Shown: piece after piece, positions 1 to 42,117 of the stretch
How the letters are laid out: every line of letters starts with the position of its first letter
How positions within the stretch are numbered: position 1 is the first letter of the stretch
From: Paludibacteraceae bacterium
GTDB taxonomy: Bacteria; Bacteroidota; Bacteroidia; Bacteroidales; Paludibacteraceae
NCBI GenBank assembly: GCA_017444065.1
Contig: JAFSXJ010000101.1
Coordinates: 1-42,117, forward strand
Length of the DNA stretch: 42,117 nucleotides
Direction: 5' to 3'
Notes under the pieces: model-generated
Told to the model about the DNA's origin: nothing
Databases searched by the model: none
The model's input: only the letters and a program-made list of their open reading frames with translations
Position numbers and translations under genes: made by a program

Positions 1-1031
1 AGGGCTTGTTCCTCGGTCTGAACGCGGCGATGTGGTTCGGCCTGTTCAGCCTGATGTTCCTGGATACGAGCATCAATATCGCCATGCAGCCGTTCAAGAT
101 GATGGTCGGCGATATGGTCAACGAGGAGCAGAAAGGTACGGCTTACGCCATCCAGTCCGCGCTGTGCAACGCCGGTTCGGTGGTTGGCTACGTGTTCCCG
201 TACTTCTTCGCATGGATAGGTATCAGCAATCTTGCCCCCGAAGGCGTGATACCTGATTCGGTCAAGTGGTCGTTCTATATCGGTGCCGCCATTCTTATCG
301 CGTGCGTACTATATACATTCTTTGCAGTAAATGAGATGCCTCCTCAGGAGTATGCCGAGTTCCACGGCATCGACCCCAAGGCTGAGAAGAAAGAGGCCGA
401 CCCTGGCTTTATCAAGCTTCTGGCAAATGCTCCGTCCACATTCTGGACGGTCGGACTGGTACAGTTCTTCTGCTGGAGCGCATTCCTGTTCATGTGGACT
501 TATTCGAACGGAGCCATAGCCTCACAATGTTTCGGCTGGGACGGCCTGTCTACGGCTGTGGCAGAGTTCCAGAACGCTGGCGACTGGGTGGGCATCGTCT
601 TCATGGTACAGGCTATCGGCTCGCTGTTGTGGGCGATGGTCCTGGCGCCGCTGGAGAAGCGCTTTGGTAACAAAGGTGCTTACGCTATCTCGTTGGTGGT
701 CGGTGCCGCAGGATTCATATCCACGATGTTCGTTACGAACCAGTACGTGCTGTTTGTCTCCTACGGACTGATAGGTGCTGCATGGGCTGCGATGCTGGCA
801 TTGCCGTTCACCATCTTCACCAATTCGCTCAAGGGTGAGAATATGGGGTATTATCTGGGCTTGTTCAACTGCACGATTTGTCTGCCGCAGATCTGCGCAG
901 CACTGGTAGGCGGACTGATACTGAAGTTCTGCTGCTCGGGCGAGCAGGTAGGTATGCTGGTAGTAGCAGGCGTGCTGCTGCTGTTAGGTGCAGTGGCTGT
1001 CTTCCTGATCAAGGAGAAGGCGGAAGAGTAG
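1..1031 (+). CDS. MFS sugar transporter, 5' end cut by window edge
   Basis: The reading frame is open to the left edge, so the true start lies outside; the first visible codons are not a real start. About 341 residues remain, with some eight hydrophobic segments alternating with short polar loops, ending in a Lys/Glu-rich cytoplasmic tail (IKEKAEE). The sequence resembles the SLC45/GPH-like major facilitator proteins that Bacteroidales place beside starch or sucrose utilisation genes and that carry di- or oligosaccharides across the inner membrane. It sits 23 bp before a lipoprotein gene and the SusC/SusD pair on the same strand, which fits inner-membrane import of the sugar taken up by the outer-membrane system. 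The substrate (alpha-glucan being the usual case for this family) is inference. Confidence 0.8.
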   Translation, partial: GLFLGLNAAMWFGLFSLMFLDTSINIAMQPFKMMVGDMVNEEQKGTAYAIQSALCNAGSVVGYVFPYFFAWIGISNLAPEGVIPDSVKWSFYIGAAILIACVLYTFFAVNEMPPQEYAEFHGIDPKAEKKEADPGFIKLLANAPSTFWTVGLVQFFCWSAFLFMWTYSNGAIASQCFGWDGLSTAVAEFQNAGDWVGIVFMVQAIGSLLWAMVLAPLEKRFGNKGAYAISLVVGAAGFISTMFVTNQYVLFVSYGLIGAAWAAMLALPFTIFTNSLKGENMGYYLGLFNCTICLPQICAALVGGLILKFCCSGEQVGMLVVAGVLLLLGAVAVFLIKEKAEE

Positions 1032-1054
1032 TAAACAAATTAAAACCATATATT

Positions 1055-2020
1055 ATGAAGAACAAATCTACAATTCTAATCATGGCCTTGGCCATACTGA
1101 CGGCCTTTGTGGGCTGTAAAAAGAATGAGATTGACATTGAGACTCAACTGAAGGAACTCTCTGAAGAGACTTTCCAAAGTCTGGAGTATTGCAGCCATGT
1201 AAATGTTAATGGCTACAATATGGATGTCATTCAACTCCATTTTAATCATGCCGACAATACGGTAGAGAAAACATCTTTCACGTTTGGCGACGGCATTCCT
1301 GCTGCGTATGAATCGAAGACCTATTCGTTTGAGTGGGACGAATTTACGGGTTCCATGTTAGGAAGAAAAGCCCGTCTCGTTGCTGGTGATGATGTGCTGC
1401 AATTGCTCTATCTGAACAAGGTCTTTACGTTGTCCGATACTGTGCCGATGACAGAGGCGGAAGCACTTGCTGATATAGCTTCTTCTACTTCATCGAACAT
1501 TTCCAACTCGGATTGGGCAGCCTATGATCCCGTTTATGTGATGCAGGATCACTGGACAATGGACACCACCTGGTACATTACTCAACGTCAAGGCAAGAAG
1601 ATTATCGTTGATACGATTACAGGGCGTTTTAAACATGAGGAACAACTCCCTGTCGGTGTCGCTTCGCAGAAGATTTCGTACCTTCGGTTCTATGACGATG
1701 CTGCTACCCACAGAAAGACATTGGCATGGTCAAAAGGTGAGCAGGTCAACATCGTTACACCCGATACATTGATTTTGCCTCAGGTACAGGACGCTACAAA
1801 GAATGATACAATCATTACATTCTCCATTGAAGAACAACCTGCATCCCGTACCCTTGCGGACACGGCATCTCATTGGAGTCTTGCACAGGTGAAGGACGGC
1901 TCATTTGACGTGATATACAAACTTACCGATGCCGGCGCAGATGAGACGCTGCAAATGTCTGCATATACGGATAGTACATTTACACTGGATAATACGATTT
2001 ATCATAACCTGAAAAAATAA
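1055..2020 (+). CDS. Unknown lipoprotein of the Sus-like operon
   Basis: A 321-residue protein starting at the ATG at 1055. This is preferred over upstream in-frame starts, which lie inside the transporter gene. It has a Lys-rich n-region, a hydrophobic core and a lipobox ending at Cys21 (AFVGC), so it is a predicted lipoprotein. Cys21 is followed by KKN rather than the acidic surface-export signal, so an inward-facing location is possible. The rest is polar, rich in Thr and Asp, with no membrane segment and no catalytic motif that I recognise. It lies 23 bp after the transporter and 6 bp before SusC, so it is almost certainly co-transcribed with them. I do not recognise the family; an accessory glycan-binding or assembly role is only suggested by position. 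Confidence 0.8.
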   Translation: MKNKSTILIMALAILTAFVGCKKNEIDIETQLKELSEETFQSLEYCSHVNVNGYNMDVIQLHFNHADNTVEKTSFTFGDGIPAAYESKTYSFEWDEFTGSMLGRKARLVAGDDVLQLLYLNKVFTLSDTVPMTEAEALADIASSTSSNISNSDWAAYDPVYVMQDHWTMDTTWYITQRQGKKIIVDTITGRFKHEEQLPVGVASQKISYLRFYDDAATHRKTLAWSKGEQVNIVTPDTLILPQVQDATKNDTIITFSIEEQPASRTLADTASHWSLAQVKDGSFDVIYKLTDAGADETLQMSAYTDSTFTLDNTIYHNLKK

Positions 2021-2026
2021 TAGAGT

Positions 2027-5000
2027 ATGAAAAACTATAAGATTTCATTACGAGCTGCAGCGTTATCATTCGTGCTGTTCTGCGGCATGACTGCATTTGC
2101 GCAGATAACAGCTACAGGTACGGTCATCGATGCAGCGAACGATGAACCGATTATCGGTGCATCTATTCTTGAGATAGGTACGACTAATGGTACGATTACC
2201 GACTTTGACGGTAACTTTACCCTGAATGTACAAGCCGGTGCCAAGTTGGCTATCTCCTATATGGGTTACAAGACTCAGGAGCTGGCTGCTGCTCCGAATA
2301 TGTTCGTTAAGATGAGTGAGGACTCCGAACTTCTGGAAGAGGTCGTGGTTGTCGGTTATGGTGTAGTGAAGAAAGGTGATGCTACTGGCTCTGTCACCGC
2401 CATCAAACCCGATGAGATGAACAAAGGTCTCACAACCAGTGCCCAGGATATGCTCCAAGGTAAGATTGCCGGTGTGAATGTCGTGGCGGCAGATGGTACG
2501 CCTGGTGGTGCCGGTTCGATCACTATTCGTGGTGGTGCTTCGCTGAATGCCTCCAACAACCCGCTCATCGTTATCGATGGTTTGGCTATGGATGAGAATG
2601 GTATCCAGGGTGTGTCGAACCCTCTATCCATGGTCAATCCTAATGATATTGAGAGCTTCACCGTCCTGAAGGATGCCTCTGCTACCGCCATCTATGGTAG
2701 CCGCGCTTCGAACGGCGTAATCCTCATTACTACTAAGAAAGGTTCCAAAGGTAGCAAACCCAAAGTAAGTTACGCAGGTAACATGTCTATCGGTACACTT
2801 ACCAATCGGACGCAAGTGCTTACTGCCGACCAACTTCGCGGATATGCAACCGCCTTGGGACACGGCGAAGAGAAGACGAACTCCTTAGGTACTGCAAGCA
2901 CGGATTGGCAGGATCAAGTTTACCGCACTACTGTTTCCACCGACCATAACATCTCTGTCATGGGTGGCGTAAAGAACAGTGTAGTGGATATGCCGTATCG
3001 TGCATCGGTGGGCTATACTCTGCAAAACGGTGCAATCAGGACATCACAAATGCAGCGTGTAACCGCTTCCGTGAACCTCAGCCCGTCGTTCCTGGATAAC
3101 CACTTGGCATTCAATATCAATACCAAGGGAATGTATATCTACAACCGCTATCCTGCCGGCGTTGTAGGAGCGGCTCTTTCGATGGATCCCACTATGCCCG
3201 TCAAAGGTGAAGCAGTAAACGCCAATGGAGATGTGCTGGTCGCTCAAAACGTCCTCGATAATTGGTTTGACGGCTACTACCAGCGCGTAGTTACCCCTTC
3301 AGGATATAACGATGATGCATGGCCTTATACCACTAATGCACAGACAACCGCTAACCCTGCCGCATCATTGGCACACAAGGATGACCGCGCAAATGCAGGT
3401 TCGTTCGTGGGGAATATTGAGGCGGACTATAAGATTCATGGTTTTGAAGATTTGCATATTCACGCAAATTTTGGCGCAGACTATTCCTATGGTAAGCAGA
3501 AGACCGTATTACCCGTTTATAGTTATGAGAATCACTATTTCGGATGGAATGGCTGGAGTGATATGAGCAAGTATAACCTGCAGTTCTCGGCATATGCACA
3601 ATACGGACATGACTGGGAGGAGAGCAATCAGCATTTTGATGTGATGGTTGGTTACGAAAACCAGTATTTCTACCGTCACACTCAGAGTGATGGCTCCGGC
3701 TTCTACCAGACCACGAATAAGGATGCCACTCTGGCAGGGCAGCCTTATAACAGATATAGCAATATATATATCACGGATAATGCGCTGCAGTCAGTCTATG
3801 GCCGTATCAATTGGAACGGCTGGGATCAGGTACTGGTTACGGCTACCTTCCGTGCAGATGCTTCGTCGCGTTTCGCTAAATATAATTCCAAGGGAGAGAA
3901 TGCACGTTGGGGTTACTTCCCCTCTTTGGCTCTCGGCTGGAAAATCAAAGAGACATTCCTCAGGGATGTTCGTGCAATCAACGATATGAAACTCCGTGTA
4001 GGTTATGGTATCACGGGTCAGCAGAACTTGGGTGTGGACTATTATTACCTGCCTACCTACACCACAGCTCAGGACCATGCTTATTACCCCGTTCTGGATG
4101 GCGGAGCATCCAATCCTCTGTACGCCGGTACGGATGCCAATGGCAACGCTGTGTATTACACCAGCCGTCCGGGCGTATATAATACCGACTTGACTTGGGA
4201 GAAAACATTTACCAGTAATATCGGTATTGACTTTGCTTTCCTGAACAACCGTATCAACGGTAATATTGACTACTATCATCGTCGCACCAAAGACCTGCTC
4301 AGTACAGTCAATGTTTCTGCCGGCTCCAACTTCAAGAACCAGATGCTGGGTAACATCGGTAGCCTCTACAACCAAGGTATAGAGTTTGCCATCAATGCGG
4401 TGCTTGTTGATAATAAGAATTTCAAGTGGGACTTAGGCTACAATGTCGCTTGGAATCAGAACAAGATTACCCAGTTGCTGTCTGACGATCCTGACTACTT
4501 CGTGCCGACAGGTGGTATCAGCTCCGGTACAGGTAATACCATCCAGGCGCACAAGGTTGGCGAAGCAGCATATTCCTTCCTCGTATATGAGACGAAGACT
4601 ATGGCCGATGAAAATGGTGTGGTGCGTCATTATTTCGTAGATCGCAATAAGGATGGGCAAATCAACGATAATGACAAGTATATTTACCACAATCCCGCAG
4701 CACCTGTTACAATGGGTCTGCAAACCAAGTTCCAGTTCTATGGATTTGACTTGGGCATAACTCTTCGTGCAAATATCGGAAACTACGTGTACAACGATGT
4801 TTTGGCTGGCAACTTGCAATGGGTGGAGGCTGACAAGGTTTATCAGAACCAGAATGGCGGCTATCACTCTGTCCTGACATCTGCTTTCAACTGCTATTAT
4901 GGCGACAACATGCGTAGCGATGACATACGCACCTATGTCTGGAACGAAACCGCACAAGCCTACGAAACAGGTGTGGATTCCAAGGGTTCGTTGGTAAAGA

Positions 5001-5239
5001 ACTCTAACTGGTACGCTTCTGACTTCTTCGTGGAGAATGCTTCTTTCCTGCGCATTGACAACATCACACTCGGCTATAGTTTCAACAAGACTGTGCAAGG
5101 ACGCGCTTACATCACCGTATCGAACCCATGCGTGATTTCATCATACAAGGGGCTTGACCCGGAGGTAGGAGGTGGTATTGACAATAACATCTATCCGCGT
5201 AGTATGACTACGGTGATGGGTGTAAGCCTCCAATTCTAA
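2027..5239 (+). CDS. SusC/RagA-family TonB-dependent outer-membrane receptor
   Basis: The 1070-residue protein has the full SusC layout. A signal peptide ends near residue 25 (TAFAQ). A carboxypeptidase-regulatory-like beta-sandwich follows at about 28-95 (GTVIDAANDEPIIGASI). Then come a TonB-box-like EEVVVVGYG and a plug domain with the family hallmark near 190-235 (NPLIVIDG, IESFTVLKDASATAIYGSRA, GVILITTKKG). A long beta-barrel ends in an aromatic-terminated strand (GVSLQF). It imports oligosaccharides across the outer membrane with TonB energy, capped by its SusD partner 48 bp downstream. Length is normal for the family and no frame break is visible. The substrate cannot be read from the sequence. 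Confidence 0.97.
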   Translation: MKNYKISLRAAALSFVLFCGMTAFAQITATGTVIDAANDEPIIGASILEIGTTNGTITDFDGNFTLNVQAGAKLAISYMGYKTQELAAAPNMFVKMSEDSELLEEVVVVGYGVVKKGDATGSVTAIKPDEMNKGLTTSAQDMLQGKIAGVNVVAADGTPGGAGSITIRGGASLNASNNPLIVIDGLAMDENGIQGVSNPLSMVNPNDIESFTVLKDASATAIYGSRASNGVILITTKKGSKGSKPKVSYAGNMSIGTLTNRTQVLTADQLRGYATALGHGEEKTNSLGTASTDWQDQVYRTTVSTDHNISVMGGVKNSVVDMPYRASVGYTLQNGAIRTSQMQRVTASVNLSPSFLDNHLAFNINTKGMYIYNRYPAGVVGAALSMDPTMPVKGEAVNANGDVLVAQNVLDNWFDGYYQRVVTPSGYNDDAWPYTTNAQTTANPAASLAHKDDRANAGSFVGNIEADYKIHGFEDLHIHANFGADYSYGKQKTVLPVYSYENHYFGWNGWSDMSKYNLQFSAYAQYGHDWEESNQHFDVMVGYENQYFYRHTQSDGSGFYQTTNKDATLAGQPYNRYSNIYITDNALQSVYGRINWNGWDQVLVTATFRADASSRFAKYNSKGENARWGYFPSLALGWKIKETFLRDVRAINDMKLRVGYGITGQQNLGVDYYYLPTYTTAQDHAYYPVLDGGASNPLYAGTDANGNAVYYTSRPGVYNTDLTWEKTFTSNIGIDFAFLNNRINGNIDYYHRRTKDLLSTVNVSAGSNFKNQMLGNIGSLYNQGIEFAINAVLVDNKNFKWDLGYNVAWNQNKITQLLSDDPDYFVPTGGISSGTGNTIQAHKVGEAAYSFLVYETKTMADENGVVRHYFVDRNKDGQINDNDKYIYHNPAAPVTMGLQTKFQFYGFDLGITLRANIGNYVYNDVLAGNLQWVEADKVYQNQNGGYHSVLTSAFNCYYGDNMRSDDIRTYVWNETAQAYETGVDSKGSLVKNSNWYASDFFVENASFLRIDNITLGYSFNKTVQGRAYITVSNPCVISSYKGLDPEVGGGIDNNIYPRSMTTVMGVSLQF

Positions 5240-5287
5240 CAAGTAAGAGGATTAATAGATTAAAGAAAACTTAAAAATTATAGCGAT

Positions 5288-7009
5288 ATGAAATACACAA
5301 AAATATTCTTTGCTGCCTTATTAGGCATGGGAATGACAGCGTGTTCGCTTGATAGAACTCCACTGGATCCTAACACTGACACTACGTTCAATAAAGATGC
5401 AGTGTTCGCTAAATGCTATGCTACTTTTGGCGTCACCGGACAGAAAGGTCCCGATGGCGATGGTGACGTGGATGGCATAGATGAGGGTACATCATCGTTC
5501 TATCGTATGTTCTGGGAACTGAATGAGTTCTGTACAGACGAAGGTTGGTGGATCTGGAACGACGTAGGATTGGCGGATATCCGCACACTGACATGGAGCT
5601 CGAGCAACGACTTGGTATATGGCTTGTATTCGCGTCTGAACTTCGATATTACGCTGTGCAATTCGTTTTTGGATAAGACTTCCGACTATACGGATGAAGT
5701 GACTTTGGCTCAGCGCGCCGAAGTGCGTATGCTGAGGGCAATCAACTTCTACTATCTGTTGGATATGTTCTATACCGTACCGTTCTCGCTGACTGTTTCA
5801 CCTAACAAGCCGATGCCGACTACTCGCAAGGATTTGTTCGCATGGCTGGAGACCGAATGTCTGGAACTGGCAACCGATCCGCATATTATCCAGGCTGGGC
5901 AGAGATCCAATAAGTACCGTGTCGATCAGGCATGTGCTTGGTTCCTGTTGATGCGTATTTACCTCAACGCTGAAGTATATAACGAGTCCTCACTTGGTGC
6001 TCGGGATGGTTCTCCAAGATATGCGGATGCCAAGCAGTATGCCAAGAAATTGATGGAAAGCTCGTACAAACTGCATGGCTATGACAAATCAACGAATACC
6101 GCCGTTGATCTGGCGGCTGAGCGTACAGCCGACCATGTTTACTACTCTGCATACCAGCAGTTGTTCATGGGGGATAATGATAATAATGGTGCTCAGGATG
6201 AGGCTATCTTCCTCATATATCAGGATGCAATCCATTGCCAGAACTGGGGTGGTTCACGCTTCCTCGTCAGCGCGGTTCGCGATGCCAACTATGTGCCTTT
6301 CGGATCGAGTGATACATGGTCGTGTTTCCGTTCCTCACCTGAGTTCGTATATTATTGGGTTGACCAATCCAAAGCGTCCTCTATCTCTTTGAATGAGTAT
6401 CAGATGCCGATTGCTTTAGGAGACGACCGCGCTATCATGGCTTCAAAGACAACAGCCGGCAAGAAGATGTCCTTGACAGGTAATGAGGCTGCCGATTTGT
6501 ATGCTTCATGGTCAGTTCTTAAGTTTACAGGAGTATATTCTACCTCCAAGACGACAACTCTGACGGACATCAACGGCAATGATTCTATCGTGGAAGCTCC
6601 GTGGATATGGGCTTCGCCTGTAGGTGAACCGAAATGGCCTGATACCGATATTCCTTTGTTCCGTCTGGCAGAGGCTTACTTGACCTATGCCGAGGCATGC
6701 TATCGTACAGGTGAATCGGCTCCTGCCATAGAGGCTGTCAACTGCCTGCGTCGTCGAGCCAATGCTCCTGAAATCGCTACGTTGGACGATGAAGCATTAT
6801 TGGTTGAATGGGCAAAAGAGTTCTGGTGCGAAGGACGCCGTCGTACCGACTTAATCCGGTTCGGGCAGTTTGCAGGTCCAAATACTACCAAGACTTGGGA
6901 AGGACATAAGGCGGGCAAGGATGTGAAATACAATGTATATCCTATTCCTGCCAAGGATGTCACTGCAAATGAAAACCTGAAAGGTCTCAACGAAGAAATA
7001 GGATACTAA
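5288..7009 (+). CDS. SusD/RagB-family glycan-binding lipoprotein
   Basis: The 573-residue product has a lipoprotein signal peptide with Cys19 (GMTAC followed by SLDRTPLD), an N-terminal TPR-like part (AEVRMLRAINFYYLLDMFYTVPF region, about 140-165) and the conserved SusD C-terminal region near 450-520 (RLAEAYLTYAEACYR, then EFWCEGRRRTDLIRFG). SusD proteins sit on the cell surface as a lid on the SusC barrel and bind the incoming glycan. It directly follows SusC, as expected for a functional pair, and precedes the sugar-binding-like protein at 7082. Confidence 0.96.
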   Translation: MKYTKIFFAALLGMGMTACSLDRTPLDPNTDTTFNKDAVFAKCYATFGVTGQKGPDGDGDVDGIDEGTSSFYRMFWELNEFCTDEGWWIWNDVGLADIRTLTWSSSNDLVYGLYSRLNFDITLCNSFLDKTSDYTDEVTLAQRAEVRMLRAINFYYLLDMFYTVPFSLTVSPNKPMPTTRKDLFAWLETECLELATDPHIIQAGQRSNKYRVDQACAWFLLMRIYLNAEVYNESSLGARDGSPRYADAKQYAKKLMESSYKLHGYDKSTNTAVDLAAERTADHVYYSAYQQLFMGDNDNNGAQDEAIFLIYQDAIHCQNWGGSRFLVSAVRDANYVPFGSSDTWSCFRSSPEFVYYWVDQSKASSISLNEYQMPIALGDDRAIMASKTTAGKKMSLTGNEAADLYASWSVLKFTGVYSTSKTTTLTDINGNDSIVEAPWIWASPVGEPKWPDTDIPLFRLAEAYLTYAEACYRTGESAPAIEAVNCLRRRANAPEIATLDDEALLVEWAKEFWCEGRRRTDLIRFGQFAGPNTTKTWEGHKAGKDVKYNVYPIPAKDVTANENLKGLNEEIGY

Positions 7010-7030
7010 TGATTCGTTTTAACCGAATAT

Positions 7031-7063
7031 ATTAACAAAATTTATTAACAAAATTTATTAACA
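7031..7063 (+). repeat. 13-bp A/T-rich tandem repeat between susD and the next gene
   Basis: The word ATTAACAAAATTT occurs twice head to tail (7031-7043, 7044-7056), followed by a partial third copy (7057-7063), and the spacer ends in a T-rich run just before the start codon at 7082. The repeat lies in the 72-bp gap inside the operon and could affect mRNA processing or stability; no promoter motif is visible in it. Confidence 0.8.
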
Positions 7064-7081
7064 ATTAAAATTTTTTTAGTT

Positions 7082-8389
7082 ATGAAGAAATTTTATGCAA
7101 TTGTAGCAGCTGCTTTAGTTAGCGTTGCTATGTTCGCAAGCCGTGAGGTTGTTCCTTCGGATGCTGATTTGCAATCGTATGCAACCAAGACCTACACGAT
7201 GTGTATCTACAACGAGAGCGCATGCAATGACATCGTCCTCATTGGTACTTATGTAGGCTGGGATGCTAATGCAGATTTGCTAACCTTCCAAGCAGTAACA
7301 GGTTTCGAAGGCTGGTATGTAGTTTCTTGGGATGATGCAACAGATCCTACAGGAGATGGTGGCATACAAGCTAAGCCTGTCCAACTGACCGGTACCGGTA
7401 CATTCAGTTGGGATTATCAACTTGGCCCGGATGCAGAACTTGTTCGTGGTACGGCAGACTTGCTTTCTGCTAACAATGGCACTGAGGTGGACATCAAGAA
7501 CATCGCCGCTGGTATCCTTGTAATTGACGTGAAGAGCTGGAAGAACAATCCTTGTACCGCTGTATATCATGTGTACAACTTCACATTCGTTTCCCCGGAT
7601 TGCAACGACGATGACTATATCACTCCGGCTATCTCCGGTGGTTTCAACAACTGGGCACAGGATGCAATGACTCTCAATGAGTTGAAGACCGCTGAGCGTC
7701 AGAATGCTAACCTCCCGGGAGCTGTATATGAGTACAGCGTAAAAGCTGCTGAGGGTTCTGAATACAAATTCCGTTCCGCTGCAGACTGGGGTAAGGATTG
7801 GACCAATGAGCTCAAAGAGTATGACGCTGAGAACGACGAGTGGAAAGCGTTCAACGATGGTGCAAACTTTGTGCTGGGTGAAAATACCAATCTTGTGTAT
7901 GACCTCGGCGATCCTACGAAGTATTCATGGAACAACTGCGAGAAACCCGAAGAATATGAGGAGAAGGAGTTTGACTACACCATTACTGTAGCAAATGCTC
8001 CTACTTGTGGCGAGGCTGTTCTGGCTGTCGTTGGTAGTTTTGCTGCTTGCAATTGGACAGTTGCAGATGCTGTTGAAGTACAAAACGGCAAGGCAACTCT
8101 TCACGCTAACAACACCGACGAGTTCAAGTTCTTGGATAAGTCAACCGGTGACTGGACCAACGAGGTTATCGGCTTTGCCCAAACTACATTCCACAAGGCT
8201 GACTTGGCTGATGGAGAAGAGGACGGCGCTATTGCCATCGATCTGGCAGAGGCTCAATTTGCTGCATGCACGGAGGGTGTTGAGGACATCGTTCTGACCG
8301 TTAATGCTAAGAAGGTGGTTGTTGACGGTACGCTGTACATCGTACGCGACAACAAGCTCTTCACCGTTGAGGGTACACAGGTTCGCTAA
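7082..8389 (+). CDS. Secreted protein with repeated carbohydrate-binding-like domains and T9SS-like tail
   Basis: The 435-residue protein begins with a Sec signal peptide (cleavage probably after residue 19, near MFA/SRE) and has no lipobox, unlike SusE and SusF. Two related beta-sandwich-like repeats are visible: one at about 180-280 (GGFNNWAQDAM, YKFRSAADWGKDWTNEL) and one at about 300-385 (VVGSFAACNW, EFKFLDKSTGDWTNEV). A more distant N-terminal one lies near 55-160 (IGTYVGWDAN). The G-x-F-x-x-W plus D-W-T-N pattern recalls SusE/SusF or starch-binding modules. The last 33 residues (VNAKKVVVDGTLYIVRDNK, then LFTVEGTQVR) look like a short type IX sorting domain. It is the last gene of the Sus-like operon, so a surface glycan-binding role is likely. 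Confidence 0.8.
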   Translation: MKKFYAIVAAALVSVAMFASREVVPSDADLQSYATKTYTMCIYNESACNDIVLIGTYVGWDANADLLTFQAVTGFEGWYVVSWDDATDPTGDGGIQAKPVQLTGTGTFSWDYQLGPDAELVRGTADLLSANNGTEVDIKNIAAGILVIDVKSWKNNPCTAVYHVYNFTFVSPDCNDDDYITPAISGGFNNWAQDAMTLNELKTAERQNANLPGAVYEYSVKAAEGSEYKFRSAADWGKDWTNELKEYDAENDEWKAFNDGANFVLGENTNLVYDLGDPTKYSWNNCEKPEEYEEKEFDYTITVANAPTCGEAVLAVVGSFAACNWTVADAVEVQNGKATLHANNTDEFKFLDKSTGDWTNEVIGFAQTTFHKADLADGEEDGAIAIDLAEAQFAACTEGVEDIVLTVNAKKVVVDGTLYIVRDNKLFTVEGTQVR

Positions 8390-8427
8390 TCCGTAGCGTA
8401 ACCAGGCAGATTTATTCGGCTAAAAGA

Positions 8428-8457
8428 ATAGCCCGGGCGTCTGCTCGGGCTATTTTT
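8428..8457. terminator. Bidirectional intrinsic terminator
   Basis: ATAGCCCG at 8428-8435 pairs with CGGGCTAT at 8446-8453, and three more pairs extend the stem inward to a GTCT loop. TTTTT follows on the + strand, and the left flank supplies TTCTTTT on the - strand. It lies between the stops of the sugar-binding gene (8389) and the convergent helicase (8475), so it can serve both. Confidence 0.9.
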
Positions 8458-8474
8458 GTAGGCGAAGGTTGTTG

Positions 8475-9944
8475 CTATTCGTAGTTGATAAGATAAACCT
8501 TCTCCGTGGCACGGGTCAGGGCGGTGTACAGCCAGCGCAGGTAACTGATGTCGCGTTGCTCGTCGGGCACAGGACCCTGGTCGATATACACGTGCTGCCA
8601 CTGTCCGCCTTGTGCCTTGTGGCAGGTCACTGCATAGGCATAGCGGATATGAAGCGCGTTATAGTACGGCGATTCGTACACCGCTTTGATGAGTTCGCGT
8701 TTGTTATGAATCTCAGGATAGTCCTCCGCTACGCGGTAGAATAGGTCTTGCTGCATCTGATAGACCTGTTCGTCGCTCTCCGCCTGCAGTATATCCAGCC
8801 AGACGATAGCTTCCATCTCACGCTCTGCCTCATAATCAATGTTCTGCAGCGTAGCATCGGCAAAATGAAAACCGTATAGTTCGCGGAAGTTACGGATACG
8901 TGTCACCTCGAACATGTCGCCGTTCGCGATAAACTCCACGCCCTCGTACTCCTTGCCCCAGAAGTAGTTGTTCTTGTTCACCATCACGCGGTCGCCTGCC
9001 GACAGTTGGTCCTCTTTCCATAATATATACGCGCGCACACCCTGGTTATATAGGTTCGTACGTTTGTTCGAGCGCGTGACAATCAGTGTCTGCGCCATAC
9101 CGCACTCGCTGTAAGATTTCTCCAAGGTCTGTTGCAGCTCGGCTCCGTTCAGTAACACCAGCTCGGGTGCAGGATGTATGGTCACATGCTCGCCAGTGGC
9201 GGGTGTGAGGCGTTCCGCCAGTTCGCTGATATGTTCACGTATGGCGGTGGCGTTTCGTAGGATTGCTGAGCTGTCTGCCTGACGGGCGACCTCGGTCAGC
9301 GTGTAGGATGATATGTGCAAGTTGGGCACAGTGTAGCGCACCATATGCTCCTCGCTCAGTGCCGGCGAGGTCGTGTGCCCTACAGGCGGCAACTGCGCCG
9401 TGTCACCCACCAGCATCAGCGAGCAGCCTTTGCCGTTATAGACGAACCGCATCAGATCATCCAGCACGCAACCGCTGCCGAACGGCGAACCGTAGTCCGA
9501 TGTGTCGGTGAGCATTGATGCTTCATCCACAATGAACAGGGCGTGGTGAAACAGGTTGTCGCCCAGACTGAAGCTCTCCTTGCCCAGCGACTGCTGGCGG
9601 TAGATGTATTTATGGATGGTGTAAGCCGGCACACGCTCGTCAAGCGACGCATACCGGCTGAGCACCTTCGCCGCACGACCGGTTGGCGCAAGCAGGATAC
9701 ATTTCTGCCCAAGGCTTCGTAGCGTACGAACCAGTGCGCTGACTATACTCGTCTTGCCTGTTCCTGCATATCCTCGCAGGATAAACAGCTTGCCCTCGCT
9801 GCTGTCCAACAGGAATGTGCCAAGTCGCTCTATCAATTCGCGCTGACCTGCGTTGGGCACAAAGGGGATAGATTCACCCTCTGCGTTGCACTTTTGAGTT
9901 CGCAGATTACTGAAAATCCTATGTGAAATGAAGTTTTCGAGCAA
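8475..9944 (-). CDS. RecD/Pif1-like superfamily 1 DNA helicase
   Basis: A 489-residue ATPase with Walker A GYAGTGKTS (58-66), a Walker B-like FIVDEASML near 140, LVGDTAQLPPVG near 180, and the UvrD/RecD C-terminal motif TCHKAQGGQWQHV followed by YTALTRATEKVYL at the end. The family unwinds DNA in repair or recombination. Bacteroidales carry a stand-alone version of this size. Upstream of the proposed TTG start (complement of 9942-9944) the frame hits a stop within 30 bp without an ATG, and no in-frame ATG exists before Walker A. A TTG start is therefore the best choice, and it matches the usual N-terminus of the family, which begins some 30 residues before the conserved helix. Its start lies 5 bp from the SRP RNA promoter. 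Confidence 0.88.
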   Translation of the reverse strand: MLENFISHRIFSNLRTQKCNAEGESIPFVPNAGQRELIERLGTFLLDSSEGKLFILRGYAGTGKTSIVSALVRTLRSLGQKCILLAPTGRAAKVLSRYASLDERVPAYTIHKYIYRQQSLGKESFSLGDNLFHHALFIVDEASMLTDTSDYGSPFGSGCVLDDLMRFVYNGKGCSLMLVGDTAQLPPVGHTTSPALSEEHMVRYTVPNLHISSYTLTEVARQADSSAILRNATAIREHISELAERLTPATGEHVTIHPAPELVLLNGAELQQTLEKSYSECGMAQTLIVTRSNKRTNLYNQGVRAYILWKEDQLSAGDRVMVNKNNYFWGKEYEGVEFIANGDMFEVTRIRNFRELYGFHFADATLQNIDYEAEREMEAIVWLDILQAESDEQVYQMQQDLFYRVAEDYPEIHNKRELIKAVYESPYYNALHIRYAYAVTCHKAQGGQWQHVYIDQGPVPDEQRDISYLRWLYTALTRATEKVYLINYE

Positions 9945-9948
9945 AATA

Positions 9949-9980
9949 TTTGCAAATATGAAAAAAAAGTATTACTTTTG
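9949..9980 (+). promoter_or_regulatory. Promoter of the SRP RNA gene
   Basis: TTTG at 9949-9952, a 20-bp spacer and TACTTTTG at 9973-9980 match the Bacteroidetes -33/-7 consensus. The expected start is about 9986-9988, shortly before the first base-paired segment of the RNA. Confidence 0.8.
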
Positions 9981-10000
9981 CACCCGCTTTTAGCAATATA

Positions 10001-10101
10001 GGGAAGTCCTGCACGACCAGCTCCCTCTGAACTCCCCCAGGTCTTGACCGAAGCAAGGGTAAGAGGTTGTAGCGGTGCGATGTAGATCGCTTCCCTTTTT
10101 T
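10001..10101 (+). ncRNA. ffs: Small bacterial signal recognition particle RNA (4.5S-type)
   Basis: The outer stem is GGGAAG (10001-10006) with CTTCCC (10090-10095), followed at once by six T, giving an RNA of about 100 nt as usual for the small bacterial SRP RNA. Inner stems GCAC/GTGC (10011-10014, 10075-10078) and CCTCT/AGAGG (10024-10028, 10062-10066) lead to the conserved domain IV core: CAGG at 10038-10041 opposite AGCA at 10052-10055, with CCC/GGG flanks. This core binds the M domain of Ffh for co-translational targeting. The ten apical bases between CAGG and AGCA have the usual number but not the usual GGAA tetraloop; they can form UC/GA or a GGU-CUUG-ACC hairpin. Confidence 0.85.
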
Positions 10102-10196
10102 CGTGCCCTTCTGCAGGCTGACTGCCGTTTGCAGTTTCACCCTTGCAGATTCGTGGACTCATGTTGGGGTTCTTGACTAATGGACTAGGGGTTTTC

Positions 10197-11612
10197 CTAG
10201 GGTTTACTCATTCCAAGTATTGTGTATGTCTTGCCGTTTTGGCGGATATACAGGTTGTTCCCTTGCATATATTTGACAGGTCTCGAAGTGACCGACGGAG
10301 TGGTCGTGGTGGAGGTTCTGCCGAGATAGGCGGCGTAGGCGTCGGGAATACCGTAGCCGTACTGGTTGCGGTCGGGATTGCCGTAGCGGTTGGCGGAACG
10401 GATGATACGTTCGCGTATCTGCATGGCGTTCTCGTTCGGCAATGCGGACCATAGTGTGGCAGCCAGACCGGCGATGAGCGGTGTGGCGAAACTTGTGCCG
10501 TTGCCGCGGGTGGTCTTGCCGCTGAGGTTAAGCGTTGTGGCTTGTACACCCGCTGCACATACGTCCGGTTTCACGCGTCCGTCGTATGAAGGACCGTAAC
10601 TGGAGAACGCGCCAATCGTACCGTTGATGTCCACCGCGCCGACTGTCAGTATGGAGTCTGCATCGGCAGGCGTGTTGATCCAGTGCCAGGTATCGTTGCC
10701 CTCGTTACCGGCAGCTACGCACACCAGCATTCCTTTGCGTGCCGCAATGGTGGCTGCACGCGTGGGACGGGTCGTCTGACCGTCCAGACAGCTGTAGTCA
10801 AGCGACCATTCGTCGTTGTCGAACAGGAAGTATCCCAACGACACCGAGAACACGTTCGTGCCAACGGAATCTGCTGCCTCAAGTGCTGCCACGAGGTTGT
10901 CCATTTCTTTCGGTGACTCTTTCTCAGCCTCCTCTGAGCGCATCAGATAGTAGTCTGCCTGCGTGGCTGCACCGCGGTACTCGTCGGTCAGCCCCGAGAT
11001 GAAACCAAGGCAGTACGTTCCGTGAAGACCCGTCTCACCGTAGAAATCGTCACTATCGTCGGTGAAGTCAAAGTGCCCGAGTTCCTGCTTCTGCCGGAAG
11101 TGACTGAGGGTGTTTGCATCGGTGAATCCGCCGTCACATACCGTGATTAATATGCCTTGCCCGTGGTAACCGGCCTCATGCAGGGGCAGCAGGTTATATA
11201 GTGCCAGTTGCCTGTCGGACAGCAGCTCAAGGGGTTGTTGCGGTGCGCGGACATCATCCTCAGCCATCGCGGGCTGTTTGCGCCGTGCGTAGAACGAGCC
11301 GCGTGGCGAATTGTCGCGAGTCATCTCAACGGTTGTTACGAACGGCAGTTGAGCTATTTGCTCTACATCTTTGTCCTCTTCTATCGTGCAGGTTGCGCCG
11401 TTGAACCAGCGCGAGGTATGATGAATGGTGGCTCCGTATCGGCGAAGGCTGTCAAGATAGGTCTTTTCTACCGGGTAGTCCGACTCATCAAGAGGGATGT
11501 GCCACTTCGCGCGCTGCTCGATGGCACGCGGCGAGAGAGCCGGAGCCGACTTGGCTGGCTTGTCCTTGAAACTGACGAAAAAGACGTTAAGCAGTATAAG
11601 CAGTTCAATCAT
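10197..11612 (-). CDS. Subtilisin-like (S8) serine protease with T9SS-like tail
   Basis: A 471-residue product with a short hydrophobic N-terminus (probable signal peptide, 1-15) and a propeptide-like part to about 130. The catalytic domain has Asp160 (ITVCDGG), His197 (GLHGTY) and Ser374 (NGTSFATP), plus the oxyanion-region AAGNEGND near 300. The last 26 residues (VKYMQGNNLYIRQNGKTYT, then ILGMSKP) resemble the tail of the protein encoded at 7082-8389 and fit a short type IX sorting signal, so secretion to the surface is likely. It starts 1 bp after the methyltransferase stop and is probably translated from the same mRNA. No clear terminator follows; a weak CTAGG/CCTAG hairpin overlaps the stop codon. 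Confidence 0.92.
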   Translation of the reverse strand: MIELLILLNVFFVSFKDKPAKSAPALSPRAIEQRAKWHIPLDESDYPVEKTYLDSLRRYGATIHHTSRWFNGATCTIEEDKDVEQIAQLPFVTTVEMTRDNSPRGSFYARRKQPAMAEDDVRAPQQPLELLSDRQLALYNLLPLHEAGYHGQGILITVCDGGFTDANTLSHFRQKQELGHFDFTDDSDDFYGETGLHGTYCLGFISGLTDEYRGAATQADYYLMRSEEAEKESPKEMDNLVAALEAADSVGTNVFSVSLGYFLFDNDEWSLDYSCLDGQTTRPTRAATIAARKGMLVCVAAGNEGNDTWHWINTPADADSILTVGAVDINGTIGAFSSYGPSYDGRVKPDVCAAGVQATTLNLSGKTTRGNGTSFATPLIAGLAATLWSALPNENAMQIRERIIRSANRYGNPDRNQYGYGIPDAYAAYLGRTSTTTTPSVTSRPVKYMQGNNLYIRQNGKTYTILGMSKP

Positions 11613-11613
11613 G

Positions 11614-13059
11614 TTAGCGGTGGTTAAGCAGTACTACATTTTCCACATGTTGGGTGTGCGGGAACATATCCACGGGTTGCACCTTGGCTACCGCATACAG
11701 GTGGTCCAGCATAGCCAGGTCGCGTGCCTGCGTGGCAGGATTGCAACTGACATATACAATCCGTTTCGGTTCGGCACGCAGGATAGTGGCAATCACATCC
11801 TCGTGCATACCTGCACGCGGAGGGTCGGTGATGATTACGTCCGGCCGTCCGTGCTCGCGGATAAACGTATCGTTGAGGATGTCCTTCATGTCACCGGCAA
11901 AGAACAATGTGTTCGTTATACCGTTGATTTGCGAGTTGACCTTCGCATCCTCGATAGCCTCGGGCACATATTCGATACCTATGACCTGTCGTGCCTGCCG
12001 TGCCACGAAGTTCGCAATGGTGCCCGTGCCTGTGTATAGGTCATATACCAGTTCGTTGCCTGTCAGGGCGGCAAACTCACGGGCAACCTTGTACAGTTCG
12101 TACGCCTGCTCGGTGTTCGTCTGGTAGAACGATTTAGGCCCGACCTTGAACTGCAAGCCCTCCATCTCTTCGATAATGTGGTCCTGCCCGAAGAAGACGT
12201 TAATCTGCTGGTCGGCAATCGTGTCGTTCATCTTCAGGTTCTCGACGTAGAGCAGGCTGATTATCTCCGGGAACTTTGCATGCAGGTATTCCAGCAGGCT
12301 GAACGCTGCAGGCTGATTGCTGATGACTTCTCCAAAACTGACGATGAGCATCAGTTCACCCCTGTGGTTCGTGCGCAGGATGAGTGTGCGCAGCAGACCT
12401 TGGTGCGTGTGCTCGTTGTAGAACGTCAGTCCGTGCTCGCGCGCAAACCGGCGAACACCGTTGCGGATGCGGTTGTTGATGTCCGGCATCAGGCGGCAGT
12501 CCTCAATGTCCAGCACCTTGTCGAAGCAGTTCGGTATATGGAATCCGATACCGTACGCGGTATCGATGTTCTCCAGCCCGCCTGCGGCATGAATAGCGTC
12601 CCACGACAGCCACTTCCTGTCTGCGGCGGAGAACTCCAGTTTGTTGCGGTACTCGTATATATGTTTGCTGCCGAGTATGGGAGAAATCTCCGGCAAGGCA
12701 ATCTTGCCGATACGCGTGAGGTTGTCCACTACCTGTTGCTGCTTGTAGCGCAGTTGCTCCTCGTAGGGCAGTATCTGCCACTTGCAGCCGCCGCATTCGC
12801 CGTAGTGAGGACACGCAGGCTCGGTGCGTACGGGTGAATATTGCACAATGCGCTCCACACGAGCCTCCATGAACGAGTGTTTCTTCTTCGTCACCTGCAA
12901 GTCAACTACATCGCCCGGCACGCAGTACGGCACGAAGCAGACAATGTCACTCAATCCGCCTGTGCCGTCAGGCATCGGCACGCGGCAGATGGCTTTGCCC
13001 TCCGCACCTATGCCGGTGATGGTCACGGACGGAAGCAACGGCAAGTTCTTTTTCTTCAT
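11614..13059 (-). CDS. rlmD: 23S rRNA (uracil-5-)-methyltransferase, RlmD/RumA family
   Basis: The 481-residue protein starts with a TRAM-type RNA-binding domain (about 10-75). A 4Fe-4S cysteine cluster follows (Cys83, Cys89, Cys92 in CPHYGECGGC, with a later Cys). The SAM-binding site is YDLYTGTGTIANF, then come ITDPPRAGM and the catalytic-cysteine motif YVSCNP. The family methylates C5 of a uridine in 23S rRNA using S-adenosylmethionine. RlmD versus the close paralogue RlmCD cannot be settled by eye. The gene lies between the golvesin/amidase gene (33 bp upstream) and the protease (1 bp downstream) on the same strand. Confidence 0.9.
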   Translation of the reverse strand: MKKKNLPLLPSVTITGIGAEGKAICRVPMPDGTGGLSDIVCFVPYCVPGDVVDLQVTKKKHSFMEARVERIVQYSPVRTEPACPHYGECGGCKWQILPYEEQLRYKQQQVVDNLTRIGKIALPEISPILGSKHIYEYRNKLEFSAADRKWLSWDAIHAAGGLENIDTAYGIGFHIPNCFDKVLDIEDCRLMPDINNRIRNGVRRFAREHGLTFYNEHTHQGLLRTLILRTNHRGELMLIVSFGEVISNQPAAFSLLEYLHAKFPEIISLLYVENLKMNDTIADQQINVFFGQDHIIEEMEGLQFKVGPKSFYQTNTEQAYELYKVAREFAALTGNELVYDLYTGTGTIANFVARQARQVIGIEYVPEAIEDAKVNSQINGITNTLFFAGDMKDILNDTFIREHGRPDVIITDPPRAGMHEDVIATILRAEPKRIVYVSCNPATQARDLAMLDHLYAVAKVQPVDMFPHTQHVENVVLLNHR

Positions 13060-13070
13060 ATCATCGAAAT

Positions 13071-13107
13071 ATCAATTATCAACTATCAATTGTCAATTGT
13101 CAATCAA
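13071..13107. repeat. Stutter repeat of ATCAATTGTCA words
   Basis: The words ATCAATT, ATCAACT, ATCAATTGTCAATTGTCAAT follow one another with a period of 7-9 bp. The array spans the gap between rlmD and the upstream gene and supplies the last codons of that gene (LIDN plus stop). The same words recur in the opposite orientation at 37029-37062. Confidence 0.75.
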
Positions 13108-15840
13108 GTAGTGTACACAGTTGCGGTACAGTGCTCCGAAGTCCTCTACGCTCTCCATGATGAACGACAGAGCAATCAGTTTGCAGTCGCCCTTGTACGC
13201 AACACCGGCCGCCATGCCGCTGTCGGTGTAGTTGCCTATCGCCACTGAACCGCGTACGGGCAGTATGCCTTGTGCGTTCTCGCAGCAGATGATGTCGGGA
13301 TTAGGTTGCGTCACGAGTCGCACGAGTTGTACCGGCCATGCTGCACGGTTCAGCAGGATTGTTCCGTTGCGTGTGGCGTGGTCGCCGCGGTAGGTGTAGC
13401 GCAGTATCTGCCGCGTGAATGCCGTGTCGCGTACTGCTGCGGCTTCGCTGCTGATGTACATGCCCGACATCAGGATACTTCCGCCTTGCTGTGAATATCC
13501 GACGAGCGCGGCACGCAGCTGGGCTGGGAATGCCTCGTAAATCGTGTCAGGGGTATCAGCCATGCACGGCTGATGGATTGTCGTACACTGCTTGCCGCAG
13601 ATGAGGTCCACCAGATCGTAGCCGCTGAATGCCATTGAGTCGCTGATGGCAGATGTTGAGGCACTACAGTATGAGTATCCTAATTCGCTCAATACGCGCC
13701 CGTGCATGACAGGATAGTCGTGGGTGTTGCCGGCAGTGGGAACGAACTGCTGGTCGGCATACGAAGAACCCCAGCCGCAGTTGTCGTCCGACTGCCATTG
13801 GCTGCTGCGCAAGTAGTCATACTGTTCACCCGTGAACGAGATGTCCTTGCCGTCGGCTACCGCATAACTCTGCGGATTGATGCCGGCGTACAGGCTGTCG
13901 GCAAAGAACGTCGGGGCAGCTATGCGCGAGAAGTTGTTCACGATCATTGCTGTGCCTTTCGCTTGTGGCGCAATATATGCGCAGAGCGTCTCAGAAGGCA
14001 TACTCACGCCGCCTTTGTTCCCTGCCGCCACACGGAAGTCGTACCGTATGCCGCTGTCAGCCGCGAAGGCGTAACGTGTGTCCTGTACGCGTGTGCCGTC
14101 ATCCCAGTCACCGGCGATGGACTGACCGTTGGCAATGCGCGTGCGACGCGTATAAACGACGAAGTACTGCGCTTCGGCGGTCGGCTCAAGCGGGTCGTCA
14201 GTGGGGAGCCAACGCAGGATGATACTGTCTTGTTTCTGTTCACTTTCACCCCTATGGAGTGAAACACCGAAAGCCTGAACGGGCAGCGGTTGCACCACGT
14301 ACTTCTCGCCGCGAGCCGTAGCCAGGTACTTGAGCATGCCTTTGTAGATGGCGCGCGAGATAGTGAACTTCACCTTCGGGTCCAGACCGTAACGCATGTC
14401 GTTCATGTTCTGGTGCGACAGCAGTTCAAGCAGGAACGAGGGCACACGTGGCTGACGTGCCTCGGCATATCCGGTGTTCTTGAGTGAGCGGCGAGTCCAG
14501 AGTGGTGTGTGCAACGCACGCATGTCTTCCACTATCTGTGTCTGCACATAATCACCCAGATACCGGCAGTGCAGTCGTGAGTCACCCAACGGCAAGGTCT
14601 TGCTGTTGTTATCATCCTTGTAGTAGTAGATGAGCAGCGTGCCTACTATCGAATCGCCCTGACGTACTCCGGCATCGGAGTGGAACGCCATACTCAGGTC
14701 AATGGGGATATTCAGTCCTTCCTCCTTGGGCGCGAGTTGCGAACCGCCGAGCAGGTAGTTCACCCATTGCCCGCGACACGCATAATCGTTGGTGTAGGTG
14801 TTCTCGCCTTGGGTATAGTCGAGGATGGAGTCAGGGATGTTCGCAAATCGCAAGTACTCGGATGCACCTACCACCCAGCGGGGGACACCGGCGGTGGTAT
14901 CGATGCCTCCGCCCAGACGGACTGCCGATACATACTGCTTGGAGCTGTGTATGCGGATGCGTGCCGGTTGCTGTGGCGAAAATGCATGCTTGCCTATATA
15001 TACCCATGTGCCGGCACCCATTTGCATGTTCAGCGTATAGGTCGTTGTCTGGTCCTTATGCTCTATCTCGCACTTTGTCCGGCTGGCGGCGTTCGGGTTG
15101 CAATGGTAGCGGATATAGATGCCATACTCGCCCTCTTCCGGCACTATTGCCTCAGCAACGGTTTTGCCGTCCTCTTCACGCATGTCAGCGTTGTCAATAA
15201 TCACCATCTCGGTCTGTGTATCCCGTTCGCGCGGCTGCATCACCACGGCTCCGGCGTTCTCAAGCATCGGCACGAGATAGGGCATCGTATAGGACGATGT
15301 GTACAGATCCTCGACAGTGGTCCATAGCCGTGCTCTTTGCCATAGCCAGCGGTCCAGCTGCTTGTTGTAGTACCAGCCGTGACTGCCCCATAGGGCTATA
15401 TGCTTGCCGTCAAGTCCGTTCGGGCTCTTGTAGGGTAGGTCGGTGTTCTTCACCAGGGGGGCAACGGCGTTATGTACCTGCATGCGTCCGACGCTACGGT
15501 AACGCATGGGTATAAGTTCGCCCAGTTCGTACCCGTCGCTATAAATCTGAATGGAGCCGGTGGTGTTGCCGAACACGAGTTGGCTCACACGCCTTCGTAA
15601 GTCCTGCAATTCGGAGGGCGAGAGGCTCAGTCCGCTCAGCACCTTGTCGGTATAGACGTTTGCGGTATTACCGCGCGTGCGGACACGTTTGACGGTTACC
15701 TTGCCTACTTGGGCGTGCCGGTTGGCGTACGCGGTCAGACTGTCACCGAGAGCACTCATAGGAATCGCCGAAACCGTGACGCTGATACTAATTAATAGCA
15801 AAAATGTAACAATACGGCTCGGATGAGAGAAAATATTCAT
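13093..15840 (-). CDS. Golvesin/amidase-type secreted protein ('xanthan lyase'-like)
   Basis: The ATG at 15838-15840 is chosen because it opens a good signal peptide (residues 1-25, ending SVTVSA), giving 915 residues. An in-frame start 75 bp upstream would put a non-signal leader in front and would overlap the promoter. A golvesin-C-like sugar-binding segment lies near 205-305. An amidase_3-like segment follows near 395-515, with the FHSDAG histidine and the PSFLLELLSHQN glutamate, and a fibronectin III-like domain near 535-640. Bacteroidales genomes carry this family, often named xanthan lyase; a peptidoglycan amidase or glycan-processing role at the envelope is inference. It is the first gene of a leftward operon with rlmD and the protease. 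Its C-terminus is written by a stutter repeat. Confidence 0.78.
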   Translation of the reverse strand: MNIFSHPSRIVTFLLLISISVTVSAIPMSALGDSLTAYANRHAQVGKVTVKRVRTRGNTANVYTDKVLSGLSLSPSELQDLRRRVSQLVFGNTTGSIQIYSDGYELGELIPMRYRSVGRMQVHNAVAPLVKNTDLPYKSPNGLDGKHIALWGSHGWYYNKQLDRWLWQRARLWTTVEDLYTSSYTMPYLVPMLENAGAVVMQPRERDTQTEMVIIDNADMREEDGKTVAEAIVPEEGEYGIYIRYHCNPNAASRTKCEIEHKDQTTTYTLNMQMGAGTWVYIGKHAFSPQQPARIRIHSSKQYVSAVRLGGGIDTTAGVPRWVVGASEYLRFANIPDSILDYTQGENTYTNDYACRGQWVNYLLGGSQLAPKEEGLNIPIDLSMAFHSDAGVRQGDSIVGTLLIYYYKDDNNSKTLPLGDSRLHCRYLGDYVQTQIVEDMRALHTPLWTRRSLKNTGYAEARQPRVPSFLLELLSHQNMNDMRYGLDPKVKFTISRAIYKGMLKYLATARGEKYVVQPLPVQAFGVSLHRGESEQKQDSIILRWLPTDDPLEPTAEAQYFVVYTRRTRIANGQSIAGDWDDGTRVQDTRYAFAADSGIRYDFRVAAGNKGGVSMPSETLCAYIAPQAKGTAMIVNNFSRIAAPTFFADSLYAGINPQSYAVADGKDISFTGEQYDYLRSSQWQSDDNCGWGSSYADQQFVPTAGNTHDYPVMHGRVLSELGYSYCSASTSAISDSMAFSGYDLVDLICGKQCTTIHQPCMADTPDTIYEAFPAQLRAALVGYSQQGGSILMSGMYISSEAAAVRDTAFTRQILRYTYRGDHATRNGTILLNRAAWPVQLVRLVTQPNPDIICCENAQGILPVRGSVAIGNYTDSGMAAGVAYKGDCKLIALSFIMESVEDFGALYRNCVHYLIDN

Positions 15841-15912
15841 ATTTGTAGTATATTTTAGCATATTTTGGCCTGATTTTTGCACGAAAATAGATAAAGGAGT
15901 CATTTCCGCGTA

Positions 15913-15944
15913 CAAAAGTACAAAAAAATTTTGGAATAATCAAA
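15913..15944 (-). promoter_or_regulatory. Leftward promoter of the golvesin/amidase-rlmD-protease operon
   Basis: Read on the minus strand, TTTG (15944-15941), a 20-bp spacer and TACTTTTG (15920-15913) match the Bacteroidetes consensus. Transcription would start near 15906, leaving a leader of about 65 nt before the ATG at 15840. It interleaves with the rightward promoter at 15930-15961. Confidence 0.8.
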
Positions 15945-15961
15945 TATTTTTTGTAACTTTG
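15930..15961 (+). promoter_or_regulatory. Rightward promoter of the cdd operon
   Basis: TTTG at 15930-15933, a 20-bp spacer and TAACTTTG at 15954-15961 match the Bacteroidetes consensus. The expected start is about 15968, a short leader before the cytidine deaminase ATG at 15993. Its -33 element lies between the -33 and -7 elements of the leftward promoter. Confidence 0.82.
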
Positions 15962-15992
15962 CAGGCTCAATTATCAAAAACAGGTATTTATC

Positions 15993-16490
15993 ATGAACGA
16001 ATTCACGATTGATACGCGTATTCGCAGTTATTCCTGGGATGAACTGTCCGAATCCGACAAGCAGTTGCTTGAAGTGGCAAAGCGCAAGACCCGGGATTCA
16101 TATTCTCCTTATTCACATTTCTGTGTGGGTGCTGCTGCTCGCCTTGCAGACGGAACGATTGTAGGCGGCAGCAATCAGGAGAACGCCGCTTACCCGAGCG
16201 GTCTGTGTGCCGAGCGTACTGTGTTGTTTGCTGCAGGTGCACAGTATCCCGCTCAGCCGGTGCAGACGCTGGCGATTGCCGCGTTTACCGACGGCCATTT
16301 TACTGAGGACCCTGTCTCTCCCTGCGGCGCATGCAGGCAGGTGATGCTTGAGACGGAGCATCGCTATCATCAGCCTATGCGCGTGCTGTTGTTCGGCGCC
16401 AACCATGTCTATGAGTTCAACAGCGCCGAAAGTCTGCTGCCGTTCAGTTTTATTAGCGATGACTTGAAAGGAGGAGTGCGCGAACGCTGA
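15993..16490 (+). CDS. cdd: Cytidine deaminase
   Basis: A 165-residue cytosolic enzyme with the zinc and catalytic motifs of the family: CAERT (Zn Cys and catalytic Glu) near residue 71 and PCGACRQ with two further Zn cysteines near 110. The substrate-binding FCVGAA segment is near 46. It hydrolyses cytidine and deoxycytidine to the uridine forms in pyrimidine salvage. Homotetrameric members have this motif order; the length is slightly above the usual 130-150 because of an N-terminal extension. It has its own promoter 32 bp upstream, and its stop overlaps the next start by 1 bp. Confidence 0.93.
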   Translation: MNEFTIDTRIRSYSWDELSESDKQLLEVAKRKTRDSYSPYSHFCVGAAARLADGTIVGGSNQENAAYPSGLCAERTVLFAAGAQYPAQPVQTLAIAAFTDGHFTEDPVSPCGACRQVMLETEHRYHQPMRVLLFGANHVYEFNSAESLLPFSFISDDLKGGVRER

Positions 16491-18007
16491 TGTTACGGTC
16501 ACCTGTAAAACGTTTGGATGTGTACATGCTGAGGAATTTCCTCGGCTTGTTCGTGCTTACGCTGGTGATTTGTATTTTTATCCTGCTCATGCAGTTTGTC
16601 TGGCTGCATGTGCGCGACCTGGTCGGCAAAGGTGTGGGGCTGAGCGTGCTGGCGGAGTTCTTTGTCTATGCCATAGCTTCGGTTGTGCCGTTGGCGCTAC
16701 CCTTGGCAGTGCTGCTCTCGTCACTCATGACGTTCGGCAACCTCGGCGAACAGGTCGAACTCACAGCCATGAAGGCGGCTGGTATCTCACTGTTCCGTAT
16801 AATGCGTCCGCTCGTCGTGGCGGTCATGGTCATATGCGCAGGCGCGTTCTATTTCTCGAACAATATATTGCCCGTCTCGCAGGTCAAGCTGTGGACGCTC
16901 ATTTTCTCGCTCAGGCAGAAATCTCCCGAACTGGATATACCTGAGGGCGAGTTCTACGACGGTATTCAGGGCTTTCACATGTACGTCCGCCACAAGGACC
17001 CTCGGCGTGGCATGCTTTACGACATGATAATCTATGATTACACCAAGGGTTTCCGTGATGCCAAAGTCATGCTTGCTGACAGCGGTAAGATTGTCACTTC
17101 CGATGACAAGCACTATCTGATGCTGCACCTCTATTGCGGCGAGAGTTTTGAGAACCTCGACCGAAAGCAGCAGCGTGCCACAGGCACGACGAAGAATATC
17201 CCGTACCGACGCGAGCAGTTTGCAGAGAAGCAGATTCTGATTGATTTCGACTCCGACCTCAACCGCTTTGACGAGAGCGTGCTGGCTGACCAGCATGTGA
17301 GCAAGAACACACGCCAGCTGCTGCAGTCCATCGACTCCGTGAACGCGCTGAGTGTAGAGAAAGGTGACGAACAGAGCAGGCAGATGCTTGAGTCGCGGTA
17401 CCTCGGGCGCGAACGGCATACGGCGGAAAAGCAGGAAGAACTGACTGCCAGACACGAGCGGACAGTGGCGCAGGCTAAGGCGCAGGGAGTTGACTGGCAC
17501 AGGCAGTATAATCCCGACTCGCTGTTTGCATCGTTCACCGAGACCCAGAAGGAAAAAGTGCTGTCCGTGGCTCTCGAGCGTGCTCGTGCGCAAAGTGACC
17601 AGATTGATTATAATGCCGTCGTGCTGGATGACTACCAGCGCTATATCCGCCGTCATGAGGTTGAGCTGCACCGCAAGTTCACGCTCGCTTTCGCCTGCCT
17701 GATCTTCTTTTTTATCGGTGCACCCTTTGGTGCTATCATCCGCAAGGGTGGCTTGGGCATGCCTGTGGTGGTGTCTGTGGTGATGTTTATCATCTATTAC
17801 ATTATTGACAACACGGGCTACAAGATGGCACGCGAAGCGTTGTGGCCGGCTTGGGCGGGCATGTGGCTCAGCTCGTTCGTGTTGTTGCCGATAGGCGTGT
17901 TCCTTACCTACAAGGCCGCTACCGACAGTGCGCTGTTCAACCCCGAGGCATGGGTAAAACTGCTTGAGCCCATCAAGCGAAAACTCAAACTAAATGCTGA
18001 TAACTGA
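16490..18007 (+). CDS. LptF/LptG-family (YjgP/YjgQ) LPS export permease
   Basis: A 505-residue protein. Three membrane segments lie near residues 13-38, 58-83 and 100-125. A large soluble region follows at about 130-390, and a second group of membrane segments at about 395-480. This is the LptF/G arrangement in which a periplasmic jellyroll is inserted between two membrane halves. The protein takes LPS from the inner membrane with LptB. It is longer than proteobacterial members (about 360) owing to a charged, probably coiled-coil section near 250-370, rich in Arg, Glu and Gln. It overlaps cdd by one base. The last residues (NADN) come from a stutter repeat. Confidence 0.87.
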   Translation: MLRSPVKRLDVYMLRNFLGLFVLTLVICIFILLMQFVWLHVRDLVGKGVGLSVLAEFFVYAIASVVPLALPLAVLLSSLMTFGNLGEQVELTAMKAAGISLFRIMRPLVVAVMVICAGAFYFSNNILPVSQVKLWTLIFSLRQKSPELDIPEGEFYDGIQGFHMYVRHKDPRRGMLYDMIIYDYTKGFRDAKVMLADSGKIVTSDDKHYLMLHLYCGESFENLDRKQQRATGTTKNIPYRREQFAEKQILIDFDSDLNRFDESVLADQHVSKNTRQLLQSIDSVNALSVEKGDEQSRQMLESRYLGRERHTAEKQEELTARHERTVAQAKAQGVDWHRQYNPDSLFASFTETQKEKVLSVALERARAQSDQIDYNAVVLDDYQRYIRRHEVELHRKFTLAFACLIFFFIGAPFGAIIRKGGLGMPVVVSVVMFIIYYIIDNTGYKMAREALWPAWAGMWLSSFVLLPIGVFLTYKAATDSALFNPEAWVKLLEPIKRKLKLNADN

Positions 18008-18049
18008 TAACTGTCAATAACATTAAACACTCAACTCTCAACTCTAAAC
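17996..18049. repeat. Stutter repeat of GATAACT and CAACTCT words
   Basis: TGATAACTGATAACTGTCAA is followed by ACACTCAACTCTCAACTCTA, both with a period near 7-8 bp. The array encodes the end of the LptF/G-like protein and fills the gap to ribBA. The word GATAACTG recurs in reverse at 37052-37062. Confidence 0.7.
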
Positions 18050-18053
18050 GAAC

Positions 18054-19319
18054 ATGAGTACAATCGAACAAGCAATAGAAGATATCCGCCAGGGCAAGTT
18101 TGTCATCGTTGTTGATGATGAGGACCGCGAGAACGAAGGCGATTTTATTACCGCAGCAGAAACCATCACGGCGGAAAAGGTGAACTTCATGCTCCATAAC
18201 GGTCGCGGCGTTCTGTGCTGCCCATTGACTGAGGAGCGTTGCGCCGAACTGGATCTTGTGCATCAGGTGGCTAACAACACCTCGATGCTCGGTACGCCCT
18301 TCACCATCACGGTGGACAAACTTGAGGGGTGCACCACGGGTGTGTCAGCTGAGGACCGTGCGGCCACTATCCGCGCGCTGGCTGACCCCGCCTCTACCGC
18401 GCAGACCTTCGGACGACCGGGACATATCAATCCCCTGTATGCCCAGGCGGCAGGAGTGCTCAAGCGTGCCGGACATACCGAGGCGGCGGTTGACCTTGTA
18501 CGACTGGCAGGCTTGCGCCCGTGCGCCGCGCTCATTGAGATAATGAATGAGGACGGTACCATGGCGCGTATGCCCCAACTCGAAAAGGTTGCCAGGCAGC
18601 ACGGACTGCATATCATCTCCATTAAGGATCTCATAGCCTACCGCCTGAAGTCTCTCAGCGAAAGCGGTCTGTCAGGCGCAGCCGGTCTGTCTTCCGGCAG
18701 CGACAGCGGTCATTCAGGTCAAACCGGCATGATTGAACGCGGCGATACAGTCGAACTGCCAACGGAGTACGGATTGTTCAAGCTCACGCCTTTCCGCCAG
18801 CTCAGCAACGGACTGGAGCATGTTGTGCTCACCAAGGGCACTTGGGAGGAGGACGAGCCTATCCTGTGCCGCGTGCACTCATCGTGCATGACCGGCGATA
18901 TCTTCGGCAGCAAACGCTGCGAGTGTGGTGAGCAACTGCATGAAGCCATGCGACGAATCGAGAAAGAGGGCAAAGGCATACTGGTCTATCTCAACCAGGA
19001 GGGAAGAGGCATAGGACTGATGAACAAAATCAAGGCGTACAAACTGCAGGAGCAAGGCGAGGATACAGTCGAGGCAAATGTGCATCTTGGGTTCGACGCA
19101 GACGCACGAGACTATGGTGTCGGTGCGCAAATTTTACGTGCGATGGGCGCTAAAAATCTGCGACTTATGACAAATAATCCCGTAAAACGCATCGGTCTCG
19201 AAAGTTTTGGCATAGTTATTGCAGAGAATATAGCAATAGAGGTGCAACCCAATCCTTACAACCTTCGCTACATGCGAACCAAGAAGGAAAAGATGCACCA
19301 CAACTTACATCTTGTTTAA
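18054..19319 (+). CDS. ribBA: Bifunctional DHBP synthase / GTP cyclohydrolase II
   Basis: The 421-residue fusion begins with RibB (1-198: [10 protein letters not shown] at 21-30, GHINPL near 123), which makes dihydroxybutanone phosphate from ribulose 5-phosphate. RibA follows (about 228-421: zinc cysteines 278, 289 and 291 in [29 protein letters not shown] near 314), which opens GTP. Both feed riboflavin synthesis. The linker at 200-226 is a Ser/Gly-rich insertion of about 26 residues not usual for RibBA; its DNA is a copy of the GCGGTCT element. No FMN riboswitch fold is visible in the 46-bp gap upstream. Confidence 0.95.
18657..18728 (+). repeat. GCGGTCT element, copy 1 (inside ribBA linker)
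   Basis: AGCGAAAGCGGTCT (18657-18670) is followed by related units at 18680 (AGCCGGTCTGTC) and 18705 (AGCGGTCATTCAGG), with steps of 17 and 25 bp. It encodes the Ser/Gly-rich linker between RibB and RibA. The same core word occurs in the genes at 20745, 29456 and 31519. Confidence 0.65.
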
Positions 19320-19338
19320 CAAAAAGGAGATTATTGCT

Positions 19339-20703
19339 ATGAAACGCTTGCTATCACTTTTCGTACTTCTGGCTTCACTCAGCTGGAGTGCGCGGGCAGA
19401 TGAGACTATCACTATCTCTGCCAACTCGGAGGACATAAGCCAAGCGCTCGATTTGAAGGCGGTGGCTACATTGTTCGGTACAGTCAAGACTGTCGAGGAG
19501 TTCGAGACACTCCTCAACAATCCGGATTCCGCTTTCACCAATCTCGACCTCAACGGCGACGGTACGGTCGATTACCTGCGTTGCGTGGAGACAAATAATG
19601 GCGACAAGCACCTTGTCGTTATCCAGGCGGTGCTCGCTAAAGACGTCTTTCAGGACGTAGCGTCCATCTACGTTGAGAAGGATGAGGCGACCGGACAGGT
19701 CAGCACACAGGTGATTGGTGATGAGTATATTTACGGTGCGAACTACGTCATCGAACCTGTATATATCTATCGTCCGTACATCTACGACTGGTTCTGGGGA
19801 GTCTCATGGTGCTGCTGGCATTCGCCTTGGTACTGGGGCTACTATCCTCACTGGTGGTATAGCTGGCGTTGTTGGCCGATGCATCGCTACTGGGATCACT
19901 GCTACCACTGGCATCACCACCATCCCTACTGCTCGTTCCGCTACGCGCAGTATCCGCGTCCCGCATATCAAGAGCTCTACCGCGGAGTGTCACGGCAGGA
20001 GTACGCTGTAGCGCATCACGACCGCGCTTTCGCAACGCGTAACACCGGCGTCACCAACGCTCGACACTTCGATGCATCACGCGCCGGAGCCACACGCTCC
20101 ACACGCACCGCAGGACTATCCCGACAGGGTACAGCTGCACCCGCCAGAGTAGGGAACTCGTCCTCGCGCACCGCTCGTATGGATAATACTTTTGGCAGTA
20201 CAGGTGTACGCCGCTCAGCGGCAACATCTACGCGTCAGGCAGCCGTCAGCAGCACTCGTTCGTCGGCGGGAGCACGTCCTACGGCAGCTCGCTCCGCAAG
20301 CGTAGCTGCTACACGCAGTGCACAGACCTCAGCGCGTGCTACCACGCATCGTACAAGCAATAGCGCTTCTACCTCGCGTAGTTCAGCTGCCACCTCACGC
20401 AGTTCGGTTGCAACTTCGCGTAGTTCGGCTTCTGCTTCACGTAGTTCAGCTTCTACTTCGCGCAGTTCAGCTTCTACCTCGCGTAGTTCGGCACCTTACC
20501 GTTCGTCCGGCGCATCGAGCTCATACAGCTCAAGCAGTCGCTCAAGCAGTTCAAGCAGCCGTTCGTCCGGCAGTTACAGTGGCGGCTATTCCGGCAGTTC
20601 ATCCCGCTCAAGCGGCGGAAGCTTCAGCGGTGGCGGTCGATCCGGTGGGGGCTCGCACAGCTCAGGTGGCGGACGTTCGGGTGGCGGAGGCGGCAGACGC
20701 TAA
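19339..20703 (+). CDS. Secreted EF-hand-like, Trp/His- and Ser-rich protein
   Basis: The ATG at 19339 is preferred over an in-frame ATG at 19312 inside ribBA: it has AAGGAG at 19324-19329 and opens a signal peptide (1-20, SWSARA). The 454-residue protein then has an N-terminal domain with an EF-hand-like loop (DLNGDGTVDYL, 70-80). A Trp/Tyr/His-rich stretch follows (about 140-200, with WHHHHPYC). A long Ala/Ser/Arg region contains six 7-residue repeats, and the C-terminus is Gly/Ser-rich. The N-terminal domain matches a Bacteroidales family of unknown function; I know no activity for it. Metal binding by the His/Cys-rich part and an envelope location are inference. Confidence 0.8.
   Translation: MKRLLSLFVLLASLSWSARADETITISANSEDISQALDLKAVATLFGTVKTVEEFETLLNNPDSAFTNLDLNGDGTVDYLRCVETNNGDKHLVVIQAVLAKDVFQDVASIYVEKDEATGQVSTQVIGDEYIYGANYVIEPVYIYRPYIYDWFWGVSWCCWHSPWYWGYYPHWWYSWRCWPMHRYWDHCYHWHHHHPYCSFRYAQYPRPAYQELYRGVSRQEYAVAHHDRAFATRNTGVTNARHFDASRAGATRSTRTAGLSRQGTAAPARVGNSSSRTARMDNTFGSTGVRRSAATSTRQAAVSSTRSSAGARPTAARSASVAATRSAQTSARATTHRTSNSASTSRSSAATSRSSVATSRSSASASRSSASTSRSSASTSRSSAPYRSSGASSSYSSSSRSSSSSSRSSGSYSGGYSGSSSRSSGGSFSGGGRSGGGSHSSGGGRSGGGGGRR
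20365..20490 (+). repeat. 21-bp coding tandem repeat, six units
   Basis: Six head-to-tail units of 21 bp encode variants of A-S-T-S-R-S-S. Copies differ mostly at third codon positions, so the peptide is better conserved than the DNA, which suggests selection on the protein. It lies in the low-complexity half of the secreted protein and is a likely site of length variation between strains. Confidence 0.9.
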
Positions 20704-20744
20704 ACTATAGAATTCGTAATGTGCGTAAGCGGCAATTCTTGATA

Positions 20745-21392
20745 ATGTTCTACAAAGTAGAAGATATTCCTGACGAACAAACCATGCAAGCGGTAGTAGC
20801 CGAACTACTACCGCTTGTTCCTTTTGCACGTCGTGAGAAAGCCCTGCGCTACCGCCACCTGCACGGGCAGTACTGCTGCTTGCGCGCCTGGGCGATGCTG
20901 CATGAGCTGCTCATCGCTCATTCCTTTTTGCCTGCTCAATTCCCGCTCTCTGACCTCACGTACACCGAGGACGCATACGGCAAACCCTATTTTAGCGCAG
21001 CGGTCTTTGCTCTTTTAGCGCAGCGGTCTTTTAGCGTAGCGGTTTGTTTCTCTCTCTCCCACACCAAGTGTGCCATAGCCGTTGCTATCGACCGCCGGCC
21101 TGTGGGTATTGATGTGGAGAGTCTGGCCTCGGCACGCAGGTTGGAACCGGTGTTCCTCGACCGAACGATGAACGCTGACGAGCAGGCACGTATCCGCAAG
21201 GCGGCTGACAGCGAAAGCGCATGCCTGACGTTCACCGAGCTCTGGACCCGGAAAGAGGCACTCGTCAAAGCACTCGGAACAGGGCTGAACATCAACACCT
21301 TGCCCGACTTGCTTGGCAGGCAGACGGGCTTTGACCTGCGCACGTTCCATACCGCCAGCTATGCCTGCTCAATAGCGGTGACTGAAATGTAA
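20745..21392 (+). CDS. 4'-phosphopantetheinyl transferase, Sfp type
   Basis: The ATG at 20745 gives 215 residues; a GTG 24 bp upstream is possible but adds a basic leader. The Mg- and CoA-binding motifs of the family are present: FSLSHTK near 102, GIDVES at 121-126 and WTRKEALVKALG at 167-178. The enzyme moves phosphopantetheine from CoA to a carrier-protein serine. No carrier or synthase gene lies nearby, so the acyl carrier protein of fatty acid synthesis or a remote cluster is the likely partner. Residues 82-100, between GKPY and CFSLSH, are an extra loop written by a GCGGTCT element. Confidence 0.9.
   Translation: MFYKVEDIPDEQTMQAVVAELLPLVPFARREKALRYRHLHGQYCCLRAWAMLHELLIAHSFLPAQFPLSDLTYTEDAYGKPYFSAAVFALLAQRSFSVAVCFSLSHTKCAIAVAIDRRPVGIDVESLASARRLEPVFLDRTMNADEQARIRKAADSESACLTFTELWTRKEALVKALGTGLNINTLPDLLGRQTGFDLRTFHTASYACSIAVTEM
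20990..21045 (+). repeat. GCGGTCT element, copy 2 (inside the Sfp-type gene)
   Basis: TTTTAGCGCAGCGGTCTT at 20990-21007 recurs at 21013-21030, and a third variant TTTTAGCGTAGCGGTTT is at 21029-21045 (steps 23 and 16 bp). The 39-bp stretch 20991-21029 matches 33 of 39 positions of the reverse complement of 32142-32180 inside the EamA gene. Confidence 0.8.
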
Positions 21393-21417
21393 TAAACTCC
21401 AATAACCCCTTCATATT

Positions 21418-22602
21418 ATGCAAGGCAATTTTACGTACTACAACCCAACAAAACTCTATTTTGGTGAAGAGTCCCTAAACAAACTACGGACTGAATTAGC
21501 GAACTTCGGACAAATCGTGTTGCTCAACTATGGCAGCGGTAGCGTTAAACGCAACGGTATCTACGACCAGGTGGTGGCTATCCTGCGCGAAGGCGGTAAG
21601 ACCATCGTGGAGAACTCCGGTGTGATGAGCAATCCAACGTTAGAGAAACTTAACGAAGGTATCCGCATCGCCCGCGAGCACAAGGTGGACTGGATCTTGT
21701 CACTTGGTGGCGGCAGTGTGTGCGACTATTCAAAAGGCGTGGCTGCATCCGCGTTCTTTGATGGCGATTACTGGCAGGCGTTCTGGGTGGAGGGCAACCA
21801 ACCGCCGAAGGACCAGCGGATATTGCCTGTTGGCTGCATCCTCACGATGGCAGGCACCGGTAGCGAGATGAACGGCGGTTCGGTCATCACCGACGCCGCT
21901 AACAGCAACAAACTCGGGCATGTCTTCGACAGCCGTCTGATGCCGCGCTTTGCCATCCTTAACCCGCGCTTCACGATGACCGTCCCCGTCGAGCAGATGA
22001 AAGCCGGCATTTACGACATCATGAATCATATCATGGAGCAGTATTTCTCCGATTTCGACGACAATACCAGCGACTACCTGTCCGAAGGACTGATGCGTAG
22101 TCTCATCGTTGCTTCGCGTGCTGCTGTCAAGAACCCGCAGGATTACGAAGCACGCTCGAACATCATGTGGACAGCTACGTGGGCACTCAACACGCTGCTC
22201 AAATGCGGTAAGACGGAGGACTGGATGGTGCACATGATCGGTCATTCGTTAGGCGCCTGGACACACGCACCGCACGGATACACCTTGGCATCTGTTTCCA
22301 TGGCATACTACCGCCGTGCGATGGAGAATGGGCTGCCAAAGTTCGTACGCTTTGCTCAAAACGTCTGGGGTATTCAGCCAGTAGTTAATGGTCAAAAGCT
22401 AACAGCCAAAGAAATAGCCGAGGCGGGTCTCGAAGCCCTCAAAAGCTGGATGCTCGAGATAGGCCTGCCGCTCACCATCACCGAGATAGGTGCCACGCCG
22501 GAGATGATTGATGACATCGTCTCCACCACCGTCATCTATCCAGCTGGCTACCTCGACCTTACAGTTGAGGACATTAAAGCAATACTCACGGAAAGTTTGT
22601 AG
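21418..22602 (+). CDS. Iron-containing alcohol dehydrogenase, BdhA/YqhD-like
   Basis: A 394-residue enzyme of family III alcohol dehydrogenases. It has the N-terminal YYNPTKLYFGEESL segment typical of the butanol dehydrogenase/YqhD branch, the cofactor loop SLGGGSVCDYSKG near 99-112, and metal-binding His in NHIMEQYF, HMIGHSLGAWTHAPHG near 205-285. It reduces aldehydes with NAD(P)H or the reverse in the cytosol. It starts 25 bp after the phosphopantetheinyl transferase and ends 25 bp before the first ABC fusion. A 54-bp relic of a similar gene lies at 36031-36084. Confidence 0.93.
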   Translation: MQGNFTYYNPTKLYFGEESLNKLRTELANFGQIVLLNYGSGSVKRNGIYDQVVAILREGGKTIVENSGVMSNPTLEKLNEGIRIAREHKVDWILSLGGGSVCDYSKGVAASAFFDGDYWQAFWVEGNQPPKDQRILPVGCILTMAGTGSEMNGGSVITDAANSNKLGHVFDSRLMPRFAILNPRFTMTVPVEQMKAGIYDIMNHIMEQYFSDFDDNTSDYLSEGLMRSLIVASRAAVKNPQDYEARSNIMWTATWALNTLLKCGKTEDWMVHMIGHSLGAWTHAPHGYTLASVSMAYYRRAMENGLPKFVRFAQNVWGIQPVVNGQKLTAKEIAEAGLEALKSWMLEIGLPLTITEIGATPEMIDDIVSTTVIYPAGYLDLTVEDIKAILTESL

Positions 22603-22627
22603 TGCACACCCCGGTTCATAGTAAGAC

Positions 22628-24187
22628 ATGAAAAAAATCCTTTTTATTCTTACAATTGTCTTAACTCTAACAGGCTGTTCGGGTACTACATGGAGCGTGG
22701 TGGAGAGTTTTCACAACAACCTCCTCGCCGAGGACCGCTATCGGATGATTCTCGATGGTTTGCAGGTGACGCTGCTGATTACGTTCTGCGCTGCAGTACT
22801 GGGCACAATGCTCGGCGGGCTGGTCTGTTGGGCACGGATGAGCCGTCACGCGTGGCTGCAACGCCTTGCGAAAATATACATTGACCTCATGCGCGGCACG
22901 CCGGTACTGGTGCTGCTGATGCTGATGTACTACGTGTTTATGGCACCATTGCAGGCTGCAGGTATTGTCGTGGCTGTCGTCACGTTTGCCATGAACGCAT
23001 CGGCATATATAGGCGAGATGCTCCGTTCAGGCATTGAGAGCATCGACAAGGGACAGACCGAAGCCGGCTTGGCATTGGGTTACAACTCGCGGCAGGTGTT
23101 CATGCGCATCGTGCTGCCGCAGGTGGTACGTAAGGTCATGCCTGTCTATCTGGGCGAAGTCATCACCCTGCTCAAGGGCACCAGTATAGTGGGCTACATT
23201 GCTATCATGGATATGACGCGTGCCTCTGACCTTATCCGTTCGCGCACGTTTGATGCGTTCTTTCCGCTCATTGTGACAGCGGCTGTCTATTTTCTGGTAG
23301 CATGGCTCATCGGTCTGCTGCTCAACAGCCTTGTGGAACGCCGACGCCCGCGCGCTGTCGCTGCAGCAGCAGTGCTTGTGCTGTTAGGGCTCACGGGCTA
23401 TGTGCCGGATATATGCACCAGGGAAAGAGGTGCGATGTATGATGTACAAACCGACACGGAGATTCCTGATGTGTTCAAAGCCTTGAAGGGCAAACGTGTC
23501 GGCGTTGCGATGGGCAGCATACAGGACATTACCGTAACGCGTTACGCCCCTGAGGCGGATATCCGGCGTTACTCCAGTCTGACGGACATGATTGCCGCTT
23601 TGAAGAGCGGAAAGATTGACATTGTCTGCCAGGAGAATGTCACCGTTACGGTCAACAAAGAGATAGCAGCAGTGGTGGATACCATTGATGCAGGACTGCC
23701 GCCCAAACCTGTAGCTGCATGTTTCCAACTCGGCAACACGGAACTGCAGCAGGATTTTAACCGCTTCCTTCAGGAGATACGTGCGGACGGCACGTATCAG
23801 CAGATATGTGACCGTTGGCTGAAGTGCGATGATGCGTCCGCAGTACCAGTGCCCCGTCGCTCCGGCACAGGGAGGATGATACGAGTCGCCACGTTCCCCA
23901 TCTCTCCTCCATTCAACTTCATCTGTTCGGGCGAACTGTCAGGCATGGAGGCAGATTTGTTGGCGCAGTGGGCGAACCGGCGCAACTACCGGCTGGAGTT
24001 CCTGATTATGGATTTCGCTTCGCAGATTCCGGCAATACAGACCGGCAAGGCAGACTTGGCGATGGGCTCGATTGCAGTCACGGAGGAGCGGATGAAACAG
24101 GTGCTGTTCTCTGACCGATACAACGAGGCGCGTATCATGTTCTATACCCGCAAAGGCGAGGCGGAGATGACAGGAATTAAAAATTAA
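22628..24187 (+). CDS. ABC transporter fusion: permease followed by permuted solute-binding domain
   Basis: The 519-residue protein starts with a lipoprotein-like signal (TLTGC, Cys17). Directly after it comes a five-helix amino-acid permease (about 30-235) with the ATPase-docking loop EAGLALGYNSRQVFMRIVLPQ near 145-165. An extra hydrophobic helix (243-260) follows, then family-3 binding-protein lobe 2 (286-399: GKRVGVAMGS to DGTYQQICDRWL). Lobe 1 comes last (417-508: IRVATFPISPPF, IPAIQTGKADLAMGS, FSDRYNEARIMF). Canonical proteins have lobe 1 first. The extra helix would bring the chain back to the periplasm, where the binding domain must act. It is paired with the ATPase 25 bp downstream and is a rearranged paralogue of the protein at 26898. 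Amino-acid-type substrate by family. Confidence 0.9.
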   Translation: MKKILFILTIVLTLTGCSGTTWSVVESFHNNLLAEDRYRMILDGLQVTLLITFCAAVLGTMLGGLVCWARMSRHAWLQRLAKIYIDLMRGTPVLVLLMLMYYVFMAPLQAAGIVVAVVTFAMNASAYIGEMLRSGIESIDKGQTEAGLALGYNSRQVFMRIVLPQVVRKVMPVYLGEVITLLKGTSIVGYIAIMDMTRASDLIRSRTFDAFFPLIVTAAVYFLVAWLIGLLLNSLVERRRPRAVAAAAVLVLLGLTGYVPDICTRERGAMYDVQTDTEIPDVFKALKGKRVGVAMGSIQDITVTRYAPEADIRRYSSLTDMIAALKSGKIDIVCQENVTVTVNKEIAAVVDTIDAGLPPKPVAACFQLGNTELQQDFNRFLQEIRADGTYQQICDRWLKCDDASAVPVPRRSGTGRMIRVATFPISPPFNFICSGELSGMEADLLAQWANRRNYRLEFLIMDFASQIPAIQTGKADLAMGSIAVTEERMKQVLFSDRYNEARIMFYTRKGEAEMTGIKN

Positions 24188-24236
24188 CGCTTACGCTAAT
24201 TACGAATGACGAATGACCAATAACCAATCACCCATC
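24175..24236. repeat. Stutter repeat of ATTACGAATGAC words
   Basis: AATTAAAAATTAACGC is followed by TAATTACGAATGACGAATG and ACCAATAACCAATCACCC. The array encodes the last residues of the upstream fusion (GIKN), fills the gap and encodes the first residues of the ATPase (MTNNQSPI). Confidence 0.7.
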
Positions 24237-25286
24237 ATATCTGTTTCGCATCTGACGAAACGTTTCGGAGAATTAGTAGTTCTCCGCGACATCAGTTTTG
24301 AGGTGCACAGGGGCGAAGTCATCAGTCTCATCGGTCCGTCCGGCACGGGCAAGAGTACGCTCCTGCGGGCACTGAACATGCTCGAGCCGCCCACCTCAGG
24401 CGAGATATGCGTGAAAGGCGAAGTAATCACAGCACACGGTTATCCGCTCGACATGCTACGGCGTAGGGTAGGCATGGTGTTCCAGAGTTTCAATCTCTTC
24501 GAGCACATGACTGTATTGGAGAACATTACCGAAGTACCGGTGCACCTGTTGCACATACCCGAAACGCAGGCCAAGGAAGAAGCCTTGGCACTGCTCAAAC
24601 AGGTAGGCTTGGCGCAGAAAGCCGATGTCTATCCCTCCGCTCTCTCCGGCGGGCAGAAACAGCGTGTCGCTATCGCTCGTGCGCTCGCAATGCACCCCGA
24701 AGTCATCCTCTTTGACGAACCCACTTCGGCACTCGACCCGACGATGGTGGGCGAGGTGCTCAGTGTCATCCGCCAGTTGGCAAAGACAGGACTCACGATG
24801 CTCATCGTCACGCATGAGATGCGGTTTGCACGAGACGTCAGCACACGTGTATTCTTCATGAACGAAGGCATCATCTACGAGGACGGCACACCCGAACAGA
24901 TATTTGAGCATCCCGTTCACTCGGCTACCAAGGCCTTTGTCAACCGCATTCAGAAACTGGTCTTCGAGATAGATTCGGATGACTTCGACTTCTTGCAGAT
25001 TCCCACCGGTATCAATCAGTTCTGCCTCAAATACAACCTCTCTCAGGCGGACAACGCATATGCGTTAGCCAAAGAGATGCTCTTCACCCACATGCGTTCT
25101 TTCCGGCCGCTAACGTTGCGTATGACGCATGCGGAGTTAAGCGGCGTCACGGCATTGGATTTCATGGTGGAAGGACAGAAAGACTCTCCGCTGAATGATG
25201 CAGCCCGTGAGAGTCTCCGTCCGCAAGTCAAAGACCTCTTCGAAGAACCCACCAAACGTGGCTTTCGTGTCAAACTGATACTATAA
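24213..25286 (+). CDS. Amino-acid-type ABC transporter ATPase with C-terminal extension (1)
   Basis: A 357-residue ATPase with Walker [10 protein letters not shown] (41-49), Q-loop [11 protein letters not shown], signature [15 protein letters not shown], Walker [13 protein letters not shown] and switch VTHEM. These are GlnQ/HisP-like and match the amino-acid permease domain of the preceding gene. After the usual end near 245, about 110 extra residues follow (from [12 protein letters not shown] to RGFRVKLIL). Its paralogue at 28370 shares this tail. I do not recognise the tail; it could be a regulatory or dimer-forming domain. The first codons come from a stutter repeat, so the true conserved start may be VSHLTKRF. 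Confidence 0.93.
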
Positions 25287-25320
25287 ACGAACGAATACAT
25301 CCGACTAAAAGAATCGACAA

Positions 25321-26283
25321 ATGAAGAAAATCTGTGATTTCATAGCCAAATGGATGGGAGTGCTGGTGCTGATGGTTGCGGCAGTCAGTATGATCGTGCC
25401 TCAGTGGCTGACATGGGTTGGTACGTGGGTAATCAATCCGATGTTAGGCGTCATCATGTTCGGCATGGGACTGACGCTTACGGCGAACGATTTCCGGATT
25501 ATCCTCCATCGTCCTGTTGACATACTCATCGGATGCCTTACGCAGTTTACCGTCATGCCACTCTTGGCATGGGGGCTGACATGGGCGTTCTCGCTCCCGC
25601 AAGAACTGGCGATTGGTGTCATTCTGGTCGGCTGCTGCCCGGGCGGAACAGCGTCGAACGTCATCACTTATCTGGCGAAAGGCGACCTGGCGCTCTCGGT
25701 GGGTATGACCGCTGCCTCCACACTACTCGCACCGTTACTGACGCCGCTGCTCGTATGGTGGTTAGCCGGTACGATGGTGGATGTGGATACGATAGGCATG
25801 CTGCTCAGCATCCTATATGTGGTTATCCTGCCCATCGCAGGCGGCCTGCTCTGCCAACGCTTCATCCCCAAGATAACGCAGCGTGTGACGCCTTATTTGC
25901 CTGCCTTCTCATCTATCGCTATCGCACTCACCGTTGGCATCGTCGTAGCGCATAATGCCGACCGGCTGCTGACCGCAGGTATGCTCGTAGTGCTCGTCGT
26001 GATGTTGCACAACTTGCTCGGACTTGGCGTCGGTTATCTAGTCGGACGTCTGTTGCGCCTGCAGCGACCGAAGTGCGTGGCTCTCAGCATTGAGGTCGGT
26101 ATGCAGAACTCAGGCTTGGCAACTTCTCTTGCTGTACTGCATTTTGCCTCCTTCCACTTAGCTACAATACCGGTTGCTGTGTTCAGAGTCTGGCATAAAA
26201 TCAGCGGTGCGATTGTAGCACGCATCGCGTCCGCAACATTGTCAAGAAAAGATGTTGTTCACGAATTAAACGAATCAAACTAA
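25321..26283 (+). CDS. Bile acid:sodium symporter (BASS) family protein
   Basis: A 320-residue membrane protein with about nine to ten hydrophobic segments. It has the BASS signatures GVIMFGMGLTL (near 42) and GCCPGGTASNVITYLAKGD (near 107-125), which form the sodium-binding crossover. Members import organic anions, including bile acids, pantoate or keto acids, with Na+. It begins 34 bp after the ATPase and ends 30 bp before the CMD-like gene, embedded between two ABC transporters, so a related carboxylate substrate is possible but unproven. Confidence 0.92.
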   Translation: MKKICDFIAKWMGVLVLMVAAVSMIVPQWLTWVGTWVINPMLGVIMFGMGLTLTANDFRIILHRPVDILIGCLTQFTVMPLLAWGLTWAFSLPQELAIGVILVGCCPGGTASNVITYLAKGDLALSVGMTAASTLLAPLLTPLLVWWLAGTMVDVDTIGMLLSILYVVILPIAGGLLCQRFIPKITQRVTPYLPAFSSIAIALTVGIVVAHNADRLLTAGMLVVLVVMLHNLLGLGVGYLVGRLLRLQRPKCVALSIEVGMQNSGLATSLAVLHFASFHLATIPVAVFRVWHKISGAIVARIASATLSRKDVVHELNESN

Positions 26284-26313
26284 TTTCCGTTAAAGAAAAC
26301 GAAACGAAGCAAA

Positions 26314-26901
26314 ATGGAACTGTCTAATCGGATACTGTACCTCTGCGCATGTGCCGCGTGGGCTGCGAAAGGTGACTTGGAGAACCTGGCACCTGCCATC
26401 CGACGGGCGCTGGATGAAGGCGTCACAATCAACGAAATCAAGGACGCTTTCGCACAACTCTATGCATACGCTGGCTTCCCGCGCTCGCTGAATGCACTCG
26501 GTGTGCTGGAGAAAATTCTAAATGAGGAAATCGTAGATCGTAAATCGTCCAATCGTAAATGGCTTGAGGGTAAGCCGTTTGCGCGACCTGCCGCATGGGA
26601 CGATGCAGCGTTGGCGCTGAAAAAAGGAACCGAAATGCAGACCCGCGATGAAGGCGGCACACCATGGGACTATACCTTCTGCCCGCAAGCGGATTACTAC
26701 ATGAAGGCGCACCTCTTCGGCGACATCTATGCCGTGGATGTCTTCACACCTGCCGAGCGCGAACTGATCACCGTCGCGGCACTCTCCGCCATGGATGGTG
26801 TGACACCGCAATTTGAAGGACACAAGCAGTGCGCCGTCTTCATGGGCAACACCCCGGAACAAGTGGAATACCTCTGTCAATGGCTAAAAATAAATATATG
26901 A
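26314..26901 (+). CDS. Carboxymuconolactone decarboxylase-like protein
   Basis: A 195-residue, mostly helical protein with two CMD-like halves. The first is about 1-70 (LYLCACAAWAAKG, VTINEIKDAFAQLYAYAGFPRSLNAL), the second about 125-195 (ERELITVAALSAMDGVTPQFEGH). The family includes gamma-carboxymuconolactone decarboxylase and AhpD-like disulfide reductases. The AhpD CxxC pair is not intact here, and Cys11/Cys13 are only a CxC. Activity is therefore open. Residues 72-83 (EEIVDRKSSNRK) are written by a stutter repeat at 26528-26562, an unusual insertion between the halves. Its stop overlaps the next start by 4 bp (ATGA). Confidence 0.82.
   Translation: MELSNRILYLCACAAWAAKGDLENLAPAIRRALDEGVTINEIKDAFAQLYAYAGFPRSLNALGVLEKILNEEIVDRKSSNRKWLEGKPFARPAAWDDAALALKKGTEMQTRDEGGTPWDYTFCPQADYYMKAHLFGDIYAVDVFTPAERELITVAALSAMDGVTPQFEGHKQCAVFMGNTPEQVEYLCQWLKINI
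26528..26562 (+). repeat. Stutter repeat of ATCGTAAA words inside a coding region
   Basis: AATCGTAG, ATCGTAAA, ATCGTCC, AATCGTAAATGG follow one another at 7-9 bp steps. The array lies in frame between the two halves of the CMD-like protein, without breaking it. Confidence 0.75.
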
Positions 26902-28373
26902 GAACAAAATGGATTTGTCTTCTGCTTGCCGCGTGCATGATGTGGGCATGCGCCGGCGATAATGAGCAGTCCCTGGTGCTGGAGAGCGAGGCAGACCTCT
27001 CCGGTCTGCGTATCGCTACGCAGTCAGGCAGTTGTTATGATGTCGAGCTGTCGCCCCGCACGGACATCGAGTTGCAGCGTTACAACACGCTCTCCGATGC
27101 CATACAGGCCTTGAGGCACGGCAATGCGGATGTGCTGCTCAATGACGAGACGGCGCTGAACGCCTATGTATGCCGCGAGCAGGGCATCAAACCGTTATTA
27201 CGGGGAGAGAAAGCGTACCCGACGTCGTTCATGTTCCCGAAGGAAGATACGGCACTTGCCGACGCGTTCAATGCCACGTTAGCGCGACTGAAAGCGGACG
27301 GCACCTACGACCGGATCATCGACTATTGGCTTAACGACCGCTATATAGACGCCGATACGTTCCCACGCATCCCTATGCCCGAACAAGGACGTCCTATCCG
27401 CGTGGCATGTGCCTGCGCAACCGCGCCACTCTCGTTCATGTCGGGCGACGAGTGGTACGGACTGGAGATAGACCTGTTGCGCGAATTTGCAAACGACCAG
27501 AACCGACCGTTGGAAATCAAATTCTATGACGTCACAGCGGCAATCATGTCGCTCAAGACACGTAAGGCAGACCTCTTGTCCGGCGGCGTGTTCATCACAC
27601 CCGAACGGCAGTTGGAGTTCTCGTTCGGCGAGCCGTACTACGATTTCCATAGCACCTATTTCGCATTGGATAGTGAGTCCGGGAACAGCAAGAGCGGCTT
27701 GGCGGAAAGAAGCAAGCACGCCGTGCATAAGAACCTGCTGGCTGAGGACCGATGGCGTTTCATTACAGACGGTCTTTGGGAGACGCTCATCATCAGTTTC
27801 TTCGCTATCCTCTTTGGTTCGCTGTTAGGCATCGTGGTATATCGGATGGGCGAGAGCAGGCGTCGTTGGGCGCGCTCGATAGCGAAAGTATATAACGGCT
27901 TTATCGCCGGCATCCCTGAACTGGTGCTGCTGCTCGTGCTCTTATACGTGGTGTTCGCCAAGAGCGGCCTGTCGGCAGATGTCGTGGCAATCATCGCTTT
28001 TGCCATGTGTTTTGCCTCGGGTGCCGCGGATATCTACAAGACCTCGCTGGCCGCCGTGCCGCACGGACAGACAGAAGCCGGTCTGGCGCTTGGCTTCACG
28101 CCGGTACAGACCTTCTTCAATATTATCTTCCCCCAGGCGGTCAAACACGGGCTGCCACTCTATAAGAGCCTGTGCATCAATATCCTCAAGGCTACTTCCA
28201 TCGTGGGCTACATCGCCATACAGGACCTCACCCGTGCCGGCGACCTCATCCGCAGCCGTACCTTCGATGCGCTGGTACCGCTGCTGGTGGTCACTGTCCT
28301 CTATTTCCTGCTCGTATGGCTCATCGCCGCATTGTTTAATGGTGTTTCTAAAAAGCAAAAGAAAGTATTATGA
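26898..28373 (+). CDS. ABC transporter fusion: permuted solute-binding domain followed by permease
   Basis: The ATG at 26898 overlaps the previous stop and opens a lipoprotein signal (MMWAC, Cys18), giving 491 residues. Binding-protein lobe 2 comes first (about 35-147: [12 protein letters not shown] to [12 protein letters not shown]). Lobe 1 is next (166-257: [54 protein letters not shown]). The permease is last (276-485) with docking loop [21 protein letters not shown]. The [15 protein letters not shown] segment just before the first permease helix is shared with the fusion at 22628. The order L2-L1-permease is a cyclic shift of permease-L2-L1. It overlaps its ATPase by 4 bp. An amino-acid-like solute is inferred from family only. 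Confidence 0.9.
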
Positions 28374-29440
28374 TAACGGTTTCTCATCTCACCAAAACCT
28401 ACCAAAACGCGGATGGCAGTTCGTTGACTGTCCTCAAAGATATCAACTGCGAGATCCATCGCGGCGAGGTCATCAGTATCATCGGTCCTTCGGGTACGGG
28501 CAAGAGCACGTTCCTGCGTGCGCTCAATCTCCTTGACCCGCCTACCGGCGGCAGTATCCTGGTGGATGGCGAGGATATCCTTGCCAAAGGTTATCCGGTG
28601 CATAAACTGCGGCAGAAAATGGGTATGGTCTTCCAGAGCTTCAACCTCTTCGAGCATATGACTGTGCTGGAGAATGTCATGTACGCACCCGTCAAGATCC
28701 GTCAGCAGAGTAAGGCTGAGGCGCGTGAGGAAGCCTTGGCACTACTCAAGCAAGTAGGGCTGGTGGAGAAGGCGAATGTCTATCCCTCCTCGCTCTCCGG
28801 CGGGCAGAAGCAGCGTGTGGCGATAGCCCGTGCACTCGCCATGAAGCCGGAAGCAATCCTCTTTGACGAACCCACCTCGGCGCTTGACCCGACGATGGTC
28901 GGCGAAGTGCTCAGTGTCATACGCCAGTTGGCAAAGAGCGGTCTCACGATGCTCATCGTCACCCACGAGATGCGCTTTGCACGCGACGTCAGCACGCGTA
29001 TTTTCTTTATGAACGAAGGTGTCATCTACGAGGACGGCACACCCGAACAGATCTTCGAGCATCCCGTTCACTCGGCTACCAAGGCGTTCGTACAACGCAT
29101 CCAGAAACTGGTTTACGAGATAGGCTCCGATGATTTTGACTACCTGCAGATCCACACGGGTATCAATCAGTTCTGCATCAAATACAATATCGCTGAGAAA
29201 GCGGAGCCGGCGTACAGTCTGGTCAAAGAGATGCTGTTCACACATATGCGTTCGTTCCGGCCGCTCACCCTGCGCCTCACCCATACCGAGCTCAGCGGTG
29301 TCACGGCATTGGATTTCATGGTGGAGCACCTCGACCACTCGCCACTGACGGATGAAACCAGCAAAGCACTCCGTCCGCAAGTGAAAGAACTTATCGAAGA
29401 ACCCACCAAACGAGGCTTCCGTGTGAAACTGATCATATAA
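28370..29440 (+). CDS. Amino-acid-type ABC transporter ATPase with C-terminal extension (2)
   Basis: A 356-residue paralogue of the ATPase at 24213 with the same motifs ([51 protein letters not shown]) and the same tail of about 110 residues ending RGFRVKLII. Nucleotide identity to the other copy is high over long stretches, for example about 24890-24940 against 29030-29085, which suggests recent duplication or gene conversion. The membrane partners have diverged much further. The ATGA overlap with the fusion gene implies translational coupling and a dedicated pair. Confidence 0.93.
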
Positions 29441-29480
29441 ATGGTAAATGACTAAATGGTAAATGGCTTTATGGCAAATC
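29440..29480 (+). repeat. Stutter repeat of AATGGTAAATG words at a gene start
   Basis: AATGGTAAATGACTAAATGG, then TAAATGGCTTTATGGCAAATC. It holds two candidate start codons (29456 and 29471) of the downstream phosphatase. The same word appears in reverse inside that gene (30405-30439) and again at 39563-39597. Confidence 0.7.
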
Positions 29481-31210
29481 TCAAAGATCTCAAGCGCAAC
29501 AAAGGCGGCTTATGGATACTCATCATAGCCGCAGCAGTATTGGAGGCGACCTCTGTACTGCAGTATTTCTACAGCGAGCATATCATCAATATTGCCGCCG
29601 AACAGGTGGTACAAGGCGAACTGCGCAACATCAACACCTCGATGGAATGTATAGCCGACAGTGCTGCCAATGTGCAACTGAACTACATCGTCGAGCGCAT
29701 GAAGCAGTACCCCAACTGCTATTATACCCTGACTGACGCACAAGGCATGGAACTTGTTCCGCCGCCGGATACTATCGTCGGCGACAAGTACCATCGGTTC
29801 AGTGCAGAAATGGGTACGCACGGCTGGACTCTCTCGGTACTCATACCCGATGCCGACCTCTACGGCCATTTGCGCCGCATAGGAAGAATAGTAACCCTCT
29901 TGATGCTGTTGGGGCTGGCGCTGTTAGTGTTCATTATCTACCGCTCGGCGAAAAACATCCTGAACCTCATCAACGTGCAGGAGGGCAAGCAGCGCATAGA
30001 GAGCGAGCTCCACATCGCCCGTAATATCCAGATGTCGATGTTGCCCAAGACCTTTCCGCCGTATCCCGACCACGAGGATCTGAATATGTACGGCATCATC
30101 ATCCCTGCAAAAGAAGTGGGCGGTGACCTGTATGACTTCTACGTGCGTGACAACCGTCTGTTCTTCTGCATCGGTGACGTGAGCGGCAAGGGCGTACCTG
30201 CGTCGCTGGTCATGGCGGTGACACGTTCACTCTTCCGCACGACTTCGTCGCACGAGAACGACGCGGCAAAGATCGCCTATATGATGAACGAGGCGATGGC
30301 GGAGATGAACGAGCAAAACATGTTCGTCACTCTCTTCATCGGTATGCTCGACCTCACTTCCGGGCAACTCGACTACTGCAATGCCGGGCATAACGCGCCG
30401 GTGTATTTACCATCTGGCAATTCACCATTTACCATTTTAGAATGTCAGCCGAATATCCCGTTGGGTATATTGGCGGGGTACAAGTTCAGCTCACAGCAGA
30501 CACTGCTCCATGCCAACGACAGCCTGTTCCTCTATACCGACGGACTGACGGAGGCGGAGAACGCCGCCAAGCAGCTTTTCGGCGAGGAGCGTATGATGGA
30601 GGCGGTAGCGCGTTGGAACAACGACATGGACTCCAAGCAGCGTATCGAGGCTATGCGGAGCGAAGTGCAAGCGTTCGTCGCCAATGCCGAGCAATCCGAT
30701 GACCTGACTATGCTGTCCGTCATCTGGTCGCCCTCCAACAGTCCGCAGGACGGTCTTACAGCGAACGCAAGTGAGCGGTCTTACAGCGCAAGCGGTCTTA
30801 CAGCCGAAGGCGGTCAGACCTACCGCATGACCATGCGCAACGACATACGTACCATCCCCACGCTGTCCGAATGGGTGGACTCGCTGCCCATCCCGCAGGA
30901 ACTGAACATGACCATCAACCTCGCGCTCGAAGAGGCGGTCAGCAATGTCATGCTATACGCGTACCCTGAAGGAACAGCCGGCGCTGTGGAACTGACAGCC
31001 ACCAAGACGGCCAAGACAATCACCTTCACCATTGAGGACTCCGGCAAGACCTTCGACCCGACTGATCAGGCAGAACCCGATCTCACCCTCTCGGTTGAGG
31101 AACGCCCCATCGGCGGGCTTGGCATACATCTCGTGCGCCAGATCATGGACGAGATACGCTACGAGCGCATCAACAACAAGAATATTTTAACACTCATCAA
31201 ACGCATATGA
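29456..31210 (+). CDS. Membrane PP2C (SpoIIE) phosphatase fused to an anti-sigma-type HATPase
   Basis: The 584-residue protein has a membrane helix at about 18-36 and an extracytoplasmic sensor-like region to about 142. A second helix follows (145-168), then a short signalling helix and a SpoIIE/PP2C phosphatase (about 185-425: AKEVGGDLYDFY, IGDVSGKGVPASLVMA, CNAGHNAP, YTDGLTEAEN, SDDLTML). An RsbW-like HATPase kinase is last (455-584: NLALEEAVSNVMLYAYPEG, GGLGIHLVRQIMD). The two halves oppose each other in partner switching: the kinase phosphorylates a STAS protein and the phosphatase reverses it. The STAS gene overlaps by 4 bp. Residues 432-453 between the halves are written by a GCGGTCT element. 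A start at 29471 is equally possible. Confidence 0.9.
   Translation: MVNGFMANLKDLKRNKGGLWILIIAAAVLEATSVLQYFYSEHIINIAAEQVVQGELRNINTSMECIADSAANVQLNYIVERMKQYPNCYYTLTDAQGMELVPPPDTIVGDKYHRFSAEMGTHGWTLSVLIPDADLYGHLRRIGRIVTLLMLLGLALLVFIIYRSAKNILNLINVQEGKQRIESELHIARNIQMSMLPKTFPPYPDHEDLNMYGIIIPAKEVGGDLYDFYVRDNRLFFCIGDVSGKGVPASLVMAVTRSLFRTTSSHENDAAKIAYMMNEAMAEMNEQNMFVTLFIGMLDLTSGQLDYCNAGHNAPVYLPSGNSPFTILECQPNIPLGILAGYKFSSQQTLLHANDSLFLYTDGLTEAENAAKQLFGEERMMEAVARWNNDMDSKQRIEAMRSEVQAFVANAEQSDDLTMLSVIWSPSNSPQDGLTANASERSYSASGLTAEGGQTYRMTMRNDIRTIPTLSEWVDSLPIPQELNMTINLALEEAVSNVMLYAYPEGTAGAVELTATKTAKTITFTIEDSGKTFDPTDQAEPDLTLSVEERPIGGLGIHLVRQIMDEIRYERINNKNILTLIKRI
30405..30439 (-). repeat. Stutter repeat of AATGGTAAATG words inside the phosphatase domain
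   Basis: On the minus strand TAAAATGGTAAATGGTGAAT is followed by TGCCAGATGGTAAAT. It encodes YLPSGNSPFTIL in the PP2C domain. The words match those at 29440-29480 in the opposite orientation. Confidence 0.6.
30750..30816 (+). repeat. GCGGTCT element, copy 3 (inside phosphatase-kinase linker)
   Basis: CGGTCTTACAGC occurs at 30751, 30776 and 30792 (steps 25 and 16 bp), with the longer core AGCGCAAGCGGTCT at 30785-30798. Successive units are read in different codon phases, so the DNA word, not the peptide, is repeated. Confidence 0.8.
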
Positions 31211-31515
31211 AAGTAGAAATTGAAACCGGCAACAGCGCAAATGCCGTTGTTGCCCGCCTGCAAGGCAGACTCGACACCGCTGCTGCAGTGGATGTAACCC
31301 CGTATTTTGAGCAGCTCGCTCAGTACGCTGCCGGACATATCATCGTCGACTGTGAGCAGTTGGAGTATATCGCCTCTTCGGGGCTGCGCCTGCTGCTCGG
31401 TTTGCGCAAGGAGGTGGCGGCGAAGAGCGGCAGACTACAGATTCGCAGTATCAACAGCGACATCCGTCAGGTCTTTATGATGACCGGATTCATCAGTCTG
31501 TTCGAAATCGTGTAG
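31207..31515 (+). CDS. STAS-domain anti-sigma factor antagonist
   Basis: The 102-residue protein is a single STAS domain of the SpoIIAA/RsbV type. LQGRLDTAAA (18-27) and IIVDCEQLEYIASSGLRLLL (45-64) carry the phosphorylatable serine (57 or 58). It is expected to be the substrate of the kinase and phosphatase halves of the preceding gene, which it overlaps by 4 bp. No sigma factor or other partner gene lies in the window, so the controlled target is unknown; the upstream transporters are candidates only by position. Confidence 0.92.
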   Translation: MKVEIETGNSANAVVARLQGRLDTAAAVDVTPYFEQLAQYAAGHIIVDCEQLEYIASSGLRLLLGLRKEVAAKSGRLQIRSINSDIRQVFMMTGFISLFEIV

Positions 31516-31518
31516 CCC

Positions 31519-32469
31519 ATGTGGGTCGTTTTAGCATTTGTTTCAGCGCTGTGTCTGGGCGGCTACGACATCAGCAAGAAGATTGCCCTGCGCGACCGTC
31601 GAGTAGTGGATGTGCTGACGTGCAGCATCCTCATCAGTAGCCTGATACTCAGCCTGCCGCTCATACTGTCCCGTCTTTGCCCTGAATGGATGACCGGCAC
31701 AGCGTTCTACGTGCCCCATATGGATGCACAGGCACACCTGCTGACGCTGCTTAAGTCATGCATTGTGTTGAGCAGTTGGGTTTTTGCATATATCTCGCTC
31801 AAACATCTGCCTCTGTCCGTTGTCAGTCCGATGCAGGCCACTCGTCCGATGTGGACGCTCATCGGCGCGCTGCTCATTTTCGGTGAACGCCTGAACGCTT
31901 GGCAGTGGGCAGGAGTTATCCTTGCTCTCGGCAGTATATTTGTCTTTTCGTTCCATGGCAAATCATCTCATAGCTTGCCGGCAACGGATAACCGATATTA
32001 CATCTGTCTCGCCCTGGCTATACTCATCGGGTCCTGTTCGGGTTTGTACGACAAGTTTATGATGCGCCGCTACGACCACAACGCCGTGCAGGTCTATTAT
32101 ACCTTCTATCAGGCTGCGATGATGCTTGTGGTGTGGGGCATAGACCGCTTCGCTCACAGAGCAAAGGCCGATGCACTAAACCAACAAGGGCATAATGAGC
32201 GTTTGTCTTTCGATTTACGGTTTTCGACTGGTTGGCTCCCGATATTGCTGATAAGTGTTTTTCTGGTTATCTCCGATAACGTTTATATGCTCGCCTTGCG
32301 CGATCCCGATTCGCTGATTGCCGTGGTCAGCACAATCCGTCGCGGCGGTGCGGTGATTGGCTTTGCATACGGCTTGATTTTCCTACACGAACAGGAACCG
32401 CGGAAGAAGATAGCCTGTATGGCAGGGATCATGGCGGGACTTGTCTGCCTGGCGTTGGGGTCAATATAA
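31519..32469 (+). CDS. EamA/DMT-family transporter
   Basis: A 316-residue protein with about ten hydrophobic helices in two repeats, each ending with an EamA-like motif (PMQATRPMWTLIGALLIFGERL near 105-127, STIRRGGAVIGFAYGLIFLHEQ near 271-294). The family exports small metabolites such as amino acids or purines. It starts 3 bp after the STAS gene. The loop at residues 208-221 (DRFAHRAKADALN) is encoded by a reverse copy of the GCGGTCT element. Confidence 0.88.
   Translation: MWVVLAFVSALCLGGYDISKKIALRDRRVVDVLTCSILISSLILSLPLILSRLCPEWMTGTAFYVPHMDAQAHLLTLLKSCIVLSSWVFAYISLKHLPLSVVSPMQATRPMWTLIGALLIFGERLNAWQWAGVILALGSIFVFSFHGKSSHSLPATDNRYYICLALAILIGSCSGLYDKFMMRRYDHNAVQVYYTFYQAAMMLVVWGIDRFAHRAKADALNQQGHNERLSFDLRFSTGWLPILLISVFLVISDNVYMLALRDPDSLIAVVSTIRRGGAVIGFAYGLIFLHEQEPRKKIACMAGIMAGLVCLALGSI
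32142..32180 (-). repeat. GCGGTCT element, copy 4, inverted (inside the EamA gene)
   Basis: Read on the minus strand this 39-bp stretch aligns without gaps to 20991-21029 in the phosphopantetheinyl transferase gene, 33 of 39 positions identical, and ends in the core AGCGAAGCGGTCT. The host loop is cytoplasmic or periplasmic, between two membrane helices. Confidence 0.65.
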
Positions 32470-32503
32470 TACGTCAATTATAACAACAAAATTCACAAAC
32501 AAT

Positions 32504-33724
32504 ATGAAAAAGTTTTTATCTCTGGTATTAGCCGGCATAGTGCTGGGCTTACCGATGATTGCTCAGGAAGAAGACTACCGCTACACGCGCGACTGGTTGG
32601 GTAACGGTAGTTACGAAGTGGCAGAAAATGTACCTGCAACACGTGTGCCTAAGACTCTTGCAGAAGCAGTACAGCTGCTTCCGGCTCTGCCGACAGCGGA
32701 CGAACTCTGTTTCCAAAGCTCGTTATCGACAGCGGCTACGACTGCTGCCTCGTACAAGGCGGCGATAGAGCAAGCGGAATTGAATGCCATTCAAAACGAT
32801 GCCCTCATTCGCGCAAGAATGGAAGCGGCTCGCAATAAACGTGCGCAGAAGAACCAGCGAGCCATGCAGCAGTACAACAGCAATGTGAATGCGGGGCTGA
32901 TGCCTTCGCAGCAGGAGATGATGGCGCTGTATATGTCCGGCGAGATTAACGAGCGGATGTCGGATGCACAGATGATGGATGTCATGGCTGGTAAGTTCGC
33001 CGCCAAATGGGGTGTTTCCAAAGAGGAATATCTCAAGATCATCAACCTTGCACAGAAGAACGAGAAGCAAGCGGAGGCCTACCTCAAGTCCAACCATCCC
33101 GAGCTCTACCAGCGTCTGTATGCTGCCAATGCCGGCTATGATGCGCAGAACGATTCGGAGGATCCGCGCGACGAACGCTTTGGCGAGATAACAGCGGAGA
33201 TACAAAGCATAGGAGACGAGTTCAATCAAATCCTGCTGGCTGATAACGGCTACGGCCAACTGCTTGACCAACTGCGCAAGGAATGGCTAAGCAGTGCGGA
33301 ATCCAAAGAGATAGAGGCGATCGAGAAGAACCTTTGGTCGCGCGTGGAAGGATGGATTCCAACGCTCAAGACCACGGCTGGCTTAGTGCCATATCCCGAA
33401 TGGTGGACGGCTGACCGCAAGCGTGAGAATGCACTCATTGACCAGTGGAACAAGCGCGTGGCTCCAAGGTGGCTGAAGATGGCGCAGGACAGCGAACGTC
33501 AGATAAAAAGCGCCTATGAGAAACTGGCTAAGCTGGAAGCGGAGAATGAGCAGTTGGCAGCACAGGGTGAAGCGGACAACTATATCTATCTGACCAACAA
33601 ACAATTGCTGAACGGCTATATGCACCAACTCATTCGCCTCATCCAGCCCTACGACGACGCACTCCGGTTTCCGTTCATCGAACACGTAGAGGAGACCGGC
33701 TCGGCAATCTTAGGTAAAGGTTGA
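32504..33724 (+). CDS. Unknown secreted helical protein
   Basis: The ATG at 32504 opens a signal peptide (1-21, LGLPMIAQ); an in-frame start further up would lie in the EamA gene. The 406-residue product begins EEDYRYTRDWLGNGSYEVA, is rich in Ala, Glu, Gln and Lys, and is mostly predicted helical. Likely coiled-coil parts lie near 90-125 and 345-375 (KSAYEKLAKLEAENEQLAAQ). No catalytic motif or membrane segment is recognised. It is the last intact gene of the long rightward run; a decayed gene starts 17 bp later. Periplasmic location is inferred from the signal. Confidence 0.75.
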   Translation: MKKFLSLVLAGIVLGLPMIAQEEDYRYTRDWLGNGSYEVAENVPATRVPKTLAEAVQLLPALPTADELCFQSSLSTAATTAASYKAAIEQAELNAIQNDALIRARMEAARNKRAQKNQRAMQQYNSNVNAGLMPSQQEMMALYMSGEINERMSDAQMMDVMAGKFAAKWGVSKEEYLKIINLAQKNEKQAEAYLKSNHPELYQRLYAANAGYDAQNDSEDPRDERFGEITAEIQSIGDEFNQILLADNGYGQLLDQLRKEWLSSAESKEIEAIEKNLWSRVEGWIPTLKTTAGLVPYPEWWTADRKRENALIDQWNKRVAPRWLKMAQDSERQIKSAYEKLAKLEAENEQLAAQGEADNYIYLTNKQLLNGYMHQLIRLIQPYDDALRFPFIEHVEETGSAILGKG

Positions 33725-33740
33725 TTGTACTCTGAACAAG

Positions 33741-34404
33741 ATGAAACGCAACGTGTTGCCTATATTACTACCTGTTCGGTCGATAGTTTTCCTGTTGACG
33801 TTTGTCGTCTGCGCCTGGATGGCAAAAACAGACCTCAGCGCAACTGGCAGACCTTCTGGCAGCTGATTAACTATCGGCGTGGCACCACGCGCCGGACGGC
33901 CATACTGCTTGTAACCTTGTTGGTGCTGGTGGTAGGCATGGCGGGGATGTATTTGGCAGGATTCCTGTTATACGGCAATATGTTGTACGCGCCACCGGTG
34001 ATAATTGCGCCTATAGCCAAATGGATAGCAATAATCAATATCGTGCTGCTGCCAGTCTCTACGACCTTCGCAGAAGACGGTCTGTATCTCGGCTGTGGAG
34101 TGAACCAAATCAAGAACAAGTACGCGGCTATCCTTGTGCCGACATTCTGTTTGTGCCGATGTTTGTCGCGGGTATCTGGCTCATGGGCCGGCATTTTCCT
34201 GCTCGGCTACGCTACTGCTATTCCTCTCTATGCCGTTAGTGCTCAATTCGGTAGGGTCATTCGCCCTCATGTTGCTGTATATTCCTATTCGGCTACGGCA
34301 TGTGGCTGTTCTTCGATTGGTACGATTGTTTCTTCCTGGACTGGGTGCTGTTCGCAAACATGAAATTTCTTTGGTTCTGCGGTTGCAACCTACCGTTTCT
34401 AATT
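33741..34404 (+). pseudogene. Decayed multi-helix membrane protein, possibly CPBP-like
   Basis: The ATG at 33741 begins MKRNVLPILLPVRSIVFLLT and reaches a stop after about 41 codons. Hydrophobic protein-like sequence then continues in other frames: frame 2 (GTTRRTAILLVTLLVLVVG, LLPVSTTFAEDGLYLGCGVN, up to about 34150), frame 1 (VPMFVAGIWLMGRHF), frame 2 (FLLGYATAIPLYAV), frame 0 (LVLNSVGSFALMLLYIPIR), frame 1 (LFGYGMWLFFDWYDCFFLD). At least five frame changes in 660 bp mark it as a pseudogene, and small deletions are likely. The FAEDGLYLGCGVNQIKNKYA part recalls intramembrane CPBP (CAAX-like) proteins, whose second motif would fall in the damaged stretch. The longest open frame (33725-34363) is not a gene of its own. 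Confidence 0.75.
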
Positions 34405-34495
34405 GGGCTACCTGCGACCAACTGTCGCTTCATTGCGTCAAGGGACATACGACGCAGTTTACACTGATGCCGGTTCGCATAGAACTGAAATTTTT

Positions 34496-34566
34496 CCCAT
34501 AACAACAATTTTGTTTCCCATAGCAACAATTTTGTTTCCCATAGCAACAATTTTGTTGCCAATAGC
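34496..34566 (+). repeat. 21-bp tandem repeat with internal dyad
   Basis: Three units of CCCATAGCAACAATTTTGTTT (the first has AA for AG) start at 34496, 34517 and 34538, and a partial fourth starts at 34559. Each unit contains AACAA-TT-TTGTT, so every copy can form a small hairpin. The array lies just past the pseudogene. Confidence 0.9.
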
Positions 34567-34716
34567 AATCCCCTTAACAATCCCCTATATAAATATATAT
34601 AATAATGGTAAAGACACGCACGCATGCGCGTGCAATCATCCCCATCCTCAAATGTAAGGGATAGATATTTTGCCGGAAAACCGGCAGACCGCTATTGGAA
34701 TGCTGTCATGTAGTGA

Positions 34717-34766
34717 TTGGAAGATGGTCGCGTGATGCTCGCGACCATCACGCGACCATCTTCCAA
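34717..34766. repeat. Perfect 21-bp inverted repeat with an alternative hairpin
   Basis: The 21 bases 34717-34737 (TTGGAAGATGG then TCGCGTGATG) are exactly complementary to 34746-34766, with an 8-base loop CTCGCGAC. A competing 10-bp perfect stem uses GATGGTCGCG (34723-34732) and CGCGACCATC (34740-34749), because that right-arm word occurs twice. No T run follows on either strand, so it is not an ordinary terminator, and no target-site duplication is apparent. Confidence 0.9.
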
Positions 34767-34850
34767 CAACAAAACGAGAACAATCCAAGAGCCCAATGGC
34801 CGGGAAACGAATCCAAAGTTGCCCTATGTAACAATTATTCTCGTGAATTA

Positions 34851-34882
34851 TTTGCATAATTCATATTTTTTTTGTATCTTTG
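34851..34882 (+). promoter_or_regulatory. Promoter of the HAD phosphatase gene
   Basis: TTTG at 34851-34854, 20 bp, TATCTTTG at 34875-34882. The expected start is near 34889, about 53 nt before the ATG at 34942. Confidence 0.85.
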
Positions 34883-34941
34883 CTGCGTTTCTCAAACACG
34901 GACAAATAGGAAATAAAAGCAACAACTAATTGATATATCTG

Positions 34942-36000
34942 ATGAAAAGAATTTTATTCCCGATTCTATTTATGTTGGTGGTGGTATTTGGCGGATGTAA
35001 CGTCAATACTCCCGACCAACCTGCAAAAACGTATTTTACGTTATGGAATGACTGCGAAGCATTGACCGCCTTGCAGGATTATGTAACGGATGTAACCAAT
35101 CCTCAGTCCGCTAACTTCATCCCTGCCGAAGACCGTATCGCTACCTTCGACATGGACGGCACGTTTGTCGGCGAACTCTATCCTACGTACTTTGAATACA
35201 ACTTGTTAGAGTACCGCGTGCTGGAGGATGCCGCTTACAAAGACAAGGCACCGGACGATGTGAAGCAGGCGGCACAAGCCATCCGCGACTTTGTGCGCAA
35301 CGGCACCAAGCTGCCGGAACCCTTCGACCTGATTCATGCCAATGCTGCCGCCAAGGCATACGCCGGCATGACACTTGCCGAGTTCGACAACTACGTGACC
35401 ACCTACGCCAAGACGCCCGCCAACGGCTTCACAGGTATGACTTACGGCGAGAGCTTCTACAAGCCCATGTTAGAGGTGTTCGACTACCTGAAGGATAACG
35501 GCTTCGCCTATTATGTCGTTTCCGGTTCAGACCGGTTCATCTGCCGCGCATTGGTGCGCTCCATAGGTATAGCACCCAACCGCGTCATCGGCATGGATGT
35601 GAGGCTGTGCGCGAGCAATCAGGGCGATGTGCCCGGAGTGGAATATACCATGGGCAAGGAGGAGGATGTCCTCCGCACGGACGAGTTGTTCATCAAGAAC
35701 CTGAAGACGAACAAGGTGGTGCAGATTGAGCAGGAGATAGGCAAGGTGCCCGTACTGTCGTTCGGCAACAGCAGCGGCGACTGCGCGATGCACAACTTCT
35801 GCCTGGGCAATGAGCAGTACAAGTCAGCAGCGTTCATGCTTGTGGCGGACGATGACGCCCGTGACCATGCCAACCTGGAAGAAGGTGCCCGGCGCGAGGC
35901 GAAATGGCGTGAGGCAGGTTATCACGTCATCTCAATGAAGAATGACTTCAAGACCATCTATGGCAACGGGGTAGAGAAGAGCGATTTCATCTTTGAGTAA
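34942..36000 (+). CDS. HAD-superfamily phosphatase lipoprotein
   Basis: The ATG at 34942 gives 352 residues and a lipoprotein signal (VVFGGC, Cys19), so this HAD enzyme is exported. HAD motifs are intact: DMDGT with nucleophile Asp70 and acid Asp72, SGSDRF near 194-199, and the acidic SFGNSSGDCAM at 273-283. A helical cap lies at about 80-185. It resembles phosphoserine-phosphatase-like proteins; the substrate is unknown, and an envelope phosphate-scavenging role is inference. It has its own promoter. The last 43 bp have a diverged second copy at 37319-37361. Confidence 0.88.
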   Translation: MKRILFPILFMLVVVFGGCNVNTPDQPAKTYFTLWNDCEALTALQDYVTDVTNPQSANFIPAEDRIATFDMDGTFVGELYPTYFEYNLLEYRVLEDAAYKDKAPDDVKQAAQAIRDFVRNGTKLPEPFDLIHANAAAKAYAGMTLAEFDNYVTTYAKTPANGFTGMTYGESFYKPMLEVFDYLKDNGFAYYVVSGSDRFICRALVRSIGIAPNRVIGMDVRLCASNQGDVPGVEYTMGKEEDVLRTDELFIKNLKTNKVVQIEQEIGKVPVLSFGNSSGDCAMHNFCLGNEQYKSAAFMLVADDDARDHANLEEGARREAKWREAGYHVISMKNDFKTIYGNGVEKSDFIFE

Positions 36001-36030
36001 ACCCTGCTTCTGCCATTTCTGCTCATGGCG

Positions 36031-36084
36031 TATTTGGGTGAAGAGTCTCTGAACCGACTACGGACTGAATAAGCGAACTTCGGA
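36031..36084 (+). pseudogene. Relic of an iron alcohol dehydrogenase N-terminus
   Basis: This 54-bp stretch matches 48 of 54 bases of 21457-21510 in the intact iron alcohol dehydrogenase (YLGEESLNRLRTE against YFGEESLNKLRTE). One change turns Leu TTA into TAA. Nothing similar continues on either side, so only a fragment survives 30 bp after the HAD gene. Confidence 0.8.
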
Positions 36085-36111
36085 TTTCGGCGAAGAGTAT
36101 GACGCCTATTG

Positions 36112-36131
36112 CCGCCGCACAAGGCGGTTTT
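36112..36131 (+). terminator. Weak candidate terminator
   Basis: CCGCC (36112-36116), loop GCACAA, GGCGG (36123-36127), then TTTT. The stem has only five pairs; it could end HAD-gene transcription. Confidence 0.4.
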
Positions 36132-36347
36132 AACAATGTCGTGCTGACGTCACGACGTCAAGACGAAGGACTTCCCCACGAAATGACGTCATAGCGGAAT
36201 AGACACAGACTCCAAAGAGGCCGAACACAGATTATCTTAGGGTTTACTTGCATTCCTTGCACGGAAAATTGCAAATATTTTTATGTTTCTTGGACGTTTG
36301 ATAAAATTTGTACTACCTGATCAATCCTTCAAGATAGTTTGTAACGC
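36132..36347. other. Spacer with TGACGTCA palindromes and no gene
   Basis: No gene is supported. TGACGTCA occurs at 36144-36151 and 36184-36191, with a third GACGTC at 36154-36159. Short protein-like text (FNNVVLTSRRQDEGLPHEMTS, then after a one-base shift GIDTDSKEAEHRLS) at about 36128-36240 hints at another decayed coding fragment of unknown family. Confidence 0.4.
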
Positions 36348-36692
36348 ATGGAAATAAGTGAATTATTAGAGTTTACGGACAGGGCGCAATTGCGGCAGTG
36401 GCTCACGGACAACCACGCCACGGCAAAAGAGTGCTGGGTGACGATGTATCGCACGAAGATTCCGCGTGCGGACGCCATCCCTTATCTGGACGTAGTGGAA
36501 GAAGCTCTTTGTTTCGGTTGGATAGACAGCACTCAGAAACGTCTGCCAGACGGACGCAACGCGCAGCGACTTTCGCCGCGCCGCAAGAACAGCCATTGGA
36601 CGGAACTGAACCGGCAACGCTGTGCTGACTTAGAGCGCCGCGGCCTCATGACTGATGCAGGTAGAGACGTACAAATCAGACATTACGAATGA
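36348..36692 (+). CDS. YdeI/OmdA-family protein, C-terminally shortened
   Basis: The 114 residues match the N-terminal half of the YdeI family (ECWVTMYRTK, DVVEEALCFGWIDSTQKRLPDGR, RLSPRRKNSHWTELNRQR). Family members usually run to about 180-200 residues. Here the homology stops after LMTDAG and the frame ends within nine codons (RDVQIRHYE), with no continuation in another frame, so the 3' part looks deleted. It may be inactive. The family is linked to bacteriocin or stress protection in some bacteria; the role is unknown here. No clear promoter is visible. Confidence 0.7.
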   Translation: MEISELLEFTDRAQLRQWLTDNHATAKECWVTMYRTKIPRADAIPYLDVVEEALCFGWIDSTQKRLPDGRNAQRLSPRRKNSHWTELNRQRCADLERRGLMTDAGRDVQIRHYE

Positions 36693-36774
36693 CCGCATAG
36701 GAAATCATACAGCGCATAGATAGGCCGTGGAGCTTCTTCTAATGTGTCGCCTGATAGCCTAATTTCCGTCATTG

Positions 36775-36805
36775 AGACCTCGGTTGTTACGCTGAGGTCT
36801 TTGTG
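36775..36805 (+). terminator. Candidate intrinsic terminator after the YdeI-like gene
   Basis: AGACCTCGG (36775-36783) pairs with CTGAGGTCT (36792-36800), including one G-U pair, around an 8-base loop, followed by TTTGTG. The T tract is short. Confidence 0.55.
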
Positions 36806-36840
36806 TGGGTAGTAGAATAATCTACGAAAATCCTATCTAA

Positions 36841-36873
36841 AACCTATGAATAACCTATGAATCACCTACGAAT
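36841..36873 (+). repeat. 11-bp tandem repeat A
   Basis: AACCTATGAAT at 36841 and 36852, and the variant CACCTACGAAT at 36863. The period equals that of the neighbouring array although the sequence differs. Confidence 0.85.
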
Positions 36874-36890
36874 AACATAAGTTTATCTGC

Positions 36891-36967
36891 ATGCAATCCG
36901 CATGCAATATGTATACAATCCGTATGCATTATGTATGCAATCCGTATGCAATATGTATGCAGTCTGC
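36891..36967 (+). repeat. 11-bp tandem repeat B with 22-bp higher order
   Basis: Seven 11-bp units start at 36891, 36902, 36913, 36924, 36935, 36946 and 36957. They largely alternate between ATGCAATCCGT-like and ATGCAATATGT-like forms, giving a 22-bp super-repeat. There are no unique spacers, so it is not CRISPR-like. Confidence 0.9.
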
Positions 36968-37028
36968 ATGCAGAAGTGGTGAAGATTCCGGATGTTAGCA
37001 AGGGAAATCCTGAAAAAAGTGTCCCTAC

Positions 37029-37062
37029 AATGATAAATGATAATTGACAATTGACAGTTATC
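37029..37062 (+). repeat. Stutter repeat of AATTGACA words
   Basis: AATGATAAATGATAATTGAC, then AATTGACAGTTATC. It shares AATTGACAATTGA with the reverse strand of 13071-13107 and CAGTTATC with 17996-18049. Confidence 0.7.
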
Positions 37063-37139
37063 GCGTGCCCCAAAAGTGCAATAAACATGTACAAAAATGC
37101 AGATTTCAGCGGATGAATATAAAGAAAGTCCTCTATTTT

Positions 37140-37171
37140 CTTGCAAAAGTCAGATTTTTTTTGTACCTTTG
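37140..37171 (+). promoter_or_regulatory. Promoter of the hydrolase-acetyltransferase-msrC operon
   Basis: CTTG (37140-37143, one mismatch to TTTG), 20 bp, TACCTTTG (37164-37171). Transcription would start near 37178, inside the 15-bp repeat array, giving a leader of about 200 nt before the ATG at 37379. Confidence 0.78.
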
Positions 37172-37175
37172 CATC

Positions 37176-37251
37176 AGATTGCTTTGCGTGAGATTGTTTT
37201 TACGTGCGATTGCTTTGCGTCAGATTGCTTTGCGTCAGATTGTTGCATAGG
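37176..37251 (+). repeat. 15-bp repeat array at the transcript start
   Basis: Five units related to AGATTGCTTTGCGTC start at 37176, 37191, 37207, 37222 and 37237. The first and last vary; the third and fourth are almost identical. The array begins 5 bp after the -7 element, so it forms the 5' end of the mRNA. Confidence 0.88.
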
Positions 37252-37318
37252 TGTGCGCCGGCATCATGTGCAACGTGGCTGAACAAGCGGAATGCCTTTG
37301 TCGGTTCCTGAAACCAAG

Positions 37319-37361
37319 CTACGGCAACAGAATAGAGAAGACCGATTTTATCTTCGAGTAA
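37319..37361 (+). pseudogene. Relic of the 3' end of a second HAD phosphatase gene
   Basis: The 43 bp match 36 of 43 positions of 35958-36000, the end of the intact HAD gene (YGNRIEKTDFIFE and stop against YGNGVEKSDFIFE and stop). Most differences are synonymous, so it once belonged to a functional paralogue whose body is gone. It now lies in the leader of the hydrolase operon, 17 bp before the ATG. Confidence 0.82.
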
Positions 37362-37378
37362 CTGCAGAGAGTTGTACA

Positions 37379-38110
37379 ATGGACTTTCACGATTACGGAA
37401 CATATGGTCAACCGACCTTGCTGCTGCTGCCTGGACTGGGCGTGTCGCAGGAGATATTCCTGCCGCTGATTGAACGTCTGCATGACAGGTTCTATATTAT
37501 CGCAGCAGCCGTGGATGGTTTCATCTTGGGCAGGCAGACTCGTTTCACGTCCGTTGATGACCAGGCGTCACAGGTTATCCGATATGTACAGAGAGAATCA
37601 GGCGGACATCTGGATGTGGCGTATGGATTGTCATTGGGCGGCAAGATACTCTCGCGCATACTGGAACGCAACGAGATAGTGATTGACCATGCCGTTATGG
37701 ACGCCGCACCATTGCTACCGCTGCCAAGATGGACAGTCAACCCGCTGCGTTATTACCAAGCGTTTAATGTCTGGACGTGCTACCATTGGACGGGTTTCTG
37801 GAAACGAGTGTTCCGCAGCCACTATTTCGATGTGCTGCTGGACGAGTGCAAGAAAGTCTTTCCCTACGGCGGCACGCAAGCTGTCAGGGATGGCTATAAG
37901 TCCGTTTATACCAGCCGTTTGGAGTCCATCCATGGTGCAGATATTCATTTCTGGTACGGCACGAAGGAAGCCTTTGTCGCCAAGCCGCAGGTGAAGCATC
38001 TGCTCACGCTCTGTCCGTCCGCCCACGTGGAAGTCTTCGACAGCATGAACCACGGTCAGCTGCTCATCGACCATCCCGACGAGGTCGCCAAACGAATAAT
38101 GGAATTATGA
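37379..38110 (+). CDS. Alpha/beta hydrolase
   Basis: The ATG at 37379 is chosen because in-frame codons further up come from the HAD relic and leader. The 243-residue protein has an oxyanion-type LLLLPGLGVSQE near 15-26, the nucleophile elbow YGLSLGGK near 84-91 and the C-terminal histidine in SMNHGQLLIDHPDE near 224-237. An acid residue is likely in HFWYGTKEAF near 198. The fold covers esterases, lipases and related enzymes; no substrate is evident. It is the first gene of a tight operon and overlaps the next by 4 bp. Confidence 0.85.
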   Translation: MDFHDYGTYGQPTLLLLPGLGVSQEIFLPLIERLHDRFYIIAAAVDGFILGRQTRFTSVDDQASQVIRYVQRESGGHLDVAYGLSLGGKILSRILERNEIVIDHAVMDAAPLLPLPRWTVNPLRYYQAFNVWTCYHWTGFWKRVFRSHYFDVLLDECKKVFPYGGTQAVRDGYKSVYTSRLESIHGADIHFWYGTKEAFVAKPQVKHLLTLCPSAHVEVFDSMNHGQLLIDHPDEVAKRIMEL

Positions 38111-38685
38111 TACCTATGATGACTGCGAAAGAGAAGATGCTGGCAGGCGAACTGTATGACGCCCGCAACCGCGACCTATTGGAAGAACTGAACGCCGTCA
38201 AAGTAAAGTGTCAGCAGTACAACAACCTGTTGCCGACGGATTTTGCGGCACGGAACGCGATGCTTGTAGCCATGCTCGGGCAGGCGGATGCTGACACCTT
38301 CATCAACCAGCCATTCTACTGCGACTACGGCAAGCATATACGCGTCGGGAAGCGTTTCTTCGCCAACTTCGGGCTGACCGTGTTGGACGAGGCGTATGTC
38401 ACTATCGGCGATGACTGCTTCATCGGTCCTGGTGTGCATATCTATACCGCCTGCCACAGTACGAACCCTGTCGAGCGTGCTACGCGTCAGGAGTGGGCAA
38501 AGCCAGTGACCATCGGCAATAATGTATGGATAGGCGGCAATGTGACCATCCTGCCGGGTGTGACCATCGGCGACAACTGCACGATAGGTGCCGGAAGCGT
38601 CGTCACCCGTGACATCCCTGCCGATAGCATCGCCGCCGGCAATCCTGCACGAATAATAAAAAAGATATGTAATGATATGATATGA
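38107..38685 (+). CDS. Sugar O-acetyltransferase, maltose acetyltransferase-like
   Basis: The 192-residue protein has the N-terminal Mac domain (MTAKEKMLAGELYDARNRDL) and a left-handed beta-helix of hexapeptide repeats (VTIGNNVWIGGNVTILPGVT, IGDNCTIGAGSVVTRDIPAD). The catalytic histidine lies in YTACHSTNP near 117. It transfers acetyl from acetyl-CoA to a sugar hydroxyl. It overlaps both neighbours by 4 bp (ATGA). A start at the internal MMTAKEK Met is also possible. Confidence 0.92.
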   Translation: MIPMMTAKEKMLAGELYDARNRDLLEELNAVKVKCQQYNNLLPTDFAARNAMLVAMLGQADADTFINQPFYCDYGKHIRVGKRFFANFGLTVLDEAYVTIGDDCFIGPGVHIYTACHSTNPVERATRQEWAKPVTIGNNVWIGGNVTILPGVTIGDNCTIGAGSVVTRDIPADSIAAGNPARIIKKICNDMI

Positions 38686-39128
38686 CAAAGCAAGAACGAT
38701 ACCGTACTGTTCTGCCGCAGATTGCCGCCTTGGTATCCGGTGAGTCGGACATGATTGCCAACATGGCGAACGTCGTAGCAGTCTTGCATCAGACGTTTGG
38801 ATTCTGGTGGACAGGCTTCTACCGTGTGGAAGGCAACGAACTGGTGCTGGGTCCGTTTCAGGGGCCAGTAGCCTGCACACGTATCCCGTTCGGTCGGGGC
38901 GTATGCGGTACGGCATGGGAACGCGCAGAGACGGTGATTGTGCCCGACGTGCATCAGTTTGTCGGACATATAGCCTGCTCCGCAGCCTCCAAGAGCGAAA
39001 TTGTCGTGCCTGTCAGCCGGGCAGGGCAGGTTGTTGCGATTCTGGACATCGATAGCGAGGAGTACAACACTTTCGATGCCACCGACCGGCAGTACTTGGA
39101 GAGAATAGCTGAATACCTCTCAAGATGA
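38682..39128 (+). CDS. msrC: Free methionine-(R)-sulfoxide reductase (GAF domain)
   Basis: A 148-residue single GAF domain. Its three cysteines, 65 (PVACTRIPFG), 75 (GRGVCGTAW) and 99 (HIACSAASKSEIVVP), have the same 10- and 24-residue spacing as the catalytic and resolving cysteines of the fRMsr family. It reduces free methionine R-sulfoxide in the cytosol, using thioredoxin-type electrons. It overlaps both neighbours by 4 bp. A secreted glutathione peroxidase 2.3 kb downstream also deals with oxidants. Confidence 0.93.
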   Translation: MTKQERYRTVLPQIAALVSGESDMIANMANVVAVLHQTFGFWWTGFYRVEGNELVLGPFQGPVACTRIPFGRGVCGTAWERAETVIVPDVHQFVGHIACSAASKSEIVVPVSRAGQVVAILDIDSEEYNTFDATDRQYLERIAEYLSR

Positions 39129-39502
39129 AAATACACGCCATCGTGATACAGTTGTTCCGTAAATATGCATCTGTGGTCGTGCTCACGTTGATGAGCGTTT
39201 TTGGTGTGTGCCTTGTCGCGGACGAGTGGGATGACATGCAGCGCGCATGGGAAGACCTGCAGATAGAGGCGATGGCGGAGATTGAGGTGGAAGACTTCGA
39301 ATGGGACGAGGACGGCTGCGACAACGGCGACGGACAAGTGCGCCTGCGCATGAACCTCTCTGACGGGATTGTGTCTGTAGCCATCAGTCAGGTGCAGCCG
39401 ACGTGCAGCACTGCTCTTCAGTCCGACGAGCAGAAACGCGGACTGGTGCGCCGCTATGCTCCGCGAAAAGGCATTGTATGCACTAACTATATACTCACAT
39501 AA
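39125..39502 (+). CDS. Small unknown protein with an N-terminal hydrophobic helix
   Basis: A 125-residue product with a basic start, a hydrophobic helix at about 14-31 (signal or anchor), a very acidic stretch (ADEWDDMQRAWEDLQ to EDFEWDEDGCDNG, about 32-68) and a basic tail. I do not recognise it. Its ATGA overlap with msrC and the terminator 4 bp after its stop argue for a real last gene of the operon. An extracytoplasmic location is likely. Confidence 0.65.
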   Translation: MKIHAIVIQLFRKYASVVVLTLMSVFGVCLVADEWDDMQRAWEDLQIEAMAEIEVEDFEWDEDGCDNGDGQVRLRMNLSDGIVSVAISQVQPTCSTALQSDEQKRGLVRRYAPRKGIVCTNYILT

Positions 39503-39505
39503 CAC

Positions 39506-39544
39506 AAATGGTATAGACTCTGACGGGTTTATACCATTTTTTTT
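39506..39544 (+). terminator. Strong intrinsic terminator
   Basis: AAATGGTATA (39506-39515) pairs with TATACCATTT (39530-39539) over ten bases, with a 14-base loop, and runs into eight T in total (39537-39544). It closes the four-gene operon. Confidence 0.88.
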
Positions 39545-39562
39545 GTTAACAAACAATAAAAC

Positions 39563-39597
39563 AAATGATAAAATGGAAAATGTCCCAATGGTAAATC
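39563..39597 (+). repeat. Stutter repeat at the start of the Na/Pi transporter gene
   Basis: AAATGATAAAATGGAAAATG, then TCCCAATGGTAAATC. It writes the first codons of the transporter (MENVPMVN), and it shares AATGGTAAAT with 29440-29480. Confidence 0.65.
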
Positions 39598-41285
39598 TTA
39601 TGACGCTCCTCGGTTCCGTAGCGATGCTGATGTACGGAATGAAAGTGATGAGCGAAGGCCTGCAGAAGATGGCGGGCAGCAAACTCAGTAACGTGCTCGG
39701 CACGATGACTACGAACCGCATCGCAGGCGTACTCACCGGCGCAGGTATCACGGCCGCCATCCAGTCGTCCACAGCAACGACGGTCATGACCGTCAGCTTC
39801 GTTTCGGTGGGAATCCTCTCGCTGGCGCAAGCCATCTCGGTTATCATGGGTGCGAACATCGGAACAACGTTCACGGCGTGGATCATGGTTCTCGGCGGCG
39901 GGTCGTTTGACCTCAGGTTTGTGGTCTATTCCGTCATCATCCTTGCCGTGGCGCTCATCCACTACAGGCGTAACACCGACATGGGCGAGTTCCTGCTCGG
40001 TCTGTCGCTCATGCTGCTGGGTCTGACTACCCTCAAAATCAATGCTACAGAGATGCATCTCGACCGGATACCTGCCGTGCGCGATTTCTTCGTCGCCACA
40101 TCCAGCTGGGGCTACGGCAGTTACTTCCTGTATCTGCTGGTAGGCGGTATTCTGACGTTTGCGGTGCAGTCTTCGGCGGCCATCATGGCTATCACCATGA
40201 CGCTCTGCTCGGCGCACGTGCTGCCTATTGACATGGGCATATCGCTCGTCCTTGGCGAGAATATCGGCACGACCATCACATCGAATATTGTCGCCCTCTC
40301 CGCTTCCGTCCAGGCACGCCGTGCTGCGATGGCGCACCTCGTATTCAACCTTTTCGGCGTCATTTGGGTGCTATGTTTCTTCCGCCCGTTCGTAGGCATG
40401 GTCTGCCGCTTGTGGGGAGTGGACTTTGAGCCGGGCATCCCCAGCGATGTCTCGCCCGACAGGCTGAACGCCGTCCTTGCCACCTTCCATACCGCGTTCA
40501 ACGTCACCAACACGCTCATCCTCATCTGGGTAGTGCCGCTGTTGGAGCGCGTGGTAATGAGGATCATCCCTTCTGCACCGGAGCAGAAGGAAAGCAAGAG
40601 CCATCTGCAGTTCATCTCCGGCGGCCTTATGTCCACGTCCGAGTTGTCCATCCTGCAGGCATGGAAGGAAGTGCAGGTGTTTGCCGAACGCGCACAGCGC
40701 ATGGTCGGCATGATCTACGACCTGCTCGACGAGCAGGATGACGAACGTTTCAACGCCATCGCCCAACGCGTGGAGAAGTACGAAGGGATATGCGACCGCA
40801 TGGAGGTGGAGATTGCTGAGTACCTCAACCTTGTCGCGGACGGACGTCTGTCCGACCAGTCCAAGCACGAGGTGCATCAGATGCTGCGTATCATCAGCGA
40901 ACTCGAATCCGTGGGCGACGCCAACTACAACCTCTCGCGCTATATACGCCACCGCCGCGACAGCCGCATCCTGTTCACCGAAGAGTTGAACGGCAACGTC
41001 AAGACAATGCTCAACCTCGTCAGCCTGGCAGGTTACAAGATGGTGAAAGCACTTGAGCGCGGCACAATCACCCCGGACGCTTTCACAGAAATGACTGCTC
41101 TGGAGCACGAAATAAACAGTCTGCGCGACATACTCAAGAGCCGTAACCTGCAGAGCATAACCGGCAAACAATACGACTACTCCACCGGCATCAATTACAT
41201 GGACATCATCCGCGAGATGGAGAAAATGGCGGACTATATCATCAACGTCGAGGAAGTGCTCTACGAACACAAACATGATAAGTAG
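39573..41285 (+). CDS. Na/Pi cotransporter family protein with PhoU-like domain
   Basis: The ATG at 39573 gives 570 residues; a start at 39588 (MVNLMTLLG) is possible, while earlier in-frame starts lie upstream of the terminator. The two inverted transport repeats each carry the sodium/phosphate QSS motif (QSSTATTVMTVS at 64-75, QSSAAIMAITMT at 199-210) and GANIGTT/GENIGTT. After about eight helices a cytoplasmic helical PhoU-like region runs from about 355 to the end (EYLNLVADGRLSD, SELESVGDANYNLSRY). It imports phosphate with Na+ or regulates it. No consensus promoter is clear in the 28 bp after the terminator, so initiation may occur within or upstream of it. Confidence 0.92.
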   Translation: MENVPMVNLMTLLGSVAMLMYGMKVMSEGLQKMAGSKLSNVLGTMTTNRIAGVLTGAGITAAIQSSTATTVMTVSFVSVGILSLAQAISVIMGANIGTTFTAWIMVLGGGSFDLRFVVYSVIILAVALIHYRRNTDMGEFLLGLSLMLLGLTTLKINATEMHLDRIPAVRDFFVATSSWGYGSYFLYLLVGGILTFAVQSSAAIMAITMTLCSAHVLPIDMGISLVLGENIGTTITSNIVALSASVQARRAAMAHLVFNLFGVIWVLCFFRPFVGMVCRLWGVDFEPGIPSDVSPDRLNAVLATFHTAFNVTNTLILIWVVPLLERVVMRIIPSAPEQKESKSHLQFISGGLMSTSELSILQAWKEVQVFAERAQRMVGMIYDLLDEQDDERFNAIAQRVEKYEGICDRMEVEIAEYLNLVADGRLSDQSKHEVHQMLRIISELESVGDANYNLSRYIRHRRDSRILFTEELNGNVKTMLNLVSLAGYKMVKALERGTITPDAFTEMTALEHEINSLRDILKSRNLQSITGKQYDYSTGINYMDIIREMEKMADYIINVEEVLYEHKHDK

Positions 41286-41298
41286 GCGTGAAAATAAT

Positions 41299-41422
41299 AT
41301 CGTGTGCGATATTTTGCAATGTCTGTTTTGTAATTTGCACAAAAGCATATTCTGTTTTGCACTTTTTCGATAAATCGCTTGCGATATAAAAATATTTTTT
41401 GTACCTTTGCATCGCAAACGAC
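41299..41422. promoter_or_regulatory. Three ATCG-N4-CGAT dyads around the gpx promoter
   Basis: ATCGTGTGCGAT at 41299-41310, ATCGCTTGCGAT at 41374-41385 and ATCGCAAACGAC at 41411-41422 (one mismatch). The second overlaps the -33 element and the third lies at the expected transcript start. The first can also form a 7-bp hairpin followed by TT, so it may double as a weak terminator for the preceding gene. A regulator binding site is inference. Confidence 0.5.
41378..41409 (+). promoter_or_regulatory. Promoter of the glutathione peroxidase gene
   Basis: CTTG (41378-41381), 20 bp, TACCTTTG (41402-41409). The expected start is near 41416, some 25 nt before the ATG at 41441. Confidence 0.8.
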
Positions 41423-41440
41423 ATAATCAGCGCAAATCTT

Positions 41441-42085
41441 ATGAAACGAATCACTTTGGTAATACTTTCTTTCGTAATGGGCATGGCTGCGATGCAAGCG
41501 AGCGACACTCAAACTGACGAAATACAAACACTAAATAATACAACTATGGCAATCTATGATTTTACGGTGCTGGACACCAAGAAGAACGAAGTGAAATTAG
41601 AGGCATACAAAGGTAAAGTCCTCTTAGTGGTTAACACCGCCACCGGCTGCGGATTTACGCCGCAGTACGAAGCGCTGGAGAACCTGTACAAGAAATATAA
41701 GGAGCAGGGTCTGGTCATCCTCGACTTCCCTTGCAACCAGTTCGCTGGTCAGGCTCCGGGCACGGATGAAGAGATCGTTTCCTTCTGCCAACTCAAGTAC
41801 AACGTCTCTTTCCCGCAGTTCTCGAAGATTGAAGTTAACGGCGAGAACGAGTCGCCCGTATTCACGTTCCTCATAGAGCAGGCTCCGACGGAGGAGTACA
41901 ATGGTCTGAAGGCAAAGGCTACCGCGAAGATGCTGAAAGGTATCAGCAAATCCTACAAAAAAGAGAGCGACATCCGCTGGAACTTCACCAAGTTCCTTGT
42001 CGATCGCGAGGGTAACGTAGTGGGACGCTATGCGCCGACCACCAAACCCGAGGATATCGAGAAAGATGTACTCAAATACTTATAA
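41441..42085 (+). CDS. Glutathione peroxidase family protein, exported form
   Basis: The 214-residue protein has a signal peptide (1-20, MGMAAMQA), then a short linker and the GPx domain from about residue 36 (MAIYDFTVLD). The catalytic site is NTATGCGFTPQY with Cys70 encoded by TGC, not selenocysteine. Gln104 (FAGQ) and the WNF tryptophan near 184 complete the tetrad. Bacterial Cys-GPx enzymes mostly use thioredoxin to reduce peroxides. A cytosolic form starting at the ATG at 41546 would also be complete, so a dual start cannot be excluded. Confidence 0.92.
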   Translation: MKRITLVILSFVMGMAAMQASDTQTDEIQTLNNTTMAIYDFTVLDTKKNEVKLEAYKGKVLLVVNTATGCGFTPQYEALENLYKKYKEQGLVILDFPCNQFAGQAPGTDEEIVSFCQLKYNVSFPQFSKIEVNGENESPVFTFLIEQAPTEEYNGLKAKATAKMLKGISKSYKKESDIRWNFTKFLVDREGNVVGRYAPTTKPEDIEKDVLKYL

Positions 42086-42117
42086 TTCCTGATTAGATTA
42101 TATGTACGAGCAATTAA

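Follow-up and report, generated by a model that had tools for sequence, protein, structure and literature searches.

The window, a stretch of 42,117 nucleotides, encodes two ABC-transporter fusion proteins, P0001 and P0002, in which the segment corresponding to the C-terminal part of the binding protein HisJ (L2) almost certainly precedes the segment corresponding to its N-terminal part (L1). Both proteins fit the PAAT importer type (HisMQP or GlnPQ), a BPD_transp_1 or HEQRo permease and an ABC ATPase being present for each. The locus is probably best explained as a pair of polar-amino-acid-type importers with a permuted binding domain, an RsbW-related extension on the ATPase, and partner-switching genes as neighbors.

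Order of segments and permease in P0001 and P0002

The features of the two fusion proteins are as follows.

22628..24187, + strand: P0001, lipobox-permease-TM-L2-L1, 519 aa in one open frame (sequence, profile search)
22628..22678, + strand: lipoprotein-type signal ending at Cys17, immediately ahead of the P0001 permease (LPAM_1, residues 1-18)
22700..23347, + strand: P0001 permease, HEQRo_perm_3TM / BPD_transp_1 (Pfam; BPD_transp_1 at residues 60-239)
23354..23407, + strand: extra hydrophobic helix of P0001, residues 243-260 (sequence; a low-confidence model places a helix at 240-256)
23477..23830, + strand: P0001 L2, HisJ-like C-terminal part, residues 284-401 (profile and HisJ alignment)
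23876..24163, + strand: P0001 L1, N-terminal part as in HisJ, bearing the counterpart of Arg R77 of HisJ, residues 417-512 (profile and HisJ alignment)
26898..28373, + strand: P0002, signal-L2-L1-permease, 491 aa, ATG at 26898 (Pfam)
26988..27338, + strand: P0002 L2, residues 31-147 (profile and HisJ alignment)
27393..27683, + strand: P0002 L1, residues 166-262 (profile and HisJ alignment)
27714..28358, + strand: P0002 permease, 307-481 by Pfam

Two SBP_bac_3 stretches were detected per protein (E 1.2e-31 and 1.1e-24); the whole-domain sequence match to the SBP_bac_3 or type II (cluster F) family is present in both window proteins, and the canonical L1-then-L2 order is absent from both. Chain positions 12-109 of AncQR (4zv1) correspond to P0001 residues 418-514 and positions 113-231 to residues 284-398, and the P0001 binding domain is complete, with its segments in reversed order compared to AncQR. 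When the halves were rotated, the global alignment score to HisJ increased from 11.5 to 203.5 for P0001, from -12.0 to 143.5 for P0002, and from -45.0 to 116.0 for the stand-alone relative L224, while the best of 200 residue shuffles reached -1.0, -2.0, and 21.0, respectively. The identical segment HMMs read L1-L2 in HisJ and ArgT of E. coli and in a Mesorhizobium SBP. Profile order, rotated alignments, and controls are thus in agreement with the first-pass annotation, which had proposed that both proteins carry L2 before L1 in a circularly permuted binding domain. That annotation had also described the different placement of the module relative to the permease, the Cys17 signal, the returning helix, and the kinship of the two proteins, all of which are borne out here; the permeases are 45% identical and the binding domains 30% identical. 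A similar lipobox occurs in the same place in relatives L036 and L131 and in none of the other six permease-first proteins (N-termini judged by eye).

Each L2-L1 unit very likely forms one normal bilobed domain. The cut point falls after the first crossover strand (SRLVVAK in HisJ), outside the hinge, so that both hinge strands are retained; with this strand and its loop assigned to a lobe as in HisJ, lobe 2 would hold the new termini. The unit would begin after this strand, cover L2, and continue into the C-terminal helices of lobe 1, with a new linker (the bounds used leave 15-18 residues from one segment to the next) presumably connecting the old C- and N-termini. In P0002 the domain stands ahead of the permease and would be tethered via its lobe-2 end. 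The top PDB match is the permease 4yms for P0001 and 6h30 for P0002, the latter being also the top match of the permuted-unit profile. The structure models are modest (pLDDT 72 and pTM 0.63 for the P0002 domain, from 7 sequences; pLDDT 59 and pTM 0.44 for full P0001), and whole-model structure searches pair L2 of the model with L1 of the target in a pseudo-symmetric register, making single-lobe entries the informative rows; for both reasons the lobe packing remains predicted.

In HisJ, R77 is the carboxylate-binding arginine and D161 the amino-group-binding aspartate. The R77 equivalent was found in 130 of 130 permuted units and in 23 of 25 canonical ones, and the HisJ alignment shows it in both window proteins. 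The D161 position holds Asp in P0002 and Glu in P0001, and Asp in 86 of 146 permuted units versus 24 of 24 canonical units. The HisJ alignment places no Ser at the S72 position of P0001 or P0002, and the remaining contact positions are highly variable among permuted units. A decayed, non-binding domain was considered and rejected given the invariant arginine, even though the other contact positions vary.

Relatives and the origin of the two orders

The permuted order is common to many members of the phylum. The first-pass annotation had considered the permutation in this pair; the permuted domain stands for both proteins and is not peculiar to them. Relatives of P0001 were found in 17 of 61 near genomes and in 69 of 395 genomes of the phylum (in part canonical permeases only), and relatives of P0002 in 24 of 393 genomes of the order, while a class search with the P0001 domain matched the window's own genome alone among 295 genomes. 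Coverage outside the phylum comprised 30 of 472 matching plasmid records, with the order checked in two, and six loci from a single scan of named contigs. The window genome is fragmented (145 contigs, completeness 80.6), which would favor an assembly or gene-model artefact, but the same orders occur in other genomes at 65-74% identity and in the single-contig genomes G503 and G260, and such an artefact was rejected as having a practically negligible chance.

The forms observed include stand-alone L2-L1 proteins (44 distinct frames), arrays of one to three L2-L1 units ahead of a permease, and single-chain importers of the order permease-TM-L2-L1-TM-ATPase; in 5 of 9 permease-first proteins a second helix runs on into the ATPase, placing the entire importer in one chain. 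By comparison, 20 stretches surrounding permease matches from more remote members of the phylum gave 19 L1-L2-permease fusions and one case of separate L1-L2 and permease genes. An L2-L1-L2-L1 array includes an internal L1-L2, and arrays might accordingly be canonical domains plus orphan end halves, with the permuted look set by the starting point. This reading is very improbable: it fails for single units (P0001, P0002, and the stand-alone proteins), which exclude it for the window proteins, and the first array units group with stand-alone L2-L1 proteins in the unit tree. Pairing of L2 with L1 of a partner chain, whether in a dimer of the permease or across P0001 and P0002, is unlikely, if less so. 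Permeases function as dimers, TmArgBP swaps domains, and the linker could permit such an exchange; the 44 distinct stand-alone units and the movement of L2-L1 units as whole blocks in the unit tree argue against it, although either would also be compatible with a swapped dimer.

In the permease tree (rooted on canonical fusions, partial copy L063 excluded), the permease-first proteins make up a single clade (100/96) that nests within module-first rows. The tree carries a long-branch warning from the tool: canonical fusions lie on one side of a branch, and L037 and L115, permeases of canonical systems, lie opposite on long branches (L115: 7.05). As the permease-first clade is nested among module-first relatives, the two orders did not arise by cutting a single tandem gene anew on two occasions, and the permuted module was moved in one piece. 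Judged from this tree, relocation of an already permuted module is the later event. The earlier proposal of one ancestral gene that was duplicated and re-cut therefore holds for the kinship of the two proteins and not for the cutting. In P0001 the module would have shifted behind the permease, and the added helix at 243-260 would bring the chain back to the periplasm. Mapping the domain order onto the permease tree, as had been proposed, gave this single clade; in the unit tree, a P0002-like fusion is no more than a candidate source of the P0001 module (84/83). A single clade of permuted units was not rejected (p-AU 0.40) but is present in only 19% of bootstrap trees; when permuted and canonical units share one unconstrained tree, L219 and L220, which branch deepest among the permuted rows, join the canonical L115 on long branches.

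A search of open-licence literature, judged on titles and abstract openings, recognized neither a permuted family-3 domain nor a partner-switch-linked amino-acid importer. GlnPQ-type importers have a permease fused to binding domains in tandem (PMC8025302); they share with the permuted family tandem family-3 domains ahead of a PAAT permease, 6h30 being the top match noted above. Unlike here, each GlnPQ domain reads L1-L2, the contiguous match of the permuted-unit profile spanning the GlnPQ domain border, and there are two units rather than the one to three of the permuted family. TpMglB-2 (Tp0684), a circularly permuted glucose-binding protein proposed as type Ic / cluster Bc, is likewise a natural circular permutation of a membrane-tethered ABC binding protein and, by the passages available, still binds its ligand (PMC4990184). 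It has a type I fold in which three strands of the N-lobe are relocated and a fourth crossover is present, whereas P0001 and P0002 belong to SBP_bac_3 and are not members of the type I sugar-binding group; a permease fusion is not described in those passages (PMC4990184), whereas P0001 and P0002 are fused. The permuted family would provide a natural circular permutation of the type II fold that occurs as free-standing proteins, in arrays, at the N- or C-terminal end of fusions, and within single-chain importers, so that the effect of which lobe is joined to the permease can be compared in nature.

ATPase extensions and partner-switch genes

Four further genes accompany the fusion proteins.

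24213..25286, + strand: ABC ATPase downstream of P0001 (C-terminal extension ~24927-25283)
28370..29440, + strand: ABC ATPase downstream of P0002, overlapping it by 4 bases (C-terminal extension ~29078-29437)
29456..31210, + strand: one protein with a SpoIIE-type phosphatase (232-422) and an RsbW-type HATPase_c_2 domain (470-582), hydrophobic stretches N-terminal of both (Pfam)
31207..31515, + strand: STAS protein, RsbV/SpoIIAA-like, motif YIASSGLR (Pfam, motif)

A C-terminal extension of ~120 aa was found in 66 of 66 filter-passing ATPases beside permuted units; the motif filter also passed 2 unclassified ATPases and just 5 canonical ones, and the other ATPase tally comprises 21 canonical ATPases together with 3 unclassified ones (tail 204). 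The extension family profile matched RsbW at 97.8% (hhalign, RsbW rows free of the ATPase-extension fragment), and similarity to RsbW, but not to the control profiles, is seen for most of the family's extensions. The 17 window-like rows alone gave 0.1% against RsbW; they matched the other 44 extensions at 99.0% over the first ~94 positions, and these 44 matched RsbW at 98.1%, so that the RsbW link of the window extensions is indirect, by way of relatives. The N-box Asn and the G1-box Asp are each present in 0 of 61 extensions, whereas both are present in 18 of 18 RsbW-like rows, including that of the window. Pfam gave no HATPase_c_2 match in the two window extensions (E<=1) or across the full-length ATPase of L215 (1e-3). 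For most of the family, the extension looks like a degenerate RsbW-related domain, resembling a broken signaling domain. The GlnPQ ATPase is not known to have an RsbW-like part.

Compared with the general scheme of RsbW/RsbV/SpoIIE-type partner switching, the window is alike in encoding the SpoIIE phosphatase, an RsbW-type kinase with the N-box Asn, and a STAS protein with the serine motif retained beside the transporter, and unlike in that a degenerate RsbW-related extension is borne by an ABC ATPase. By eye, a wider form of the STAS serine motif is present in 17 of 19 proteins, and a stricter S-S-G test gave 6 of 19; regular-expression tests of SpoIIE motifs were mixed (10/20, 19/20) and were given no weight. 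SpoIIE, RsbW, or STAS genes lie within 5 kb of 27 of 72 permuted loci, including the window, versus 0 of 20 canonical loci, with a Fisher value of 5e-4 that overstates independence because of the kinship among the loci and because some genomes contribute two. This count omits L230, a second copy of the genome of L155, and includes L221 and L225, in which an L2-L1 order could not be read; at the canonical locus L165 a SpoIIE-type match lies at 5257 bases, just beyond the limit. At L222 and L224 a permuted binding protein has a SpoIIE gene in its vicinity, and the stretch examined contains no permease match.

There is somewhat less than an even chance that the binding domain is permuted as described and the system is nonetheless an ordinary importer of nutrients, with partner-switch genes that are mere neighbors and an extension that serves as a structural or trans-inhibition domain, as known from MetN and ModC. 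The 45 of 72 permuted loci, some of them at contig ends, that lack partner-switch genes within 5 kb, the R77-type arginine, which suits ordinary amino-acid binding, and the lack of a direct RsbW match for the window's own extensions are consistent with such an importer. The RsbW match of most family extensions, absent for control profiles, speaks against it, as does the recurrence of the neighborhood in further families of the same order as well as among green sulfur bacteria, which have the full operon.

We read the system instead as an amino-acid-type importer or sensor with a putative tie to partner switching. Phosphorylation of the STAS protein, set by the kinase and phosphatase, would control its docking on the ATPase extension, and docking would gate transport; alternatively, the loaded transporter would retain the STAS protein and thereby report ligand. 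Such a docking step, in one direction or the other, falls just short of being an even bet. The fuller scheme, a solute-gated partner switch in which a dead RsbW-derived ATPase domain docks the STAS protein and outside ligand and inside kinase/phosphatase control each other, is more tentative still. A related arrangement is MlaFB, an ABC ATPase with a bound STAS protein, for which the authors discuss phosphoregulation and state that there is as yet no experimental evidence for phosphorylation (PMC7367683, in the passages available). Its C-terminal ATPase extension touches the neighboring STAS protein, whereas here STAS is known as a gene neighbor; it is extended, ~25 aa long, and not RsbW-like, and the system serves lipid transport (PMC7367683, same passages). 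If the RsbW-related extension works with SpoIIE, RsbW, and STAS, a periplasmic solute signal would be linked to partner switching. Some of the green sulfur bacteria, the group with the full operon, are genetically tractable, which makes the coupling idea testable.

Segment order and binding site of the two fusion proteins

Two window frames encode permease fusions containing the N-terminal (L1) and C-terminal (L2) segments of a family-3 binding domain:

22628-24187, + strand: P0001, 519 aa; BPD_transp_1 permease and two SBP_bac_3 stretches
26898-28373, + strand: P0002, 491 aa; BPD_transp_1 permease and two SBP_bac_3 stretches

The first-pass annotation had placed the lobe-2 segment first in both proteins, and comparison with the Pfam model and solved proteins bore this out, L1 following L2 in each. 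Residues 12-109 and 113-231 of the AncQR chain aligned to P0001 418-514 and 284-398, respectively; since both stretches are matched, the binding domain is complete and its order reversed. Global alignment to HisJ scored 203.5 for rotated P0001 versus 11.5 as read (best of 200 shuffles, -1.0) and 143.5 versus -12.0 for P0002 (best of 200 shuffles, -2.0). The controls HisJ, ArgT, and a Mesorhizobium SBP were L1-L2 by the same segment HMMs. Of 20 stretches that surround more distant permeases in the phylum, 19 carried L1-L2-permease fusions and one carried separate L1-L2 and permease genes. Each L2-L1 unit presumably forms one folded domain. The nearest known precedent for natural permutation of a binding protein is TpMglB-2, a type I protein (PMC4990184).

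The rotated alignment shows L1 retaining the strand that follows the first crossover (SRLVVAK in HisJ) and the permuted unit starting shortly ahead of the strand LKGKRVGV; thus, the break falls in a loop of lobe 2 and both hinge strands are retained, if the lobe membership of strands and loops at the cut is as in HisJ. The linker between the old termini, in lobe 1, has 15-18 residues. The permuted unit would be tethered through lobe 2, and canonical fusions through lobe 1.

The arginine equivalent to HisJ R77 was present in 130/130 permuted L1 units versus 23/25 canonical ones, and aspartate at the D161 position in 86/146 permuted versus 24/24 canonical units; the remaining HisJ contact positions were variable. 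P0002 has Arg and Asp at these positions and P0001 has Arg and Glu, and neither has Ser at the S72 position. Judged from these residues, the ligand likely carries an alpha-carboxylate and is probably an amino acid.

Distribution and history of the permuted module

Matches were obtained in 17 of 61 near genomes, 24 of 393 genomes of the order, and 69 of 395 of the phylum, some of the latter through canonical permeases only; the class sample gave no match beyond the window's own genome (1/295). Occurrence is patchy: even within the genus of the window, many genomes gave no match in the near-genome search. One named-contig scan added six loci, the sixth from Arcobacter and matched through its permease. 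The carriers that bear a name are assemblies of Bacteroidales or Bacteroidetes, whose titles mention goat reticulum, horse faeces, and red deer. The chlorosome protein Bac_chlorC was found in 7/7 genomes of one family (f136), which are thus green sulfur bacteria, and was absent from five genomes of other families.

Architectures among a first set of the loci (distinct frames not truncated by a locus end)
L2-L1: 32
L2-L1-permease: 30
Two permuted units: 13, one a partial copy
Three permuted units: 8
Permease-L2-L1-ATPase: 5
Permease-L2-L1: 4
L1-L2-permease: 19
L1-L2: 2

Across all loci, stand-alone L2-L1 proteins numbered 44 distinct frames, 40 of them spanning 258-299 codons from stop to stop and 39 carrying a lipobox-like pattern. 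Single-chain importers at five loci (L004, L033, L035, L036, and L131) read permease-TM-binding domain-TM-ABC ATPase-extension, with L1 followed by a second hydrophobic stretch that runs into the ATPase; those of L033 and L036 have 906 and 929 aa by their listed starts. Four other loci (L125, L127, L129, and L130) carry two adjoining permease fusions that differ in binding-unit number and perhaps form heterodimers.

In a 100-row permease tree, rooted on the canonical fusions for ancestral order, the 19 canonical fusions formed one side of a branch (100/98); L037 and L115, permeases of canonical systems, fell on the opposite side with long branches. Nine permease-first proteins formed one clade (100/96), nested in a 23-row clade (100/95) with 14 L2-L1-permease rows, including P0002. 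With this rooting, the binding-module-first order is older and the permuted module was placed behind the permease later. The lipoprotein signal previously noted directly before the P0001 permease was confirmed as a lipobox, which also occurs in L036 and L131 and is absent from the other six of the nine permease-first proteins; it looks like a relic of the module-first state.

In a tree of 81 binding units, stand-alone proteins and arrays exchange units, each moving as an L2-L1 block. Separating permuted (64) from canonical (24) units required two changes on the free tree; a single origin of the permuted units was not rejected (p-AU 0.40) but appeared in 19% of bootstrap trees. Among the matches listed, the unit profile was contiguous only over tandem-domain borders (GlnPQ 6h30 and BvgS 4q0c), the pattern that re-cutting of two tandem canonical domains would produce.

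ATPase extension and partner-switch neighbours

Both ABC ATPases of the window end in an extension:

24927-25283: C-terminal extension of ABC ATPase, linked to RsbW by way of related extensions; N-box Asn absent
29078-29437: C-terminal extension of ABC ATPase, linked to RsbW by way of related extensions; N-box Asn absent

Walker B is followed by 190-213 residues in ATPases of permuted loci (68 rows) versus 79-90 in canonical ones (21 rows), and the extension is at least 100 aa in 66/66 filter-passing ATPases at permuted loci. A profile of 61 extensions matched RsbW-type domains pairwise (97.8%, E 7.5e-13), and the L1, L2, permease, and STAS control profiles gave no match to it (0.1-0.3%). The RsbW match is carried by 44 of the 61 rows; the 17 window-like rows alone gave 0.1%, but their match to the other 44 reached 99.0%, covering roughly the first 94 positions. 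Pfam HATPase_c_2 scored above its cut-off in the L067 extension (30.0 versus 27.4), under it in those of L125 (22.9) and L049 (11.9), and was not found in either window extension. The N-box Asn and G1 Asp were present in 18/18 RsbW-like rows versus 0/61 extensions. Given this distant match to RsbW and the missing residues, the extension appears to be a derivative of RsbW, presumably dead as a kinase, that has diverged further in the window.

Fifteen bases past the ATPase of P0002 lies a SpoIIE-HATPase_c_2 gene, followed by a STAS gene with a 4-base overlap:

29456-31515: genes for a SpoIIE-RsbW fusion and a STAS protein, immediately after the P0002 ATPase

Partner-switch genes occurred within 5 kb of the transporter at 27/72 permuted versus 0/20 canonical loci (Fisher 5e-4, the rows being related); 21 of these permuted loci have two or three kinds and 11 all three. 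One canonical locus had a SpoIIE-type match at 5257 bases, beyond the 5-kb limit. Such genes also stand beside permuted-domain transporters in green sulfur bacteria. At L215, from a genome with Bac_chlorC, the row reads NMT1-like, dCache-HAMP-SpoIIE, SBP, three-unit-permease, one-unit-permease, ATPase, STAS, RsbW, and Xan_ur_permease, with 4-base overlaps at four junctions. By eye, 17/19 STAS matches contain [IV]-[SA]-S-[SA]-G-L-R. We infer that the STAS protein may dock on the ATPase extension and that transport may be coupled to partner switching. MlaFB (PMC7367683) is the nearest known precedent for an ABC ATPase with a STAS partner.

Permuted lipoproteins are also encoded at three further loci, where the stretch examined gave no permease match; at L222 it does contain a match to an ABC ATPase, a weaker one of 133 bits:

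L222, 8433-10066: permuted lipoprotein, SpoIIE gene near
L223, 8941-9765: permuted lipoprotein, no SpoIIE gene near
L224, 9365-10159: permuted lipoprotein, SpoIIE gene near

Between the transporter pairs of the window, 25321-26901 holds a gene that by eye resembles a BASS-type sodium symporter and a carboxymuconolactone-decarboxylase-family gene (Pfam).
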